A stretch of 64,000 bases of DNA. Source: Acidimicrobiales bacterium. Lineage in GTDB: Bacteria > Actinomycetota > Acidimicrobiia > Acidimicrobiales > Palsa-688. Positions 1-64,000 of the stretch are shown here, one piece after another. The stretch's first letter is position 1; each line of letters begins with the position of its first letter. Location: NCBI GenBank assembly GCA_036378675.1, contig DASUWA010000051.1:1-64000 (forward strand), in the 5' to 3' direction. The notes under the pieces are model-generated. The model did no database searches, had not been told where the DNA came from, and saw nothing but the letters and a program-made list of their open reading frames with translations. Both the position numbers and the translations under genes were made by a program.

Positions 1-99
1 CACCTGTGAGGTGCCAAATCGTGAATAAAGGCTTGTTCCATGCCCGGTCCATGGTTCAACACGCGATCAGCCCCTGCGGCGGGCGGCTATCATGGCTGA

Positions 100-172
100 G
101 CTTTCCAAGCCGAAGACATCCGGTGCGCCCTCGGGCGCCTAAGTGGGTCTTGCACCCGGCCTGACGAGGCGA
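100..172 (+). ncRNA. Ribosomal protein L10 leader (cis-regulatory RNA)
   Basis: The mRNA leader upstream of rplJ has the shape of the L10(L12)4 autoregulatory leader. The block CCGAAGACA is followed by CCGGTGC at 120-126, which pairs with GCACCCGG at 152-159. A nested GCGCCC/GGGCGC hairpin lies at 125-138, and the conserved TGACGAGG follows at 162-169. In known leaders, excess L10-L12 complex binds here and represses the operon. The motif match is by eye; a covariance-model search would settle the exact limits. Confidence 0.65.
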
Positions 173-246
173 GTGAGGCATCTTCCCCTCCCGGGGTGTG
201 CCCGCCGCGCGCGACAGGCGAAACACGTGAAGGAGGAGGTGACCAG

Positions 247-894
247 TTGGACAACCCGAGAGCCGAGAAGGTTGCCGTCGTCGACGAAGTGCGCCAGCAC
301 TTGGACGACGCGGATGCGGTGATTCTCACCGAGTACCGCGGGCTCACGGTCAAGGACCTTGCCGGCCTGCGCAGGAGCCTGCGCACGAACGGCGGCGAGT
401 ACAAGATCTTCAAGAACACCCTCGTGAGGCTGGCTGCCAAGCAGTCAGGGCTCGAGGCGCTCGACGAGCTGCTGACCGGCCCGACGGCGATCGCCTTCGT
501 CAGCGGCGACGCTGCTGCGGTAGCCAAGTCGCTGCGGGACTACTCGCGAACCAACCCGCTGCTCGTCATCAAGGGCGGCGTGCTAGGCGACAAGGTGATC
601 GGACCTAGAGAGACCGCCGCGCTTGCCGACCTGCCGTCGCGCGAACAGCTGCTCGCCCGCCTCGCCGGGTTGATGGCAGCCCCGCTTCAGCAGTTCGCCA
701 GCCTCATGCAGGCGCTTCCGCGGAATCTCGCCTACGGGCTGGTCGCTCTTCGAGACCAGCGGGCCGGCGGCGAGCCGGAAGGTCCCGCCGAAGCTGCGGC
801 GCCGGCAGCAGAAGCTGCGGCGCCGACAGCAGAGGCCGCACCGGTTGAAGCCGAAGCCGAAGCCGGCGCCGATAACGAAACATCAGCCGAATAG
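247..894 (+). CDS. rplJ: 50S ribosomal protein L10
   Basis: Ribosomal protein L10 forms the base of the L7/L12 stalk on the large subunit and anchors L12 dimers through its C-terminal helix. The N-terminal part shows the family pattern: [13 protein letters not shown], then [18 protein letters not shown] and KNTLVRLA. The reading frame is open from 196, but a TTG at 247 sits just after a strong AGGAGGAGGT Shine-Dalgarno block (231-240), so it is taken as the start. This gives 215 residues, longer than usual because of an Ala/Glu-rich acidic tail of about 40 residues. It is co-transcribed with rplL 53 bp downstream and preceded by the L10 leader. Confidence 0.97.
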
Positions 895-947
895 GCCCAC
901 CCGGCCCAGCAACCCAGACCGAACCCAGGAGTAGGAGTAACCAAGAA

Positions 948-1340
948 ATGGCAACCAAGGAAGAGATTCTCGACAGCATCGCCTCGCTCTCAGTCCTCGA
1001 GCTATCCGAGCTCATCAAGGACTTCGAGGAGCGCTTCGGCGTAACCGCAGCCGCGCCAGTAGCTGTCGCAGCAGCGCCGGCAGCAGGCGCCGCCGGCGGC
1101 GGTGGTGAGGCGCCGGCAGAGGAAGAGCAGGACGAGTTCGACGTCATCCTCTCCGCTGCGGGGGACAAGAAGATCCAGGTGATCAAGGAGGTCCGTGCAC
1201 TCACGAGCCTCGGCCTCAAGGAGGCGAAGGACCTGGTGGACGCGGCTCCCAAGCCGGTCCTCGAGAAGGTGAGCAAAGAAGACGCCGAGAAGGCCAAGGC
1301 GCAACTCGAAGGCGCCGGCGCCACCGTCGAGCTCAAGTAG
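948..1340 (+). CDS. rplL: 50S ribosomal protein L7/L12
   Basis: L7/L12 is the multicopy stalk protein that recruits and activates translational GTPases. The 130 residues show the N-terminal dimerisation segment ([21 protein letters not shown]), a flexible Ala/Gly hinge at about 35-60, and the globular C-terminal domain with [21 protein letters not shown] and [14 protein letters not shown], the factor-binding face. The start is an ATG preceded by AGGAGTAGGAG. It follows rplJ in the usual order. Unusually, rpoB does not come next: a strong terminator ends this operon and rpoB lies about 38.7 kb away. Confidence 0.98.
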
Positions 1341-1387
1341 CAAGAGCCCTCGGGAGAGGGCGATCGGAATCGAAACTCCGACCGAGG

Positions 1388-1413
1388 AAGGCGGGCCCTG
1401 CCGGGCCCGCCTT
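1388..1413 (+). terminator. Rho-independent terminator of rplJ-rplL
   Basis: An 11-bp perfect GC-rich stem (AAGGCGGGCCC, loop TGCC, GGGCCCGCCTT) starts 48 bp after the rplL stop and is followed by CTGGATTTT. The short T run after a strong stem fits an intrinsic terminator separating the ribosomal operon from the following genes. Confidence 0.85.
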
Positions 1414-1686
1414 CTGGATTTTCCGGCTCGATGACCCCATGCGACCGGCCCCGCTGGAGGACGACCCACCGCTTTAGCACTAAAGCCCCAGCCCGGGCCG
1501 TCCTGTCAATAGCCGGTGCATGAGAGACCGGGATGTGTTTCGCGAAATGTTCCAGTTTTCCGGTTTGCCGGGCAGAGCCAGCATTGCGGAGTTTTCCGTA
1601 CGCGTCATGTTCTTCTTCCAGCACGTCGGTGACGGAACTAGTTAGTTCAGGCGGGATAATCCGGAAGAAGTCCGCTCGAAGTGATC

Positions 1687-1703
1687 ACTGCCCGATAGGC
1701 AGT
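1687..1703 (+). promoter_or_regulatory. Stem-loop abutting the start codon of the CAP-repeat gene
   Basis: ACTGCC (1687-1692), loop CGATA, GGCAGT (1698-1703) forms a 6-bp stem one base before the ATG at 1705. The position where a Shine-Dalgarno sequence would lie is inside this hairpin and no purine-rich site is seen. It could affect translation initiation, or be chance, or indicate that the true start lies elsewhere. Confidence 0.35.
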
Positions 1704-1704
1704 C

Positions 1705-3282
1705 ATGACCACTCGTGGGCGGGTATGCACAAGAACGGGCGCGGCGGCTGCATCGGTGGCCACCCTTCTGACTCTGAGCATTGGCGCGGCGTTGACTCGT
1801 ACGGTTATCGACCCGGTCCAACGAAGCGCTCACGGCGCGAGCATGCACGGGACGGCTCACCAGACGAATCTGGCGCAATCACCGGACATGCTCTCGACCC
1901 GCCTGGCTCTAAGCCATATGCCGGCGGGCTCCCCAACGGTTCGTTACAGCGGGGCCAGATCGGTCGGTGAGGGCATCCGCACCGGGGGCAACGGTTTCTG
2001 GGCCGCCTATCCGAACGGGACCGTGGTAGCCGACTCGCCGGCCCCCGTCCTCGGCGATATGACCGGGACACAGTTGACCCGTCCAATCGTCGGCTCTGCC
2101 CTCACTCCGAGCAGCAACGGTTATTGGCTGGTGGCAAGCGACGGAGGAGTTTTCACGTTTGGTGATGCGGGTTTCTTCGGTTCGACGGGAGCAGAGAGGT
2201 TGAACCAGCCGGTCGTGGGGATGGCTTCCACTCCTGACGGTCGTGGTTATTGGTTGGTGGCAAGCGACGGAGGAGTCTTCACGTTTGGTGATGCGGGTTT
2301 CTTCGGTTCGACGGGAGCAGAGAGGTTGAACCAGCCGGTCGTGGGGATGGCTTCCACTCCTGACGGTCGTGGTTATTGGTTGGTGGCGAGTGACGGTGGG
2401 ATCTTCACATTTGGTGACGCAGGTTTCTACGGTTCGACGGGAGCCCAGAGGTTGAACCAACCCGTGTCGGGAATGGCCACGACGCCCGACAGCCACGGCT
2501 ACTGGCTGGTGGCAAGGGACGGCGGCGTCTTCACGTTCGGTGACGCACAGTTCCACGGTTCCGCCGCCAACAATTTCCCTGCTAACGGGCAGCATGCGGT
2601 CGGAATCACCAGCGCCGGCAACGGCGGCTACTGGCTCGCAACCGACACCGGCAGCGTTGCATCCATGGACGCTCCCCTGACAGCGTCCTCGACCGGATCG
2701 GGGCCTCCGGGTTCGAGCCAGCTTCCTCCCAACCAGGATCCGGCTCGGTCGATGCCGCCATCGGGGGACTTCTACTCCGCCTGCTTCAGCAACTCGTACA
2801 GCGCGTCGGCTTGCGACAAGTCTGCTCTGTCCAACATCGACTCCGCACTGTCAGGCGAGGGTTACGGGCCGCTCTCTCTACCTTCCAACTACGGCAGCCT
2901 CTCGACGATCGCTCAGCTTGTCGCGGTCGCGAATGCAGAACGAGCAGTGCGCGGGCTCCCCCAGATGCCCGAGAACTCGAATCTGGATTCGATGGCTTAC
3001 AACGGTGCGCGCAACAACACCGACCCGACCGGCCCGGCCGGATACACGTGGGGATCGAACCTGGCCATGGGATATCCGACCGCGCTGTCGGCGGACTATG
3101 TGTGGATGTACGACGACGGGGCTAACAGCCCGAACGTCGACTGCCAGTCAGCCGGCGATCCGGGTTGCTGGGGTCACCGCCACAACGTTCTCATCCAGGG
3201 CGGCGGTGAGTCCGGCGGTGGGTTGTACAACGACAACGGCACCCTCAACCTGACCCAGCTCTTCGTCGTGAACTACCGGTAG
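1705..3282 (+). CDS. Secreted repeat protein with C-terminal CAP/SCP-like domain
   Basis: This is a 525-residue exported protein. A basic N-terminus followed by a hydrophobic stretch (residues 9-31) looks like a signal peptide. Residues about 90-330 are built from 42-residue repeats with the core GYWLVASDGGVFTFGDA, a repeat common in secreted acidimicrobial proteins and probably forming a beta-propeller or solenoid. The C-terminal part (about 370-525) resembles a CAP/SCP domain: LVAVANAERAVRGLP, a YTWGSNLA segment and GHRHNVL with candidate metal-binding histidines. Substrate and role are unknown; surface binding through the repeats with a catalytic or ligand-binding CAP domain is an inference. 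It is convergent with the DivIVA-like gene, with only 6 bp between stops. The start is uncertain because no clear ribosome binding site is visible. Confidence 0.8.
   Translation: MTTRGRVCTRTGAAAASVATLLTLSIGAALTRTVIDPVQRSAHGASMHGTAHQTNLAQSPDMLSTRLALSHMPAGSPTVRYSGARSVGEGIRTGGNGFWAAYPNGTVVADSPAPVLGDMTGTQLTRPIVGSALTPSSNGYWLVASDGGVFTFGDAGFFGSTGAERLNQPVVGMASTPDGRGYWLVASDGGVFTFGDAGFFGSTGAERLNQPVVGMASTPDGRGYWLVASDGGIFTFGDAGFYGSTGAQRLNQPVSGMATTPDSHGYWLVARDGGVFTFGDAQFHGSAANNFPANGQHAVGITSAGNGGYWLATDTGSVASMDAPLTASSTGSGPPGSSQLPPNQDPARSMPPSGDFYSACFSNSYSASACDKSALSNIDSALSGEGYGPLSLPSNYGSLSTIAQLVAVANAERAVRGLPQMPENSNLDSMAYNGARNNTDPTGPAGYTWGSNLAMGYPTALSADYVWMYDDGANSPNVDCQSAGDPGCWGHRHNVLIQGGGESGGGLYNDNGTLNLTQLFVVNYR
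2119..2622 (+). repeat. 126-bp in-frame tandem repeats (four units)
   Basis: Units begin at 2119, 2245, 2371 and 2497 with an exact 126-bp (42-codon) period. The first two are almost identical at DNA level, including synonymous positions, while the fourth has diverged. This suggests recent duplication or gene conversion within the coding region. Confidence 0.9.
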
Positions 3283-3288
3283 TCGCAA

Positions 3289-4182
3289 CTATCTTTGGTC
3301 GCGGAGCCTTGGCCCGTCGGCGTCGCCGGTCCAGTTGACCCACGCCTCGAGCTTCTGCTCGAACTGCTCGTCGTCGTCCTCGTCGCCATCCGCATCTGTG
3401 ATGTCCTCGTCGTTGACGGCGTGTGCCGGCGCCAAAGCCTCCGGCTCGTCAGCCTCGTCGCGCTCTGCCTGAGTCGAGGGGATGGCATCGGAGACGGGGG
3501 TCTCTTTTTCCGGCTCGATCGTCACGATCCCGATCGCGTTGCCAAGCGCATCGCGCAGCTCTGACAGCGTCTGCTGGGCGGCTACCCGTTTCGATTCGAG
3601 ATCGGCCATTTCAACGGCGAAACGCTCGCGAGCAACCTTTTGATCTCCCAGCATCCGGGCCTCCTCGGCGCGCGTGTGGGAGATGACCTGCTCGGCCCAC
3701 TGCTCGATCTGGCGGGTACGAGCCGTCGCCCGAGCCTCCGCTTCGGCGATTATCTCGGTCGCGTCGGTCCGCGCGGCCGACTCGATGCGCCGCGCCTGTT
3801 CTTCGCCTCTCGCGGTTGCGGAACGCACGACCTGCTCGGCCTCCTCCGCGCGCTGCTCGGCGACACTGACGATCTTGGCGGCCTGCGCCTCGGCGCGGGT
3901 CATGGTCTCCTCGGCTGTCTCCTCGGCCTGACGGAGCAGGATGCCGATCCGCTCGCCAAGTAGCATCCCGGACTTCGGGCTCTCTGAGGACATCCGGTCC
4001 TCGAGCTCCTTGATTCGGGCGTTGAGCCGGTTGATGTGAGCTTGCAACTGACGAGTGTGTTCCTCCGCCGCGTCCACCTGCTCGAGCGCTTCAGCGAGCG
4101 AGTCGAGGTAGTCGTCGACCTCCTCCCGGTCGTAGCCGCGGAGGCTGACGGTGAACGAAGGATTGTGGTTCTTGGTCTCCAT
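3289..4182 (-). CDS. DivIVA-domain coiled-coil protein
   Basis: The 297-residue protein begins with a DivIVA-type N-terminal segment (SFTVSLRGYDREEVDDYLDSLAEALEQ), the part that binds curved membranes. A long coiled coil rich in Ala, Glu and Arg follows to about residue 215, and then a strongly acidic tail (DEDITDADGDEDDDEQFEQ). DivIVA/Wag31 proteins mark cell poles and septa and steer growth in actinobacteria. No division genes are nearby, so this is probably a DivIVA-like paralogue rather than the main Wag31. The ATG follows a purine-rich CGAGGGAG site. The PQQ-propeller gene lies 114 bp upstream on the same strand. Confidence 0.8.
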   Translation of the reverse strand: METKNHNPSFTVSLRGYDREEVDDYLDSLAEALEQVDAAEEHTRQLQAHINRLNARIKELEDRMSSESPKSGMLLGERIGILLRQAEETAEETMTRAEAQAAKIVSVAEQRAEEAEQVVRSATARGEEQARRIESAARTDATEIIAEAEARATARTRQIEQWAEQVISHTRAEEARMLGDQKVARERFAVEMADLESKRVAAQQTLSELRDALGNAIGIVTIEPEKETPVSDAIPSTQAERDEADEPEALAPAHAVNDEDITDADGDEDDDEQFEQKLEAWVNWTGDADGPRLRDQR

Positions 4183-4296
4183 GGGACTCCCTCGTGTGCG
4201 CGCTAAAAGATGCAGAACCGCCCACGTCTCCCGCCAAGGAGCCTTCCCCGGGGTGAAATACTCCCTGATCGCGGCCGCGAAAGCAAGGACCCTGCT

Positions 4297-5730
4297 TCAG
4301 ACACCCCCGAAGGCGATGATTCGGTTGCCGTCGGAGACGAGCAGTTTTCCCGCATCGGCGCAGAGCGTGGGAAAAGACCCCGCCACAGTGACGGGATATG
4401 TGTACACCATCTTTCCGGTCGTTTCGCTGAAGCCGTCGAGGGCACCGCTGCGGTCGACGGTCCAGACGGCTCCACCCGACACGATCGGAGGCCCCGGCTT
4501 GATGCCGGTAGCCGCCCAGGTGGGAGACAGGTGCCCGGCGTCCCGGTTGTCGAGTGCGTAGAGGCCGTCGAAGCAGGAGAGGTAGATGTTGTCCGCGGTG
4601 GTGGCCGCCGCACCGAACCCGCCGGAACAGACGTGCAAGGTTTGCAGCGGCGAACCCAGGTTCGGTCCGAGCAGGTAACCGGTGCCCTCCTTGCCGACCT
4701 GCAGCACATCCCCGCCCGCCGTGATGATCGGCGACACCGAACCGAGGTCGGTGTCGGTCGCTGACAGATTCTGGAAGTCGGGCGCGGTGAACCGGCCGAG
4801 AACGTTTAGGGACGGGTCGAGCTTGATCACGCTGTTTGCGTCACCCGGTACGTCGACGGGAACGCCGTTGCCGGTCGCGACAAAAATGTCGCCGGCGCCG
4901 TCGACGACCGGGCCGCCGGGAGCCCAAATGCCGGCCCCGGTCGCGGGAGTTTCATAGGTGACCATCGTCCGGTTCGCCGGAGACGTAGCGCTGAGCCCGA
5001 CGAGCCAACCGTGGTACTTGCCGCAGTCGCCGTACAGGCCCCCGTACGGGATGTACACCCGCCCGGAGGACAAAGTAAGCGCTCCGCGTTGCTGCTCGGT
5101 CGACGGGTCTGATCCGGGTGGGTCTGCAGGTCGGGCCCCGAGAACGCGGCCGCTGCCGAGGTCAATTTCCCAGAGAGTGTGGGCAAACGGCGACGAAAAG
5201 GTCACGACCCACAAGGCGTGGGTCGCTGCGTCCGCCACCGGGGTTCCCGTGATCCCGGACGGGTCGATGTTGCCGCACCGGAGCGAACTTCCGGAGACGG
5301 GGCTTGCCAGGTGGTGCGACCAGTTCACTCTTCCCGAGCGCACGTCCAGCGAGTAGACGGTGTTGTTCTCCGTCGCGGCGATGACAGTTGATCCGATGAC
5401 GAGCGGCTGCGCGTACACGGAACCGTCCAGGTCGACACTCGTCCACTCGGGACGGGGGTTGGAAACACGAGGCGAGCTGGGATCATTTCCGGTTCTAGCG
5501 ACGTCACGGTCGTAGGTGCCCCAGGTGTCGGCAGGCGTCCGGCTCTGCACCGTTGTCGTCGATGTAGCGAAAGGCGGCACCGAAGTTGTGACCGTCCGCA
5601 ACCCGGCTGTCTTGGTCGGCGCGGACCCAGGGTTCGACCCGCTGGAGCACGAAACGAGCATGGCAGCAACAGGAACCGTTCCGGCGAGAAGAACCGTCCG
5701 CAATGATGATGGCCCTCTCGTCCCGCTCAT
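4297..5730 (-). CDS. PQQ-type beta-propeller lipoprotein
   Basis: With the start at the ATG at 5730 the protein has about 478 residues and a clear lipoprotein signal: a hydrophobic stretch ending in the lipobox LVSC. The mature part has repeated blades resembling the PQQ/BamB-like propeller, such as SVYAQPLVIGSTVIAATENNTVYSLD, GVPVDVPGDANSVIKLDP and the closing GKLLVSDGNRIIAFGG. It is probably anchored on the outer face of the membrane. Whether it binds PQQ or is a scaffold cannot be told from sequence. The frame remains open to 6018, but that extension lacks a signal peptide and would overlap the divergent gene at 5891. Confidence 0.75.
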   Translation of the reverse strand: MSGTRGPSSLRTVLLAGTVPVAAMLVSCSSGSNPGSAPTKTAGLRTVTTSVPPFATSTTTVQSRTPADTWGTYDRDVARTGNDPSSPRVSNPRPEWTSVDLDGSVYAQPLVIGSTVIAATENNTVYSLDVRSGRVNWSHHLASPVSGSSLRCGNIDPSGITGTPVADAATHALWVVTFSSPFAHTLWEIDLGSGRVLGARPADPPGSDPSTEQQRGALTLSSGRVYIPYGGLYGDCGKYHGWLVGLSATSPANRTMVTYETPATGAGIWAPGGPVVDGAGDIFVATGNGVPVDVPGDANSVIKLDPSLNVLGRFTAPDFQNLSATDTDLGSVSPIITAGGDVLQVGKEGTGYLLGPNLGSPLQTLHVCSGGFGAAATTADNIYLSCFDGLYALDNRDAGHLSPTWAATGIKPGPPIVSGGAVWTVDRSGALDGFSETTGKMVYTYPVTVAGSFPTLCADAGKLLVSDGNRIIAFGGV

Positions 5731-5890
5731 TCGGAAGAGGATCCCACGCGGTCGGCAGTGCGGGGGGCGCATGGCAGCGGCGTTCATGCTGGTGGCGGAA
5801 GCCCGTGCGGAGGTCGGCTGATTAGACCGGCTGGGATTGGGTATTGCAGGGACTCGCGTTCGCGAACCTCGGAACGATTGGAGGACGACA

Positions 5891-6166
5891 TTGCTCACCG
5901 TGACTGCCGAAGCCGCCGATGCCATCCAGGATCTGGTATCGGACCACCCCGGCGCAGGACTGCGGATCTCCTCGAGGGGCAACGACGGTAACCAGGTCGA
6001 GCTCGGCCTTGCTCTCACCGAACAGCCCGGACCCAGCGATCAAGTGATCGAGCAGGAGGGGTGCAGAGTATTCGTGGAGGACGCGGTGGCGCCCCTTCTC
6101 GACGGACGAACCCTCGACGCCCGCTTGACCGGCGAGGAGGAGCTGCGCTTCACGCTGCTCCCCTGA
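5891..6166 (+). CDS. Small HesB/IscA-like protein lacking the cluster cysteines
   Basis: The 91-residue protein has the outline of the HesB/IscA fold: LTVTAEAADAIQDLVSDHPGAGLRI at the start, then VFVEDAVAPLLDGRTLDA. Genuine A-type Fe-S carriers have three conserved Cys; here only one Cys is present (QEGCRVF), so iron-sulfur transfer is doubtful. The TTG start at 5891 is chosen because GGAGGA lies at 5880-5885; the frame is open upstream to 5837. It is convergent with pilT, with 18 bp between them. Similar cysteine-poor relatives are usually annotated only as Fe-S biogenesis-like. Confidence 0.6.
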   Translation: MLTVTAEAADAIQDLVSDHPGAGLRISSRGNDGNQVELGLALTEQPGPSDQVIEQEGCRVFVEDAVAPLLDGRTLDARLTGEEELRFTLLP

Positions 6167-6184
6167 GCAGCTGGAGCTAGACCG

Positions 6185-7276
6185 CTAGACCGCTCCGACC
6201 GCGAGTACCCCGGCGGTCTCCAGGGCGACGCGCAAATCGTGAGGGTTGGTTGACGCGGCCATCGCGGAGCGCAGAGATATCTCGCCGCTTTGCACCAGGC
6301 GGAACAGGCTCTGGTCGAACGTCTGCATGCCGAGGTACTCGCCGTCCTCGATCTGTTTCTCGATGGTGTCGCCGCCGCTCGAAGGGTCGACGATCTTGTC
6401 GGCGATCCGCCCGGTGACGACCATCGCTTCGATCGCTGCCGCCCGTCCCTCGCCGCTGGCGAGCGGAACAAGGCGCTGGCTCAGGACCCCCTTCAACACG
6501 CCGGCGAGAGTCAGGCGGACCTGCTTCTGCTGGTAGGAAGGGAAGAAGTCGACGATCCGGTTCACCGTGTCCGTGGCGTTCGCGGTGTGGAGGGTGGAGA
6601 GGACCAGGTGGCCGGTTTCGGCCGCACTGAGAGCCGCGTTCACGGTCTCGGTGTCGCGCATCTCGCCGATGAAGATCACGTCGGGGTCCTGGCGAAGCAC
6701 TCGCCGCATCGCCTGGGCGTAGTCGTTCGTGTCGGTGCCGATCTCCCGTTGCCAGATGACCGATCGCTTGTCGGTGTGGATTACCTCGATCGGATCTTCG
6801 ATGGTGACGATCTTGCAGGCCCGGGTGCTGTTGATGTGGTCGATCATCGCCGCGAGCGTGGTGGTCTTACCCGAACCCGTCGGTCCCGTGACCAGGATCA
6901 TGCCCCGGTGCTCGGTGGACAGCCTGGTGACGATCGGCGGCAACCCGAGCGCCTCGGCGGTCACCGCGTTCGGCAGCACCCGCCGAAGGACGATGGCCGC
7001 GCTGCCCCGCTGGCGGCACGCGTTCCCGCGGAACCGCCCGATGCCGGGAACCGACAAAGAGAAGTCCGCCTCGCCGGTGCGCTCGTACTCCTCGTAACGG
7101 TCGGCGGGCAGAACCTTGGCGAGCACCGCCTGCAAGGCGGTGGCGTTGAGCGCCGGGAACGGCGCCGGCCGGAGGTCGGCGTTGACCCGCACCCTGGGCG
7201 GGCTGTTGGCCCCTAGGTGAAGATCCGAACCGCCTTGTTCGATCAGATGGGCAAGGATTTCTGTGAGGTCAACCAC
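6185..7276 (-). CDS. pilT: Type IV pilus retraction ATPase PilT
   Basis: The 363-residue protein is a full-length PilT/VirB11-type hexameric ATPase that powers pilus retraction (twitching). It shows the N-terminal DLTEILAHLIEQGGSDLHL segment, the Walker A motif GPTGSGKTTT, the Asp box (TIEDPIEV), Walker B (RQDPDVIFIGEMRD) and the His box (TGHLVLSTLHTANA). The C-terminal AIRNLIR-type motif is replaced by variable sequence. The start is a GTG at 7276. No other pilus genes lie in the window. The c-di-GMP enzymes nearby could be functionally linked through surface motility, but that is inference. Confidence 0.93.
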   Translation of the reverse strand: MVDLTEILAHLIEQGGSDLHLGANSPPRVRVNADLRPAPFPALNATALQAVLAKVLPADRYEEYERTGEADFSLSVPGIGRFRGNACRQRGSAAIVLRRVLPNAVTAEALGLPPIVTRLSTEHRGMILVTGPTGSGKTTTLAAMIDHINSTRACKIVTIEDPIEVIHTDKRSVIWQREIGTDTNDYAQAMRRVLRQDPDVIFIGEMRDTETVNAALSAAETGHLVLSTLHTANATDTVNRIVDFFPSYQQKQVRLTLAGVLKGVLSQRLVPLASGEGRAAAIEAMVVTGRIADKIVDPSSGGDTIEKQIEDGEYLGMQTFDQSLFRLVQSGEISLRSAMAASTNPHDLRVALETAGVLAVGAV

Positions 7277-7439
7277 CCGGGAGTTATCGGCAGGAAGGCC
7301 CGTTTTCCTGAGTTTGGCTATTTATTCCGGCGCTCGCCGGTCGCAATGCCGATCAGGGCGACGTGCCGGTTCGCCGGTCAGGCCACCGCCGTCGGCCTAA
7401 AGCGGGCGGTGAGCGTAACATCCGGCCCGGAGGTCACCA

Positions 7440-9005
7440 ATGAAAGAGCTCGTTTACCACCGCTACCTGCTCCCGACCGTCGAGCGGCTGACGTCCGAGC
7501 CGGCGTCGGTCGACGGCGAGTTCGTCGCCAGCTACGAGCAGCACCTCGAGCGGGTCAACCGCCTGGCCGACGGCATGCGCACCGAGCTTGGCGTAGAAAA
7601 GGGCGACCGCTACGCGGTGATGACCCTCAACGGACACCACTATCTCGAGCTGTACCACGCGTCCTTGCTCTCCGGGAGCATCATCAACCCGCTGAACCTC
7701 AGGCTTGCCCCGATGGAGCTGTCGTTCATCTTGAAGGACTCGGGATCCAAGGTGTGCTTCGCCGACGCCTTCTTCGCTTCACACATCGAGAAGATCCGTG
7801 AAGAAGCCGGCCTGGAGAAGCTGGTTCTGGTGGGCGACACCTTTGGCGGCGATGTGGCGCACGACGCGTCTTACGAAGACGTCGTCGCGGCCGGCGACAA
7901 CGTGCTTCCCGCCGAGCCCGACGAGGACGACATCTCGATCCTCATGTACACGGGCGGGACGACCGGATTGCCGAAAGGCGTGGTGATCGATCAGCGGGCA
8001 CTCATGCTCGATCTCTACAAGGTGGCGACGCGATTCGGGATGGATCAGGACTTCGTGTACCTGCACCAGACGCCGATGTTCCACGCCGCTTCGCTAGGTG
8101 CCATCCTCGCCATTCCGGCGGTCGGCGGACTCACCGCCTATGTCGCTTTGTTCGATCCGGCGAAGGTGCTTGAAGCCGTGGAACAGCACCACGTGAACAT
8201 GACCGTGATGGTCCCGACCATGATCTCGATGCTGCTCGACCATCCCGACTTCAAGCCGGAGCGCCTGTCGTCGCTGCACAGCCTGGTCTACGGCGCTTCC
8301 CCCATGTCGACCGCGCTGCTCCAGCGAGTCCTCGACACCTTCCCGGACATGTCCATCTACCAGGGGTACGGGATGACCGAGAACTGCGGGCTGCTCACCT
8401 GCCTGGGGCCGGAAGAGCACCGTGCAGGCGGTGACTTGCTGCGGTCGGCAGGGCGGCCGATGCCCGGCTCGGTGGTATCGATCCAGGACGAGGCAGGAAA
8501 CATTCTGAAACCCGGGGAGACCGGCGAGGTGTGCGCGCAGGCGGGCAATTACATGCGCGAGTACTGGAACCGTCCCGAAGAGACGGAGGCCGCCTTCAGG
8601 GGAGGCTGGTACCACACCGGCGACGCCGGCTACGTCGATTCGGCGGGTTACGTGTACCTCATCGACCGGGTGAAGGACATGATCGTCACCGGCGGGGAGA
8701 ACGTGTACTCGGCTGAGGTGGAGAACGCGATCGCCAGCCACCCCGGCGTGGCGCAGGTCGCTGTGATCGGGGTGCCCTCTGACCGGTGGGGCGAGGAGGT
8801 GCTCGCAATCATCGTGCTGAAGGAGGGCGCGCAGCCGACGGTCGAAGACATCCAGCACTGGGCTCGAGAGCGGATCGCCGGCTACAAGGTCCCGAAGAGG
8901 GTCGAGTTCCGGGCCGAGCCGCTACCGCTGTCCGGGGCGATGAAGGTGCTCAAGCGTGAGCTGCGAGCCCCTTACTGGGAAGGGCGCGAGCGGGCAGTCG
9001 AATAG
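7440..9005 (+). CDS. AMP-dependent acyl-CoA synthetase/ligase
   Basis: This 521-residue ANL-superfamily enzyme activates a carboxylic acid, probably a fatty acid, to its CoA thioester through an acyl-adenylate. Visible motifs are the P-loop YTGGTTGLPKG (A3), the A5 block YGMTENCG, GWYHTGDAGYVD with YLIDRVKDMI (A7-A8 hinge), and the terminal catalytic Lys region SGAMKVLKREL (A10). The start ATG at 7440 follows GGAGG at 7429-7433. Substrate chain length cannot be read from sequence. A small hypothetical gene lies downstream on the other strand, and the convergent gap holds unusual repeats. Confidence 0.92.
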   Translation: MKELVYHRYLLPTVERLTSEPASVDGEFVASYEQHLERVNRLADGMRTELGVEKGDRYAVMTLNGHHYLELYHASLLSGSIINPLNLRLAPMELSFILKDSGSKVCFADAFFASHIEKIREEAGLEKLVLVGDTFGGDVAHDASYEDVVAAGDNVLPAEPDEDDISILMYTGGTTGLPKGVVIDQRALMLDLYKVATRFGMDQDFVYLHQTPMFHAASLGAILAIPAVGGLTAYVALFDPAKVLEAVEQHHVNMTVMVPTMISMLLDHPDFKPERLSSLHSLVYGASPMSTALLQRVLDTFPDMSIYQGYGMTENCGLLTCLGPEEHRAGGDLLRSAGRPMPGSVVSIQDEAGNILKPGETGEVCAQAGNYMREYWNRPEETEAAFRGGWYHTGDAGYVDSAGYVYLIDRVKDMIVTGGENVYSAEVENAIASHPGVAQVAVIGVPSDRWGEEVLAIIVLKEGAQPTVEDIQHWARERIAGYKVPKRVEFRAEPLPLSGAMKVLKRELRAPYWEGRERAVE

Positions 9006-9007
9006 CA

Positions 9008-9104
9008 GGCCCCAACCGGGCAGGTGTCACGGTCAGGCGTGGGGTAGGGGCCCCACGCTCTGAAGGAGGTTGGGGTTGGGGCCCCAACCGGGCAGGTGTT
9101 ACGG
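9008..9104. repeat. Direct repeat and two hairpins between convergent genes
   Basis: A 25-bp direct repeat (GGCCCCAACCGGGCAGGTGT then C or T, ACGG) occurs at 9008-9032 and 9080-9104 with one mismatch. Between the copies lie a GCGTGGGG/CCCCACGC hairpin (9037-9058, 6-nt loop) and a perfect 16-bp palindrome GGTTGGGGCCCCAACC (9074-9089). The hairpins may act as a bidirectional terminator for the two converging genes. Confidence 0.8.
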
Positions 9105-9383
9105 CTGCGACGTCGTCGTAGAACAGGACAACGACGGGGCTTTTGCCCCGACCAGCCCCAATGCCGAGTCGAGCTGGTTCTGGGCCGAGGGCGATACGAC
9201 CTCGGATGAGTCCGCCTGACCGCCGGAGGAGTCCACCGCGGCCTGGTTGGCGCAGACTCCGGCGATCCCGTTCCCGACGACCTTCGACGGGTTGAGGTTC
9301 GACCCAGGGCTCGACGAGTTGCACGATCGAGCTCCGATGACCGTGCAGATGAGGAGAACGAGGACAGTCACCACCTTGAGCAT
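9099..9383 (-). CDS. Small exported or membrane-anchored hypothetical protein
   Basis: Starting at the ATG at 9383, the protein has 94 residues: a hydrophobic N-terminus (MLKVVTVLVLLICTVIGARS) followed by a Ser/Gln/Ala-rich hydrophilic region with three further Cys. It could be a secreted peptide with a disulfide or a membrane-anchored protein. I do not recognise a family. It is convergent with the acyl-CoA ligase and divergent from the GGDEF-EAL gene at 9489. The frame is open upstream, but that part overlaps the neighbour and lacks a signal sequence. Confidence 0.5.
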   Translation of the reverse strand: MLKVVTVLVLLICTVIGARSCNSSSPGSNLNPSKVVGNGIAGVCANQAAVDSSGGQADSSEVVSPSAQNQLDSALGLVGAKAPSLSCSTTTSQP

Positions 9384-9476
9384 CAGCCGCGCTCGCACAG
9401 AGAGAGGATCGGCCGTAGCCCAAGGACCTGTACAGCCCTTCCGTTTCTGCGCCGATAAATCGTCGTGGCGGACCTT

Positions 9477-9483
9477 AAGGAGG
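9477..9483 (+). promoter_or_regulatory. Ribosome binding site that fixes the TTG start at 9489
   Basis: AAGGAGG lies 5 bases upstream of an in-frame TTG at 9489. The longer frame from a GTG at 9465 has no such site and would place this sequence inside the gene, so the TTG is preferred. Confidence 0.75.
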
Positions 9484-9488
9484 AACGC

Positions 9489-11306
9489 TTGAACGAGGAG
9501 CAGGTCGACCCGAGTGTGAATGTGAACGGGTCTGCGCGATCCGGCGCCGAGTTGGATCTCGACGCCCAGCTGGAACTGCTCGGCCACGAAGTTCAGGCAC
9601 GAGCCGGCGAGATCGCGGCCGCGGTCCTTCAGTGGTGGGACAACCGGCATCCGGAATCGTCGAGGGCTACCGACCTACAGATCCGCGAAGACATTGTCAG
9701 GACGACCGAGCTGGGCGCCGCCACGCTCGGCCGGTTCCTGGTAACCCGCACGCTTCCTTCCGCCGAGGAGCGCGACACCATATCCGCCCCGGGCAAGGCG
9801 CCCCTCCATGACACCATCTCGATCGGGGAGCTCACCAAGCTCTACCTGGTCTGGCGCGACACGACATATGAGAGGCTCGGGCGGTGGGGGCACGAACTCT
9901 GCATCAGCGATAAGGCCATCGCCTCGGCGAAGGACTTCGCGCGGATCGGCTCCGACAGTTCGATCGTGAACGTCGTCCGCGAATTCGAATCGGAGTTCCA
10001 CAAGCTTCGCCGGGAGCTGTCGGAGGAACAGCAGCGGCTGGCGCACAACGCGCTGCACGACGGCCTCACCGGATTGCCGAACCGCACGCTGCTGGTGGAT
10101 CGCCTGGAGCAGCTGACCGCCAAGCCGTCCAGGAACCGACAGGGTTTCGCCGTGCTGTTCATCGATATCGACCGCTTCAAGTCGGTCAACGACCTCGCCG
10201 GCCACAGCGCAGGAGATGCTCTCCTCATCTCCGTGGCGGCTCGGCTTCGCGGCGTCATCCGCACCGGCGACACGCTTGCTCGGCTGGGGGGCGACGAGTT
10301 CGTCATCCTCTGTCCGGATCTCTCCGATCCGGAAAGCGAGGCGGCAGCAGTCGCCGAACGGGTAACGGCTGTCGTTTCCCAACCTTTCAGGCTCGGCGAT
10401 CCGGCGCAGGAGTTCTACGTGTCCGCCAGCGTCGGCGTCGGGATAGCTGGTGCGGGCGATGACGCCGAATCGCTACTGCTGCGCGCCGACGCTGCCATGT
10501 ACGCGGCCAAGAACCGTGGGGGCAGCGGCTTCCAGATCTACGACGAGTCGGTCGACCGGAGCCTCCGCCGGCGACCCGAGCTGCTCAACGACCTCCACGG
10601 CGCCGCCGGGAGGGGGGAGATCTCGGTTCACTACCAGCCGGTTGTCGACCTGTCGAGCGACCGGATCGTATGGCTGGAGGCTCTCGCCCGTTGGGACCAC
10701 CCCAGATTCGGGCGCGTCGGACCCGACGAGTTCATACCTCTCGCCGAAGAGAGCGGGGTCATACTCCCGCTGGGCCGATGGGTGATCGAACATGCCGTCG
10801 CCGACTGCGCCCGGTGGACGAGCTCGGGCCGCGCGGGCGTCGGCGTTGCCGTAAACGTCTCCGGGCGGCAGTTCACCGACGACGGGCTTCCAGATTTCGT
10901 CGCCGGTGTCATCGGAGACACCGGTCTCGACCCCAAGCTGCTCACCCTCGAAATAACCGAGAGCGTGATCGTCACCTCGGAGGCGGCCACTCAGCGAGCC
11001 TTGGACGCGCTCAAGGAGATCGGCGTCCGCCTGGCCATCGACGACTTCGGGACCGGGTACTCCTCGCTGGCGTACCTGCGGCGGCTCCCGATCGACGTTC
11101 TCAAGGTCGACCGGAGCTTCGTGTCCGGCCTCGGCGACGCGGGCAACGACGCTGCGATCGTCAACGCCATGGTCGAGCTTGCTCGGAGCCTTCGGTTGGC
11201 GGTCGTGGCCGAGGGTGTTGAGACGGCTGCAGAGCTCGAAATGGTGAAGCGCGCCGGATGCGACGAGGCCCAGGGTTACCTGCTGGGAAGGCCCGGGCCC
11301 CTCTGA
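9489..11306 (+). CDS. GGDEF-EAL protein with helical N-terminal sensor
   Basis: This soluble 605-residue protein carries both c-di-GMP synthesis and breakdown modules. The N-terminal 170 residues are predicted helical and unassigned; the pattern (HEVQARAGEIAAAVLQWW, TKLYLVWRDTTYERLG) recalls RsbR/PucR-type sensor regions. The GGDEF domain follows (HNALHDGLTGLPNRTLL, LARLGGDEFVIL at about 267), with an I-site RTGD five residues before GGDEF. The EAL domain starts with WLEALARWDHP (about 396) and has EITESV, DDFGTGYSSL and EGVET. Both active sites look intact, so net activity cannot be predicted. It is the first of four such proteins in the accessory stretch. Confidence 0.92.
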   Translation: MNEEQVDPSVNVNGSARSGAELDLDAQLELLGHEVQARAGEIAAAVLQWWDNRHPESSRATDLQIREDIVRTTELGAATLGRFLVTRTLPSAEERDTISAPGKAPLHDTISIGELTKLYLVWRDTTYERLGRWGHELCISDKAIASAKDFARIGSDSSIVNVVREFESEFHKLRRELSEEQQRLAHNALHDGLTGLPNRTLLVDRLEQLTAKPSRNRQGFAVLFIDIDRFKSVNDLAGHSAGDALLISVAARLRGVIRTGDTLARLGGDEFVILCPDLSDPESEAAAVAERVTAVVSQPFRLGDPAQEFYVSASVGVGIAGAGDDAESLLLRADAAMYAAKNRGGSGFQIYDESVDRSLRRRPELLNDLHGAAGRGEISVHYQPVVDLSSDRIVWLEALARWDHPRFGRVGPDEFIPLAEESGVILPLGRWVIEHAVADCARWTSSGRAGVGVAVNVSGRQFTDDGLPDFVAGVIGDTGLDPKLLTLEITESVIVTSEAATQRALDALKEIGVRLAIDDFGTGYSSLAYLRRLPIDVLKVDRSFVSGLGDAGNDAAIVNAMVELARSLRLAVVAEGVETAAELEMVKRAGCDEAQGYLLGRPGPL

Positions 11307-11360
11307 CCGATCCTGCCGGCGGGCGAGGAATCAGCCCGCCGGTGGCGAACCATTCAAACC

Positions 11361-12878
11361 ATGCGCAGGCGCCGCGGACGTTTCCTGCTCGGCGCGTGCG
11401 TGGCGGCATGTGCTGCCATCGTGGGACTGGTCCAGCCGGTCCGGGCCGCCAACGGTGATCGGCTCGCGGGGTGCCAGCTCGACCGTCAGGCGGTGGCCTA
11501 CAAATCCGGTGGTGTCCTGGTCGAACCCCAACCCAGGTCGGCTCCGGTTCCGTGTCTCGTCGCGACCGGTTTCGGCGGTTCCGAGCCGCAGGTCGTGGCC
11601 CTGAAGAACGGCGGGCTGGTCTACGAACCGGCGATCATCACCCCTGGACTGGCCGGCACCGGGTTCCTGCCGGGCGCACCTGGTCCTCGACTAAGCACCA
11701 TGTTCAGTCCCGGCGGGTTGGCGGTATCCAACGACAACGGAGCGACCTGGTCCTTCAACGAGCCCGCCGGTGCGACTTGGGTCCCCCAGGACGACGCCCT
11801 TTACGTCGACCGTGAGACCGCCCGGTTGTTCTATTACGCCCTAGCCGCAAATCCGGTTCCTCAAGGTGGGGTAGTCCCGCCCCAGGATCAGATCCCCGCC
11901 GGCGAGGCGCATCTGATGATGAGCCCAGACGGGGGGAAGACCTGGAACGAGGTCAGCCTCCCCGGGTTCGTCGAGTCGGAGAACCCGCGGTTCACCTCTG
12001 CGCCGCCGCGGCCCGGCCAGCCTTCGCCGTCTGGCTACCCGGACGTCGTGTACTGGTGCGGCAACAATGCCGTCAACCTCGGGCTCCCTCTGCCCGGCTT
12101 CCGGGCGTGTTACCGCACGCTCGACGGGGGATTCACGTGGAGACAGGTGTCGTTGCTCGGAAGCGCTCCGGCGCCGCAGCACGGCCAGTGTGGCACCAGT
12201 CAAGAGACATTCTCCGACATGGACCCCAACTACCCCCAAGGCGCCCCGGACGGGTCGGTCTACGCCGAGGTCCAGTGCGGCTCGACGACGTTCCTAGCCC
12301 GCAGCTTCGACGAGGGGCAGACCTGGCCGCTTGTCGACCGCCAGGACGGAAAGCCGGTCACGCTTCCCGTCAACGGTGAGCTCCGGGTCGGCACCCACGG
12401 CGACCTGTACCTCGCCGACCAGAAGGGGTCGGCCGTCGACCTTCGGGTTTCCAGGGACGGCGGGCGGACCTGGAGCAGCCCGGTGGACATGACCCCGCCA
12501 GGAGTCGGAACGATCGTGCAGTGGGCGTTTGCGGAAAGGGGCGCCGGCGAGGTGGCGGCCTCCTACTTGGTACAAAGAGGGAGCCAGTCCCTGTACGACG
12601 GTTATCTCAGCTTCACGCTGGACGCGCGGGACGCCGACCCGACTTTCTGGGGCGCCTCCCTCAACCCCCTCTCCGACCCGATGCGTACCAGCGCCCCCCC
12701 GCAGGCGCGCGACGACTACATCGGAGTCGATATCACCCCGTCCGGCACCCCTTGGGCGGCGTTTGCTGGCTCATGCCCGGGTCCGGTGGGGCCGGCTAAC
12801 GCCACCGCGTGCGCCGGCCAGGGCTCCAACTCCCAGGCGAACGAGGCGGTCGCCGGGCGTCTCACCTGGTCGGGATGA
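11361..12878 (+). CDS. Secreted BNR/Asp-box repeat (sialidase-fold) protein
   Basis: The 505-residue protein has an Arg-rich N-terminus and hydrophobic signal peptide ending near residue 29 (VQPVRAANGD). At least five Asp-box motifs are visible: SNDNGATW, SPDGGKTW, TLDGGFTW, SFDEGQTW and SRDGGRTW. They mark a six-bladed sialidase/VPS10-like propeller. Asp boxes are structural, so glycosidase activity is not implied; no arginine triad could be assigned. It lies 54 bp after the GGDEF-EAL gene and 94 bp before the S53 peptidase gene on the same strand, so the three may be co-transcribed. Confidence 0.78.
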   Translation: MRRRRGRFLLGACVAACAAIVGLVQPVRAANGDRLAGCQLDRQAVAYKSGGVLVEPQPRSAPVPCLVATGFGGSEPQVVALKNGGLVYEPAIITPGLAGTGFLPGAPGPRLSTMFSPGGLAVSNDNGATWSFNEPAGATWVPQDDALYVDRETARLFYYALAANPVPQGGVVPPQDQIPAGEAHLMMSPDGGKTWNEVSLPGFVESENPRFTSAPPRPGQPSPSGYPDVVYWCGNNAVNLGLPLPGFRACYRTLDGGFTWRQVSLLGSAPAPQHGQCGTSQETFSDMDPNYPQGAPDGSVYAEVQCGSTTFLARSFDEGQTWPLVDRQDGKPVTLPVNGELRVGTHGDLYLADQKGSAVDLRVSRDGGRTWSSPVDMTPPGVGTIVQWAFAERGAGEVAASYLVQRGSQSLYDGYLSFTLDARDADPTFWGASLNPLSDPMRTSAPPQARDDYIGVDITPSGTPWAAFAGSCPGPVGPANATACAGQGSNSQANEAVAGRLTWSG

Positions 12879-12972
12879 ACCGCAGCCGGCAGGAATTCCG
12901 TCGAGCCGAACCGAAAACCTTCCCCCGACGGTCGGTCTGGACATTGGCGGCAACTTGGAGGTTCTGGGGAAC

Positions 12973-15606
12973 ATGCGGTTGAGGCGAGCCGGTGCGGCCT
13001 TGGCGGGGACATTGGCGCTCGGGCTTGCCGCGTCCCTCACCATCCCGGCGCTCGCCTCTTCCGGCCCCGCTTCCAAAGCGGGCCAGGTGCCGGGTACCAC
13101 GGCGGTCACGTCGGCCAGCTCGAGCACCAGCGTCATCGGAGCCTCGGGCGCGGCGACCGCCGCCGGAGCCGCCGCAGCAAGCCATCTCACCCGCCTCGCC
13201 CATGACGTTCTCCCGGGTCTCAACCTCGTCGCAGCCGCTGCTCCTGCTCCGTCCACCGAGATCCTCGAAATCGGTGTCGGCCTGGCCCTGCCCAACCAGC
13301 CGGCGCTTCAGGCCTTCTACCAATCCGAGTACGACCCCTCCAGTCCGAACTACCGCCAGTTCCTCACGCCCCAGGAGTTCGCGTCCCGATTCGGGGTTTC
13401 CGCGCAGACCTACGGCCGGGTGGTTTCCTGGCTGAAGTCGGGAGGGCTCCAGATCACCGAGACCACGCGTGCCGGCGACTGGGTGGCGGCAACGGGCACG
13501 GTCGCGCAGCTGCAACGGCTGTTCCAGACAACCATCAACAGTTACCTGGTGAAGGGCGTGTCGTTCGTGGCCAACGCCACCCCACCCTTGGTGCCCGCAG
13601 GGGATTCGATCATCTCGGTCGTCGGACTCAACACCCTCCAGAAGTTCAGCACTCCAAAGGTCCCCTCGAAGAGCCGGTCGGCAATCCTCTCGCCGCCCGC
13701 GCAGACGCCGAAGTTTCCAGCCTGCCTTCCGTCGTGCACGTACGGGCCTCAGGACATGTGGTCCCTTTACGACGTGCCCTCGTCGAACCTCGGGCAGGGC
13801 CAGTCAATCGCAATCTTCGGTGAGGGGCGCACCGACGACGTGATCTCCAACCTTCGAGACTTCGAGCAGCAGTACAAGCTCCCGACCATCCCGGTCAAGG
13901 TCACCCGGGTCGGGACAGGGTCGTTCGGCGACGATTCGGGGCAGGGTGAGTGGGACCTCGACACCCAGGCGAGCACCGGCATGGCACCCGACGCATTGGG
14001 AGTGGATCTCTACTTCGCCGATTCGCTATTCGACGCCCAGGTCGAGAGCCTGTTCACCAGGTGGGTCGGAGATCCGAACGGGCCCAGCCAGGCGAACGCC
14101 TCGTTCGGGGAGTGCGAGACCAACCCGACCAACCCCGTCACCGGGCCCCTGGCCCAGATGCCTTACGGGGTGGCGCTCGGCGACGATCTGGAGCCTGTCG
14201 CCGAGCAAACCCTGTTGCAGGCGGCAATGCAAGGACGGACGCTCTTCACCTCCGCTGGTGACACCGGGTCGTCGTGCCCGGCGGTCGTCCTCCCCGCGGT
14301 TGGCGCAGGAAATGGGGTCGTCAACCAGGTCGTCCCGCTCCAGGAGTACCCGTGCGCCAGCGACTACGCCGTTTGCGTCGGCGGTACGGTCCTGTGGTCC
14401 GATGGGGGCAGCCTCCCGCAACGGGCGATCGAGCGAGCTTGGGAATTCACCGGGGGCGGAGCCGCGTTGTTCCAGGCCGAGCCACCCTTCCAGAAGCGGG
14501 TGAGCGCGATCAACGTGCCGTGCCTTCTCGATCAGGACGGGAACCCCTACGCGCGGGGGACAACCTGTCGCGGGGCGCCGGACGTCGCTGCGATGTCAGG
14601 AGACATCGCCGACAACGGCTACAACATCGTCGAGAACGGATCGCTGACGCCCGGCGGTGGCGCTGGAACGAGTCTCAGCTCCCCGCTATGGGTCGGAATG
14701 TGGACCCGGATCCAGGCCGCGGCGCCCCCGCTCTTCACGTCCAGTGCCCCCGCCACCGGTCCGCCCCGCCGGCACGCGTCGACGACCGTCAAATATCCGG
14801 GTCTCGGGTTCGCAGACTTCGCCATCTACCGCGTCGCCGAGAGCACGGCCTATGCGAAGGATTTCTTCGACGTGACCCTGGGCGACAACGGGCTCTATCA
14901 CGCGACCACCGGGTGGGACTACGTATCTGGATGGGGTGTGCCCGATGTCTCCAATCTGATGCAGACCCTCGACGGCAGAACCACGCCTGTCAACAACATC
15001 CTTCCGGTGCCTCCGACTTCCTCGTCGAGCAACTGCGACGCCTTGTGGGCCAATCCTGCTCACACCGCGTCCGACACCTTCATGAACAGCGATCCGCAGC
15101 TGACCCTTTTGCAGGGGAACATGGCTCCCGGTCCCAATGGCAAGTCGTTGATCGTGCGGATGACGGTCCAGAACCTCACCGAGACCGTGCCGGTCGGCGC
15201 GACCGCCGCGGACTGGTACATGACATGGACCTACAAGGGGACCGTGTACTTCGCCCAAGCCCAACTCGGAGTTCTCCCCGGTTCCGCGCCCGTCTTCTCT
15301 GACGGAACCGTCGCGTCGGTGGGATCCAGCCAGCAGTTCCAATCGGCGAACACCGACACCGGTACCTTCGTCACCGGCAAAGACGGAGTCGTCGAAATCG
15401 TCGTTCCGCTGGCGCACGTCGGCAACCCGCCGGCGGGCGCCGTCCTCACTCAACCGACCGGCGAGACCTATATCGAGATCGGCGTTCCGCCCAACCCCTT
15501 GGGCCTCGGTGTCGCATCGCTGCAGAAGGTCGACGCAGGTGGACCGGGCAACAACTACTCGATCGGGACGACGACCGGGACCAGCGGCTGCACCTTGCCC
15601 GAGTAG
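12973..15606 (+). CDS. Sedolisin-family (S53) secreted peptidase
   Basis: With the ATG at 12973, preceded by TTGGAGGT at 12955-12962, the protein has 877 residues. It shows a signal peptide, a pro-kumamolisin activation domain (LPNQPALQAFYQSEYDPSSP, FLTPQEFASRFG) and an S53 catalytic domain. The Glu/Asp pair lies in GQGEWDLDTQ and the catalytic Ser in GAGTSLSSPLWVG. A C-terminal beta-rich domain of about 200 residues follows (FVTGKDGVVEIVVPLAHVGNPP). Sedolisins are acid-active serine-carboxyl peptidases made as zymogens. The same frame is open back to 12529 inside the previous gene; that part is not credible as coding. Confidence 0.88.
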   Translation: MRLRRAGAALAGTLALGLAASLTIPALASSGPASKAGQVPGTTAVTSASSSTSVIGASGAATAAGAAAASHLTRLAHDVLPGLNLVAAAAPAPSTEILEIGVGLALPNQPALQAFYQSEYDPSSPNYRQFLTPQEFASRFGVSAQTYGRVVSWLKSGGLQITETTRAGDWVAATGTVAQLQRLFQTTINSYLVKGVSFVANATPPLVPAGDSIISVVGLNTLQKFSTPKVPSKSRSAILSPPAQTPKFPACLPSCTYGPQDMWSLYDVPSSNLGQGQSIAIFGEGRTDDVISNLRDFEQQYKLPTIPVKVTRVGTGSFGDDSGQGEWDLDTQASTGMAPDALGVDLYFADSLFDAQVESLFTRWVGDPNGPSQANASFGECETNPTNPVTGPLAQMPYGVALGDDLEPVAEQTLLQAAMQGRTLFTSAGDTGSSCPAVVLPAVGAGNGVVNQVVPLQEYPCASDYAVCVGGTVLWSDGGSLPQRAIERAWEFTGGGAALFQAEPPFQKRVSAINVPCLLDQDGNPYARGTTCRGAPDVAAMSGDIADNGYNIVENGSLTPGGGAGTSLSSPLWVGMWTRIQAAAPPLFTSSAPATGPPRRHASTTVKYPGLGFADFAIYRVAESTAYAKDFFDVTLGDNGLYHATTGWDYVSGWGVPDVSNLMQTLDGRTTPVNNILPVPPTSSSSNCDALWANPAHTASDTFMNSDPQLTLLQGNMAPGPNGKSLIVRMTVQNLTETVPVGATAADWYMTWTYKGTVYFAQAQLGVLPGSAPVFSDGTVASVGSSQQFQSANTDTGTFVTGKDGVVEIVVPLAHVGNPPAGAVLTQPTGETYIEIGVPPNPLGLGVASLQKVDAGGPGNNYSIGTTTGTSGCTLPE

Positions 15607-15619
15607 GCGTCGAAGTGTC

Positions 15620-16843
15620 TCAGCCGATCTGAAGGTCGAACGGGATTCCTTGCGCCGCAGGGGGGCTCACCTGTTGTCCGTTGATGGCCAGGCTTACCGC
15701 GGTCGGGTTGCCGAGCCTGAGCCACGTCGGCCCGGCGACCGTCCAGGCTTGGCCGGGCACCAGGGTTCCCTGGAACAGAAGCCCGCCTTTGGGTCCTGAC
15801 CTGCGCGCCTCAATCCAGCAGGGCGCAGTCGCGTGGAGAACCACCGAGATCGGGCCGCTCACCTGGTACACCGCCGAAGTCGACGAGGTCATCTCGAGTA
15901 GTGACGCCGAGGCCTGCGGTGCCTGTTCGGTGCCGGCCCCCTGCGAGAGGGATGGTGAACCAGGCGCCGGACTGATAGCTGACCGCCCCCCGCTGGCCGT
16001 TTGGTGGTGGGGGGCGCCACCCCCGGTTCCGGCTACGGCGAGTCCGATGAGGGCGACGAACACCAGGGCGGCGGCGGCCGCTCCGATTGCTGCGCGCGGC
16101 CGCCGGCCCACCTCGACGAACGGTGTACGCCCGTCGTGGAGCGCCCCGGACCACCGCTTGAGGGCTCGAGTCCGAAACCCGGTCAAGAGGGCTTCGCCGA
16201 CCTGGCTGGTTCGGGTCGACACCGCGCCGAAGCGTTCGAGACCACGGCGCATGTCGAGATGGATTCGAGACGCCCGTTGAGGGCGTCGCGACCGCGGGTT
16301 TTCGTCCGCCTTCCGCGGGCCCGATTCGGCGAGAGCGTCGAACCGGAGCATCTGATCGGTCGAATCGGCAGGCTTTTTTGCCGGTATGGTCGGCAGGACC
16401 GGTCGCGGAATCGCCGGCGTGTGCGGTTCGGCGGCCGCCAGCGGTTCTAGATTCTGCTGCCGGACCAGCTTCACGCTCGGCCCCGGCAGAAACGCCGCGG
16501 CGGGAAGCCCGTTTGCGATCGGAACCCTTGCGGCTGAGGTCGCCGAATGTTCCGGGTCTTTGGTGTCGGTGGACAACGCGTGCCGCGGACGGGAACGGAG
16601 AACGGGTGGGGTGCCAGGGGCGTGCTCGGATTCCGCGTCCCGGACCACGCGAACGGCGCTCCGGGACGAGCGCTCCGGCTGCGATCGTTCGGGTCCGGCG
16701 TGTTCCGCAGCCAGCTTGCCGATGGTGGCGAGGGCGCGATGCTGCGCCTGCACGGTGTGCCAGGAAGTACGCCGTACGCGAACTCTCATCGCCGCACCTC
16801 CAAACGCCAATATCGCCAGTCCGAAGAGCACCCCAGTGCCCAC
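15620..16843 (-). CDS. Membrane protein with C-terminal RodZ-like DUF4115 domain
   Basis: The 407-residue protein (GTG start) has a hydrophobic N-terminal segment (VLFGLAILAFGGAAM) followed by a long basic, low-complexity region. A second membrane span follows (AAIGAAAAALVFVALIGLAVAG, about 250-272). The C-terminal domain resembles DUF4115 (GPISVVLHATAPCWIEAR, GQAWTVAGPTWLRLGNP, AINGQQV), the periplasmic part of the shape protein RodZ. The usual RodZ N-terminal helix-turn-helix is absent, so it is RodZ-like only in the outer domain. A link to cell envelope work is inference. It is convergent with the S53 peptidase gene and divergent from the subtilisin gene. Confidence 0.6.
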   Translation of the reverse strand: MGTGVLFGLAILAFGGAAMRVRVRRTSWHTVQAQHRALATIGKLAAEHAGPERSQPERSSRSAVRVVRDAESEHAPGTPPVLRSRPRHALSTDTKDPEHSATSAARVPIANGLPAAAFLPGPSVKLVRQQNLEPLAAAEPHTPAIPRPVLPTIPAKKPADSTDQMLRFDALAESGPRKADENPRSRRPQRASRIHLDMRRGLERFGAVSTRTSQVGEALLTGFRTRALKRWSGALHDGRTPFVEVGRRPRAAIGAAAAALVFVALIGLAVAGTGGGAPHHQTASGGRSAISPAPGSPSLSQGAGTEQAPQASASLLEMTSSTSAVYQVSGPISVVLHATAPCWIEARRSGPKGGLLFQGTLVPGQAWTVAGPTWLRLGNPTAVSLAINGQQVSPPAAQGIPFDLQIG

Positions 16844-17102
16844 GAGCGGATCGTACGGCGAGCTTGGTGCAATTGGTACTCGGATTTGTCCTTACCCGCT
16901 AGGAAAATTCGGGAACCGAAATTCGCCGGTGATCTCAATCCAAACACCCGGTGAAGAGCCGATGTTGAAGAGGTGTCGCCGGCACCGGGGCCTTTACCGG
17001 TCAAATGCCCCATGTCCACCGCTACGTGTCTGATGGTGAAAACGCACTCAGGTTGCGCGCCTCTTACTAAAGCGCCCATCCCAAGCCGACGAAACGAGGA
17101 CA

Positions 17103-19067
17103 ATGTTCCGGGGGAAGCGCGAACGGGAGGATCGGCGTGACGCCGAAGCTCCGCGGGCGCGGCGGGCAACTGTCTCGGACCGTTCGGTTTGGGATCGCCT
17201 TGGCGGAAAGTCCTGCTGGGGACGCTGTGCAGCGGCCGTCGTCGCCACTTCGGCCGCGTTTCTGTCGTCACTCTTGGTAGGAACCGGCGGCGCTTCAGCC
17301 GCCGAGTCGACGCAGCCCGTGATCGTCCTTACGAACGGAACCTCCGACGCAGCGGGCGCGGCGCAGGCCGTCGGTGCCTCCGTGCTTCGAAGTTTTCCGG
17401 ATCTCGGTGCGGCTGAGGTATCGGTCAGCGGCGCCGGGTTGGCCACCCTCGCGAGCTCTCCCGACGTCACAACCATCCCGGACGTTCCGATCTCGTTGCA
17501 GGGCGGCCCCGTAGCTTCCACCTCGCCACATGTCCCCTCAGCGGTGTTCTCGCAGGAGACCGGCGCCGACCAACTCGCTCAGTCGGGCGACACCGGTCAG
17601 GGCGTCGCCATCGCAGTCCTCGACACGGGTATCGCCAACCTTCCTGATTTCTCCGGCCGATTGGTCGGGGGCGTTGACCTCACCGGCGAAGGCAACCCGT
17701 TCTTCGACGGTTTCGGTCACGGAACCTTCGTGGCGGGTCTGGTGGCTGGTAACGGCGCCTCGTCGGGCGGTCAGTATCACGGAGAGGCGCCCGCCGCGAA
17801 CCTCGTATCGGTGAAGGTCGCCGGGGTGACCGGGACCACCACCTTGAGCAGGGTCATCGCCGGCGTCGAGTGGGCCATAGACCACAAGGACCAGTACGGC
17901 ATAAAGGTCCTCAACATGTCGGTCGGGTTCCAGTCGTTCACGTCGACCCTCCGCAACCCTCTCGACAGGGCGGTAGAGGCGGCGTGGAACGCTGGAATCG
18001 CGGTTGTCGCGTCAGCCGGCAACGCCGGGCCTTTCAACGGGACGATCCTGTCGCCCGGTGACGACCCTCTGGTCATCACGGTCGGGGCGCTCGACGACAT
18101 GGCGACGCCATCGGTCTCCGACGACACGATGACCGATTTCAGCAGCGTCGGGCCGACAGCAGCGGACGGCTGGGTCAAGCCCGATCTGGTCACGTCCGGA
18201 CGCTCGGTTATCAGCGTCGCTGCGCCGGGCTCGACCGTCTACGACCTGTTTCCCTCGGCACGCATCGGCTCGGGGAACTTCAAGGGGTCAGGAACCTCGT
18301 TCAGCGCAGCCATAACCAGCGGCGCGGCGGCCCTGGTCCTTGCAGACAATCCGGGCATCACTCCGAATCAGCTGAAGGCCCGGTTGCTGGGCAACGCAGG
18401 ACCCGGCCCGGTCGGAAACCCGTTCGTGGATGGGCACGGCGCACTCAACGCATATACAGCCGCCACCTCCGCGCCTATGGACCTCCACCAATCGACCGAT
18501 GGGTTGCGGCCGACCCGACCGGGCAGCACCGTCTCGTTGGTTCCGACCGGCTCGGTCGACACCTGGAATCCGGCGATCTGGTCGGGCGCCGCCTGGAATG
18601 GTGCTGCTTGGAACGGTGCTGCGTGGAACGGCGCGGCGTGGAACGGCGCCGCTTGGAACGGCTTCACCTTGTCGGGCGCTGCTTGGAACGGTGCTGCGTG
18701 GAACGGCGCCGCTTGGAACGGTGCCGCGTGGAACGGTGCTGCCTGGAATGGTGCGGCGTGGAACGGCAGCTCCTGGACAGGAGCAGCTTGGAACGCAAGC
18801 GCACTGAGCGGTGCCGCTTGGAACGGCGCTGCTTGGAACGGCGCTGCTTGGAACGGCGCTGCGTGGAACGGTGCTGCGTGGAACGGTGCGGCGTGGAACG
18901 GCGCGGCGTGGAACGGTGCGGCCTGGAACGGCGCGGCCTGGAACGGTGCGGCCTGGAACGGTGCGGCCTGGAACGGTGCGGCTTGGAACGGTGCGGCTTG
19001 GAACGGTGCGGCTTGGAATGGGGCGGCTTGGAACGGTGCGGCCTGGAACGCTTCCAGTTGGAGCTAG
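17103..19067 (+). CDS. Subtilisin-like (S8) peptidase with GAAWN repeat tail
   Basis: This 654-residue secreted serine peptidase has an unusually long basic N-terminus before a hydrophobic signal or anchor (about 40-65). A propeptide-like region follows, then the S8 domain with Asp in AIAVLDTGIANLP, His in GHGTFVAGLVAG and Ser in GSGTSFSAAITSGAAALVL. From residue about 495 to the end the protein is an almost pure pentapeptide repeat, GAAWN, about 28 copies with three interruptions. The ATG follows GAGGA. The tail may mediate cell-wall attachment, substrate binding or self-assembly; no function is assigned. The next gene may start within the repeat DNA. Confidence 0.9.
   Translation: MFRGKREREDRRDAEAPRARRATVSDRSVWDRLGGKSCWGRCAAAVVATSAAFLSSLLVGTGGASAAESTQPVIVLTNGTSDAAGAAQAVGASVLRSFPDLGAAEVSVSGAGLATLASSPDVTTIPDVPISLQGGPVASTSPHVPSAVFSQETGADQLAQSGDTGQGVAIAVLDTGIANLPDFSGRLVGGVDLTGEGNPFFDGFGHGTFVAGLVAGNGASSGGQYHGEAPAANLVSVKVAGVTGTTTLSRVIAGVEWAIDHKDQYGIKVLNMSVGFQSFTSTLRNPLDRAVEAAWNAGIAVVASAGNAGPFNGTILSPGDDPLVITVGALDDMATPSVSDDTMTDFSSVGPTAADGWVKPDLVTSGRSVISVAAPGSTVYDLFPSARIGSGNFKGSGTSFSAAITSGAAALVLADNPGITPNQLKARLLGNAGPGPVGNPFVDGHGALNAYTAATSAPMDLHQSTDGLRPTRPGSTVSLVPTGSVDTWNPAIWSGAAWNGAAWNGAAWNGAAWNGAAWNGFTLSGAAWNGAAWNGAAWNGAAWNGAAWNGAAWNGSSWTGAAWNASALSGAAWNGAAWNGAAWNGAAWNGAAWNGAAWNGAAWNGAAWNGAAWNGAAWNGAAWNGAAWNGAAWNGAAWNGAAWNGAAWNASSWS
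18585..19049 (+). repeat. 15-bp minisatellite encoding (GAAWN)n
   Basis: About 28 copies of a 15-bp unit (GG-N-GC-N-GC-N-TGGAA-Y) run in frame, broken by three short non-repeat pieces (FTLS, SSWT and ASALS). Variation is nearly all at third codon positions, so the peptide is conserved while the DNA drifts. This points to selection on the peptide. Confidence 0.95.
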
Positions 19068-21825
19068 GCGTCCGACCGAGTCTCGGCGGTCAAACCTGAC
19101 CCTTCCCTGGCCGACACGGCTGATCTTGACCGTGTCCGTGGTCGGGGGCTTTCTCGTTCTCGGATACGCGGCGTCCGACCAAGGCCCGCTCACTGTCATG
19201 CCCGGCCACCAGTGGGTCGTCACGGGCGTGCTGTGCGCGCTCGCGATAGCGAGCTGGGTTCGTCCTCTCGTTCTCTACCGAGACGACCAGTCCGAGGCGT
19301 TCCACCTCGACGAAGGATTCTTCGTCGTCCTGGCCCTACTGGTGCCCCTGCCGGCGACGATCGCGACGTTCGCTATCGCGACGCTCGTTTCCCAGCTCGT
19401 CAGGCGACGGCCGCTGCTCAAATCAGCCTTCAACTTTGGTCAGGTTCTCGTATCGGCGGGGTTGGGTTTGGGTGTCCGGAACCTGGTCGGGGGAGCCTAC
19501 GGTTCGATCAGTCCTCGTACGCTAGGGGGAGCAGTACTTGGAGGGATCGTCTATTTCGTCGTAAGCCACGGGTCGGTTGCGATGGTACTCGTCTCCCTCG
19601 GCTCGACATGGCGCACCTGTCTCCTCGAGGACCTCCGGGTGCAGCTCGCGCTCCTGGTGTCAGGGATGCTGGTGGGATGCGTGTTCGCTATAACCACCTG
19701 GGCGGTGCCGTGGGGGCTCGCGGTGGCGGCGCCTGTGCTCATCACCTTCCGGTTGGTCGTCGCGGCCCAGTTCCACGCGTACCACGACCGCGAGCGGCTT
19801 CAAGGTCTGTTCGACGTCACGCTTGAAGCGAACCGAGGCTTGCATGCGGATTCGATCGAGGAGACGATCGTTACCTCGGCTCGCGACCTCCTTAGATGTG
19901 GTGAAGCCCGTCTCGAAGCCAACCCCCCATCGCCCTCGGCGATGGCTGCTCAGGTACAAACCAGCGGCTCCGATCGATGGCTCGTCGTTGCGGGACGGCG
20001 CCGCGAGGAGCCGTTCGACGAAGCCGACCAGACTCTTCTCGACGCGATCGCCGCCGTCGGTTCTGGCGCGCTGACCAATGCCGAGCTGTACCGGCAGATC
20101 CGTTTCGAACGCGAGCGGCTCGGCTCGATCGCTCTGAGCATCGGCGAAGGTGTCTGCGCGGTCGACTTGGAGGGATACGTCACCTTCGTGAACCCCGCTG
20201 CGCTAGAGATCGTCGATATTCCCGGCTGCACAGGCGACGGCAACGGGGTGATAGTCGAGAACTCTCAGGAGGCCCCGGATTTCCTCCTCGGACCTGCACG
20301 GGCAGCGATCCGAAGAGGTCGGGTCGTTCGAGAGGACGAAGTCATGCTCCCCGCGCCGGGAGGGGGCACCGTCCCGGTTGCGTATACCGCGTCCCCGATC
20401 CTGGACAACGGACGCGCGGTCGGAGCGGTCATCGCACTGCGCGACATCACCGAGCGGAAGGCGTACGAAGACGAGATGGCCCGTCATGCCTTCTACGACA
20501 GCCTCACGGGCCTTGCGAACCGTCGCCTACTCGTCGAGAGGCTGGAGCGCGCGCTTCTCAGGTCACAGCGCGACGGCAAGATCCACGCCCTCATCTTCGT
20601 TGACGTCGATCGATTCAAGAGCATCAACGACAGCCTCGGACACGGGATCGGTGACGATCTCCTCGTCGCTATCGGCGCTCGGATGAAGGACGCGGTGCGT
20701 GGTTACGACCTGCTTGCCCGGTTCGGCGGAGACGAGTTCGTCCTGCTGCTCGAGGACGTGACCGGTGTCGACCAGGTGGTGGCCGCCGCCCGGCGTCTTT
20801 GCGCGGCGGTCGAGAAACCGCTGGTGCTTTCGGAGGGATACGAGGTCGTGGTCAGCCTCTCGATCGGGATCGCTCTCACCGAGCCGGGCCGCACGGCCGA
20901 CGACATGCTCCGAAACGCAGATGTCGCGATGTACGAGGCGAAGGTCAAGGGACAGGGTGGCACCTACGAGGTATTCGACACGGCCGCGATGGGAACAAGG
21001 TCTGCCGAGCGCCTCGACCTGGAGGGAGCCCTCCGCAAGGGGATGGAGCGGGGCGAACTGGAGGTGTACTACCAGCCCTTCTACTCAATCCATGACCAGC
21101 GCATAGTCGGCGCCGAGGCGCTGGTCCGCTGGTGGCACCCGACCCATGGGCTGATCGAACCGGCGCGGTTCATCCCGATGGCGGAGGAAACCGGATTGAT
21201 CCTTCCCCTCGGCCGATATGTACTCGAGCACGCGTGCCGTGAGGCGGTGTCCATCAGAGAGCGTCTCTGGATGGAGATCCCCATCAGCATCAATCTGTCT
21301 CCCCGTCAGTTCCAGCACAGCGGCCTACTTGCGGATGTGACGAACGCGCTCGAAGCCTTCGACCTGGCACCCGAGAAGGTGACCTTCGAGATCACCGAGA
21401 GCATGGTCATGAACGACCTTGCGAGGGCTCAAGAGGTGATGAAGAAGCTCAACAGCCTGGGCGTCCGCCTCGCCATCGACGATTTCGGTACCGGGCATTC
21501 GTCCCTTAGTTACCTCAAACGTTTCCCGGTGCAGGAAGTGAAGGTCGACCGTGTGTTCGTCGAGGGTGTCGCCGACGATCCGGTGGACTCCGCGATCGTC
21601 CGCGCCGTCATCGAACTGGCGTCAGCTATGAACATCATCGCCGTAGCCGAGGGAGTTGAAACTGCCGAGCAACTGGAGTCCTTACGCACGTTGGGCTGCA
21701 ACGTGGCGCAGGGCTACTACTTCTCCCGCCCTCTCCCGGCACCGGAGTTCGAGGGACTGTTGGGGAGTGCCGCGGCCGCCTGCTCGCCGGGTTCACCGTT
21801 GGCGGCGGGACGCTCCCGGCACTAG
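19036..21825 (+). CDS. Membrane GGDEF-EAL protein with GAF-like and PAS regions
   Basis: This protein of about 930 residues has six or more N-terminal membrane spans (from LILTVSVVGGFLVLGYAA to VPWGLAVAAPVLITFRLVV). A GAF-like segment and a PAS domain follow (IGEGVCAVDLEGYVTFVNPAA, GAVIALRDITERK). The GGDEF domain has ARFGGDEFVLL with an I-site RGYD five residues upstream, and the EAL domain has GAEALVRWWHP, EITESMV, DDFGTGHSSL and EGVET. Both catalytic modules look intact. The start is unclear: GTG 19036 overlaps the protease gene by 32 bp inside its repeat, while TTG 19126 is an alternative just before the first span. The frame continues open far into the repeat, which is not real coding. 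Confidence 0.88.
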   Translation: MRPGTLPVGARRPTESRRSNLTLPWPTRLILTVSVVGGFLVLGYAASDQGPLTVMPGHQWVVTGVLCALAIASWVRPLVLYRDDQSEAFHLDEGFFVVLALLVPLPATIATFAIATLVSQLVRRRPLLKSAFNFGQVLVSAGLGLGVRNLVGGAYGSISPRTLGGAVLGGIVYFVVSHGSVAMVLVSLGSTWRTCLLEDLRVQLALLVSGMLVGCVFAITTWAVPWGLAVAAPVLITFRLVVAAQFHAYHDRERLQGLFDVTLEANRGLHADSIEETIVTSARDLLRCGEARLEANPPSPSAMAAQVQTSGSDRWLVVAGRRREEPFDEADQTLLDAIAAVGSGALTNAELYRQIRFERERLGSIALSIGEGVCAVDLEGYVTFVNPAALEIVDIPGCTGDGNGVIVENSQEAPDFLLGPARAAIRRGRVVREDEVMLPAPGGGTVPVAYTASPILDNGRAVGAVIALRDITERKAYEDEMARHAFYDSLTGLANRRLLVERLERALLRSQRDGKIHALIFVDVDRFKSINDSLGHGIGDDLLVAIGARMKDAVRGYDLLARFGGDEFVLLLEDVTGVDQVVAAARRLCAAVEKPLVLSEGYEVVVSLSIGIALTEPGRTADDMLRNADVAMYEAKVKGQGGTYEVFDTAAMGTRSAERLDLEGALRKGMERGELEVYYQPFYSIHDQRIVGAEALVRWWHPTHGLIEPARFIPMAEETGLILPLGRYVLEHACREAVSIRERLWMEIPISINLSPRQFQHSGLLADVTNALEAFDLAPEKVTFEITESMVMNDLARAQEVMKKLNSLGVRLAIDDFGTGHSSLSYLKRFPVQEVKVDRVFVEGVADDPVDSAIVRAVIELASAMNIIAVAEGVETAEQLESLRTLGCNVAQGYYFSRPLPAPEFEGLLGSAAAACSPGSPLAAGRSRH

Positions 21826-21849
21826 AGGTCGGCGCCCACCGAGGAGGAT

Positions 21850-22476
21850 TCAGGCTGACGGATCCAGCAGTCCCGCCATCACCCGGAATTCATCGGTGGT
21901 GTTCACGTGCGGGAAGGCCTCCTCGGGCTCGGGGAGCCCAAGCCGGTCGCAGATCGGACCCCAGCCGTCGCCGGGACGCCACTCGATCAGTCGATCAGGC
22001 GCGACCGTGTCGCGCACTGCCTGATTGTGCGACTCGTACGCCGCGATCGCGGTTTCGCGATCCTCGTAGTCGGGCGTAAGCCGGCCGAGCATGTCCTCGC
22101 TCATCGCGTACCAGTCAGCCATTTCGGGAGGCGGTTGGCGTCGCATTACCTGCAGGATCGTTTCGGAAAAGCTGTTCCACCACTGTTCCGGACTGTCACG
22201 TGCGGACAGGAGCACGATCGACTCGGGGAAGGCGGAATGCAGTTCGTTCCACAGTGCCGCCGCCGGCCAGTCGACCGCGGCGCCGAACCCGTCCAGAATC
22301 CCCTCCCAGTCCGGTTCCTGACCACGCATGGCGGCGTGCCACATGGCTACGTGGTTCGGTCTCGGGAACAGCTCGATCATGTGGTAGCAGGGCTCGCCGA
22401 GCAGGCGCTCCAGCGCCAGCTTCAGCGAATGGGTGCCCGTTCTGCCAAGCCCAGCCCCGACGATTTTCAGCCCCAT
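21850..22476 (-). CDS. Sulfotransferase-family protein
   Basis: The 208-residue protein starts with a P-loop-like PAPS-binding motif, KIVGAGLGRTGTHSLKLALE. LLSARDSPEQWWNSFSETI follows, resembling the 3'-phosphate-binding RDP..W..S region of this family. Such proteins transfer a sulfuryl group from PAPS to a hydroxyl acceptor; many bacterial and eukaryotic relatives of this short type have no known substrate. It is convergent with the GGDEF-EAL gene (24 bp) and divergent from a small membrane-protein gene. Confidence 0.8.
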   Translation of the reverse strand: MGLKIVGAGLGRTGTHSLKLALERLLGEPCYHMIELFPRPNHVAMWHAAMRGQEPDWEGILDGFGAAVDWPAAALWNELHSAFPESIVLLSARDSPEQWWNSFSETILQVMRRQPPPEMADWYAMSEDMLGRLTPDYEDRETAIAAYESHNQAVRDTVAPDRLIEWRPGDGWGPICDRLGLPEPEEAFPHVNTTDEFRVMAGLLDPSA

Positions 22477-22524
22477 GGCTCGGAACGTAGCACGGCTCGT
22501 GTTGGCCCGGCCAAGGTCCTAGCC

Positions 22525-22950
22525 TTGCCCGGCATCGCGGTCACACCCCTCGCCTCATTGTTCGGACTGTCGACGAACCAGGCTCTGGTGGTTCTGTTCG
22601 TGCTCCTTCCCTTTGCCTTGGCTGCGATCGTCATCCCGTTCGTCGCCTGGAAGACGCGCAAGTGGCCCAAGCCGCCGATGCTCACCTCCGAGATCCTCGC
22701 AACCGGCGAGCGGGCCGAGGGGGAAATCCTTTCGGTGAAGAACCTCGGGACGATCGTCGACTTGCGACCGATGGTTCGACTGGTCCTCAACGTCTCGGCA
22801 CCCGGCGGAGAGAATCCCTTCGAGTTGGAGGTCGTCCAATCCTTTCCGCGTTCGGTGGTCTACATGTTCCGTCCGGGAGAAAAGGTCGAGGTCCGGCTGA
22901 GCCCGGACCACTCCGCGGGTGCAGTCGTTTGGGACCCCGGCTACTTCTGA
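22525..22950 (+). CDS. Small membrane protein with DUF3592-like beta domain
   Basis: The 141-residue protein has one strong membrane span (ALVVLFVLLPFALAAIVIPFVAW) followed by a small beta domain. The pattern ERAEGEILSVKNLGTIVD..PMVRLVLNV, then FRPGEKVEVRLSP, is similar to DUF3592/OB-like domains. The TTG at 22525 is preferred, with AAGGT 7 bases upstream; TTG 22558 is also possible. The frame is open far upstream but overlaps the sulfotransferase on the other strand. No function can be assigned. Confidence 0.55.
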   Translation: MPGIAVTPLASLFGLSTNQALVVLFVLLPFALAAIVIPFVAWKTRKWPKPPMLTSEILATGERAEGEILSVKNLGTIVDLRPMVRLVLNVSAPGGENPFELEVVQSFPRSVVYMFRPGEKVEVRLSPDHSAGAVVWDPGYF

Positions 22951-22961
22951 GACGTCGTGTG

Positions 22962-24065
22962 CTAGCGCGGCACGAACACCCCGTGGACGGGCCGCTGCTC
23001 GAACTCTTCCTGAGAGGACTCGCCGGCCATCTTGGTGAGAAGGCCGGCGACCTCTCCGAAGCCGGCGCAGCTGCGAGGAATCTCGTCGAACGGATAGGCG
23101 CCTGACGCGAGGAGCCTGAGCGCTTCTTCGTGCTCTGACACGTCGACTCCCAGCGCGCCGAGGATCCTCAATTCCTTGAAGACCACCAGGTCGGGGGAGA
23201 ATCCCGGCGTCTCGGGCGTGCCGCGGGTGCCGGCGACGACGACCGTGCCTCCCGGTCTGGCCAGGTTCATCGCCTGAGCGAACGCCGCAGGCGCCTTCGC
23301 GGTGACGTCGACCACGACGTCCGCGAGCCGACCCGTGGCTTCCTTCAGCGCTGCCACCGGATCGCGTTCGGTGACGTCGACCGCCAGGTCGGAACCGAAC
23401 CGACGCGACAAGGCGAGACGGTCGCTGTCTCGGTGGCCGGATCCCGTGATCATCACGAATCCGGCACCGGCTGTCTTGGCGGCGGCGACAGCGGACAGCC
23501 CTCGGATGCCGGGCCCGAGCACGGCCACGATGTCATCTTTCTTCGTGCCTGGGAGGGTCGCGCCCCAGCGGATGCCCGCTCCCAGCGGGTTGAACAAGGT
23601 AGCAGTCACCGGGTCCAACCCTTCCGGGACCGGGAGCAGCATGGAGTCGGGACCCAGATAGTGAATGTCGGCGTACCCTCCCCAGAGCCCCGGGGGCTTG
23701 GCGACGGGGATGAACCCGTACATGTCCCTGATCCCGTGCCTGACGCAGAGGCGCCGGTGGCCTGTAGCGCACTGGGCGCAGGTTCCGCACGATTGGAAGA
23801 CCTCGACCGCGACACGGTCCCCAACAGTCACGCCCCAACGCTGGGCGGCCTCCTCGCCGATGGCTTCGATCACGCCTACCGTCTCATGACCCGGTATGAA
23901 GGCGTAACCCGGGTTCATCACGCCGGTGAACTGCTCGTGGTCGGTGCCGCACAACCCACAGGCCTCCACGCGCAGAAGGCCGTCGTCACTGCGTATTCGC
24001 GGAAGCTCGATCGAGCTTGCCACCAGCCGGAGTGGGCTTTCGAGAACCAGCGCGGTTGCGGCCAC
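22962..24065 (-). CDS. Zinc-dependent alcohol dehydrogenase (MDR family)
   Basis: The 367-residue medium-chain dehydrogenase shows the catalytic zinc site (CGLCGTDHEQF and PGHETVGVIEAIGEEA) and the four-Cys structural zinc loop (CGTCAQCATGHRRLC). Its nucleotide-binding region is altered: VLGPGIRGLSAVAAAK takes the place of the usual GxGxxG. It probably oxidises or reduces an alcohol/aldehyde pair with NAD(P). The start is a GTG at 24065. It is divergent from the AhpD-like gene 48 bp away. Confidence 0.88.
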   Translation of the reverse strand: MAATALVLESPLRLVASSIELPRIRSDDGLLRVEACGLCGTDHEQFTGVMNPGYAFIPGHETVGVIEAIGEEAAQRWGVTVGDRVAVEVFQSCGTCAQCATGHRRLCVRHGIRDMYGFIPVAKPPGLWGGYADIHYLGPDSMLLPVPEGLDPVTATLFNPLGAGIRWGATLPGTKKDDIVAVLGPGIRGLSAVAAAKTAGAGFVMITGSGHRDSDRLALSRRFGSDLAVDVTERDPVAALKEATGRLADVVVDVTAKAPAAFAQAMNLARPGGTVVVAGTRGTPETPGFSPDLVVFKELRILGALGVDVSEHEEALRLLASGAYPFDEIPRSCAGFGEVAGLLTKMAGESSQEEFEQRPVHGVFVPR

Positions 24066-24113
24066 ACCGTCATGGTGTCACGACTGGGCGCCCGCAGTAG
24101 CGTGTCGGACTCG

Positions 24114-24659
24114 ATGACTCCGGCGCCGTCACCCAAGCCTCGCATTGCTCCCGCCGAGGGAGATCCGGAGGGGCTCCTGCCGCTCAACATCTTCCGGACC
24201 ATGTCGAAACATCGGGGGCTTGCCGACAGATTCAACCGGTTTGGCGGTTACCTCCTGCTCAAAGGCTTGATCCCCGCCCGCGAACGTGAGCTGGTGATCC
24301 TCAGGGTGGGGTGGCGCTGCGGGTCGGTGTACGAGTTCGGCCAGCACACTCTCATGTCGCAACCGGCCGGGGTCACCGAGGACGAGATCGCTCGCGCCGC
24401 GACCGAGTCGCTCGAGGGGTGGGCCACGGGCGATCGGGACTTGATGGCATTCGTCGACGAGCTCTGTGCCACCAATACGGTCTCGGACCAGGCCTGGGAG
24501 AGAGTCGCGGGTCGATGGTCGGAGGAGCAGATGATCGAGCTGTTGCTTCTCGCCGGCTTCTACCGGCTGGTGTCGGGTTTCTTGAACAGCGTGCGCGTCG
24601 AACTCGACCCTGGCGTCCCGGGATGGCCGGAGGGTCGCGAACCGGGCTCGGCGGGCTAG
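24114..24659 (+). CDS. Carboxymuconolactone decarboxylase/AhpD-like protein
   Basis: The 181-residue protein has the alpha-helical CMD/AhpD outline: LNIFRTMSKHRGLADRFNRFGGYLL, then ERELVILRVGWRCGSVYEFGQH, the helix that carries the active-site region in this family. The CxxC of AhpD peroxidases is absent (a single Cys is followed by GSVYEFGQH), so decarboxylase-like or unknown chemistry is more likely than peroxidase activity. The ATG at 24114 is taken as the start; the longer open frame is a shadow of the divergent dehydrogenase. Its stop overlaps the convergent enoyl-CoA hydratase stop by 4 bp. Confidence 0.8.
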   Translation: MTPAPSPKPRIAPAEGDPEGLLPLNIFRTMSKHRGLADRFNRFGGYLLLKGLIPARERELVILRVGWRCGSVYEFGQHTLMSQPAGVTEDEIARAATESLEGWATGDRDLMAFVDELCATNTVSDQAWERVAGRWSEEQMIELLLLAGFYRLVSGFLNSVRVELDPGVPGWPEGREPGSAG

Positions 24660-25501
24660 GGCGCTCCGGGAGGGGGTTCGGCGCCGACCCGCCCGAACTT
24701 GGGCGGTCGCTTCTCGAGGAAGGATCGGACCCCTTCCTTGAAGTCGGGGCGACCGAAGCTCTCGATCATCAGCCGCTGGGCTTCACGTTCGGCCGGGCCC
24801 AATCTCGTGGTGAGGTCTTCGTAGACCTGGCGCTTCATGATCGCGAACGACTCCGGGGAGCATCGGGACGCCAGGTCCTCGATGTACCGGCGGCTGCGAG
24901 GAACAACCTCATCCGCGGGGACCGCTTCGTTCACCAGGCCAATGCCGGCCGCTTCGGTTCCTGTAACCCGTCTCGACGAGAACAGCAGATCGAGCGCGCG
25001 GCCGGTTCCGACCACCCGCGGCAGCAGCCAGCTGATCCCCCACTCGGCGACGAGGCCACGCTCGGCGAACGCGGTCAGGAGCGGGGCGTCCGCCGCCATG
25101 AACCGGATGTCGCAGCAAAGCGCGATCGGAACCGCCATGCCGGCGATAGGACCGTTGATCGCGGCCACGATCGGCTTCCGAACGGCAAGGAGATAGGTGT
25201 ACTCGCCGGAGAAGTCATCCGGGAGCGGCTCCGCTCTGTGGACCTCGAGAGAGGCGAAGTCCGTCTCGAGGCGCCCACCCTCGGAAAGGCTGCTCAGGTT
25301 GTTCATGTCTGCGCCAGCGCAGAACGCTCGGCCGGCTCCGGTGATGATGATCCCGACGACCGCGGCGTCCGATTCGGCTCGGGCCACGGCGTGGCGGACC
25401 TCCGCCGCCATTCGTTGAGTCCAGGCGTTGAGGGACTTGGGGCGGTTGAGAGTGATCGTGGCGACAGGATCGTCGACCGCGTAGAGGATCTCGTCGTACA
25501 C
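24656..25501 (-). CDS. Enoyl-CoA hydratase/isomerase family protein
   Basis: This 281-residue crotonase-fold enzyme has the CoA-binding and oxyanion-hole motifs AFCAGADMNNLSSL and INGPIAGMAVPIALCCDIRFMA, and the ERGLVAEWGISWLLPRVVG segment with a candidate catalytic Glu. It probably hydrates or isomerises an acyl-CoA in fatty acid or xenobiotic breakdown. The GTG start lies 5 bp after the stop of the ybjQ-like gene, so the two form an operon. Confidence 0.9.
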   Translation of the reverse strand: MYDEILYAVDDPVATITLNRPKSLNAWTQRMAAEVRHAVARAESDAAVVGIIITGAGRAFCAGADMNNLSSLSEGGRLETDFASLEVHRAEPLPDDFSGEYTYLLAVRKPIVAAINGPIAGMAVPIALCCDIRFMAADAPLLTAFAERGLVAEWGISWLLPRVVGTGRALDLLFSSRRVTGTEAAGIGLVNEAVPADEVVPRSRRYIEDLASRCSPESFAIMKRQVYEDLTTRLGPAEREAQRLMIESFGRPDFKEGVRSFLEKRPPKFGRVGAEPPPGAP

Positions 25502-25506
25502 CGCTG

Positions 25507-25827
25507 CTAAGCCCTCCGGACCTTGACGGCGGTGCCGTAGGCGCAGATCTCGGTCCAGTTGCCGCCCATCTCGGATGTGTCGAATCTCATCGCGAGAATC
25601 GCGTCCGCTCCCTTCATCTGAGCCTCCGCCACCATTCGCTCGATCACCTCCTGCCGGCTGGCGACCAAGTTCTTGGTCATCCCTTTCAACTCCCCTCCCG
25701 CCAGGGCCTTGAACCCCGCTCCGATCTGGGATCCGATGTTGCGACTTCGCACCGTGAGCCCGAAAACCTCGCCGAGTACCTCGGTTATCTCGTAGCCGGG
25801 CAGGTCATTCATCGTGGAGATCAGCAC
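25507..25827 (-). CDS. YbjQ/UPF0145 family protein
   Basis: The 106-residue protein matches the YbjQ (UPF0145) pattern: PGYEITEVLGEVFGLTVRSRNIG, LVASRQEVIERMVAEAQMKGADAILAMRFD and a terminal AYGTAVKV. Members form a small pentameric beta-rich fold often labelled a putative heavy-metal-binding domain; the role is unknown. The start is a GTG. It is the first gene of a two-gene operon with the enoyl-CoA hydratase and is divergent from the MscS-type channel gene. Confidence 0.9.
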   Translation of the reverse strand: MLISTMNDLPGYEITEVLGEVFGLTVRSRNIGSQIGAGFKALAGGELKGMTKNLVASRQEVIERMVAEAQMKGADAILAMRFDTSEMGGNWTEICAYGTAVKVRRA

Positions 25828-26045
25828 GGGATCTCAGGGTAGCCGTGACAGGTGTCACCGGCACTGTGTGGTCGATGTCGGGTGCACAACCTGGCCGGCA
25901 TGTATCTCTAAACTGGCCATCGCCTTCGTTTCGTGGCGGTGAATGAAGGACGTTGCGTCGGGCCTCACAGCGAATGTCGTGAGGCTCGTCCGCCCGCGAC
26001 ACCACGTTGCTCGTTGAACATCCGTTGAACGACCGAGGAGGATTC

Positions 26046-27122
26046 GTGCCTGCCGCTCTGCCAATCCTGATCGGAGTCCTGCTACTGGCGGTGACCGCGC
26101 ACACCCTGGGCTTCTTTTTCCTGAGGCGTGCTGTAGACGGCCGAGGTAAGTCCCTGCAGGAGTCGCTGATTCGCAACGTCAGGTGGCCTTCGCGGCTGAT
26201 CATCCCCCTGGCGGCGGTCGAAATCGCGCTCGCCGGCGTGAAGCTCGGCGCCCGCCTGCGCGACGACCTCCTCCGCGCCGTTGGAATAGCGCTCGTCTTC
26301 GCCATCGGCTTCCTGGTCGTGAGGCTGACGTACGTCTTCGACGACGTCATCCTCGCCCGGTACCAGCTCGACGTGACCGACAATCTGAAGGCACGTCGCA
26401 TCCACACCCAGATCCAGGTGCTCAGACGGGTGACGGTGGTCGTGGTGTCGATCGTCTCGATCGCGATTGTTCTGTTGAGCATCCCCCGGGTGCGTGCCGC
26501 CGGGGCAGGCCTGCTCGCGTCAGCCGGCGTGCTGGGCCTCGTGGCCGGCGTCGCCGCCCGACCGACGGCCACCAACCTGGTCGCCGGACTGCAGCTTGCC
26601 ATCAGCCAGCCGATTCGCGTCGATGACGTGGTCGTCGTCGAGGACCATTGGGGAAGGGTGGAGCAGATCGCGCTCACCTATGTGGTGGTCCGGCTGTGGG
26701 ACCTTCGCCGCCTGGTCCTGCCTATCTCGTACTTCATCCAGAACCCGTTCGAGAACTGGACCCGCTCCACCGCAGACATCCTCGGCTATGTCTTCCTCCA
26801 AGTGGACTTCTCGGCGCCGGTCGATCAGATCCGGGCCCGGTTCGAGGAGATCCTGCGGCGTTCACCCGACTGGGACGGCAAGGTGGGGATCATGCAGGTC
26901 ACCGACTCTGGGGAGAACACGATGCAGCTCCGCGCCCTGATGAGCTCACCCGACAGCGCGAGGTCATTTGACCTCCAGTGCGCGGTGCGGGAGCAGCTGA
27001 TCGCTTACCTGCGTAGCGAACATCCTGGCGCGCTCCCCCGGACGAGGTCCGAGCTGGTTAACACGGAAGGTCATCCCATTTCGGCTAGGGACTTCGAGGC
27101 GGCGTTCCTGGGGCGTCATTAG
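26046..27122 (+). CDS. MscS-family mechanosensitive channel
   Basis: The 358-residue membrane protein has four hydrophobic segments. The last is the Gly/Ala-rich pore helix (RAAGAGLLASAGVLGLVAGVAA), followed by LVAGLQLAISQPIRVDDVVVV, the conserved MscS beta domain, and a C-terminal cytoplasmic region. Such channels open under membrane tension and release solutes on osmotic downshock. The GTG at 26046 is chosen because GAGGAGG lies at 26035-26041; the open frame reaches back to 26007. It is divergent from the ybjQ-like gene. Confidence 0.9.
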   Translation: MPAALPILIGVLLLAVTAHTLGFFFLRRAVDGRGKSLQESLIRNVRWPSRLIIPLAAVEIALAGVKLGARLRDDLLRAVGIALVFAIGFLVVRLTYVFDDVILARYQLDVTDNLKARRIHTQIQVLRRVTVVVVSIVSIAIVLLSIPRVRAAGAGLLASAGVLGLVAGVAARPTATNLVAGLQLAISQPIRVDDVVVVEDHWGRVEQIALTYVVVRLWDLRRLVLPISYFIQNPFENWTRSTADILGYVFLQVDFSAPVDQIRARFEEILRRSPDWDGKVGIMQVTDSGENTMQLRALMSSPDSARSFDLQCAVREQLIAYLRSEHPGALPRTRSELVNTEGHPISARDFEAAFLGRH

Positions 27123-27212
27123 CGGCTGTAGCAATCGTAGGGACGCGCAGGTGATCGAGGCTCCGCCGGTCTGGTATCCCTTGTGAGAACGTCGAGAGGA
27201 GACCGGCCGGAA

Positions 27213-27674
27213 ATGCAGGTAGACGCGATTCTTTGCAATCACGCCGAAGCGGTGAACAATCAGCTGTACATCTCCGGTGGCGGGATCGAGCTGGCCCAGG
27301 CGCCGGCCGGCGCGATTCCGCCGCTCGTTGTCACCTTGGGCATCGGCATGGTCCTGACAGTGGGGTGGGCCCAGACCAACGAGCAGCATCAGATCGACAT
27401 CGAGCTGCTGACCGAGGACGGCATTGCCGTCGACGTACCGACCGGCCCCGGGATCTTCGGGCCCCTGAAAGTTCAGTCATCGTTCAATGTGGGGCGCCCT
27501 CCCACCCTGACGATCGGCGACGACCAGCACGTGTGCCTCGCGGCGAACTTTCCCGGGCTGCCGCTTCCGGTCTTCGGGAAGTACGAGTTCGTGATCAAGG
27601 TCGACGGAGAAGTCGCCAGAACACTTCCTTACCGGGTGGCCGCGGCGAGCCCGACCGGAACGGTCGTCACTTGA
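27213..27674 (+). CDS. DUF6941-like hypothetical protein
   Basis: The 153-residue protein begins MQVDAILCNHAEAVNNQLYISGGGIE, the typical opening of a small actinobacterial family (DUF6941) in which a beta-rich domain starts with a D-x-x-x-C-x-x-A-x-x-x-x-G-K/Q-L pattern. It ends in a beta-sandwich-like FGKYEFVIKVDGE. No enzymatic motif or signal peptide is seen. The ATG at 27213 follows GAGAGGAG; a start at 27183 is also open but lacks such a site. It stands alone between the MscS gene and a GGDEF-EAL gene. Confidence 0.6.
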   Translation: MQVDAILCNHAEAVNNQLYISGGGIELAQAPAGAIPPLVVTLGIGMVLTVGWAQTNEQHQIDIELLTEDGIAVDVPTGPGIFGPLKVQSSFNVGRPPTLTIGDDQHVCLAANFPGLPLPVFGKYEFVIKVDGEVARTLPYRVAAASPTGTVVT

Positions 27675-27832
27675 CCACCGCCGACTCGGGATAGAGGGGA
27701 AGCAAAGGCGCGAGGTGCGCAGTAGAGAAAAGAACGCACCAAAGGCGTCGTTGTTACTCCGTTGACGACTAAGTGAGGTTGCCCGGCCACGATCGGTGCT
27801 AGTTCAGCGAGCCGACAAGGGGTCTAGGGGCA

Positions 27833-30800
27833 GTGAAAGCACTAATCGTCATAGCTGGGATCGCAGCCGTGATCCGCCTCGCGACCGCGCTCGACCCCGG
27901 GGCGACAGCGATCGTCGTCGGGGTCCTGGCTGTTGCAGCAGCCGGCTACGGCTTGTGGTCCAACCGACGCTCGCATTGGGCGGGCTGGCTCGTCTCGTGG
28001 TTTCTCATCGCTGCCGGGCTGGTAACCAACGTCGTGGCCGTCATCGTCCAGGGGTGGCACGGCATCAGGATCGTCCCCGAGGGCACCGTTCCTCTGACGT
28101 TGACCCTGATAGGTGGGGCGTTCGCTGTCGCCGGCCTGGGGTCGTTGTTGCACCAACGCCTTCCAACTCGTCTGGTCGAGTCGCTCTCGGCCGCGGTTGT
28201 GTCAAGCGGAGCCCTCGCCTTTCCGTTGCTCGCCCTCGTCATCGTGCCTTCGCTGGGGTGGCACCCCGGTCGTGAGCTGACAGCCATCGCGCCTCCTCTT
28301 ATGGACATCGTGACGCTGTGGATGTGCGTGTCGATCCTGTCGCTCACGAAGCGCCATCCCGTCGCATATCGCTACCTGCTCGGCGGGTTCCTCTGCGTTT
28401 TCGTTGCCCACTCCGCGGTGGCAGCCTCGCTGTTGGGTGGCTTCAACTCATCCCCGGTTCCTCTCAGTGCGGTTCTGCTGTGGGGGCTGTGCCTGTGGAG
28501 CTGCTCCGTCCTGCATCCCTCTCAGCGGCATGCCCTGGATCCCGTGCCTTTCCGTTCGACCCGCCCCGGATGGATCTACATCGGGCTCATGGTCGTCGGG
28601 GCTTTGGTCCCGCCGGCAGTGCTCTCCGCCAAAGCATTGCTGAAGATTCATAACAGCGTCGCCTTGTTCGCGGCTGGATCTGGAATCCTTCCCCTGCTGA
28701 TCGTTGTCTACTTGACCTATCAGGTCTACACGCGGTCGGCGGCCGAGTACCGGGCTCAGCACGATCCCTTGACCGGCGTGTGCAACCGAGTTCTCTTCAA
28801 CGACCGATTGGAAGCGGCACTCGCGAATTCGCGGCGCACAGGCCACGGTGTCGCGGTCATCTTCTTGGACCTTGATCGGTTCAAGAGCATCAACGACAGT
28901 CTTGGTCACGCAGTCGGGAACCAACTGCTTCAAGCGGTGGTCGCGCGACTGCAGAATCGGTTGAGGCCTCGCGACACGCTTGCTCGTATGGGAGGTGACG
29001 AGTTCACGATCCTCGTGCCCGACCTCGACGGGAAAGCCGTGAGCGCGAACGTCGCGGAAAGGATCCTCGGGGCGTTTTCGGAGCCATTCCACATCGGCGG
29101 GAAGCTCCTACCCGTGCAGGCGAGCATTGGTATCGCCGTTTCGCCTGACGACGGTGACGAGAGCGAGGCTCTTTTCAAGAACGCGGATACTGCGATGTAC
29201 CAGGCGAAGGCGGCCGGTAGGAACACCTACGCCATCTACGACACGGCTATGAGCGCGAGGGCCGAGTTGCGTTTCGCGCTCGAGACCAGCCTGCGAAGCG
29301 CACTCGAGCGCGATCGGCTGGCTGTCCACTACCAGCCGAAGCTGTCGACGATCACGGGCGGGATCGTGGGCGTCGAGGCCCTCGCCCGCTGGCAGCATCC
29401 CCGCCTCGGGTTCATCCCGCCCGCGGCCTTCATCCCTCTGGCGGAGGAAACCAGCCTGATCGCGAGTCTCGGGGAGTGGGTGCTTGAAACCGCGTGCCTC
29501 CAAGCGCGGTCGTGGCAGGCGCAAGGTCTCCCGAGGGTTTCGGTGTCGGTAAACGTGTCGCCCCGCCAGTTCGTTCGTCAGTCTGTCGTTCGGCTGGTCG
29601 CCGACGTCCTCGATCGCACCGGGCTCGACCCCCGGCTCCTCGAGTTGGAAGTAACCGAGAGCGTTCTCGTCGAGCACATGCACGACACGTCGAAGAGCCT
29701 CGAAGAACTTCGATCGATGGGTGTGCGTTGCTCGATCGACGACTTCGGAACCGGATACAGCGCGCTCACATACCTGACCGACATGCCGGTTGACGCCATC
29801 AAGATCGATCCGTCCTTCGTCCGCCGCATCGATGCGACGACCGGGGCGGCCCCCATCGTCGGTGCGGTCATCGATCTTGCGCACAGCCTCGAGCTTCAGG
29901 TCGTCGCTGAGGGCGTAGAAACCGCGGCACAACTCGAGTTCCTGTCGGACCACGCGTGCGATCAAGTCCAGGGGTATTTGTTCAGCCCGCCGGTGCCGCC
30001 AGAGAAGATCGAGGAGTTCCTGCGCGACAAGGATGCGATCTTCGCAGGTGCAGAACTCATCGCATCGCGTCCTGGCGCAGCCTCCACGTCGCTCGTCCTT
30101 CCTCCCGCCAAACTGGCCGGGATCCTGACCGGGCTGAGCCAGAACGGCATTTGGGCCAATCAGCCCGACCGCGAGGATCTCGTGGCGATCCTGTCTGCTC
30201 TGCAATCGGACGACTTGATCACGATCGCCGGTCCCAGGGGTTTCCGTCGGGTTCCGGCCCGTATGGCCCTGGGCACGCTCGCCGGCTTGGCCTCGCTCAC
30301 CGGAGGCCTGAGCGTCGCGGGAAGCATTCCCTCGGTTCGCCAGCTTGCGGGCGACATCCTGCAGCAGGCGACCGGCATCAGCCTCCCGGCCGGCGGCGGT
30401 CCGATTCCGAACACGTCGGGCCGGCTACTGGCGGACCCGAGCAGCGGAGGCGGCCACACTCGTTCAGCGTCGGTATGGGGTGGTTTCCCCAGCCGCACTG
30501 GTCTCGGAGTACACGGTGGCGTGGCTGGTGGAGACACCGCGATGCCGGGTGCGGACACGCAAGCTCCCACGCTCGGCGCGACCCCCGGGCTGGCGGTGAA
30601 CTCCGGTTCGGGCGACGTGCCGGGCGCCGGCGGGTCGTCGTCGGGCGCAGGCGGGTCGGCTTCGGGATCAGGGACTGCTCCCGCCGGTGGAGGGACGCAG
30701 GGCTTCAGCGGCGGCCAGGGCGCCGGCCAAGGGAGCGGCAATGGGGCAGGCCATGGTCAAGGCTCGGGTGGCGGCCAGGGCCAGGGCTCAGGTGGCGGCC

Positions 30801-31771
30801 AGGGCCAAGGCGCCGGTGGCGGCCAGGGCGGAGGCCAGGGTCACGGCTCGGGTGGCGGCCAGGGCGCAGGCCAGGGTCACGGCTCGGGTGGCGGCCAGGG
30901 CGGAGGTCAAGGTTCCGGCGGTGGCACTGGTCAGGGTGGTGGTCAGGGTCAGGGCTCAGGCGGAGGTCAGGGTCACGGTTCCGGTGGCGGCCAGGGTCAA
31001 GGTTCCGGCGGTGGCACCGGTCAGGGTGGTGGTCAGGGGCAGGGCTCAGGCGGAGGTCAGGGTCAAGGTCAGGGCTCGAGTGGCGGGCAGGGCAATGGCA
31101 ACGCGAACGGCTCGAGCCAGGGAAACGGTCAGGGCACGAGCGGTGGAGCCTCTGGTGGTTCGGTGCAGGGCGGCCAAGGAACCGGTCAGGGCCAGGGCCA
31201 GGGCTCTGGCGGCGGGCAAGGCAATGGCACTGCGAACGGAAACGCCAACGGCAAGGGTTCGGGCGGCCAGCAGGGTTCGGGCGGCCAGCAGGGCAGCGGC
31301 AATGGCAACGGCGCTGGCGGTGGCGCGGGGCAGGGGTCGGGGCAGGGCCAGGGCCAGGGTGCCGGTCAGGGCCAGGGCGCAGGCGGTGGCCAGGGCGCAG
31401 GCGGTGCTCAGGGTCAAGGTTCGGGCGGTGGCCAGGGGGCGGGCCAGGGCAACGGCAGCGGCAACGGCGCTGGCCAGGGCTCTGGGCAAGGCCAGGGAGG
31501 TTCCACCGGGAACGGCAACGGCTCCGGTCAGGGACAGGCAGCCGGCGGCGGCCAAACACAGAGCTCCGCGAGTGCCCAAGGCCAGACCCCGGGGACCAGT
31601 GGTCAGGGCCAAGGGACCGGTCATCAGGGATCAGGCTCGGGCACGGGGAACGGTCAGGGCGAGGGCAACGGTGTGCAGTCCTCCCAGACCCAGGGAACCG
31701 GGCAGGGCAACGGCAACCTGAACGGTCAGGGCCAAGGAACCGACAGCGGCAAGGGCAAGGGCCTCGGCTGA
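27833..31771 (+). CDS. Membrane GGDEF-EAL protein with giant Gly/Gln-rich tail
   Basis: The 1312-residue protein has about ten N-terminal membrane spans (residues 1-300). The GGDEF domain follows (HDPLTGVCNRVLFNDRL, ARMGGDEFTILV at about 386, I-site RPRD), then an EAL domain (GVEALARWQHP at about 512, EVTESVL, DDFGTGYSALTY, EGVETAAQ). After the EAL there is a linker with a Gly/Ala-rich hydrophobic stretch (MALGTLAGLASLTGGLSVAGSI, about 810-831) that could be one more membrane span. From about residue 925 the rest is low-complexity GQG, GGG and QGSG repeat. If the extra span is real, the tail would lie outside the cell. The GTG start follows AGGGG. Both c-di-GMP active sites look intact. Confidence 0.88.
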   Translation: MKALIVIAGIAAVIRLATALDPGATAIVVGVLAVAAAGYGLWSNRRSHWAGWLVSWFLIAAGLVTNVVAVIVQGWHGIRIVPEGTVPLTLTLIGGAFAVAGLGSLLHQRLPTRLVESLSAAVVSSGALAFPLLALVIVPSLGWHPGRELTAIAPPLMDIVTLWMCVSILSLTKRHPVAYRYLLGGFLCVFVAHSAVAASLLGGFNSSPVPLSAVLLWGLCLWSCSVLHPSQRHALDPVPFRSTRPGWIYIGLMVVGALVPPAVLSAKALLKIHNSVALFAAGSGILPLLIVVYLTYQVYTRSAAEYRAQHDPLTGVCNRVLFNDRLEAALANSRRTGHGVAVIFLDLDRFKSINDSLGHAVGNQLLQAVVARLQNRLRPRDTLARMGGDEFTILVPDLDGKAVSANVAERILGAFSEPFHIGGKLLPVQASIGIAVSPDDGDESEALFKNADTAMYQAKAAGRNTYAIYDTAMSARAELRFALETSLRSALERDRLAVHYQPKLSTITGGIVGVEALARWQHPRLGFIPPAAFIPLAEETSLIASLGEWVLETACLQARSWQAQGLPRVSVSVNVSPRQFVRQSVVRLVADVLDRTGLDPRLLELEVTESVLVEHMHDTSKSLEELRSMGVRCSIDDFGTGYSALTYLTDMPVDAIKIDPSFVRRIDATTGAAPIVGAVIDLAHSLELQVVAEGVETAAQLEFLSDHACDQVQGYLFSPPVPPEKIEEFLRDKDAIFAGAELIASRPGAASTSLVLPPAKLAGILTGLSQNGIWANQPDREDLVAILSALQSDDLITIAGPRGFRRVPARMALGTLAGLASLTGGLSVAGSIPSVRQLAGDILQQATGISLPAGGGPIPNTSGRLLADPSSGGGHTRSASVWGGFPSRTGLGVHGGVAGGDTAMPGADTQAPTLGATPGLAVNSGSGDVPGAGGSSSGAGGSASGSGTAPAGGGTQGFSGGQGAGQGSGNGAGHGQGSGGGQGQGSGGGQGQGAGGGQGGGQGHGSGGGQGAGQGHGSGGGQGGGQGSGGGTGQGGGQGQGSGGGQGHGSGGGQGQGSGGGTGQGGGQGQGSGGGQGQGQGSSGGQGNGNANGSSQGNGQGTSGGASGGSVQGGQGTGQGQGQGSGGGQGNGTANGNANGKGSGGQQGSGGQQGSGNGNGAGGGAGQGSGQGQGQGAGQGQGAGGGQGAGGAQGQGSGGGQGAGQGNGSGNGAGQGSGQGQGGSTGNGNGSGQGQAAGGGQTQSSASAQGQTPGTSGQGQGTGHQGSGSGTGNGQGEGNGVQSSQTQGTGQGNGNLNGQGQGTDSGKGKGLG
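30605..31760 (+). repeat. Gly/Gln/Ser low-complexity coding repeat
   Basis: About 1.15 kb of imperfect short repeats (units such as GGTGGCGGCCAGGGC and CAGGGTCAAGGTTCCGGC) encode Gly, Gln, Ser, Asn and Ala. The frame stays open with no stop. Period and order vary, so the tract looks like a product of repeated slippage or unequal exchange kept under coding constraint. Confidence 0.9.
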
Positions 31772-31779
31772 AACCCTCC

Positions 31780-31899
31780 GCGCCTGCGTTTCGTAACACT
31801 CAACTTCGGCAACCACGCGACTTTGTTGCAAACCTGCTGCTATTCAGCAACTTCGTAGCACTCTTGCCGGCGCAGGCGCTAGCACTGTTACGAAGTTGC
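31780..31899. repeat. Nested inverted repeats downstream of the Gly-tail gene
   Basis: GCAACTTCGTA (31847-31857) and TACGAAGTTGC (31889-31899) form a perfect 11-bp inverted repeat. GCGCCTGCG (31780-31788) and CGCAGGCGC (31871-31879) form a second one that interleaves with it. A partial third CAACTTCG copy is at 31801-31808. It may be a terminator-like structure, an operator array or a small mobile-repeat remnant. No ORF lies here. Confidence 0.6.
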
Positions 31900-32050
31900 G
31901 CAATCGGGGGGCTGACCCGCCACCACCCGCCACCCGTGCCCCCAGGGGCCCACCTGCAGGCGCAAACCCTGGCCGCGAGCCAGTGGTGTTCCCTCGACCG
32001 GGCTGAGTCGGTAGTTTGGCGCGCAGGCGACACGTTGAAAGGGCGGAAAG

Positions 32051-33955
32051 ATGTTCTCCAAGGTGTTTCGGCGCGCGTGCGCAATGGCGGTGGCTATCGG
32101 TTTGGTCGGCGTAGGCGGTCTAGCGGTTGGTACTTCATACAGGGCCGCTGCAACCCCACCGGCCAGCGTGCAAGTGCAAGGCAACCAGCTCGTCGATGGT
32201 TCCGGTAATCCAATTCGGCTGGTTGGCGTCGACCGCTCCGGGACCGAGTACGCGTGTGCCCAGGGGTGGGGGATCTTCGACGGTCCATCAGACCAAGGGT
32301 CGATCCAGGCGATCAGCTCGTGGCATGTGAACGCTGTGCGGGTGCCTTTGAACGAGGATTGCTGGCTGGGCATCAACGGCGTGAACCCGTCGTACTCCGG
32401 CGCCAACTACCAGACCGCGATCGAGAACTACGTGTCGCAACTGCACGCGGCAGGCATGATGGCAATCCTCGATCTGCATTGGTCGGCACCGGGGGGCCAA
32501 CTTGCGTTGGGTCAGCAAATGATGGCGGACTCGGATCACTCGCCGGCGTTCTGGACTTCCGTCGCGAGTGCGTTCAAGGCGGATCGAGGCGTCGCCTTCG
32601 ATCTGTACAACGAACCGCACGACATATCCTGGTCCTGCTGGTTGAACGGCTGCGTCACTTCGGCTGGCTGGCGGGCCGCCGGGATGCAAAGCCTGCTGAA
32701 CTCGGTGCGATCGACCGGTGCCACCCAGCCGGTGATGGTGGCCGGGCTCAACTGGGCGGGTGACCTTTCGGGCTGGCTTCAAAACGAGCCCAACGATCCT
32801 TCCAATCAACTCGCAGCATCCGCTCACATCTACAACTACAGCCAGTGCAACACGCCGGGCTGCTGGGACTCGACGATCGCTCCGGTGGCCGCGCAAGCGC
32901 CGGTGGTTACGGGTGAACTAGGTGAGACCGACTGCGCGCGCGGGTTCATTGACTCCTACATGGCCTGGGCGGACGCGCACGGCCTGTCGTATCTCGGTTG
33001 GAGCTGGAACACGGCCTCGTGCGGCTCGGGGCCGGCTCTCATCACCTCGTACAACGGCACCCCTACCGCGTTCGGTGCTGGCTACCAATCACACCTCGCC
33101 GCCATCGCCTCCCAACCGTCGGGTGGAGGTGTCTACGTTCTGGACGGTTACGGCAATCTCGACCCCGAGACGAACCCTGGCGGGCCTGCACGGGTCGCCA
33201 CGTCCGACACTTGGTCGGGTTGGAACATCGCACGAGGAGCCGCCGGCCTTCCTGACGACACCGGCGGATACACGCTGGACGGTTGGGGCGGTGTTCATCC
33301 GTTTGCGATCGGCTCGAATCCCATGCCTCCCGCCGCAACCACGTCGGACTATTGGCCTGAGTGGGACATCGCAAGGTCGGTAGCGCTCCTTCCGTCGGGA
33401 CAGGGCGGGTACGTCTTGGACGGATGGGGTGGTGTGCACCCGTTCGCCATCGGGTCGAACCCGATGCCTCCCGCTGCGAGCGCTTCGGCGTACTGGCCGG
33501 AGAAGGACATCGCCCGCTCGATCGTCGTCCTCCCTTCCGGAACCGGCGGCTATGTGCTTGACGGCTACGGCGGAGTTCATCCGTTCGCGGTCGGGTCGAA
33601 CCCGATGCCCGCGGCGGCCGTGACTTCGGCCTCGTGGTCTGGTTGGGACATCGCCCGCTCATTGACTTTGCTGCCGTCGGGCAGCGGCGGGTACGTGGTT
33701 GACGGATGGGGAGGGGTTCATCCCTTCGCGACCGGCTCCAGCCCGATGCCGCCGGCAGTGAACAGCAGCGGCTACTGGCCTTACCAGGACGTGGCGCGCG
33801 GCGTCGCGCTCAACAGCGCAGGGACGGTCGGATACGTCGATACCACCTCGGGCCAGGTTGCAACGTTCGCGGTCAGCGGCTCGGCCGCGCCGTCAGCCGG
33901 CACGGCGAACATCCCGTCCGGCGCGGTCGGCCGTGCGATCCTCGTGACTTCATGA
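32051..33955 (+). CDS. Secreted GH5-family glycoside hydrolase with C-terminal repeats
   Basis: The 634-residue protein has a signal peptide (MFSKVFRRACAMAVAIGLVG, cleavage near AAA about residue 34). Its GH5 (cellulase-like) barrel has the acid/base Glu188 in DLYNEPH and the nucleophile Glu289 in VVTGELGE, plus the usual RVPLNEDCW and ILDLHWSAPGG segments. It probably cleaves beta-1,4-glucan or mannan. From about residue 375 to 600 it carries repeats of the type GGYVLDGWGGVHPFAIGSNP, spaced by WP..DIARS.., which resemble the other secreted repeats here and may bind sugar or the cell surface. It ends one base before the convergent neighbour's stop. Confidence 0.85.
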   Translation: MFSKVFRRACAMAVAIGLVGVGGLAVGTSYRAAATPPASVQVQGNQLVDGSGNPIRLVGVDRSGTEYACAQGWGIFDGPSDQGSIQAISSWHVNAVRVPLNEDCWLGINGVNPSYSGANYQTAIENYVSQLHAAGMMAILDLHWSAPGGQLALGQQMMADSDHSPAFWTSVASAFKADRGVAFDLYNEPHDISWSCWLNGCVTSAGWRAAGMQSLLNSVRSTGATQPVMVAGLNWAGDLSGWLQNEPNDPSNQLAASAHIYNYSQCNTPGCWDSTIAPVAAQAPVVTGELGETDCARGFIDSYMAWADAHGLSYLGWSWNTASCGSGPALITSYNGTPTAFGAGYQSHLAAIASQPSGGGVYVLDGYGNLDPETNPGGPARVATSDTWSGWNIARGAAGLPDDTGGYTLDGWGGVHPFAIGSNPMPPAATTSDYWPEWDIARSVALLPSGQGGYVLDGWGGVHPFAIGSNPMPPAASASAYWPEKDIARSIVVLPSGTGGYVLDGYGGVHPFAVGSNPMPAAAVTSASWSGWDIARSLTLLPSGSGGYVVDGWGGVHPFATGSSPMPPAVNSSGYWPYQDVARGVALNSAGTVGYVDTTSGQVATFAVSGSAAPSAGTANIPSGAVGRAILVTS

Positions 33956-34486
33956 TCACTTGAGACCGGCGAGGTCCTCCTGCTCGAGGGTGTGCTGCAG
34001 AAGCCGCTTGGCGGTGATCAGCTGCAGCCATTCGCTGTCGGCCGTGTGGGCGCTGATCCGGCTGTGCCGTCGCAGAAGCTCGTCGATCTCCGACACCGCC
34101 GAAACGAGATTCGTCCGGTCGTCCCCCGCGACCCGCCGCAACTCGCCGATTGCCTGCCTTCTGTAGGGAGAGGGGCTGTCGGCGAACGAGCGGGCGTGGC
34201 CGACCAGCTCATCCACAACTCTGGAGCGTCGAGCCGACTCGAGTGCCCGGTCCCTCGGCGAGGCGGTCTCTGCGAGCGCGGTGATCGGCTCGGAAAACGG
34301 GTCTCCCGGATCGCGCACCGACGTCACGTCAACGATGCTCGTGTCGCCGAAAACGTGGTGCCAGGCGTCCGCCTCCGCCGGGCGCAGCTCGTTCCAGGCG
34401 TGGCCCTTCCACCCGCATCGGCACCAGGCGCGGTGGGACCGGCCACGCCGCTGGATGACCACCTGGTGCTCTACCGGTGGAGACAC
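33956..34486 (-). CDS. Hypothetical protein with WCRCGWKG motif
   Basis: The protein has about 176 residues if it starts at the GTG at 34486, which is preceded by GGGGAGG. A short Cys/Trp-rich N-terminal motif (RAWCRCGWKGHAW) is followed by a charged, helical C-terminal half (DELLRRHSRISAHTADSEWLQLITAKRLL). No family is recognised; the Cys pair with His could bind zinc. The open frame extends to 34603 but would overlap the next gene by 46 bp. The stop lies directly against the GH5 stop on the other strand. Confidence 0.5.
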   Translation of the reverse strand: MSPPVEHQVVIQRRGRSHRAWCRCGWKGHAWNELRPAEADAWHHVFGDTSIVDVTSVRDPGDPFSEPITALAETASPRDRALESARRSRVVDELVGHARSFADSPSPYRRQAIGELRRVAGDDRTNLVSAVSEIDELLRRHSRISAHTADSEWLQLITAKRLLQHTLEQEDLAGLK

Positions 34487-34557
34487 GCCACCTCCCCGAG
34501 TCGTCCCAATGAGGAGAGTAACGCTTCCCGGTCGGTCCGAGTTGAGGACCGATGCGA

Positions 34558-37188
34558 TCAGCTGGTGATCGGCTCCGGGAGCAGGTTTTTCAGCGCCTCG
34601 CACATCTCTGCTCGCACGGGTGCGCCCGAGATGACGACACCAACCATGGGGACGGAAGTGTGAACGTGCCCTCGAGCCCGGACGTGCGTGACCGGGACGC
34701 CGGCGGCGGCGAGGGCTTCGGAGTAGGCGATGCCTTCGTCACGCAAGGGGTCGAAGTCGGCGGTGACGACGACGGCAGGGGGCAGCCCCGCCAGGTTCCC
34801 TCTGAGCGGTGAAGCGGCCGGATTCGTGCGGTCTCGCTCGTCGGCGTAATTGTCCCAGAACCACCGCATCAGCGACGCGGTAAGCATGTAGCCCTCGCCG
34901 TTCTCACGCAGCGATGGCCGGTCCGGATTCCAGTCGGTAACCGGCATCAGCAGGAGTTGGGCGGCGATGGCCGGCCCTCCGGCGTCTCTGGCCCGCTGGG
35001 TGGCGACAGCGGCGACATTCCCGCCGGCGCTCCACCCTCCGACTGCCAGATGCCCGGGGATGCCGCCAAGCTCTGCGGCGTTGGCTGCCAGCCACTGCAC
35101 CGCGGCGAAGGCGTCATCGGCCGCCGCGGGAAAACGCTCCTCGGGTGCGTGGCGGTAGTTCACCGACACGATCAGCATTCCGGTCCGTGCGCAGATGTCG
35201 CGGCACAAAGGCTCGTCGGAGTCCTTGCTGCCGAGCACCCACCCCCCGCCGTGGAAATACGCCATGACCGGGTGTGGACCCGGCGTGGGGGGTCGGTACA
35301 GGCGGAACTCGAGGTCGCCGGCGGCACCTGGCAACTTGCCGTCGACGATCTCGCCGACCTCGGGTCCGGGCGGCCGGGCGGCGTTCGTCGCCTCCATGAA
35401 ATCGCGCGCCTCCTGCGGGCTCATCGTCTCGATGGGAGGCAGGTTCAGCGATTCCATCATCTCGAGCACGATGGCGACGTCGGGCTGCATGGTCCGGATG
35501 ATCCCGTCGTTGTGCAGAGATCGGGCGGGACCGTCCAGCCTGAAACCGAGGTGCCCCCGCTCGACGATCTCGTTGCAGGTCTTTCGGTAGCTGTCGAACC
35601 CGCCTACGTACGGCAGGAAAACCCGTGGCTTCCCAGGCACATTCGCCCCCATATACCACGAGTTCGCCCGCGGGAACAGGGTGATGTCTGCGCAGTCGTG
35701 GTTGTGCTGCACCCAGCCGGCCTCGGCAAGGGGTGTCGGCTCGATCCGATCGAAGCCCTCGGCCCGCATGTAATCGAGACGGTCGGCGACCCAGTCCACG
35801 TGCTGCTCGATGGACACGACCATGTTGGAAAGGACCGACGGGCTCTGCGGACCGGTGATGGTGAAGAAGTTTGGGAAGCCCGTGGTCATGAGGCCGAGGT
35901 AGGTGGTGGGCCCGTCCGCCCACTTTTGCTTCAAGGTGAGCCCGCCCACGCCGGTGATGTCCACCGAGACGAGAGGCCCAGTCATCGCGTCGAAACCCGT
36001 CGCGAAAACGATGGCGTCGAACTCGAACGACTCGGTGCTGGTGTCTATCCCGGTCTCGGTGATCGCCTCGAGCGGCGTCTTTCGCAAGTCGACCAGCCGC
36101 ACGTGGGGAAGGTTGAAGGTCTCGTAGTAATCGGTGTCGAGACACGCCCGCTTCGTACCGATCGGAAATCCGCTGGGGCAGAGCGCCTCAGCGGTCTCGG
36201 GGTCTTTGACGGTCTGGCGGACCTTCTCACGGAACAGATCCGCCACCATTTCGTTGACCACCGGGTTCGACAGCTGATCGATGAATATGCCCGTGATCGC
36301 GAGCAGCTCACCCCGCTCCCACGCAGCCTCGAAACGCCCGCGCCGTTGCTCCTCCGTGGCGGTGAGACCCGACAGCTCCGGCATCTCGTACGGCATGCCC
36401 GCCCGGGAGTTCCGGGCCGCTTCCCGGTAGCCCTCTCGGTTCCTGGCGAGAGAGGCGAGCCGTTCGGGGGACGCCGGACCGTTGCGCGCCGGGAACGAGA
36501 AGTTCGGGGTCCGCTGGAACACGACCAGCTGCGACGCTTCCTTGGCGATCAGCGGGATCGACTGGATACCGGACGACCCGGTCCCGATGACGGCGACCCT
36601 CTTCCCGGTGAAGTCGATCTTCTCGTGCGGCCACCGGCCAGTGAAAAAAACTTCGCCGCCGAAGCGGCTCACGCCCTCGATATCCGGATCCTTCGGTACC
36701 GATAAGCAGCCCGTCGCCATGACGTAGTGCCGGCATTCAATTCCGTCGCCCGCGTCGGTCTTGAGCAGCCACCGGCGCGCATCCTCGTCCCACGTCGCCG
36801 AGGAGATTCTCGTGTTGAACCTCATGTCCTTGCGGAGATCAAAGCGGTCGGCGACGTGGCCCAGGTAGGAGAGGATCTCCGGCTGGGTCGCGTACTTCTC
36901 CGACCACGTCCATTCCTTCTCGAGCTCGGGGTCGAAGCTGTAGGAGTAGTCCGTGGTCGGGATGTCGCAGCGTGCGCCCGGGTAGCGGTTCCAGTACCAC
37001 GTGCCGCCGACGTCGCTTGCCTGATCCACGACGACGGTCGAAAATCCCAGGTTCCGCAGACGGTGGAGCATGTACAGCCCCGCGAAACCCGCTCCGACGA
37101 CGACCACGTCAACCTTCTTTGGCCCGAAGTTTGGTGGCGTCGTCGCCGATCCGTTACCCGACACGGCCATCCGTCCCCCGATCGTCAT
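34558..37188 (-). CDS. Baeyer-Villiger-type monooxygenase fused to an alpha/beta-hydrolase
   Basis: The 876-residue protein joins two enzymes. Residues about 1-575 are a flavin monooxygenase: an FAD Rossmann motif ([21 protein letters not shown]), the Baeyer-Villiger fingerprint variant [11 protein letters not shown] (FxGxxxHxxxD), and an NADPH Rossmann motif ([12 protein letters not shown]). Residues about 590-876 are an HSL-type esterase: HGGGWVLGS (about 646), nucleophile Ser720 in GGWSAGGN, Asp near 811 in TADFDP, and a His near 841. The monooxygenase would turn a ketone into an ester and the hydrolase would cleave it. The frame is uninterrupted across the junction. An in-frame ATG at 37170 is an alternative start. 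Confidence 0.88.
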
Positions 37189-37324
37189 TGGCGCTCGTGT
37201 GGCCGCGTCCAGTCTTTCACCGGCGCGCAGAGCCTGGCGAGTCGGTGTTATGCAAAACGCCGGCGCCGCTCATGCGGCGCCGGCGGAGGCATAGCTGCTT
37301 GTTGTTCTTGTTTGCCTGCTGGCT

Positions 37325-37882
37325 CTAGCCGACCTTCACGGCCGAGACCTCGAACTCGAGGTCGACCTTCTCGCTGACGAGGACACCGCCGGCCTCGAGG
37401 GCCACGTTGAAGTTGACCCCCCAGTCCTTCCGGTTGACGGTGGTCTTTCCCTCGAGCCCGATCCGGTGGTTCCCGAACGGGTCGACGGCGCTGCCCGTCA
37501 GCTCGAGATCGAACCTGACGGGGAGGGTCACACCCTTGATGGTCAGGTCGCCGGTTACCCGGTAGTTGCTGTCCCCGGCCGGCTCGACCGAGGTGCTGCG
37601 GAACCTGATCTCGGGGAAGTTCTCCATGTCGAAGAAGTCGTTGCCCTTCAGGTGGGCGTCACGGTCCGCGTTGCGTGTGTCGATGCTCTCCGCCTTGATC
37701 GTGATGTCGAATCGGGACTGCGACGGATTCTCGGCATCGAAATAGCCAGTCCCGTCGTACTCGTTGAACGCCCCCCGTACCTTCGTCACCATCGCGTGGC
37801 GGGCCGAGAACCCGATCCGGCTGTGGGCCGGGTCGATCCTGTAGGTACCGGTCAAGGTCTCCGGGGCTGTCGTCGTTGCCAT
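37325..37882 (-). CDS. YceI-family lipocalin-like protein
   Basis: The 185-residue protein shows the YceI fold: GTYRIDPAHSRIGFSARHAMVTKVRGAFNEYDG, FDITIKAESIDTRNADRDAHLKGNDFFD, GDLTIKGVTLPVRFDLEL and a terminal DLEFEVSAVKV. YceI proteins are beta-barrels that bind isoprenoid-like lipids. No signal peptide is visible, so it is probably cytoplasmic. The ATG at 37882 follows AAGGAGG with a 7-base gap, which rules out the longer start at 37930. Two identical-pattern inverted repeats just upstream suggest tight control. Confidence 0.92.
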   Translation of the reverse strand: MATTTAPETLTGTYRIDPAHSRIGFSARHAMVTKVRGAFNEYDGTGYFDAENPSQSRFDITIKAESIDTRNADRDAHLKGNDFFDMENFPEIRFRSTSVEPAGDSNYRVTGDLTIKGVTLPVRFDLELTGSAVDPFGNHRIGLEGKTTVNRKDWGVNFNVALEAGGVLVSEKVDLEFEVSAVKVG

Positions 37883-37901
37883 TCTTGCGCCTCCTTGGCT
37901 T

Positions 37902-37949
37902 AGTTGACATCTCAACTTCAGACTCTGCAACGCAGTTGATCTGTCAACT
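37902..37949 (-). promoter_or_regulatory. Paired operator (AGTTGA-N4-TCAACT twice) upstream of yceI
   Basis: AGTTGA-CATC-TCAACT (37902-37917) and AGTTGA-TCTG-TCAACT (37934-37949) are two perfect 6-bp inverted repeats with the same 4-base gap, 32 bp apart centre to centre (about three helical turns). On the yceI strand the distal copy contains TTGACA, a likely -35 box, and the proximal copy sits just upstream of the ribosome binding site. The shape and spacing fit a MarR-type dimeric repressor; no such gene is adjacent. Confidence 0.75.
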
Positions 37950-38031
37950 ATTCCGGCGGCTGACCCGGGGCCTTACCTGTTTTTCCGCGATGGACCGGGG
38001 ATGGTGACTCTTCCGGCGATAGGGCTTACCA

Positions 38032-39771
38032 TTGAACGCAGTGGGCGCACATGAGAGCACGGAAAGTGGTGCCTCTTCCAGCCGCCGTGGCCGGACTCAG
38101 CTGCTCGGCCCGATGAGCGTCATCGACGAGGACGGTCCACTCGGCGTGCTCTTCGCCAGGAACCCGAGGCCGATGTGGATATACGACCTCGAGACGTTGC
38201 GGTTCCTGGAGGTGAACGCCGCCGCCGTGTCGACATATGGGTACAGCCGCGAGCTGTTCCTCGCCATGACGATCCACGACATCCGGCCGGCGCAGGAACG
38301 GGTTCGGCTCGCGGCCGACGTCACCGACGCGAGACAGCCGCTCGAACGGTCGGGACCTTGGACCCATCTTCTCGCCGACGGCTCGACGATCGAGGTGGAG
38401 ATCACCTCCCATGAGCTTCTGTTCGGGGACCGCCCGGCGGCGCTGGTGATGGCGGACGACGTCACCGAGCGGAACCGCCTGCAAGCCCGGATCCGCCAAC
38501 TCGAGATGAGCGATCCGGTGAGCGGGCTTCCAAACCGCGGCGCATTTCTCGGCGAGGTCGACCGCTGGATCGCTCAGAACAGCGACATGTCGGGACGCGA
38601 TGTCGTCTGCCTGGTCCACATCGACCCCGACGACCTGACCGCGCTCAACAGCCGGTTCGGTTACGAATCCGGTGACCGGGTACTGCGCAGGATCGGAGAC
38701 GCGCTCTCAGAGACGCGAAACGGCGCCTTCGCGGTGGGCCGGGTGAGCGGTGGAGAACTGGCGACGGCCGCGGTGCTGGCCGATCCGTCCGAGGTTCCTT
38801 CGCTGGCTGCCCGGGTGATGCTGTCGGCCAAGGACCGGCTAGCGAGGGACCTGCCCGTCACCCTGACCTGCGGCGTCGCGACTGCGTCGGTTGGCGACGC
38901 GTCGGGTGAATCGTTGACTCGGGACGCCACCATGGCCACCCGTTGGGCGAAGGTGCACCGGCGCGGCGGCATCGCCACCGCCGCAGAGGCCGTGATGTCG
39001 TCGGACATCGAAGTCGACCTTCGCGACGGGATCGCCGACGGCGAGCTGGTCGCGCACTACCAGCCGGTGATCTCGATCGGCGACGGCCGCATCGTCGGGG
39101 CGGAAGCGCTGGTGCGTTGGGATCGTCCGGGACAGGGACTTGTGCCACCGGGCGATTTCATAGGCGTCGCCGAGGAGACCGGCCTGATAACCGACATCTG
39201 GAGGTGGATGGTCAGCGAGTCGCTCGGCCGGCTCACCGGGTGGCAGGAGAGCGCAGGGCCGCGAATGTCGGTGTCTCTGAACCTTTCGGTCCGACAGTTC
39301 TCCGATCCCTCGACGGTCGACGACTTCCTCGCCTGCATAGAGGAGAGGTCGGTAGACCCGAGGGACGTGGTGGTCGAGATCACCGAAACCGCTGCGGTCA
39401 GCGACCCCGACCGCATGCACGAGGTGCTTTCCGCCTTCCGTTTGCTGAACGTCCGGATCGCGCTCGACGATTTCGGCACCGGGTACTCGACGTTGGCGGA
39501 GCTCGAGCGGACCCCGTTCGACGCCCTGAAAATTGACCGCAGCTTCATATCGAGACTCAGCAGCGACCGCCGTCAGCAGTCGATCGTCGCCGGAATGGTG
39601 CGCCTGGCGCACGGGCTCGGGATGGTCGTCGTCGCAGAGGGAGTGGAGACGGACGACCAGCTCCGCCGCCTCACCGACCTGGGAGTAGACCTCGCTCAGG
39701 GGTACTACCTCGGGAGGCCGATGCCTGCCGAGGAGTTCAGCGCTGCTCTCGCTGGCAGCCGGAACGCCTGA
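38032..39771 (+). CDS. PAS-GGDEF-EAL protein with degenerate GGDEF motif
   Basis: This soluble protein of about 579 residues has a PAS domain (PRPMWIYDLETLRFLEVNAAA, ITSHELLFGDRPAALVMADDVTERN). The GGDEF-like domain has lost its signature: SGGEL replaces GGDEF at about 240. The EAL domain is intact (GAEALVRWDRP at about 358, EITETAA, DDFGTGYST, EGVET). It is therefore probably a c-di-GMP phosphodiesterase with a regulatory, perhaps GTP-binding, GGDEF module. The start is uncertain: TTG 38032 or GTG 38041. A GC-rich block and a T run follow the stop before the rpoB promoter region. Confidence 0.88.
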   Translation: MNAVGAHESTESGASSSRRGRTQLLGPMSVIDEDGPLGVLFARNPRPMWIYDLETLRFLEVNAAAVSTYGYSRELFLAMTIHDIRPAQERVRLAADVTDARQPLERSGPWTHLLADGSTIEVEITSHELLFGDRPAALVMADDVTERNRLQARIRQLEMSDPVSGLPNRGAFLGEVDRWIAQNSDMSGRDVVCLVHIDPDDLTALNSRFGYESGDRVLRRIGDALSETRNGAFAVGRVSGGELATAAVLADPSEVPSLAARVMLSAKDRLARDLPVTLTCGVATASVGDASGESLTRDATMATRWAKVHRRGGIATAAEAVMSSDIEVDLRDGIADGELVAHYQPVISIGDGRIVGAEALVRWDRPGQGLVPPGDFIGVAEETGLITDIWRWMVSESLGRLTGWQESAGPRMSVSLNLSVRQFSDPSTVDDFLACIEERSVDPRDVVVEITETAAVSDPDRMHEVLSAFRLLNVRIALDDFGTGYSTLAELERTPFDALKIDRSFISRLSSDRRQQSIVAGMVRLAHGLGMVVVAEGVETDDQLRRLTDLGVDLAQGYYLGRPMPAEEFSAALAGSRNA

Positions 39772-39825
39772 TCCCTCGGGGGGAGGGCCCGCGGGCCGGC
39801 GGGGGTTCTTTTTCCGGGGAAAACC

Positions 39826-39854
39826 TTGACCGCCACTCCCCGTTGCCGTACCCT
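39826..39854 (+). promoter_or_regulatory. Candidate sigma-70-type promoter of rpoB-rpoC
   Basis: TTGACC (39826-39831), a 17-base spacer and TACCCT (39849-39854) lie about 190 bp upstream of rpoB. A long untranslated leader is usual for this operon. The -10 match is moderate, so this is a candidate only. Confidence 0.5.
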
Positions 39855-40042
39855 TCTACGAAAACCAGCTGCATTCGCGCGCGCTATCTCTTGCCTTTAG
39901 CGCCGGCACCGCCCTAAGATGGTGTGTTGCCGTGGTCCCCTGGTTTGCGCCTCCCGCCGCTTTGACGCGGCTTCGGCGCGCCCGCAGTGCTCCAGAGGCC
40001 CGCACGGCGGTCTATCAGCCCGTTCTCCCCCAGGAGTAGGTC

Positions 40043-47650
<7,608 letters not shown>

Positions 47651-47703
47651 CGCTGGTTTTCCAGCATTCGGCGGCGCTGTTTCGGGTCGCCTCAGTTCGT
47701 TGG

Positions 47704-47731
47704 CGCCGGCGTGTGATCGTGCACGCCGGCG
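47704..47731. terminator. Hairpin between convergent rpoC and deacetylase genes
   Basis: CGCCGGCGTG and CACGCCGGCG form a perfect 10-bp stem with an 8-base loop. A smaller GCTGG-TTTT-CCAGC hairpin (47652-47665) directly follows the rpoC stop. There is no long T run, so termination efficiency is uncertain, but the position between two converging stops fits a bidirectional terminator. Confidence 0.6.
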
Positions 47732-47746
47732 TCACGCCCATTCCTG

Positions 47747-49018
47747 CTAAGCGGCAGGATGCTCCCCGGCGATCAGGTACCCGGTGCCTCCAGGCGCCGG
47801 AACCAGGCCGAAATAGCGGTTCGTTCCGCCCGAGCCGCCGCGGGATCCGTAGTAGCCGGCGTCTCCGAAGGTGAAGATGCCTCCGTCGGCGGCGGCGAGC
47901 CAGTAGCCGTGGCCGTCTGGGGTGGGTGCCATCGCGACGACGGGCTGGTTGAGTCGTGTGGCGCCGGTGGATCCGTAGTAGCCGGCGTCTCCGAAGGTGA
48001 AGATGCCTCCGTCGGCGGCGGCGAGCCAGTAGCCGTGGCCGTCTGGGGTGGGTGCCATCGCGACGACGGGCTGGTTGAGCCGCGTCCCGCCCATAGATCC
48101 GTAGTACGGCGAGGCACCGGTCGCGAAAACCCCACCGTCGGAGGCGGTGAGCCAGTAACCGGGTGCGCTTGGGTCGAGCGCAGCCCCCACGAACGGGAGG
48201 TTCGAAAGAATCGGCGTCGTCGCCGGAAGCGCTGAGCCGAACGCGTACAGGTCGCTTATCACCGGACCGGCCCACGGGTTCCGCTCGCAGATGGGCACGA
48301 ACGAGTAACCACGGGCGCGAAGCGAGGCGATGATCTGTGGGAGAGCGTCGACCGTCTCCTGGCGGTTCCCGCCCCCGTCGTGCAGGTCCACCACCCCGCC
48401 AGGGAACGCAGCGCCTACAACCCGGTCGACGATCGCCTGGGTGCCCGGCATGGTCCAGTCCCGAGGGTCGATGGAGTAGCTCATCGTGGTCAGCCCTCGC
48501 TGAGCCGTCTGTTCGAGCGAGGTCCCGTTCCAGCTGTTGTAGGGAGGGCGCACGCAAGTTGGCGTGACGCCTGTCAGGAGACGAATCCGATTCTGGGTCT
48601 GGTCGATCTGGGTCGGATAACCGCTCACCGGCAGCGTCGCCAAGTCAACGTGATTCCACGTGTGGTTCTCGACCGGATACCCGGCCGCGGCCAGTTGCCT
48701 GGTGTACTGCGGGTAGCCGAGCGTGTTGACGCCTATCTCGAAGAAGGTCGCGGGAACCCGATAGCGCTGAAGCACAGAGAGAACCTCAGGGGTATAAGGC
48801 CCGGGACCATCGTCGAAGGTCAGGGCGATCACCCTGCGGCCGGCCGTGTTCTGTTCTCCGGGCGCCTGGAAGGTGTAGAAGGCGGGGCTTGGGGATACGG
48901 AGGCCGCGCCGACCGTTTCGCTTCCGAAGGCGGCCGAACTGATCGGAAGAAACGCGACCGTGCTGAAGATCGCCGACACGACGGTCGCGGATAACAACGA
49001 CGCTCGCTGACGCTTCAA
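47747..49018 (-). CDS. Secreted polysaccharide deacetylase with C-terminal repeats
   Basis: With the TTG start at 49018 the protein has 423 residues and a signal peptide (LLSATVVSAIFSTVAFLPISSAAF). The NodB-type deacetylase domain has motif 1 ALTFDDGPGPYTPEV, motif 2 ENHTWNHVD and motif 3 RPPYNSWNG, fitting a metal-dependent carbohydrate esterase 4 that acts on chitin, xylan or peptidoglycan. The C-terminal 150 residues hold repeats GYWLAAADGGIFTFGDAGYY of the same type as the protein at 1705, two of them almost identical in DNA. The frame is open to 49165, but that part overlaps the ferredoxin gene. Confidence 0.86.
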   Translation of the reverse strand: MKRQRASLLSATVVSAIFSTVAFLPISSAAFGSETVGAASVSPSPAFYTFQAPGEQNTAGRRVIALTFDDGPGPYTPEVLSVLQRYRVPATFFEIGVNTLGYPQYTRQLAAAGYPVENHTWNHVDLATLPVSGYPTQIDQTQNRIRLLTGVTPTCVRPPYNSWNGTSLEQTAQRGLTTMSYSIDPRDWTMPGTQAIVDRVVGAAFPGGVVDLHDGGGNRQETVDALPQIIASLRARGYSFVPICERNPWAGPVISDLYAFGSALPATTPILSNLPFVGAALDPSAPGYWLTASDGGVFATGASPYYGSMGGTRLNQPVVAMAPTPDGHGYWLAAADGGIFTFGDAGYYGSTGATRLNQPVVAMAPTPDGHGYWLAAADGGIFTFGDAGYYGSRGGSGGTNRYFGLVPAPGGTGYLIAGEHPAA

Positions 49019-49133
49019 CGTTTTGGCTGCCCCACTATTCGACCCCCTGCCTACCCGGTTCCGGCTGCGTCGACGCCGAGAGATCGGGCGTCCGTGTGCC
49101 CTTATCGTCCCACAGCGGGCCGAAAGTGAGGAG

Positions 49134-49379
49134 CTATTCCGTGGCGTCGGCCACGAGGAGCGCAAGGGTCGGGCACGCTGCGATCGCCCGCTTCAAGTGC
49201 GCCTCCAGGTGGGGCGGCACCGGTGAAGGGTCGATGATCGGGTAACCCCAGTCGTCGAGGCGGATCATCTCGGGGAGCAGCTCCGCGCACAGCCCGTGAC
49301 CCTTGCAGCTGATCGGGTTGACGACGATTCTCTTTGGCCGCTCGCCGTCGAGGATTCTCGTGGGTGGACGTGGGGTCAT
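49134..49379 (-). CDS. Ferredoxin (probable 3Fe-4S type)
   Basis: The 81-residue protein has the spacing of short actinobacterial ferredoxins: NPISCKGHGLCAELLPEMI (Cys, five residues, Cys) and a C-terminal AACPTLALL, giving three cluster Cys, which suggests a [3Fe-4S] centre. Its ATG overlaps the stop of the NuoF-like gene (ATGA), so it is the last gene of the redox operon. It may pass electrons to or from the NuoF-like and membrane subunits. Confidence 0.88.
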   Translation of the reverse strand: MTPRPPTRILDGERPKRIVVNPISCKGHGLCAELLPEMIRLDDWGYPIIDPSPVPPHLEAHLKRAIAACPTLALLVADATE

Positions 49380-50698
49380 ATCCAGGGTCCATCCATCCGA
49401 GGCACCGGGACCGAAGGTGCTTCGGCGCGGCAGGCACCGTACCTACGGTGGTTCTCGATCTCCTCGGCGAACGTGGCCAGCGCGGAGCGGACCATGCGCG
49501 CGGTGCCGTCGGGGTGGCGACAAGCGCCCCTTCCCTCGACCATGTCGAGCCACTGCGTGAGCTGCTGTTGCCATCTCCGGCGCCGATCCCCGGCCACCAG
49601 CCCCTCGAGGGCGCCCGCGATGGCCGGAAGCCCGTTGATGCAGGGTCCGCATTGCCCGGCGCTCTGGGCGGCGAGCCACCGCGCGATCTGGGCGGTAGCC
49701 GCGAGGCCACAGGATCCCTCGGCGAGCACCACCATCGATGAGCAACCGATCGCCGCTCCCACCGATGCGAACGATGCTCGGTCGAACGTGAGGTCGGCGG
49801 CCGTCCCGGCGGGTACCCACGTCCCGGCGAACCCGCCGGCGAGGATTGCGTGGACGGAGGACGCGGCACCAGCTGAGCTGAGGATTGCTTCGACCGAGGT
49901 TCCGAAGGGCACCTCGTAAACGCCATCGCGGGTGACGTCGCCGACCACCGTTATCAGCGCGGTGCCGGGGTCGTCAGGCGTGCCCAGCGCACGAAACCAT
50001 GCCGACCCGAATCTCGCAACCAGAGCCAGGTTGGCGAGCGTTTCCACGTTGTTCACCAACGTCGGACGGCCGCCGACACCACGTTCGAAGGGTCTCGGCG
50101 GGACGAACGTCGGTTTTGCATCGCCTCCGTTGAGCCAGTGCACCAGAGCCGATTCCTCACCCGTCACGTACTTTGTTGGCGCGGTCTCGAGCCGGATGCT
50201 CACATCGTCGGCCTTGATCGAGCCTCGTTCGGAGAGTGCGCGGGTCAAAACTTTGATCGATTGTGTGTCGCAGCGGTCGACACAGACGATCGCCTCTGCG
50301 GCGCCGAGCGTGTCGGCAGCGACGCTGACACCATCCAGCACCAGATGAGGGGCGCTGGCCATAAGTGTCTTGTCCTTCCGGCTGACGGGTTCGCCTTCGG
50401 TTCCGTTGGCGACGACGACGGGACGCCGACCCGCAGAGACGGTTGCCAGCTTCCGTGCGGTGGAAAACCACGCCCCACCTCGCCCTCTCAGCCCGGCTTG
50501 CTCGGCTTCGGCGACCAACAGTGGGCCTCCGGCGGGCATCTGTCCCCACGTTCGGAAATGACCGTGGAAGCTGGGATCCTCCTTCGTGGCCAGAAGGCGC
50601 GGCGTTACCAGCGGGTCGGAGTGCATCGGGGGGATGTCTGCTTTGGTGCGTGACCGTGAGGCTGAGCCAGATTCGTGGCGGGATTGTGGAGTGATCAC
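49376..50698 (-). CDS. NuoF-like NADH-binding/SLBB subunit
   Basis: The protein has 440 residues from the GTG at 50698, whose GTGA overlaps the previous stop and which has AGGGG upstream. It resembles the flavoprotein NuoF of complex I and related soluble dehydrogenases: GLRGRGGAWFSTARKLATV, NGTEGEPVSRKDKTLM, an SLBB-type region (VPFGTSVEAILSSAG) and a C-terminal cluster region. The usual SCGxCxPC is changed to SAGQCGPC, so one cluster Cys is missing; GACRHPDG supplies another. FMN and NADH use are plausible but not proven. It is coupled to the ferredoxin downstream. Confidence 0.8.
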   Translation of the reverse strand: MITPQSRHESGSASRSRTKADIPPMHSDPLVTPRLLATKEDPSFHGHFRTWGQMPAGGPLLVAEAEQAGLRGRGGAWFSTARKLATVSAGRRPVVVANGTEGEPVSRKDKTLMASAPHLVLDGVSVAADTLGAAEAIVCVDRCDTQSIKVLTRALSERGSIKADDVSIRLETAPTKYVTGEESALVHWLNGGDAKPTFVPPRPFERGVGGRPTLVNNVETLANLALVARFGSAWFRALGTPDDPGTALITVVGDVTRDGVYEVPFGTSVEAILSSAGAASSVHAILAGGFAGTWVPAGTAADLTFDRASFASVGAAIGCSSMVVLAEGSCGLAATAQIARWLAAQSAGQCGPCINGLPAIAGALEGLVAGDRRRRWQQQLTQWLDMVEGRGACRHPDGTARMVRSALATFAEEIENHRRYGACRAEAPSVPVPRMDGPWI

Positions 50699-51798
50699 GC
50701 CGACCCCTGAATGTGGCCGGCGAGCGCTCGACCGCGCATGCTGGTGATCTGGATCGTGACCGTGAAGGTCTGATTGGTCCGTCCGGAAACGGTGGCGACG
50801 ATCGTGTCGCCGCTCAGGTTGGTAACCCGGCCGGTGTACTCGTTCTGAGCCCCTTGCGGTCCGAGAGTGACCCGGCCGGACGTGAGCCGGACCCCGCCGC
50901 CGTCCACCGGGGACCCGTCGAGGGTGACATCGAACGCTCCTCCGCTGAACTGTCCCGACAGGACTAGCGTCACGGGACCTCCGCTCTGACTGCCGGACTC
51001 GTTCTGGCTGCCCTGGAAGTCCGACGAGAACGGAATCGACAGCGCAGAAGGAGAGGTCTGGCCGGACGACCCGGTCGACGAGGACGACGCGGCGATCGCG
51101 CCGAGCAGCGCAGTAGGCGTGCCCGCCTTCTTTGCCCAGCCGGGCTTGAGAGGCCCGGTCACCGTCCAAACCCCTATTGCGAGCGGCAGTGCGAAGGATC
51201 CTAACGCTGCTACCGCGCGCCTGCCGGCGTTCGAAGGCGACCACCCCTCTGCGAGGCGCCACCACACGGCGCCGATGACCGCGGCAACGCACACGGCGTT
51301 GAGCGCGATAACCCAACCGAGTCTGGTGTCGGTGCCGGTTCCGAGCCCGTGAAGCGCCGCAACTGGCCAGCAGAGGTAGGCAGCCCAATGAAGGAGTCTC
51401 CAGAGCCGAGGCCCGAGCCTTTCGCGTACGAGTGATGTGATGACCAAGGCGACGAGGAGGTCCAAGGACAGGGCTCCGAGCCCCAGCCAGAGGGGGCGGT
51501 ACGTGCCGACGAAAGGAATGAAGACGTCCGCAACGGAGATCGATACATACGTGTCGAGCACCGCGGTCACCACGTGGATCACCAAGAACAGGACAGCGAG
51601 AAGCGAGATGTTCTTGTGCAGAGCGGATATCACGAACCTCGGCAGGCCGGGCCGCGCGTATCGGACTACTTGGGTAATGCCCATGACGACAGTCGCGGTC
51701 AGCAGCACCAGGTCGACCAACCCGAAGCCTCGGGTCATGTACCACAGCGCCTTGGCATTGGTACCCAAGGCTGCGGTTACCGCTGCTGTTGTCAGCAC
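50695..51798 (-). CDS. Ferric-reductase-like membrane protein with extracytoplasmic domain
   Basis: The 367-residue protein has six or so membrane spans with paired His in the pattern of ferric-reductase/YedZ heme-b proteins (ALHKNISLLAVLFLVIHVV and LLHWAAYLCWPVAALHGLG). A Ser-rich linker and a beta-rich C-terminal domain follow (TLVLSGQFSGGAFDVTLDG, NEYTGRVTNLSGDTIVATV), probably outside the cell. The start GTG at 51798 overlaps the ApbE stop and has GGAGCAGG upstream. It may carry electrons across the membrane. No FAD/NAD domain is present on this chain; the NuoF-like partner could supply it. Confidence 0.8.
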   Translation of the reverse strand: MLTTAAVTAALGTNAKALWYMTRGFGLVDLVLLTATVVMGITQVVRYARPGLPRFVISALHKNISLLAVLFLVIHVVTAVLDTYVSISVADVFIPFVGTYRPLWLGLGALSLDLLVALVITSLVRERLGPRLWRLLHWAAYLCWPVAALHGLGTGTDTRLGWVIALNAVCVAAVIGAVWWRLAEGWSPSNAGRRAVAALGSFALPLAIGVWTVTGPLKPGWAKKAGTPTALLGAIAASSSSTGSSGQTSPSALSIPFSSDFQGSQNESGSQSGGPVTLVLSGQFSGGAFDVTLDGSPVDGGGVRLTSGRVTLGPQGAQNEYTGRVTNLSGDTIVATVSGRTNQTFTVTIQITSMRGRALAGHIQGSA

Positions 51799-52769
51799 CG
51801 GACCTGCTCCGGAGCCATCGACTCGTTTGATGCCGGCCCGACTGAGTCGATGGGCCAACCTGCGGAGGTGGTGACGCGAGCAGAAGGAGACACGAGACGG
51901 GCCGGAAGGCGTCGCTCTTCGAGCCATTGCGGAGCCCGATCACCGAGAAGGATCGCGGCGGTGGACGCGATGTTCGCGTCGAGGCAAGTGCCCGCGGCAA
52001 CGCTGACCGTTCGCCAGTGCTCTCGAGCGGGCAGACCGGTCGCCGGGTCGATGATGTGGTGCAGGGAAACCCCACCACGAATCCAGCGTCGTACCGACGT
52101 GCTGGACGTGGACAGACCGCCCTCGCGGATCGAAACGACCGGCCCGTCCGATGTGGTGGGTGGATCCGCGTGGTTGTGCGTGATCCGCATGCTCCAGCCT
52201 CCCACCGGCGCCGGGCCTCGAACCGCGATGTCTCCTCCGAGATTCACCAGAACTCCCGCACCGGTGCAGGCAGCTGCCAGCTCGGCAGCACGATCGGCGC
52301 AGAGCGCCTTTGCGGTGGCCCCAAGGTCGATCGACACTCCGGACGGCAACTGAACCGTGCGGTGCGCGGAGTCCGTGCGCACCGTCTTCCAACCGGCTAC
52401 TGCGCGCGCAGTCAGGTTTAGCGCGGCGCCTTCAGGGTCAACGTCCGCGAAGTCCCGGTCGTAACCGATCAGCTCGAGAGCACTTCCGACCGTCGGGTCG
52501 ACCAGTCCGTCGGTAAGCCGTGCAGCACGAAGGGCCGCGTCTATCGCCTCGAACAGCAATGCAGACACGACGACCGGCCGGCCGGTACTCGCGTTCAGCT
52601 TGCTGAGCTCGCTCTCCGGCCGGAAGCGGCTTGCTGCCAGATCGATCGCTTCCAGCTCGAGGCGCAGGACGCTCGTCGCCTTATCTGCGGCGGACGGTTC
52701 GGTGACCGCAATGGAAGCCGTGGTGCCGAGCGCAGGGAACGAGTGCACCGCCAATGAAGTGTCCGTCAC
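51792..52769 (-). CDS. apbE: FAD:protein FMN transferase (ApbE family)
   Basis: The 325-residue protein matches ApbE, which attaches FMN to Thr/Ser in partner proteins: FPALGTTASIAVTEPSA, SRFRPESELSKLNAS, DGLVDPTVGSALELIGYDRDF, SIDLGATAKALCADRA, VNLGGDIAVRG and HHIIDPATGLPA. The GTG start follows AGGAGG, and the gene is 3 bp from the Ser-rich gene before it. No S/T-G-A-T/S flavinylation motif was seen in the neighbouring proteins, so the natural target is unclear. Confidence 0.93.
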   Translation of the reverse strand: MTDTSLAVHSFPALGTTASIAVTEPSAADKATSVLRLELEAIDLAASRFRPESELSKLNASTGRPVVVSALLFEAIDAALRAARLTDGLVDPTVGSALELIGYDRDFADVDPEGAALNLTARAVAGWKTVRTDSAHRTVQLPSGVSIDLGATAKALCADRAAELAAACTGAGVLVNLGGDIAVRGPAPVGGWSMRITHNHADPPTTSDGPVVSIREGGLSTSSTSVRRWIRGGVSLHHIIDPATGLPAREHWRTVSVAAGTCLDANIASTAAILLGDRAPQWLEERRLPARLVSPSARVTTSAGWPIDSVGPASNESMAPEQVRC

Positions 52770-52772
52770 CCT

Positions 52773-53078
52773 TCACGATCCTCCTGAGGAGGCCACGGGG
52801 GAGGAGCTCGACCGTGACGGACGGTGCGTTGGGCTGCTCAGTCCGGAGCTTGATTCAGAAGATGATGACCGTGACCCCGAGTTCGTCGACTGCGAGCCGG
52901 CCTCCGAACTACCGCCTGTCGAGCTCGACGAATGCGATGTGTGTGATGAGTGGCCGGGCAGCGCGTTGGCGACGGCTGCCGAGAGGATGCCGCCTGCTAG
53001 CAACGATCCGGCGGCCAGATACCGGGTGCTGCGGCTGATCCGCTCCAATCCGAGGTCCCGAGACGCGCTAGAAGGCAT
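52773..53078 (-). CDS. Small Ser-rich secreted protein
   Basis: The 101-residue protein has a basic start, a hydrophobic signal (YLAAGSLLAGGILSAAVANA) and a mature part almost entirely of Ser, Gly, Thr and Pro. It has no Cys and no flavin-attachment motif. It could be a wall-spanning linker or structural protein for the redox module, or a truncated relative of FMN-binding proteins that carry a similar Ser-rich start. It lies between the b-type membrane protein gene and apbE. Confidence 0.6.
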   Translation of the reverse strand: MPSSASRDLGLERISRSTRYLAAGSLLAGGILSAAVANALPGHSSHTSHSSSSTGGSSEAGSQSTNSGSRSSSSESSSGLSSPTHRPSRSSSSPVASSGGS

Positions 53079-53099
53079 GTGATCGAGTATGAAGTCCGG

Positions 53100-53801
53100 C
53101 TATGAGGCTCCGCTGAGAGCCTGGCTAAGTTTCGGATAAGAAGTCCTGTGTCCCAGCTGGGAAACCCGGTTGCTCCCTTCGTGCAACTGCCGTTCGACGT
53201 GGTATTTCCCCGTCGGGCCGAGCATCAGAAACCCCAAAATGCATCCGGCCACCAGACTCGCCGCGAGGGTCCACTGACGTACTCCTGCTCCGCGGACGTC
53301 GCGCCTCGTGCTTCGGAGCCAATCCGCCGGCGCCAGCCGAGCGGTCTCCATCAGGTGCCCAAGGACATGGATTGTCATGACTCCGAACCACAGAACGAAG
53401 CTCGCTTTGTGGACGGTCAGCAGCTTGCTGCGTGCCGATGCCGGAGCGAACATCAGCGCGATACCAGAGGCGAACAGCACGACCGTCAGCACGACCACGA
53501 CCGGTCCCAGAATCCGCAGGACCAGCGGCGGGGGACCCTTGCGCCGGTACGGCAGGGAGCCGCGGTAGTAGCGAACGGACCGCCAGCCAGTCGAGCCGAT
53601 TTTGAGGGTCACGGGCGGCGCGAGAAGCATGCCGATGAACACGTGAGGTGTCAGCAGGCTCCGAACGCTCATCAGGGTCGCGCCCTCCGCCGCCAATAGA
53701 ACCAGAAGCAGAGCGGCAGTTCCGCTGGTCAAGCGTGCGTTCGATTCGACGCCGACTTCCTCCGGGGATTCGCGTAGCCCACTGGTTGGAACGACTCGCA
53801 C
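53100..53801 (-). CDS. Four-helix membrane protein, cytochrome b-like
   Basis: The 233-residue protein has four membrane spans (GTAALLLVLLAAEGATLM, LRILGPVVVVLTVVLFASGIALM, ASFVLWFGVMTIHVLGHLM and WTLAASLVAGCILGFLMLG). His residues lie in or near the spans (TPHVFIGML, TVHKASFVLW and TIHVLGHL), a pattern of b-type heme ligands similar to cytochrome b561-like proteins. The start is a GTG. It is the first gene of the redox operon and is divergent from the NAGPA-type gene. Confidence 0.65.
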   Translation of the reverse strand: MRVVPTSGLRESPEEVGVESNARLTSGTAALLLVLLAAEGATLMSVRSLLTPHVFIGMLLAPPVTLKIGSTGWRSVRYYRGSLPYRRKGPPPLVLRILGPVVVVLTVVLFASGIALMFAPASARSKLLTVHKASFVLWFGVMTIHVLGHLMETARLAPADWLRSTRRDVRGAGVRQWTLAASLVAGCILGFLMLGPTGKYHVERQLHEGSNRVSQLGHRTSYPKLSQALSGAS

Positions 53802-53916
53802 CGTCTTCGAACTTAGGTTCCCCGCGTGGCGCTTTCACCTCGACTCCAGGTAGTTTTGCCTTTCCTTAACGTGAGTCTTGACGGTCGTTTGAACCTTCAG
53901 GCTGAGACTGAGGCCC

Positions 53917-55095
53917 TTGTCTACGCCTACTCAACTCCGGGGCCGGCGCCGTCGGTTGCGACGGTTACTGCTAGTACCCCTCGCCGCTGTGATCGTGGTG
54001 GTGCTCTTCTTCGCCGCGTCGCTCATCGGGGCGCTGACCACCCCAGGTAATCAAAACTTCCAGGCCAAGTGGGCGGATTGGTTGAGGAGCCATGACGCCG
54101 CCTTTATCGCAAACCACCTCGAGTCGTACTACTACAGCCACAACGCGCCGTCGCGCGGCGGTGTTCCTCGAGGGCTGAACCCGTTGCCGGCATCGGCCGA
54201 CGCTGCATCCGACCCATCTCACTCGCCGCCGACGATCGTTGTGCGCTCCCACCTCGCTGCGCCTTCGCCGGTGCCTTTGGTCGTCTCACCCGCGCTTCCT
54301 GGGGAGGGCAGCTGGCGCCCCGCGGGCCCTGACATCGGCGGAGTGCCGTCTATGTACGAGGCCCAATTCAGGGCCGACGACGTTTACACGAGCCAGATCA
54401 CCTCCGCAGTGTGGATAGATACGAGCCTGCTCCGCGTCGCACTCGTTCCCGGGGCCTACGAGCCGGGCGGGACATGGGCCCAAACCCCGTACATCAACTC
54501 GGCCCAGCTTCCGTACGCGTTGGCGGCATTCAACGGAGGGTTCCGTGTCCAAGATGCGCGCGGTGGGTTCTACCTCAACGGAACCACTGAGGTCCCGCTT
54601 CGAATGGGCGCCGCGTCGATGGTGATCTACTCGGACGGTCACATCGACATCGGTACCTGGGGCAACGAGGTTTCCATGTCGCAGAATGTGGTCGCAGTCC
54701 TTCAAAACCTTGCGCTCATGGTCGACCGCGGTCGACTCGCATCGAATGCGACCTACAGCGACAACAGGGTCTGGGGATCGACTCTCGGTGCCAACACAGT
54801 CGTCGCACGTTCGGGCATCGGTGTCAGCGCCACCGGAGCTTTGATCTATGTCGCCGGCCCGGCGCTGACTGCGAAGAGCCTGGCCGAATCGCTGCAGCGG
54901 GCCGGCGCCGTTCGGGCCATGACGCTCGACATCAACCCGGAGTGGGTCACCCTCAACTTCTACAGCCATCCGAACGGCGTCGGCAGCCCACTCGTCTACG
55001 CATCGAAGCTGTATCCGAGTATGCAGCGTCCTGCCACCCGCTATCTCGGTCCGACCCGCGAGTCGCGTGACTTCTTCATGGTCTACGCGCCGTAG
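53917..55095 (+). CDS. Phosphodiester glycosidase (NAGPA-domain) family protein
   Basis: The 392-residue protein has an Arg-rich N-terminus and one membrane anchor (LLLVPLAAVIVVVLFFAASLIGAL). Its NAGPA/DUF2233-like domain shows YALAAFNGGFRVQDARGGFYLNG, DGHIDIGTWGNEV, an NTVVARSGIGVSATGALIYV block and RAMTLDINPEWVTLNFY. Members cleave phosphodiester-linked sugars, including cell-wall polymers, though many are untested. The start is a TTG at 53917. It sits alone between the redox operon and the two-component genes. Confidence 0.8.
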   Translation: MSTPTQLRGRRRRLRRLLLVPLAAVIVVVLFFAASLIGALTTPGNQNFQAKWADWLRSHDAAFIANHLESYYYSHNAPSRGGVPRGLNPLPASADAASDPSHSPPTIVVRSHLAAPSPVPLVVSPALPGEGSWRPAGPDIGGVPSMYEAQFRADDVYTSQITSAVWIDTSLLRVALVPGAYEPGGTWAQTPYINSAQLPYALAAFNGGFRVQDARGGFYLNGTTEVPLRMGAASMVIYSDGHIDIGTWGNEVSMSQNVVAVLQNLALMVDRGRLASNATYSDNRVWGSTLGANTVVARSGIGVSATGALIYVAGPALTAKSLAESLQRAGAVRAMTLDINPEWVTLNFYSHPNGVGSPLVYASKLYPSMQRPATRYLGPTRESRDFFMVYAP

Positions 55096-55120
55096 GCCGG
55101 ATTTCTCAGTTCCGGGCGAT

Positions 55121-56512
55121 TTATCTACGAGCGACTGCTGGCTCAGTTTGGGCTGCGACTACGGACAACGCAACGTCGAGTCCCGTCGGGTACGCCTGGC
55201 GAAGTTCGACCGACGCGCCGTTGCAGTTGGCCAGTTGCCGCACGATCGCCAAACCCAATCCGCTGTGACCTCCATTTGAAGTGGGTCCCTGCCAGAAGCG
55301 ATCAAAAGCACGGTTCCGCTCATCCAGAGTCATGCCACGTCCCTCGTCCGTGACATGAACGCGAAGAGATCGCGAGCGATCCGAGTCCACCGAAACGACG
55401 ATCCGAGAACCCTGCGGGCTTGCGTCGAGCGCGTTGGCTAGCAGATTGTCGAGTATCTGCTCGAGGTCCCCCGGTACAAGCGTTGCGAAAAGCGGCCCCG
55501 GACCGTTGTGGTCGAGAGCCACGTGCTTCTCGGCCGCAAGGGCACCCCATGCGTCGCAACGCTCGGCGATGACCGCCTGTATGTCGACGACTTCACGTGG
55601 CGGCTCGTCCTGGCCAGCTCTGCTGATGGTCAAAAGGCCGTCGACGATCCGGGAGAGCCTTTGGACCTCACGTCCGGCAGCCGCGATCTCATCCGTAGTA
55701 CCTGATGTGGCACTTGCCTCGAGATTCTCGAGTCTCAGGCGCAGAGCTGTCAGCGGGGAGCGCAGCTGATGGGATGCGTCTGCCACAAACCGAGCCTGAC
55801 TTTCGACCAGCTCCGTGAGTCGCGACGCCATGTGATTGAACTGTTGGGCTAGGGAGCGGATCTGCGGCGGTCCATCGTTCTCGCGTGCACGGGCATTCAA
55901 ATCCCCTCCCCCGAGCCCGGCAACTACCGATTCCAAGCGGCTGAGGGGGCGGGACAGAGATCTGGCAAGAACCACGCCGACGACGGCAGTCAATACGAGC
56001 ACAGCCGCGGCGAATCCGCCGAGAGCAATCCAGATGTCGTGAATCCGCTGCTCTGTGACGGACGCTGGAATAGCCAACAGGACAACGCCCGCGGGACGCC
56101 GGTCGAGGAGCACCGGCGTCACAGCAGCGGCCCATGGTTTCCCCTCGTCTTCGGTGAACGCGCTTGCCGAGACCCCGTACAGAGCTGTCACTACCAGTTG
56201 GTGAAAGTCGGTGACGACGTCGTTGTCCTTATCTGAACTCGAACTTGCCAATATGTTGCCCGCGGGGCCGATGATCTCCACCTCGCCCCCCGTGCTGGAC
56301 TTGTAGGTGGTTGCAAGGTTCGACAGCTGGGCGGCCTCGGTATGCTCGAGCCCCTCTGTAGCCAGCCCCGCCAGGCCGGCCGCTTCCCTCGAGGCTTGGC
56401 TGGCGCTTATTCCTCTCTCGTGACGCTGGGCCAGTAACCCGAGGGGTACTTCGAGCACGACGAGAATGAGAATCGCCAGCCCTAGGTATGAAAGCAGGAG
56501 GCGCCTGGTCAC
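55121..56512 (-). CDS. Sensor histidine kinase
   Basis: The 463-residue membrane kinase has two membrane spans flanking an extracellular sensor of about 130 residues and a HAMP domain (SRPLSRLESVVAGLGGGDLNAR). The H box DASHQLRSPLTALRLRLENLE contains the phosphoaccepting His, and the ATP-binding domain has ILDNLLANALDAS, DEGRGMT and GGHSGLGLAIVRQLA. Its GTG start overlaps the response regulator stop (GTGA), so the pair is translationally coupled. The signal is unknown. Confidence 0.94.
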   Translation of the reverse strand: MTRRLLLSYLGLAILILVVLEVPLGLLAQRHERGISASQASREAAGLAGLATEGLEHTEAAQLSNLATTYKSSTGGEVEIIGPAGNILASSSSDKDNDVVTDFHQLVVTALYGVSASAFTEDEGKPWAAAVTPVLLDRRPAGVVLLAIPASVTEQRIHDIWIALGGFAAAVLVLTAVVGVVLARSLSRPLSRLESVVAGLGGGDLNARARENDGPPQIRSLAQQFNHMASRLTELVESQARFVADASHQLRSPLTALRLRLENLEASATSGTTDEIAAAGREVQRLSRIVDGLLTISRAGQDEPPREVVDIQAVIAERCDAWGALAAEKHVALDHNGPGPLFATLVPGDLEQILDNLLANALDASPQGSRIVVSVDSDRSRSLRVHVTDEGRGMTLDERNRAFDRFWQGPTSNGGHSGLGLAIVRQLANCNGASVELRQAYPTGLDVALSVVAAQTEPAVARR

Positions 56513-57183
56513 TTGCTTCCATTCGACATCGTGTCGCCAAGACGGAGCCCCACGCGGCGCACGGTCTCTACCCACTCGGGGTGGCCGAGCTTCTTCCGCA
56601 GGGATGCAACGTGCACATCGACGGTCTTGGTTGGGCCGTACCAGTGCGGGTCCCACACCTCTTCGAGGATGGTCTGCCGGTTGACCACAGCTCCCGGGTC
56701 CTCGGCCAGAAGGGCGAGCAGATCGAACTCCTTCGGCGTGAGGATCACCTCGTCCCCCGACACAAACACTCGACGGGTTCTCCGATCGACCTTGAGCTCG
56801 CCGAGCACCTGCACCTGTTCGGTCGAAGGCAGCTCGCCTATGCGGCGCATCACCGCCCGGATTCGCGCTACCAATTCTCGAAAGCCGAACGGCTTGACGA
56901 TGTAGTCATCCGCCCCTAGTTCGAGGCCTACTACACGGTCCACCTCGGCGCCCCGCGCAGTAACCACGATGATCGGAACCGACGAGCGCGCTCTGAGCTG
57001 CTGGCACACCGAGTAACCGTCGATGTCCGGCAGCCCGAGATCGAGAACGACGAGGTCAGGGGTCGCAGCCGAGAGTGCGGCTGCGCCGGTCGATACCCAC
57101 TCGGTGACGAACCCTTCCCTGGTGAGACCCGCGACTAGAGGCTCGGCTATCCCGTCATCGTCCTCGGCAACCAGGATGCGCAC
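56509..57183 (-). CDS. OmpR/PhoB-family response regulator
   Basis: The 224-residue regulator has a receiver domain with the phosphorylation site in DLVVLDLGLPDIDGYSVC (Asp near residue 48) and the conserved Lys in ADDYIVKPFGFRELVARI. The C-terminal winged-helix DNA-binding domain has LTPKEFDLLALLAEDPGAVV and TKTVDVHVASLRKKLG. The start is a GTG. It is encoded first, followed by its kinase. Targets are not identifiable here. Confidence 0.95.
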   Translation of the reverse strand: MRILVAEDDDGIAEPLVAGLTREGFVTEWVSTGAAALSAATPDLVVLDLGLPDIDGYSVCQQLRARSSVPIIVVTARGAEVDRVVGLELGADDYIVKPFGFRELVARIRAVMRRIGELPSTEQVQVLGELKVDRRTRRVFVSGDEVILTPKEFDLLALLAEDPGAVVNRQTILEEVWDPHWYGPTKTVDVHVASLRKKLGHPEWVETVRRVGLRLGDTMSNGSK

Positions 57184-57280
57184 CTCTCAAGGATGCATCT
57201 GTTCCCCGGTAACCTGTTGTCGCCAGCCCCGATCAACCCGTCAACCCGTTCGACGACGACCGGGCTGCGTTCCCCCCGAT

Positions 57281-58891
57281 ATGACCGTTCCCGCCATCCC
57301 CGCCGAATATCTCGCGCCGTCCGTTGAGGCGGCGCGCCGGCGGACCTTCGCGATCATCAGCCACCCCGACGCGGGCAAGACCACGCTCACCGAGAAGTTC
57401 CTTCTGTACGCCGGTGCGGTCCAAGAGGCCGGGGCGGTCCGGGCGAGAGCAGGACGCCGCCGCGCGACATCCGATTGGATGGCTATGGAAAAGGAGCGGG
57501 GAATATCGATCAGCTCCACGGTCCTTCAATTCCCCTACCGCGATTGCACGGTGAACCTGCTCGACACTCCGGGCCACCGTGACTTCTCCGAGGACACCTA
57601 CCGGGTCCTTACCGCGGCTGACGCAGCCGTCATGGTCCTCGACGTCGCGAAGGGGATCGAGCCGCAGACGCTCAAGCTGTTCGAGGTGTGCCACGCGAGG
57701 CGATTGCCCGTACTGACATTCATCAACAAGTGCGACCGCCCCGGTCGGGCTCCACTCGAACTGCTCGATGAGATCGAGCAACAGATAGGACTGATCGCCA
57801 CCCCGGTGACATGGCCGGTAGGAGATCCGGGGGTCTTCCACGGCGTGGTCGACCGACGGACCGGGTCGTTCGTGGGTTTCTCCAAGGCGCGCGGCGGGGC
57901 GGAGATCGCCGGCGAGTTCGAGCTTGCCGCGGATGAAGCCGAGGCGGCTTACGGCTCCGAATGGGAGAGAGCGGCGGAGGAATGCAGCCTCCTCGACGAG
58001 GTCGGCGCGGTGATGGACCGCGAATCGTTTCTGGCCGGGCTCAGCAGTCCTCTGTTCGTCGGTTCGGCGTTGACCAACTTTGGAGTGCGACACCTACTCG
58101 ACGCGCTCATCGACCTTGCGCCGTCACCATCACCGGCGCTCGACGCCGACGGCGAGGAACTCGAACTGGATCGCCCGTTCGCCGGTTTCGTGTTCAAGGT
58201 TCAGGCAAACATGAACCCAGCCCACCGAGACCACGTCGCATTCGTACGCGTCTGCTCCGGTCATTTCGAGCGCGGAATGACTCTTGTTCACGGCCCGACC
58301 GGTCGGCCGTTCGCCACCAAGTACGCGACATCCGTGTTCGGATCGGATCGAGACACGATCGATCAGGCCTGGCCCGGAGATGTGATCGGATTGGTCAACG
58401 CGTCGGGGCTGAGGGTCGGCGACTCCTTGTACGCGAGCGAGAACGGTTTCGGCGGACCGGTCGTTTTCCCGCCGATCCCCGCCTTCCCGCCCGAGTTGAT
58501 CGCAAGCGCGCACCCGCGCGACCTTTCGCGATCGAAGCAGTTCAAGAGGGGATTGGAGCAGCTCGAGCAGGAAGGCGTGGTTCAGATCCTGCGGCGCTCG
58601 CCCGACGATCCCACCCCCGTACTCGCGGCGGTCGGCGCGATGCAGTTCGAGGTGCTGGCCCACCGGATGGAGCACGAGTTCGGAGCGTCGATCGAGCTGT
58701 CCGGTCCTTACGAGAGGACGGTACGGAGGACCGATCAGGTGACCGCCTCCAACCTGCGCCCGCTTCCGGGAGTCGAGGTCCTGCATCGCCGAGACGGTGT
58801 TCTGCTGGCCGTGTTCGAAAGCCCCTATTGGCTTGCGCGGGTGCAGTCGGACCATCCCGACTGGGTCCTGGAGCAGATCTTCACCACGTAA
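57281..58891 (+). CDS. prfC: Peptide chain release factor 3
   Basis: The 536-residue translational GTPase recycles RF1/RF2 after termination. Motifs are G1 IISHPDAGKTTLTEKFL, G2 region EKERGISISSTVLQF, G3 LLDTPGHRDFSEDTYR and G4 INKCDRP; domains II and III follow to the C-terminus. The length fits E. coli RF3 (529). The ATG at 57281 has no Shine-Dalgarno sequence (CCCCCCGAT precedes it), so the mRNA may be leaderless or start close by. The longer open frame from 57023 is a shadow of the response regulator. Confidence 0.92.
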   Translation: MTVPAIPAEYLAPSVEAARRRTFAIISHPDAGKTTLTEKFLLYAGAVQEAGAVRARAGRRRATSDWMAMEKERGISISSTVLQFPYRDCTVNLLDTPGHRDFSEDTYRVLTAADAAVMVLDVAKGIEPQTLKLFEVCHARRLPVLTFINKCDRPGRAPLELLDEIEQQIGLIATPVTWPVGDPGVFHGVVDRRTGSFVGFSKARGGAEIAGEFELAADEAEAAYGSEWERAAEECSLLDEVGAVMDRESFLAGLSSPLFVGSALTNFGVRHLLDALIDLAPSPSPALDADGEELELDRPFAGFVFKVQANMNPAHRDHVAFVRVCSGHFERGMTLVHGPTGRPFATKYATSVFGSDRDTIDQAWPGDVIGLVNASGLRVGDSLYASENGFGGPVVFPPIPAFPPELIASAHPRDLSRSKQFKRGLEQLEQEGVVQILRRSPDDPTPVLAAVGAMQFEVLAHRMEHEFGASIELSGPYERTVRRTDQVTASNLRPLPGVEVLHRRDGVLLAVFESPYWLARVQSDHPDWVLEQIFTT

Positions 58892-59057
58892 GGTCCGGCC
58901 GTTAGTCCCGGCTTATTCCGGTGCGCCCCGGTGGCGTTCGCCATTTTTCCGGTACATCCGGGATCGCCGGTGCAATTGCGACCTCAGGCTTCAAATTTGC
59001 ACCACCTCAAAAACGACATGTCCCACAAAAGTCCAGTGAAGGAATCGCTGCAAGCCC

Positions 59058-59080
59058 GCGCTCCTTAGGGCGAGGAGCGC
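59058..59080. terminator. Hairpin between convergent prfC and MFS genes
   Basis: GCGCTCCT and AGGAGCGC form a perfect 8-bp stem with a 7-base loop directly before the MFS stop (read on the minus strand). No T run is present. The preceding 58892-59057 stretch is relatively AT-rich and has no supported gene. Confidence 0.45.
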
Positions 59081-60469
59081 TTAGCCGCTTAGTTCCACGC
59101 GAGGGCGTTTCCGCACCGCTGCGATCATGGCCGCGAGAAGTGCGGCGCCGGCGAGCAACCACGCCGCATTCCTGTAGCCGTCCCGGGCGGCTGCCTCAGA
59201 AGCGGCTCCTGATCCCGCGCCGGCGGTATAGGCAAGGCTCGCGAGGGCAAGTCCGAGGGATGTGCCGAGGCCTCGCGTCATGTTCAGAACACCCGACGCG
59301 ACGCCGCGCTGGTCCTTGGGCACAGCCCCCATGATCGCCGCGTTGTTCGGGGGAGTGAAAGAACCGATCCCGAGCCCGGCGATGGCGAAGAGCGGCAGCA
59401 TCAGCGCGAGCGACCCGTAGGAGAGGGCGGTCCCGGCCAGGGCGGCTGACGCGACGAGCATCCCGGCGACGGTGAGCGGGCGGGCTCCTACCTCGTCCGA
59501 CAAGCGTCCGGCAAGCGGCGCGGCGACGCCCACCCCGAGAGGGAGGAGGAACAATTCGATCCCCGCGTGACCCGTCGTCTGACGGTGACCGACCTCCAGC
59601 AGGAACGGCGCAACAGTGAGGGTGCCGAACAGGACCAGGTATGACAAAAGCCCGCTGGCGATGCCGGCGCCAAAGGCGGGTTTTCGTAACAGGGACAGGT
59701 CGAGCATCGGGCTCTGCGTATGTCGCTCCCTCGCTCCGAAGCCCGCCAGGAGAACCATTGCTGCCAAGAACCCCGACACGATGATTCCTGACGACCAGCC
59801 GTAGCGGTCTCCGAACGAGATGGACAGGAGCAGCGCGCATATTCCCGGTACGAACAGGCCGAGGCCGACCCAATCGAAACGTGCCCTGGAGGCGAGGTCG
59901 CGACTGCGCGGGACGAATAGCCAAGCGAGCAAGGTCGCTGCCAAGCCCACCGGGACGTTGACCAGGAAGACCAACCTCCAACCGGCCAGAGCTATGAGGA
60001 GCCCCCCGATCGCCGGGCCGAGAGCCAGCCCCAGCGCCTGCGCCGCGCCCTGGACGCCGAGGGCGCGGCCGAGCTGGTGCTTCGGGGTCGCGCTGGCGAT
60101 GATCGCGACGCTGTTCGCCTGGAGCATCGCCGCCCCGAAACCCTGGATAACCCGGAAGACGATCAGAAGTTGCAGGTTGGGAGCCGCACCACAAAGCGCG
60201 GATCCGGCCACGAATACGACAAAGCCGTATATGTAGAGCAGCTTCCGCCCCGCCATGTCCGCGAACCGCCCGACCGCGGCCAGAGTGCCGACGAGCACCA
60301 GCAGGTATGCCTGGGCGACCCACTGAACCGACCCTAGGGACGCGTGGAAGGCCTGGCGAAGCGTCGGGAACGCGAGCGTGACGATCGAGGCGTCGAGCTG
60401 GCCCATGAACGCACCGACAGAAACCGCTCCCACGACCAGCCAGGGCGCGAACGGCGAGTTGCGAACCAC
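59081..60469 (-). CDS. MFS transporter (DHA2/EmrB-like drug exporter)
   Basis: Taking the GTG at 60469, the protein has 462 residues and about 14 membrane spans, the size of DHA2-type exporters. It shows motif A-like GRFADMAGRKLLYIYG, motif C-like ALGLALGPAIGGLLIALAGWR and the opening FMGQLDASIVTLAFPTLRQAF. It probably exports a drug or metabolite by proton antiport. It is downstream of the TetR gene on the same strand. The frame is open to 60703, overlapping tetR, and TTG 60496 or 60520 are alternative starts. Confidence 0.88.
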   Translation of the reverse strand: MVRNSPFAPWLVVGAVSVGAFMGQLDASIVTLAFPTLRQAFHASLGSVQWVAQAYLLVLVGTLAAVGRFADMAGRKLLYIYGFVVFVAGSALCGAAPNLQLLIVFRVIQGFGAAMLQANSVAIIASATPKHQLGRALGVQGAAQALGLALGPAIGGLLIALAGWRLVFLVNVPVGLAATLLAWLFVPRSRDLASRARFDWVGLGLFVPGICALLLSISFGDRYGWSSGIIVSGFLAAMVLLAGFGARERHTQSPMLDLSLLRKPAFGAGIASGLLSYLVLFGTLTVAPFLLEVGHRQTTGHAGIELFLLPLGVGVAAPLAGRLSDEVGARPLTVAGMLVASAALAGTALSYGSLALMLPLFAIAGLGIGSFTPPNNAAIMGAVPKDQRGVASGVLNMTRGLGTSLGLALASLAYTAGAGSGAASEAAARDGYRNAAWLLAGAALLAAMIAAVRKRPRVELSG

Positions 60470-60555
60470 CCCGGGCCGCCGAGGCTCGACCAGCAATCTG
60501 TGCCACGTAGAAAGCGTCAACGGGGCGGCTTCGGAGCTGAGGGGGCCGGCGCCAG

Positions 60556-61164
60556 CTACCCGGGTGGCCGAACCGACGAAATCAGGCGTGAGATCAGAGC
60601 GACCCACTCCGATGGATCGGGATCGGGAAGCCCTGCGACAGCAAGGTGAGTGAAACCGACTCCGAGAGCGAGGGAGAACCGTGCCAGCACTGCGGCATCC
60701 CATTCGGGGGCGAGATCACCGTCGTTGCGGGCTCGCTCCATCAACCGGGTTAGTTCGCCCTCCATGGCCTTCAAAGCCTCTGCCACGCGCGTGCCGACGT
60801 CGGGGTGGCGCCGGGCAGCCGAGAACATCTCCACGAAAAGGAGCCTCTCGGTGCTGTCAGGCTCGGACACCATCCTTCGCGCCATGAGCAGGAGCCGATC
60901 GGCAGCGGACACGCCGGCCTCGCGGGCCGCCTCCATGTCGACAACGACGTGGGATGAGCTCCTCTCGATCGTCTTCAGGAGCAGCTCGGCCTTGTCGCGG
61001 AAGTTGGCGTAGATCGCTCCGGTGGTGAGGCCCGCCCGACGGGCAACCTCCGCGACTGTCGTGCCGTCGTAGCCACGCTCGCAGAAGACCTCCGCCGCGG
61101 CGTCGAGCAAGCGGCCCCGGGTCGTCGAATCAACCGCTGGCTGCTGGTCGACCGGCACGCTCAC
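60556..61164 (-). CDS. TetR-family transcriptional regulator
   Basis: The 202-residue regulator has the N-terminal helix-turn-helix (RGRLLDAAAEVFCERGYDGT, VAEVARRAGLTTGAIYANFRDK) and a helical ligand-binding C-terminal domain. The start is a GTG. It lies 86 bp upstream of the MFS gene and is divergent from the di-iron protein gene, so it probably controls one or both; the 156-bp divergent region holds a promoter and direct repeats. Confidence 0.93.
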   Translation of the reverse strand: MSVPVDQQPAVDSTTRGRLLDAAAEVFCERGYDGTTVAEVARRAGLTTGAIYANFRDKAELLLKTIERSSSHVVVDMEAAREAGVSAADRLLLMARRMVSEPDSTERLLFVEMFSAARRHPDVGTRVAEALKAMEGELTRLMERARNDGDLAPEWDAAVLARFSLALGVGFTHLAVAGLPDPDPSEWVALISRLISSVRPPG

Positions 61165-61234
61165 AGCTCGATGCTAGTTGCGGGTGGCCGGGTGCTACGT
61201 GTGTGGATGCACCGTTCGGTGCTCTGTCCAGGCC

Positions 61235-61264
61235 TTGCCACGACTCCAAAATAGCGGTTATTAT
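61235..61264 (+). promoter_or_regulatory. Promoter candidate of the di-iron protein gene
   Basis: TTGCCA (61235-61240), an 18-base spacer and TATTAT (61259-61264) each match the consensus boxes at five of six positions. The start codon is about 57 bp downstream. Confidence 0.5.
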
Positions 61265-61269
61265 CGACG

Positions 61270-61306
61270 GAGGAAAGCCGTTCACCCAGAGGAAAGCCGC
61301 TCACCT
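61270..61306 (+). repeat. Tandem direct repeat in the 5' leader of the di-iron gene
   Basis: GAGGAAAGCCGTTCACC (from 61270) and GAGGAAAGCCGCTCACC (from 61289) repeat with a 19-bp period and one mismatch. They lie between the -10 candidate and the true ribosome binding site GGAGG (61311-61315). They may be an operator, a leader element or a duplicated ribosome binding region. Confidence 0.7.
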
Positions 61307-61320
61307 ACCCGGAGGTTGAT

Positions 61321-62466
61321 ATGTCGACGACCGAAGCCGCTCGCAACGCCGGATCGGGGATCGATGCGAACGACGTCGATTCGATCGTGATCGAGCGCAG
61401 TGACGTCGACGAGGTGGTGCACACGATCCACCAGGAAAGCGACGTGCTCTTCACGTGGGACTACGACCGGTCTCGGCCGGCGCTGGTGAAGCTCTACGAG
61501 AAGGCGAAGAAGTCGCAGTGGAACGCGACCACCGACCTCGAGTGGGACACCGAGATCGACAACGAGAAGCTCGCCGCCGAGTTCATGCAGACCATCGCCC
61601 GATTCGATGTCCTCCACGACGTGAGCGACTCACCAACCGCCTCTTGGGGCGACAAGGAATGGCAGCAGTTCGCGATCGAGAACCAGACGTGGACGCTTTC
61701 GCAGTTCCTGCACGGCGAGCAGGGCGCGCTGATCTGCACAGGATTGATCACGGCGACCGTCCCGTGGATCGACGCCAAGTACTACGCGGCGACTCAGGTG
61801 ATGGACGAGGCCCGGCACGTCGAGGTGTTCGGCCGCTACACCGAAGAGAAGATGGGCGGTGCTTACCCGGTCAACCCCCAGTTGAAGAAAATCCTCGACG
61901 ACATCATCACCGACAGCCGCTGGGACATCACCTACCTCGGAATGCAGATCATGGTCGAGGGTTTGGCTCTCGCTGCCTTCGGGTTCATGCACATGCTGAC
62001 CAACGAGCCACTTCTGAAGAAGCTCCTCCGTTACGTGATGAGTGACGAGGCCAGGCACGTGGCGTTCGGCGTCATCTCCCTGCAGGAGCTCTACTCACAG
62101 CTCGGCGCCAGTGAGATCAAGGAGCGCCAGGAGTTCGCCTACGAGACCGCCGTCCGGCTGCGCAACAGGTTCTTCGCGCAGGACGTTTGGGAGAGGATGG
62201 GCGTCGATCCAAAGGAAGTAGTGCGATTCCTGCAGACCCATCCAGATCCGATGGAGGAGATGTTCCAGACGATGCTCTTCTCCAAGATCGTGCCGAACGT
62301 AAAGAAGCTCGGGCTCCTGGACGCGGGCGACGGTTGGCTGAGGGACCGTTTCACCGAACTCGGCATCATCCAGTTCGAGAACAACGTCGACACCTCTGAG
62401 GAGTACGACTCCCTCGACGCCGTGGCCGCCGCGGCGAAGGGGTCGGGCCTCAACGCTCTGGGCTAG
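61321..62466 (+). CDS. Ferritin-like di-iron protein
   Basis: The 381-residue all-helical protein carries two DEARH motifs (QVMDEARHVEVFGRY and VMSDEARHVAFG) plus upstream Glu residues (GEQGALICTG, MVEGLALAAFG). This is the ligand set of a carboxylate-bridged di-iron site as in ribonucleotide reductase R2-like and related oxygenases. It is probably an oxidase or oxygenase; the substrate is unknown. The ATG follows GGAGG with a 5-base gap. It is divergent from tetR and its stop overlaps that of the methyltransferase by 4 bp. Confidence 0.82.
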   Translation: MSTTEAARNAGSGIDANDVDSIVIERSDVDEVVHTIHQESDVLFTWDYDRSRPALVKLYEKAKKSQWNATTDLEWDTEIDNEKLAAEFMQTIARFDVLHDVSDSPTASWGDKEWQQFAIENQTWTLSQFLHGEQGALICTGLITATVPWIDAKYYAATQVMDEARHVEVFGRYTEEKMGGAYPVNPQLKKILDDIITDSRWDITYLGMQIMVEGLALAAFGFMHMLTNEPLLKKLLRYVMSDEARHVAFGVISLQELYSQLGASEIKERQEFAYETAVRLRNRFFAQDVWERMGVDPKEVVRFLQTHPDPMEEMFQTMLFSKIVPNVKKLGLLDAGDGWLRDRFTELGIIQFENNVDTSEEYDSLDAVAAAAKGSGLNALG

Positions 62467-63131
62467 CCGCGCACCAGCGCGACAGTGAACCCGTCGTAGC
62501 CCTTGGACCCGACGGTCTGGATCGTCGTCGCCGACACCCTCGCGTCGCGGGACAGCAGCTCATTCAGTGACCTGACCCCGCGCACCGCTGGATCCTCGGA
62601 ACCCGAATTTGCAACCGCCCCGTTGCGGATCACGTTGTCGACGACGATCACCGCTCCGGGCCTCGACAAGCGGACGCACCAGTCGAAGTAGGCCGGGATG
62701 TTCACCTTGTCGGCGTCCACGAACGACAGGTCGAAGGGTGCGGCTCCTTCTTCTTCGAGTTTCGGGAGCGTGTCGAGAGCTGCCCCGATCCGAACCTCCG
62801 CGACATGATCCAGGCCCGCGGCGGCGATGTTCTTGCGGGCGACCTCCGCGTGACGAGGATCCAGCTCGAGCGATATCAACCTCCCCGAGGGCGGCAGCGC
62901 CCGGGCCATCCAGATCGTGCTGTACGCGCCCAGGGTGCCGATCTCGAGGATCCTGGTTGCGCCGACCATCGTCGCCATGAGCGCGAGGAGCTTGCCCTGG
63001 GGCGCGGACACGGCGATCGGCGGCATGCCCGCGGCCGCAGTCGAGCGGAGGGCGGCTTCGAGGGCGTCGTCAGGCTGGACCACGGTCCTATTCAGGTAGT
63101 CGTCGACCTTCGCCCATAGCTCCTCGCTCAT
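62463..63131 (-). CDS. O-methyltransferase (family 3, SAM-dependent)
   Basis: The 222-residue enzyme resembles caffeoyl-CoA/catechol O-methyltransferases. It has the SAM motif ILEIGTLGAYSTIWMARALP, the acidic LISLELDPRHAEVARKN, a metal-binding-type Asp in FDLSFVDADKVNIPAYFDW and VIVVDNVIRNGAV. It probably methylates a phenolic or hydroxylated substrate with Mg or Ca. It is convergent with the di-iron gene. Confidence 0.93.
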   Translation of the reverse strand: MSEELWAKVDDYLNRTVVQPDDALEAALRSTAAAGMPPIAVSAPQGKLLALMATMVGATRILEIGTLGAYSTIWMARALPPSGRLISLELDPRHAEVARKNIAAAGLDHVAEVRIGAALDTLPKLEEEGAAPFDLSFVDADKVNIPAYFDWCVRLSRPGAVIVVDNVIRNGAVANSGSEDPAVRGVRSLNELLSRDARVSATTIQTVGSKGYDGFTVALVRG

Positions 63132-63214
63132 CTGGCCTGCCTCCTCACGACTTGCCTCCTAACGCCCGCTTCCACTGGTCACGTCTCAACGGTAGGCCCG
63201 ATACTGGAAATGTC

Positions 63215-63901
63215 GTGCAGAACCCGGTTTCCCGCCGGCGCGCCGCGCGCGTCGCAGCGTTCGGCGCCGGCCTCGCCTTTCTCGTCGTTGTGGGACCGCT
63301 GGTGTTCTTCCATCTGGTCGAAGGCGGCTCGGCACCGAAGCTGGCCCTTCCGCCCTCCTCGGGCCCCGTCGCTCCCGGACCGGTAAGCGGCACCTGGAAG
63401 GTCGGGCCTGGCTCTGTAGCCGGGTACCGGGTTGACGAGATCCTTTTCGGGCAGGCCCATGCCGCCGTCGGTCGGACCCAGAAGGTCACCGGCGCCATCG
63501 TCATTTCCGGAAACGAGGTCGCCGCCGGCGCTTTCACGGTGGATCTGAGGGCCATCAGCTCAGACCAGCGATCGCGGGATGTGCAGTTCAACGGGTACAT
63601 CATGGAGACCTACCGTTACCGGTACGCGAGCCTCCGGCTCACCAAGCCCATCCAGGTCGGGACGATTCCCGGCGCCGGCCAGACCGTCCACGTCGCCGCG
63701 ACGGGCGACCTGACCTTGAGGGGGGTGACCCAGCCGGTGACCTTCTCGCTCACCGCCGAGCGGGTGGGGGACGGGATCGACGTGAATGCGCAGATTCCGG
63801 TGACTTTTTCCAGATGGCGGATCCCCAACCCGAGCTTCGTGGTGGCCAAGGTCGGCGACAGTGGGACCGTCGAGGTCCTGCTCCACCTGCTACGCAGCTG
63901 A
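63215..63901 (+). CDS. Membrane-anchored YceI-family protein
   Basis: From the GTG at 63215 the protein has 228 residues. It has a basic start, one membrane span or uncleaved signal (VAAFGAGLAFLVVVGPLVFFHLV), then a YceI-type domain: GTWKVGPGSVAGYRVDEILFG, GAFTVDLRAISSDQRSRDVQFNGYIM, GDLTLRGVTQPVTFSLTAERV. Unlike the YceI at 37325 it is exported. It probably binds a lipid-like ligand outside the cell. The frame is open to 63152, but that part has no suitable signal. The last 99 bp of the window show no supported feature. Confidence 0.88.
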   Translation: MQNPVSRRRAARVAAFGAGLAFLVVVGPLVFFHLVEGGSAPKLALPPSSGPVAPGPVSGTWKVGPGSVAGYRVDEILFGQAHAAVGRTQKVTGAIVISGNEVAAGAFTVDLRAISSDQRSRDVQFNGYIMETYRYRYASLRLTKPIQVGTIPGAGQTVHVAATGDLTLRGVTQPVTFSLTAERVGDGIDVNAQIPVTFSRWRIPNPSFVVAKVGDSGTVEVLLHLLRS

Positions 63902-64000
63902 AATAATCACCCTGGCCGGGAGCCTGGGGACCCCAGCCGTACGCTCGGCCGTGCGCCGACCGGGAGGGTCGTCGAACGCGCTACCATGGAGGACGGCCGT

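Follow-up and report, generated by a model that had tools for sequence, protein, structure and literature searches.

The stretch of DNA that we analysed (64,000 nucleotides, hereafter the window) carries on its forward strand an ORF (27833-31771, its parts described below lying on the same strand) that starts at a GTG codon, contains no internal stop and encodes 1312 residues. An N-terminal membrane domain with ten hydrophobic spans predicted by hydropathy (27833-28714, residues 1-294) is followed by a GGDEF domain (28754-29224, residues 308-464; Pfam PF00990, E = 1.9e-49) and an EAL domain (29288-29992, residues 486-720; PF00563, E = 1.3e-76), both above the Pfam cut-offs, and no other Pfam family was matched in the ORF at E up to 1. 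The GGDEF motif lies at residue 387, with an RxxD motif immediately upstream that is presumably inhibitory-site-like, and the EAL, DDFGTG, K and E motifs, which together with GGDEF we take to be the catalytic motif list of such enzymes, are all intact at their motif positions in the EAL domain. Judged from these domains and motifs, the product is a membrane GGDEF-EAL c-di-GMP enzyme. The neighbouring ORFs encode a DUF6941 protein and an MscS-type channel (upstream) and a GH5 cellulase and a product without Pfam match (downstream); no sigma factor gene was found among these four when scanned, and a promoter and terminator scan of 27000-32300 returned nothing above shuffled sequences. Relatives of the N-terminal membrane domain occur in 7 of 397 genomes of the order, its own included, with no plasmid match at E 1e-5, and no relative turned up when named genomes were scanned.

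The protein stands out by what follows the EAL domain: 594 residues, versus 5-57 in 18 other GGDEF-EAL ORFs found by motif scan (15 from 28 scanned loci of relatives, two of which, L032 and L034, have identical ends, and three in the window). This C-terminal portion comprises a clade-conserved post-EAL region (30080-30259, residues 750-809), a Gly/Ala-rich hydrophobic segment (30263-30319, residues 811-829), a juxtamembrane stretch with the motif G-x-[LI]-P-x3-[QR] and the residues next to it (30320-30397, residues 830-855), and a low-complexity, nearly uncharged Gly/Gln/Ser/Asn tail (30599-31768, residues 923-1312). The initial annotation, which had described a complete GGDEF-EAL protein continuing without a stop into a Gly/Gln/Ser tail of about 390 residues, was thus correct: the domains are intact, the frame is open and the tail measures 390 residues.

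Half of the tail (50%) is Gly (194 G, 69 Q, 45 S, 25 A and 21 N, with 3 K, 0 R, 2 D, 1 E and no Cys), and it holds a single aromatic and six charged residues. Tandem repeats run throughout. When repeat units at least 80% alike were compared, mismatches at codon positions 1, 2 and 3 numbered 37, 36 and 149 of 391 compared pairs each, the comparisons being overlapping and not independent. Other reading frames across the region are open too; since the unit mismatches concentrate at codon position 3, the annotated frame is the constrained one, and the tail reading frame is under protein-level constraint. Three further repeat arrays in the window showed the same codon-position pattern. Searched against its own genome, the tail matched only itself.

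Across the 397 genomes of the order, the hydrophobic segment is present in six GGDEF-EAL proteins, which come from five genomes (six of the nine family proteins read; the paralogue C33, the G075 protein and the distant G085 protein are without the span). No other part of the post-EAL region is as well conserved, the closest orthologue (63%, genome G007) sharing PARxAxGTLAGLASxTGGLxxAG. The tails behind the segment range from 4 to about 458 residues. Counted from 25 residues past the span, the tail is almost absent from the G007 protein (4 residues) and from one of two proteins of genome G120 (G120b, 6 residues); the other, G120a, has a second long tail of 260 residues, and that of G366 reaches at least 106 residues before the contig end cuts it. 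Conservation of the long tail was not borne out, because the closest orthologue ends just after the segment. Such variation would be expected if the tail were a neutral repeat expansion, that is, a low-complexity end outside the membrane drifting in length by slippage and having little function, and both the tandem repeats all along it and the lack of visible sequence conservation between the relatives' tails fit this view. We nevertheless consider it somewhat unlikely, since the roughly fourfold excess of unit mismatches at third codon positions means that the composition has been kept, and long tails recur in G120a and G366.

The initial annotation had also proposed an extra membrane span after the EAL domain, at about 30262-30327, and this proposal gained in plausibility. 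On a membrane-insertion scale for 19-residue stretches, the segment (MALGTLAGLASLTGGLSVA, residues 811-829, nucleotides 30263-30319) has a value of 2.96, compared with 0.06-5.43 for the N-terminal spans and 8.04 for the lowest stretch of the GGDEF-EAL core. Four K/R residues lie in the 15 residues preceding it and one after it, and K/R are commoner before than after the segment in all six proteins. The segment is also conserved, and by profile it matches the single span of the sigma-partner proteins described below. It is thus probably an 11th membrane span, as far as sequence features indicate, although it is Gly-rich and in three relatives (G268, G120a and G120b) exceeds the core only slightly in hydrophobicity. 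A single-sequence fold of residues 725-880 was uninformative (pLDDT 41). A signal peptide starting at the ATG at 30263 was considered separately and rejected, because the G007 protein keeps the same segment without the ATG and without the tail.

None of the results spoke for an adhesive, structural or phase-separating scaffold, the idea raised by the initial annotation. Relatives of the C-terminal module point instead to a module common with a family of small membrane proteins, which have one membrane span, a G-x-L-P-x3-Q juxtamembrane motif and a low-complexity tail, and whose genes sit just downstream of ECF sigma factor genes. This arrangement was found at all 30 loci of the family (profile A6) that had DNA, four of which were seeds of A6, one of these being also a seed of the sigma profile; three of the upstream sigma genes were confirmed by Pfam. 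Of 198 genomes of the order, 72 contain a match to the family, including that of the window, which has a sigma-partner-like gene at C65:51697-52050. Scanned members gave no Pfam match (seven members) and no credible NCBIfam match (three members), and we regard the members of the family as putative anti-sigma factors.

The link came from a profile of the six post-EAL regions (A3) run against the 397 genomes, which strongly recovered the six proteins it was built from and a portion of the G075 protein, followed by 36 weak rows. An ECF sigma gene lay upstream on the same strand in 14 of the 24 weak rows that had DNA, three of the 14 being genes used to build the sigma profile. A reverse profile built without any GGDEF protein (A4) matched the module in the window at 1.2e-5, with no other match from that genome up to E 0.1; for G120 the E-value was 2.4e-7, and matches to G268 and G007 were weak (0.010 and 0.098). 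As the A4 members were picked from A3 hits, the comparison of the two profiles is not blind, and E-values alone are to be discounted, because the Ala/Gly-rich A4 gives spurious low values on repetitive PDB chains (in a PDB profile search all matches were spurious and fell on designed repeat-containing proteins or unrelated chains). Controlled alignments argue in the same direction: the hhalign score of A3 against A4 was 62.8, as opposed to 14.3 and 15.4 for the reversed profiles and at most 13.3 for nine windows taken from the other spans of the protein itself, and 30 column shuffles gave E 0.068 or worse. The signal resides in one half of the module. The membrane half scored 43.9 against 30 sigma-partner modules (100 shuffles, at most 19.0), whereas the N-terminal half scored 14.8, with 15.8 and 14.9 for reversed profiles and at most 14.6 for 100 shuffles; the A6 profile extended into the N-terminal half in both proteins of G120 (positions 7-121 and 22-117), compared with only 72-123 in the window protein. 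The span and the juxtamembrane motif of the family were both recognised by profile, weakly for G007 and G268, and a low-complexity tail lies behind the span in the window protein as in the sigma-partners, two of whose tails contain GQGQG runs. We conclude that homology to the sigma-partner proteins is shown for the membrane and juxtamembrane half only, the sigma-side half being not above controls. The sigma-partners differ from our protein in that they are ORFs of about 226-422 residues behind an ECF sigma gene, whereas here the module lies behind a GGDEF-EAL enzyme whose ORF is not directly downstream of such a gene.

The Gly-rich segment and its low margin over the core in three relatives could also be explained by a surface-associated or re-entrant hairpin, which would leave the tail in the cytosol, a flexible arm that might form condensates or bind partners, and a cytosolic disordered region that drives condensates has been described for Rho of Bacteroides (PMC13059805). 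The profile matches, in both directions, with the one span of the sigma-partner proteins and the K/R excess before the segment in all six proteins argue against this topology, and a tail so poor in aromatic and charged residues would hardly form sticker-type condensates; we therefore regard this alternative as unlikely. That two genes were joined by an error in sequencing or assembly is highly improbable. The repeats, the draft state of the genome (75 contigs) and a G007 orthologue ending ahead of the tail might suggest such an error, and the initial annotation had allowed for it, but the frame is open and constrained all through and the element recurs in independent genomes, G120a having another long tail and G366 the beginning of one.

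The reading that we favour, and to which we give about an even chance, is that of a polytopic GGDEF-EAL enzyme carrying a C-terminal module homologous to the membrane half of ECF sigma-partner proteins, that is, a single span, a short juxtamembrane motif and a length-variable low-complexity tail. If the module is common with theirs, the segment would cross the membrane and the tail would end up outside, as a disordered strand that may extend into the cell wall and report envelope state: whether it is stretched, bound or cut would be relayed via the span to the preceding EAL and GGDEF domains, with c-di-GMP turnover, not sigma release, as the output. More tentatively, a c-di-GMP enzyme may have acquired the sensory half, with its membrane span, of a protein of the ECF anti-sigma type, so that a disordered strand penetrating the wall would govern a second messenger where it otherwise governs a sigma factor. 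In this version, which we regard as doubtful, sigma factor binding might even persist in the post-EAL region, and a single protein would then have both outputs.

None of the papers listed by our searches of the open-access literature showed this architecture in its title or in the opening of its abstract. LapD-type GGDEF-EAL receptors also couple a c-di-GMP protein through the membrane to an outside part, but theirs is N-terminal and folded, whereas the one proposed for our protein would be disordered and at the C-terminus. In most c-di-GMP enzymes the sensor lies ahead of the catalytic domains. Streptomyces RmdB is likewise a multi-span membrane GGDEF-EAL protein by description, a phosphodiesterase with eight predicted spans and its EAL domain at residues 426-670 that acts directly on a sigma/anti-sigma pair and binds the sigma factor WhiG via its GGDEF domain; the description consulted mentions no C-terminal span or tail (PMC13232838). 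Akin to what we propose, the membrane protein RsgI of Bacillus has a disordered region on the outside that has been put forward as a cell-wall sensor, although the output of RsgI is the release of sigma I (PMC13059805, PMC10128001); the likeness is one of description, such a region being predicted here from composition and topology.

A C-terminal span with a disordered strand outside would represent a different input position for a c-di-GMP enzyme, and a shared module would show one membrane-tail device coupled to two outputs, ECF sigma factors and c-di-GMP. As the partner family, encoded beside sigma genes, is matched in so many genomes of the order, the role of such tails is testable in many species. 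Taken together, our results suggest that some input from outside could feed straight into the c-di-GMP signal.

The open reading frame at 27833-31771 (+) encodes 1312 residues, in which a Pfam scan at E up to 1 matched a GGDEF domain (residues 308-464), an EAL domain (residues 486-720) and nothing else; by hydropathy, ten hydrophobic segments precede the GGDEF domain. The Gly/Ala-rich hydrophobic segment pointed out in the initial annotation lies at residues 811-829, and the final 390 residues are half Gly, with Gln, Ser, Ala, Asn and Thr making up most of the remainder; they include three Lys, two Asp, one Glu and one aromatic residue, and neither Arg nor Cys. The initial annotation of a c-di-GMP protein that runs into a long low-complexity tail is thus borne out by a single frame. 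Directly behind this gene lies a GH5 cellulase (32051-33955, +; E 1.4e-32) that holds repeats of about 47 residues and is not present at the corresponding place in G007, the genome of the nearest orthologue. An ORF at 34558-37188 (-) combines a flavin monooxygenase-like part with an alpha/beta-hydrolase (Abhydrolase_3 by Pfam, E 2.4e-72), and in G007 a gene resembling it lies about 116 bp behind the GGDEF-EAL gene, in the same direction.

As several frames are open across the GC-rich repeat, we compared repeat units with one another, within stretches at least 80% alike. Mismatches in the tail numbered 37, 36 and 149 at codon positions 1, 2 and 3 (391 compared pairs each, from overlapping and hence not independent comparisons), and the same pattern was seen in the array of an S8 protease (46, 64 and 480 of 1246), in the GH5 repeats (4, 2 and 25 of 51) and in a set of 42-residue repeats (4, 2 and 12 of 75). 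Part of the third-position excess could stem from a common composition instead of real homology between repeats; from either source, it marks the protein frame of the tail. The S8 protease is a subtilase (17103-19067, +; Peptidase_S8 by Pfam, E 1.6e-43) that closes with about 30 pentapeptide repeats of the AAWNG type (18594-19050), and the 42-residue (126-bp) repeats occur at two sites, 47835-48161 and 1705-3282, where they read GYWLVASDGGVFTFGDA in a protein with no Pfam match. Elsewhere in the window, a ribosomal protein L10-like ORF (196-894, by eye) is separated by about 39 kb and many other genes from rpoB/rpoC (40043-47650, by Pfam), of which the L10 gene is usually a close neighbour.

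A motif scan of the window and 28 relatives' loci recognised 19 GGDEF-EAL ORFs (the present one, three more from the window, and 15 of the relatives' loci contributing one apiece); past the end-of-EAL motif the ORF at 27833-31771 extends for 594 residues, compared to 5-57 in the 18 others. With the N-terminal domain as query, G007 was the sole match besides the window genome among 32 family genomes, the window genome itself holding a paralogue on contig C33; seven of 397 order genomes, its own included, gave a match with at most five candidates scored per genome, and its own was the only match in 396 phylum genomes. The hydrophobic segment is present in six of the nine family proteins read (window, G007, G366, G268, G120a and G120b) and absent from C33, G075 and the distant G085. 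Residues lying more than 25 positions past this span number 458 in the window protein, 260 in G120a, at least 106 in G366 (which ends at a contig end), 31 in G268, 6 in G120b and 4 in G007; conservation thus extends to the segment but not to the long tail. On a nine-protein tree rooted at midpoint only, with G085 as a long branch, the module would have changed at least three times, for example by one gain and two losses.

On a membrane-insertion scale, the score of the segment is 2.96 for the window protein and 2.36 to 4.21 for the five others. In the window protein, G007 and G366 the core nowhere scores below 7.18, but its minimum is 4.0-4.6 in G268, G120a and G120b, so that the margin is small in the latter three. 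The 15 residues preceding the segment and the 15 following it contain 4/1, 3/1, 2/1, 4/1, 3/1 and 3/1 Lys plus Arg in the six proteins. The extra span suggested initially, here a C-terminal one that would put the tail outside, is the likelier topology, although it stays unproven.

The six post-EAL regions were built into a profile (A3) and searched against 397 genomes, with at most 12 candidates scored per genome. Its own six proteins, being its seeds, naturally came first (2.3e-31 or better); G075 followed, matched over its first half at 1e-10, and then came a drop to 36 weak rows (1.7e-5 to 0.01, among the matches listed), 24 of them with DNA. An ECF sigma gene lies upstream on the same strand in 14 of these 24 (three of the 14 sigma genes being seeds of the sigma profile), no same-strand sigma gene was found for nine, and L083 sits at a contig edge; Pfam identifies three upstream genes as sigma factors. 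The sigma-adjacent matches share an order of parts, from a short N-terminus through basic residues and a single span (insertion score 0.8-3.4 in the 14) to a motif and a low-complexity tail; two of these tails end in PGQPGQGQGQGQGQGSGNR and TPPGQGGQGQGGSPG. By loose regex, a G-[LMF]-A-x-A-G-x-L-P-x3-Q-like motif is present at 12 of the 14 loci (L077, L078, L079, L080, L081, L085, L087, L088, L089, L090, L095 and L098) and at L083, and absent from L082 and L094. In the phylum sample, A3 matched at E up to 0.001 in six genomes besides the window's; these open frames (163-545 aa) all show span and motif by eye, four have a sigma gene upstream, and none resembles a GGDEF-EAL protein.

A second profile (A4), of ten sigma-adjacent proteins chosen from the A3 matches and including no GGDEF protein, aligned with A3 in hhalign at a score of 62.8 (probability 97%), compared to 14.3 and 15.4 for reversed profiles and at most 13.3 for nine windows of the protein's own N-terminal domain; 30 column shuffles gave E 0.068 or worse. 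Because of how A4 was chosen, its reverse search of seven genomes weighs more: it found the window module at 1.2e-5, the sole match in its genome at E up to 0.1, the G120 proteins at 2.4e-7 and 9e-4, G366 at 5.6e-6 and, more weakly, G268 (0.010) and G007 (0.098). It missed a partner-like ORF of the window genome (C65), later picked up at 1.1e-14 by A6, a profile of six sigma-partner proteins (putative anti-sigma factors; threshold E up to 0.001) whose rows also include two G120 enzymes (5.2e-9 and 6.7e-6) and the window protein (4.0e-5). Since A4 also assigns spuriously low E-values to repetitive chains of the PDB, much of the weight rests on gene neighbourhood, on which sequence bias has no bearing: an ECF sigma gene lies upstream at all 30 A6 loci with DNA, four of which (L129-L132) are A6 seeds and one, L132, also a sigma-profile seed. 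The partner family itself (L115, L116, L125, L126, L128 and L129-L158), with one span, G-x-L-P-x3-Q and low-complexity tails, is matched by A6 in 72 of 198 order genomes, with no Pfam match in seven members scanned and no credible NCBIfam match in three.

Against the 30 A6 loci, the membrane half of A3 scored 43.9 (100 shuffles, at most 19.0), and the N-terminal half, at 14.8, was no better than its controls (15.8 and 14.9 with reversed profiles, at most 14.6 with shuffled ones). Since this sigma-side half gave no score clear of the controls and the four neighbouring ORFs scanned hold no sigma gene, the protein is not assigned as an anti-sigma factor. A reported precedent for a GGDEF-EAL enzyme directly touching sigma control is RmdB, which binds the sigma factor WhiG and prevents its anti-sigma factor from binding (PMC13232838).

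The constituent parts are of known kinds, and their combination, a membrane GGDEF-EAL enzyme with a membrane-tail module, was not found in searches of the open-access literature judged by title or start of abstract. The cytosolic enzyme would lie between two membrane parts. Direct sensing, like the nature of the signal and the sign of its effect, is inferred. In the simplest reading, the outside strand would report envelope state through its span to the EAL domain beside it, in the way that the anti-sigma factor RsgI has been proposed to use its disordered region, which would extend into the wall and sense defects there (PMC13059805, PMC10128001).
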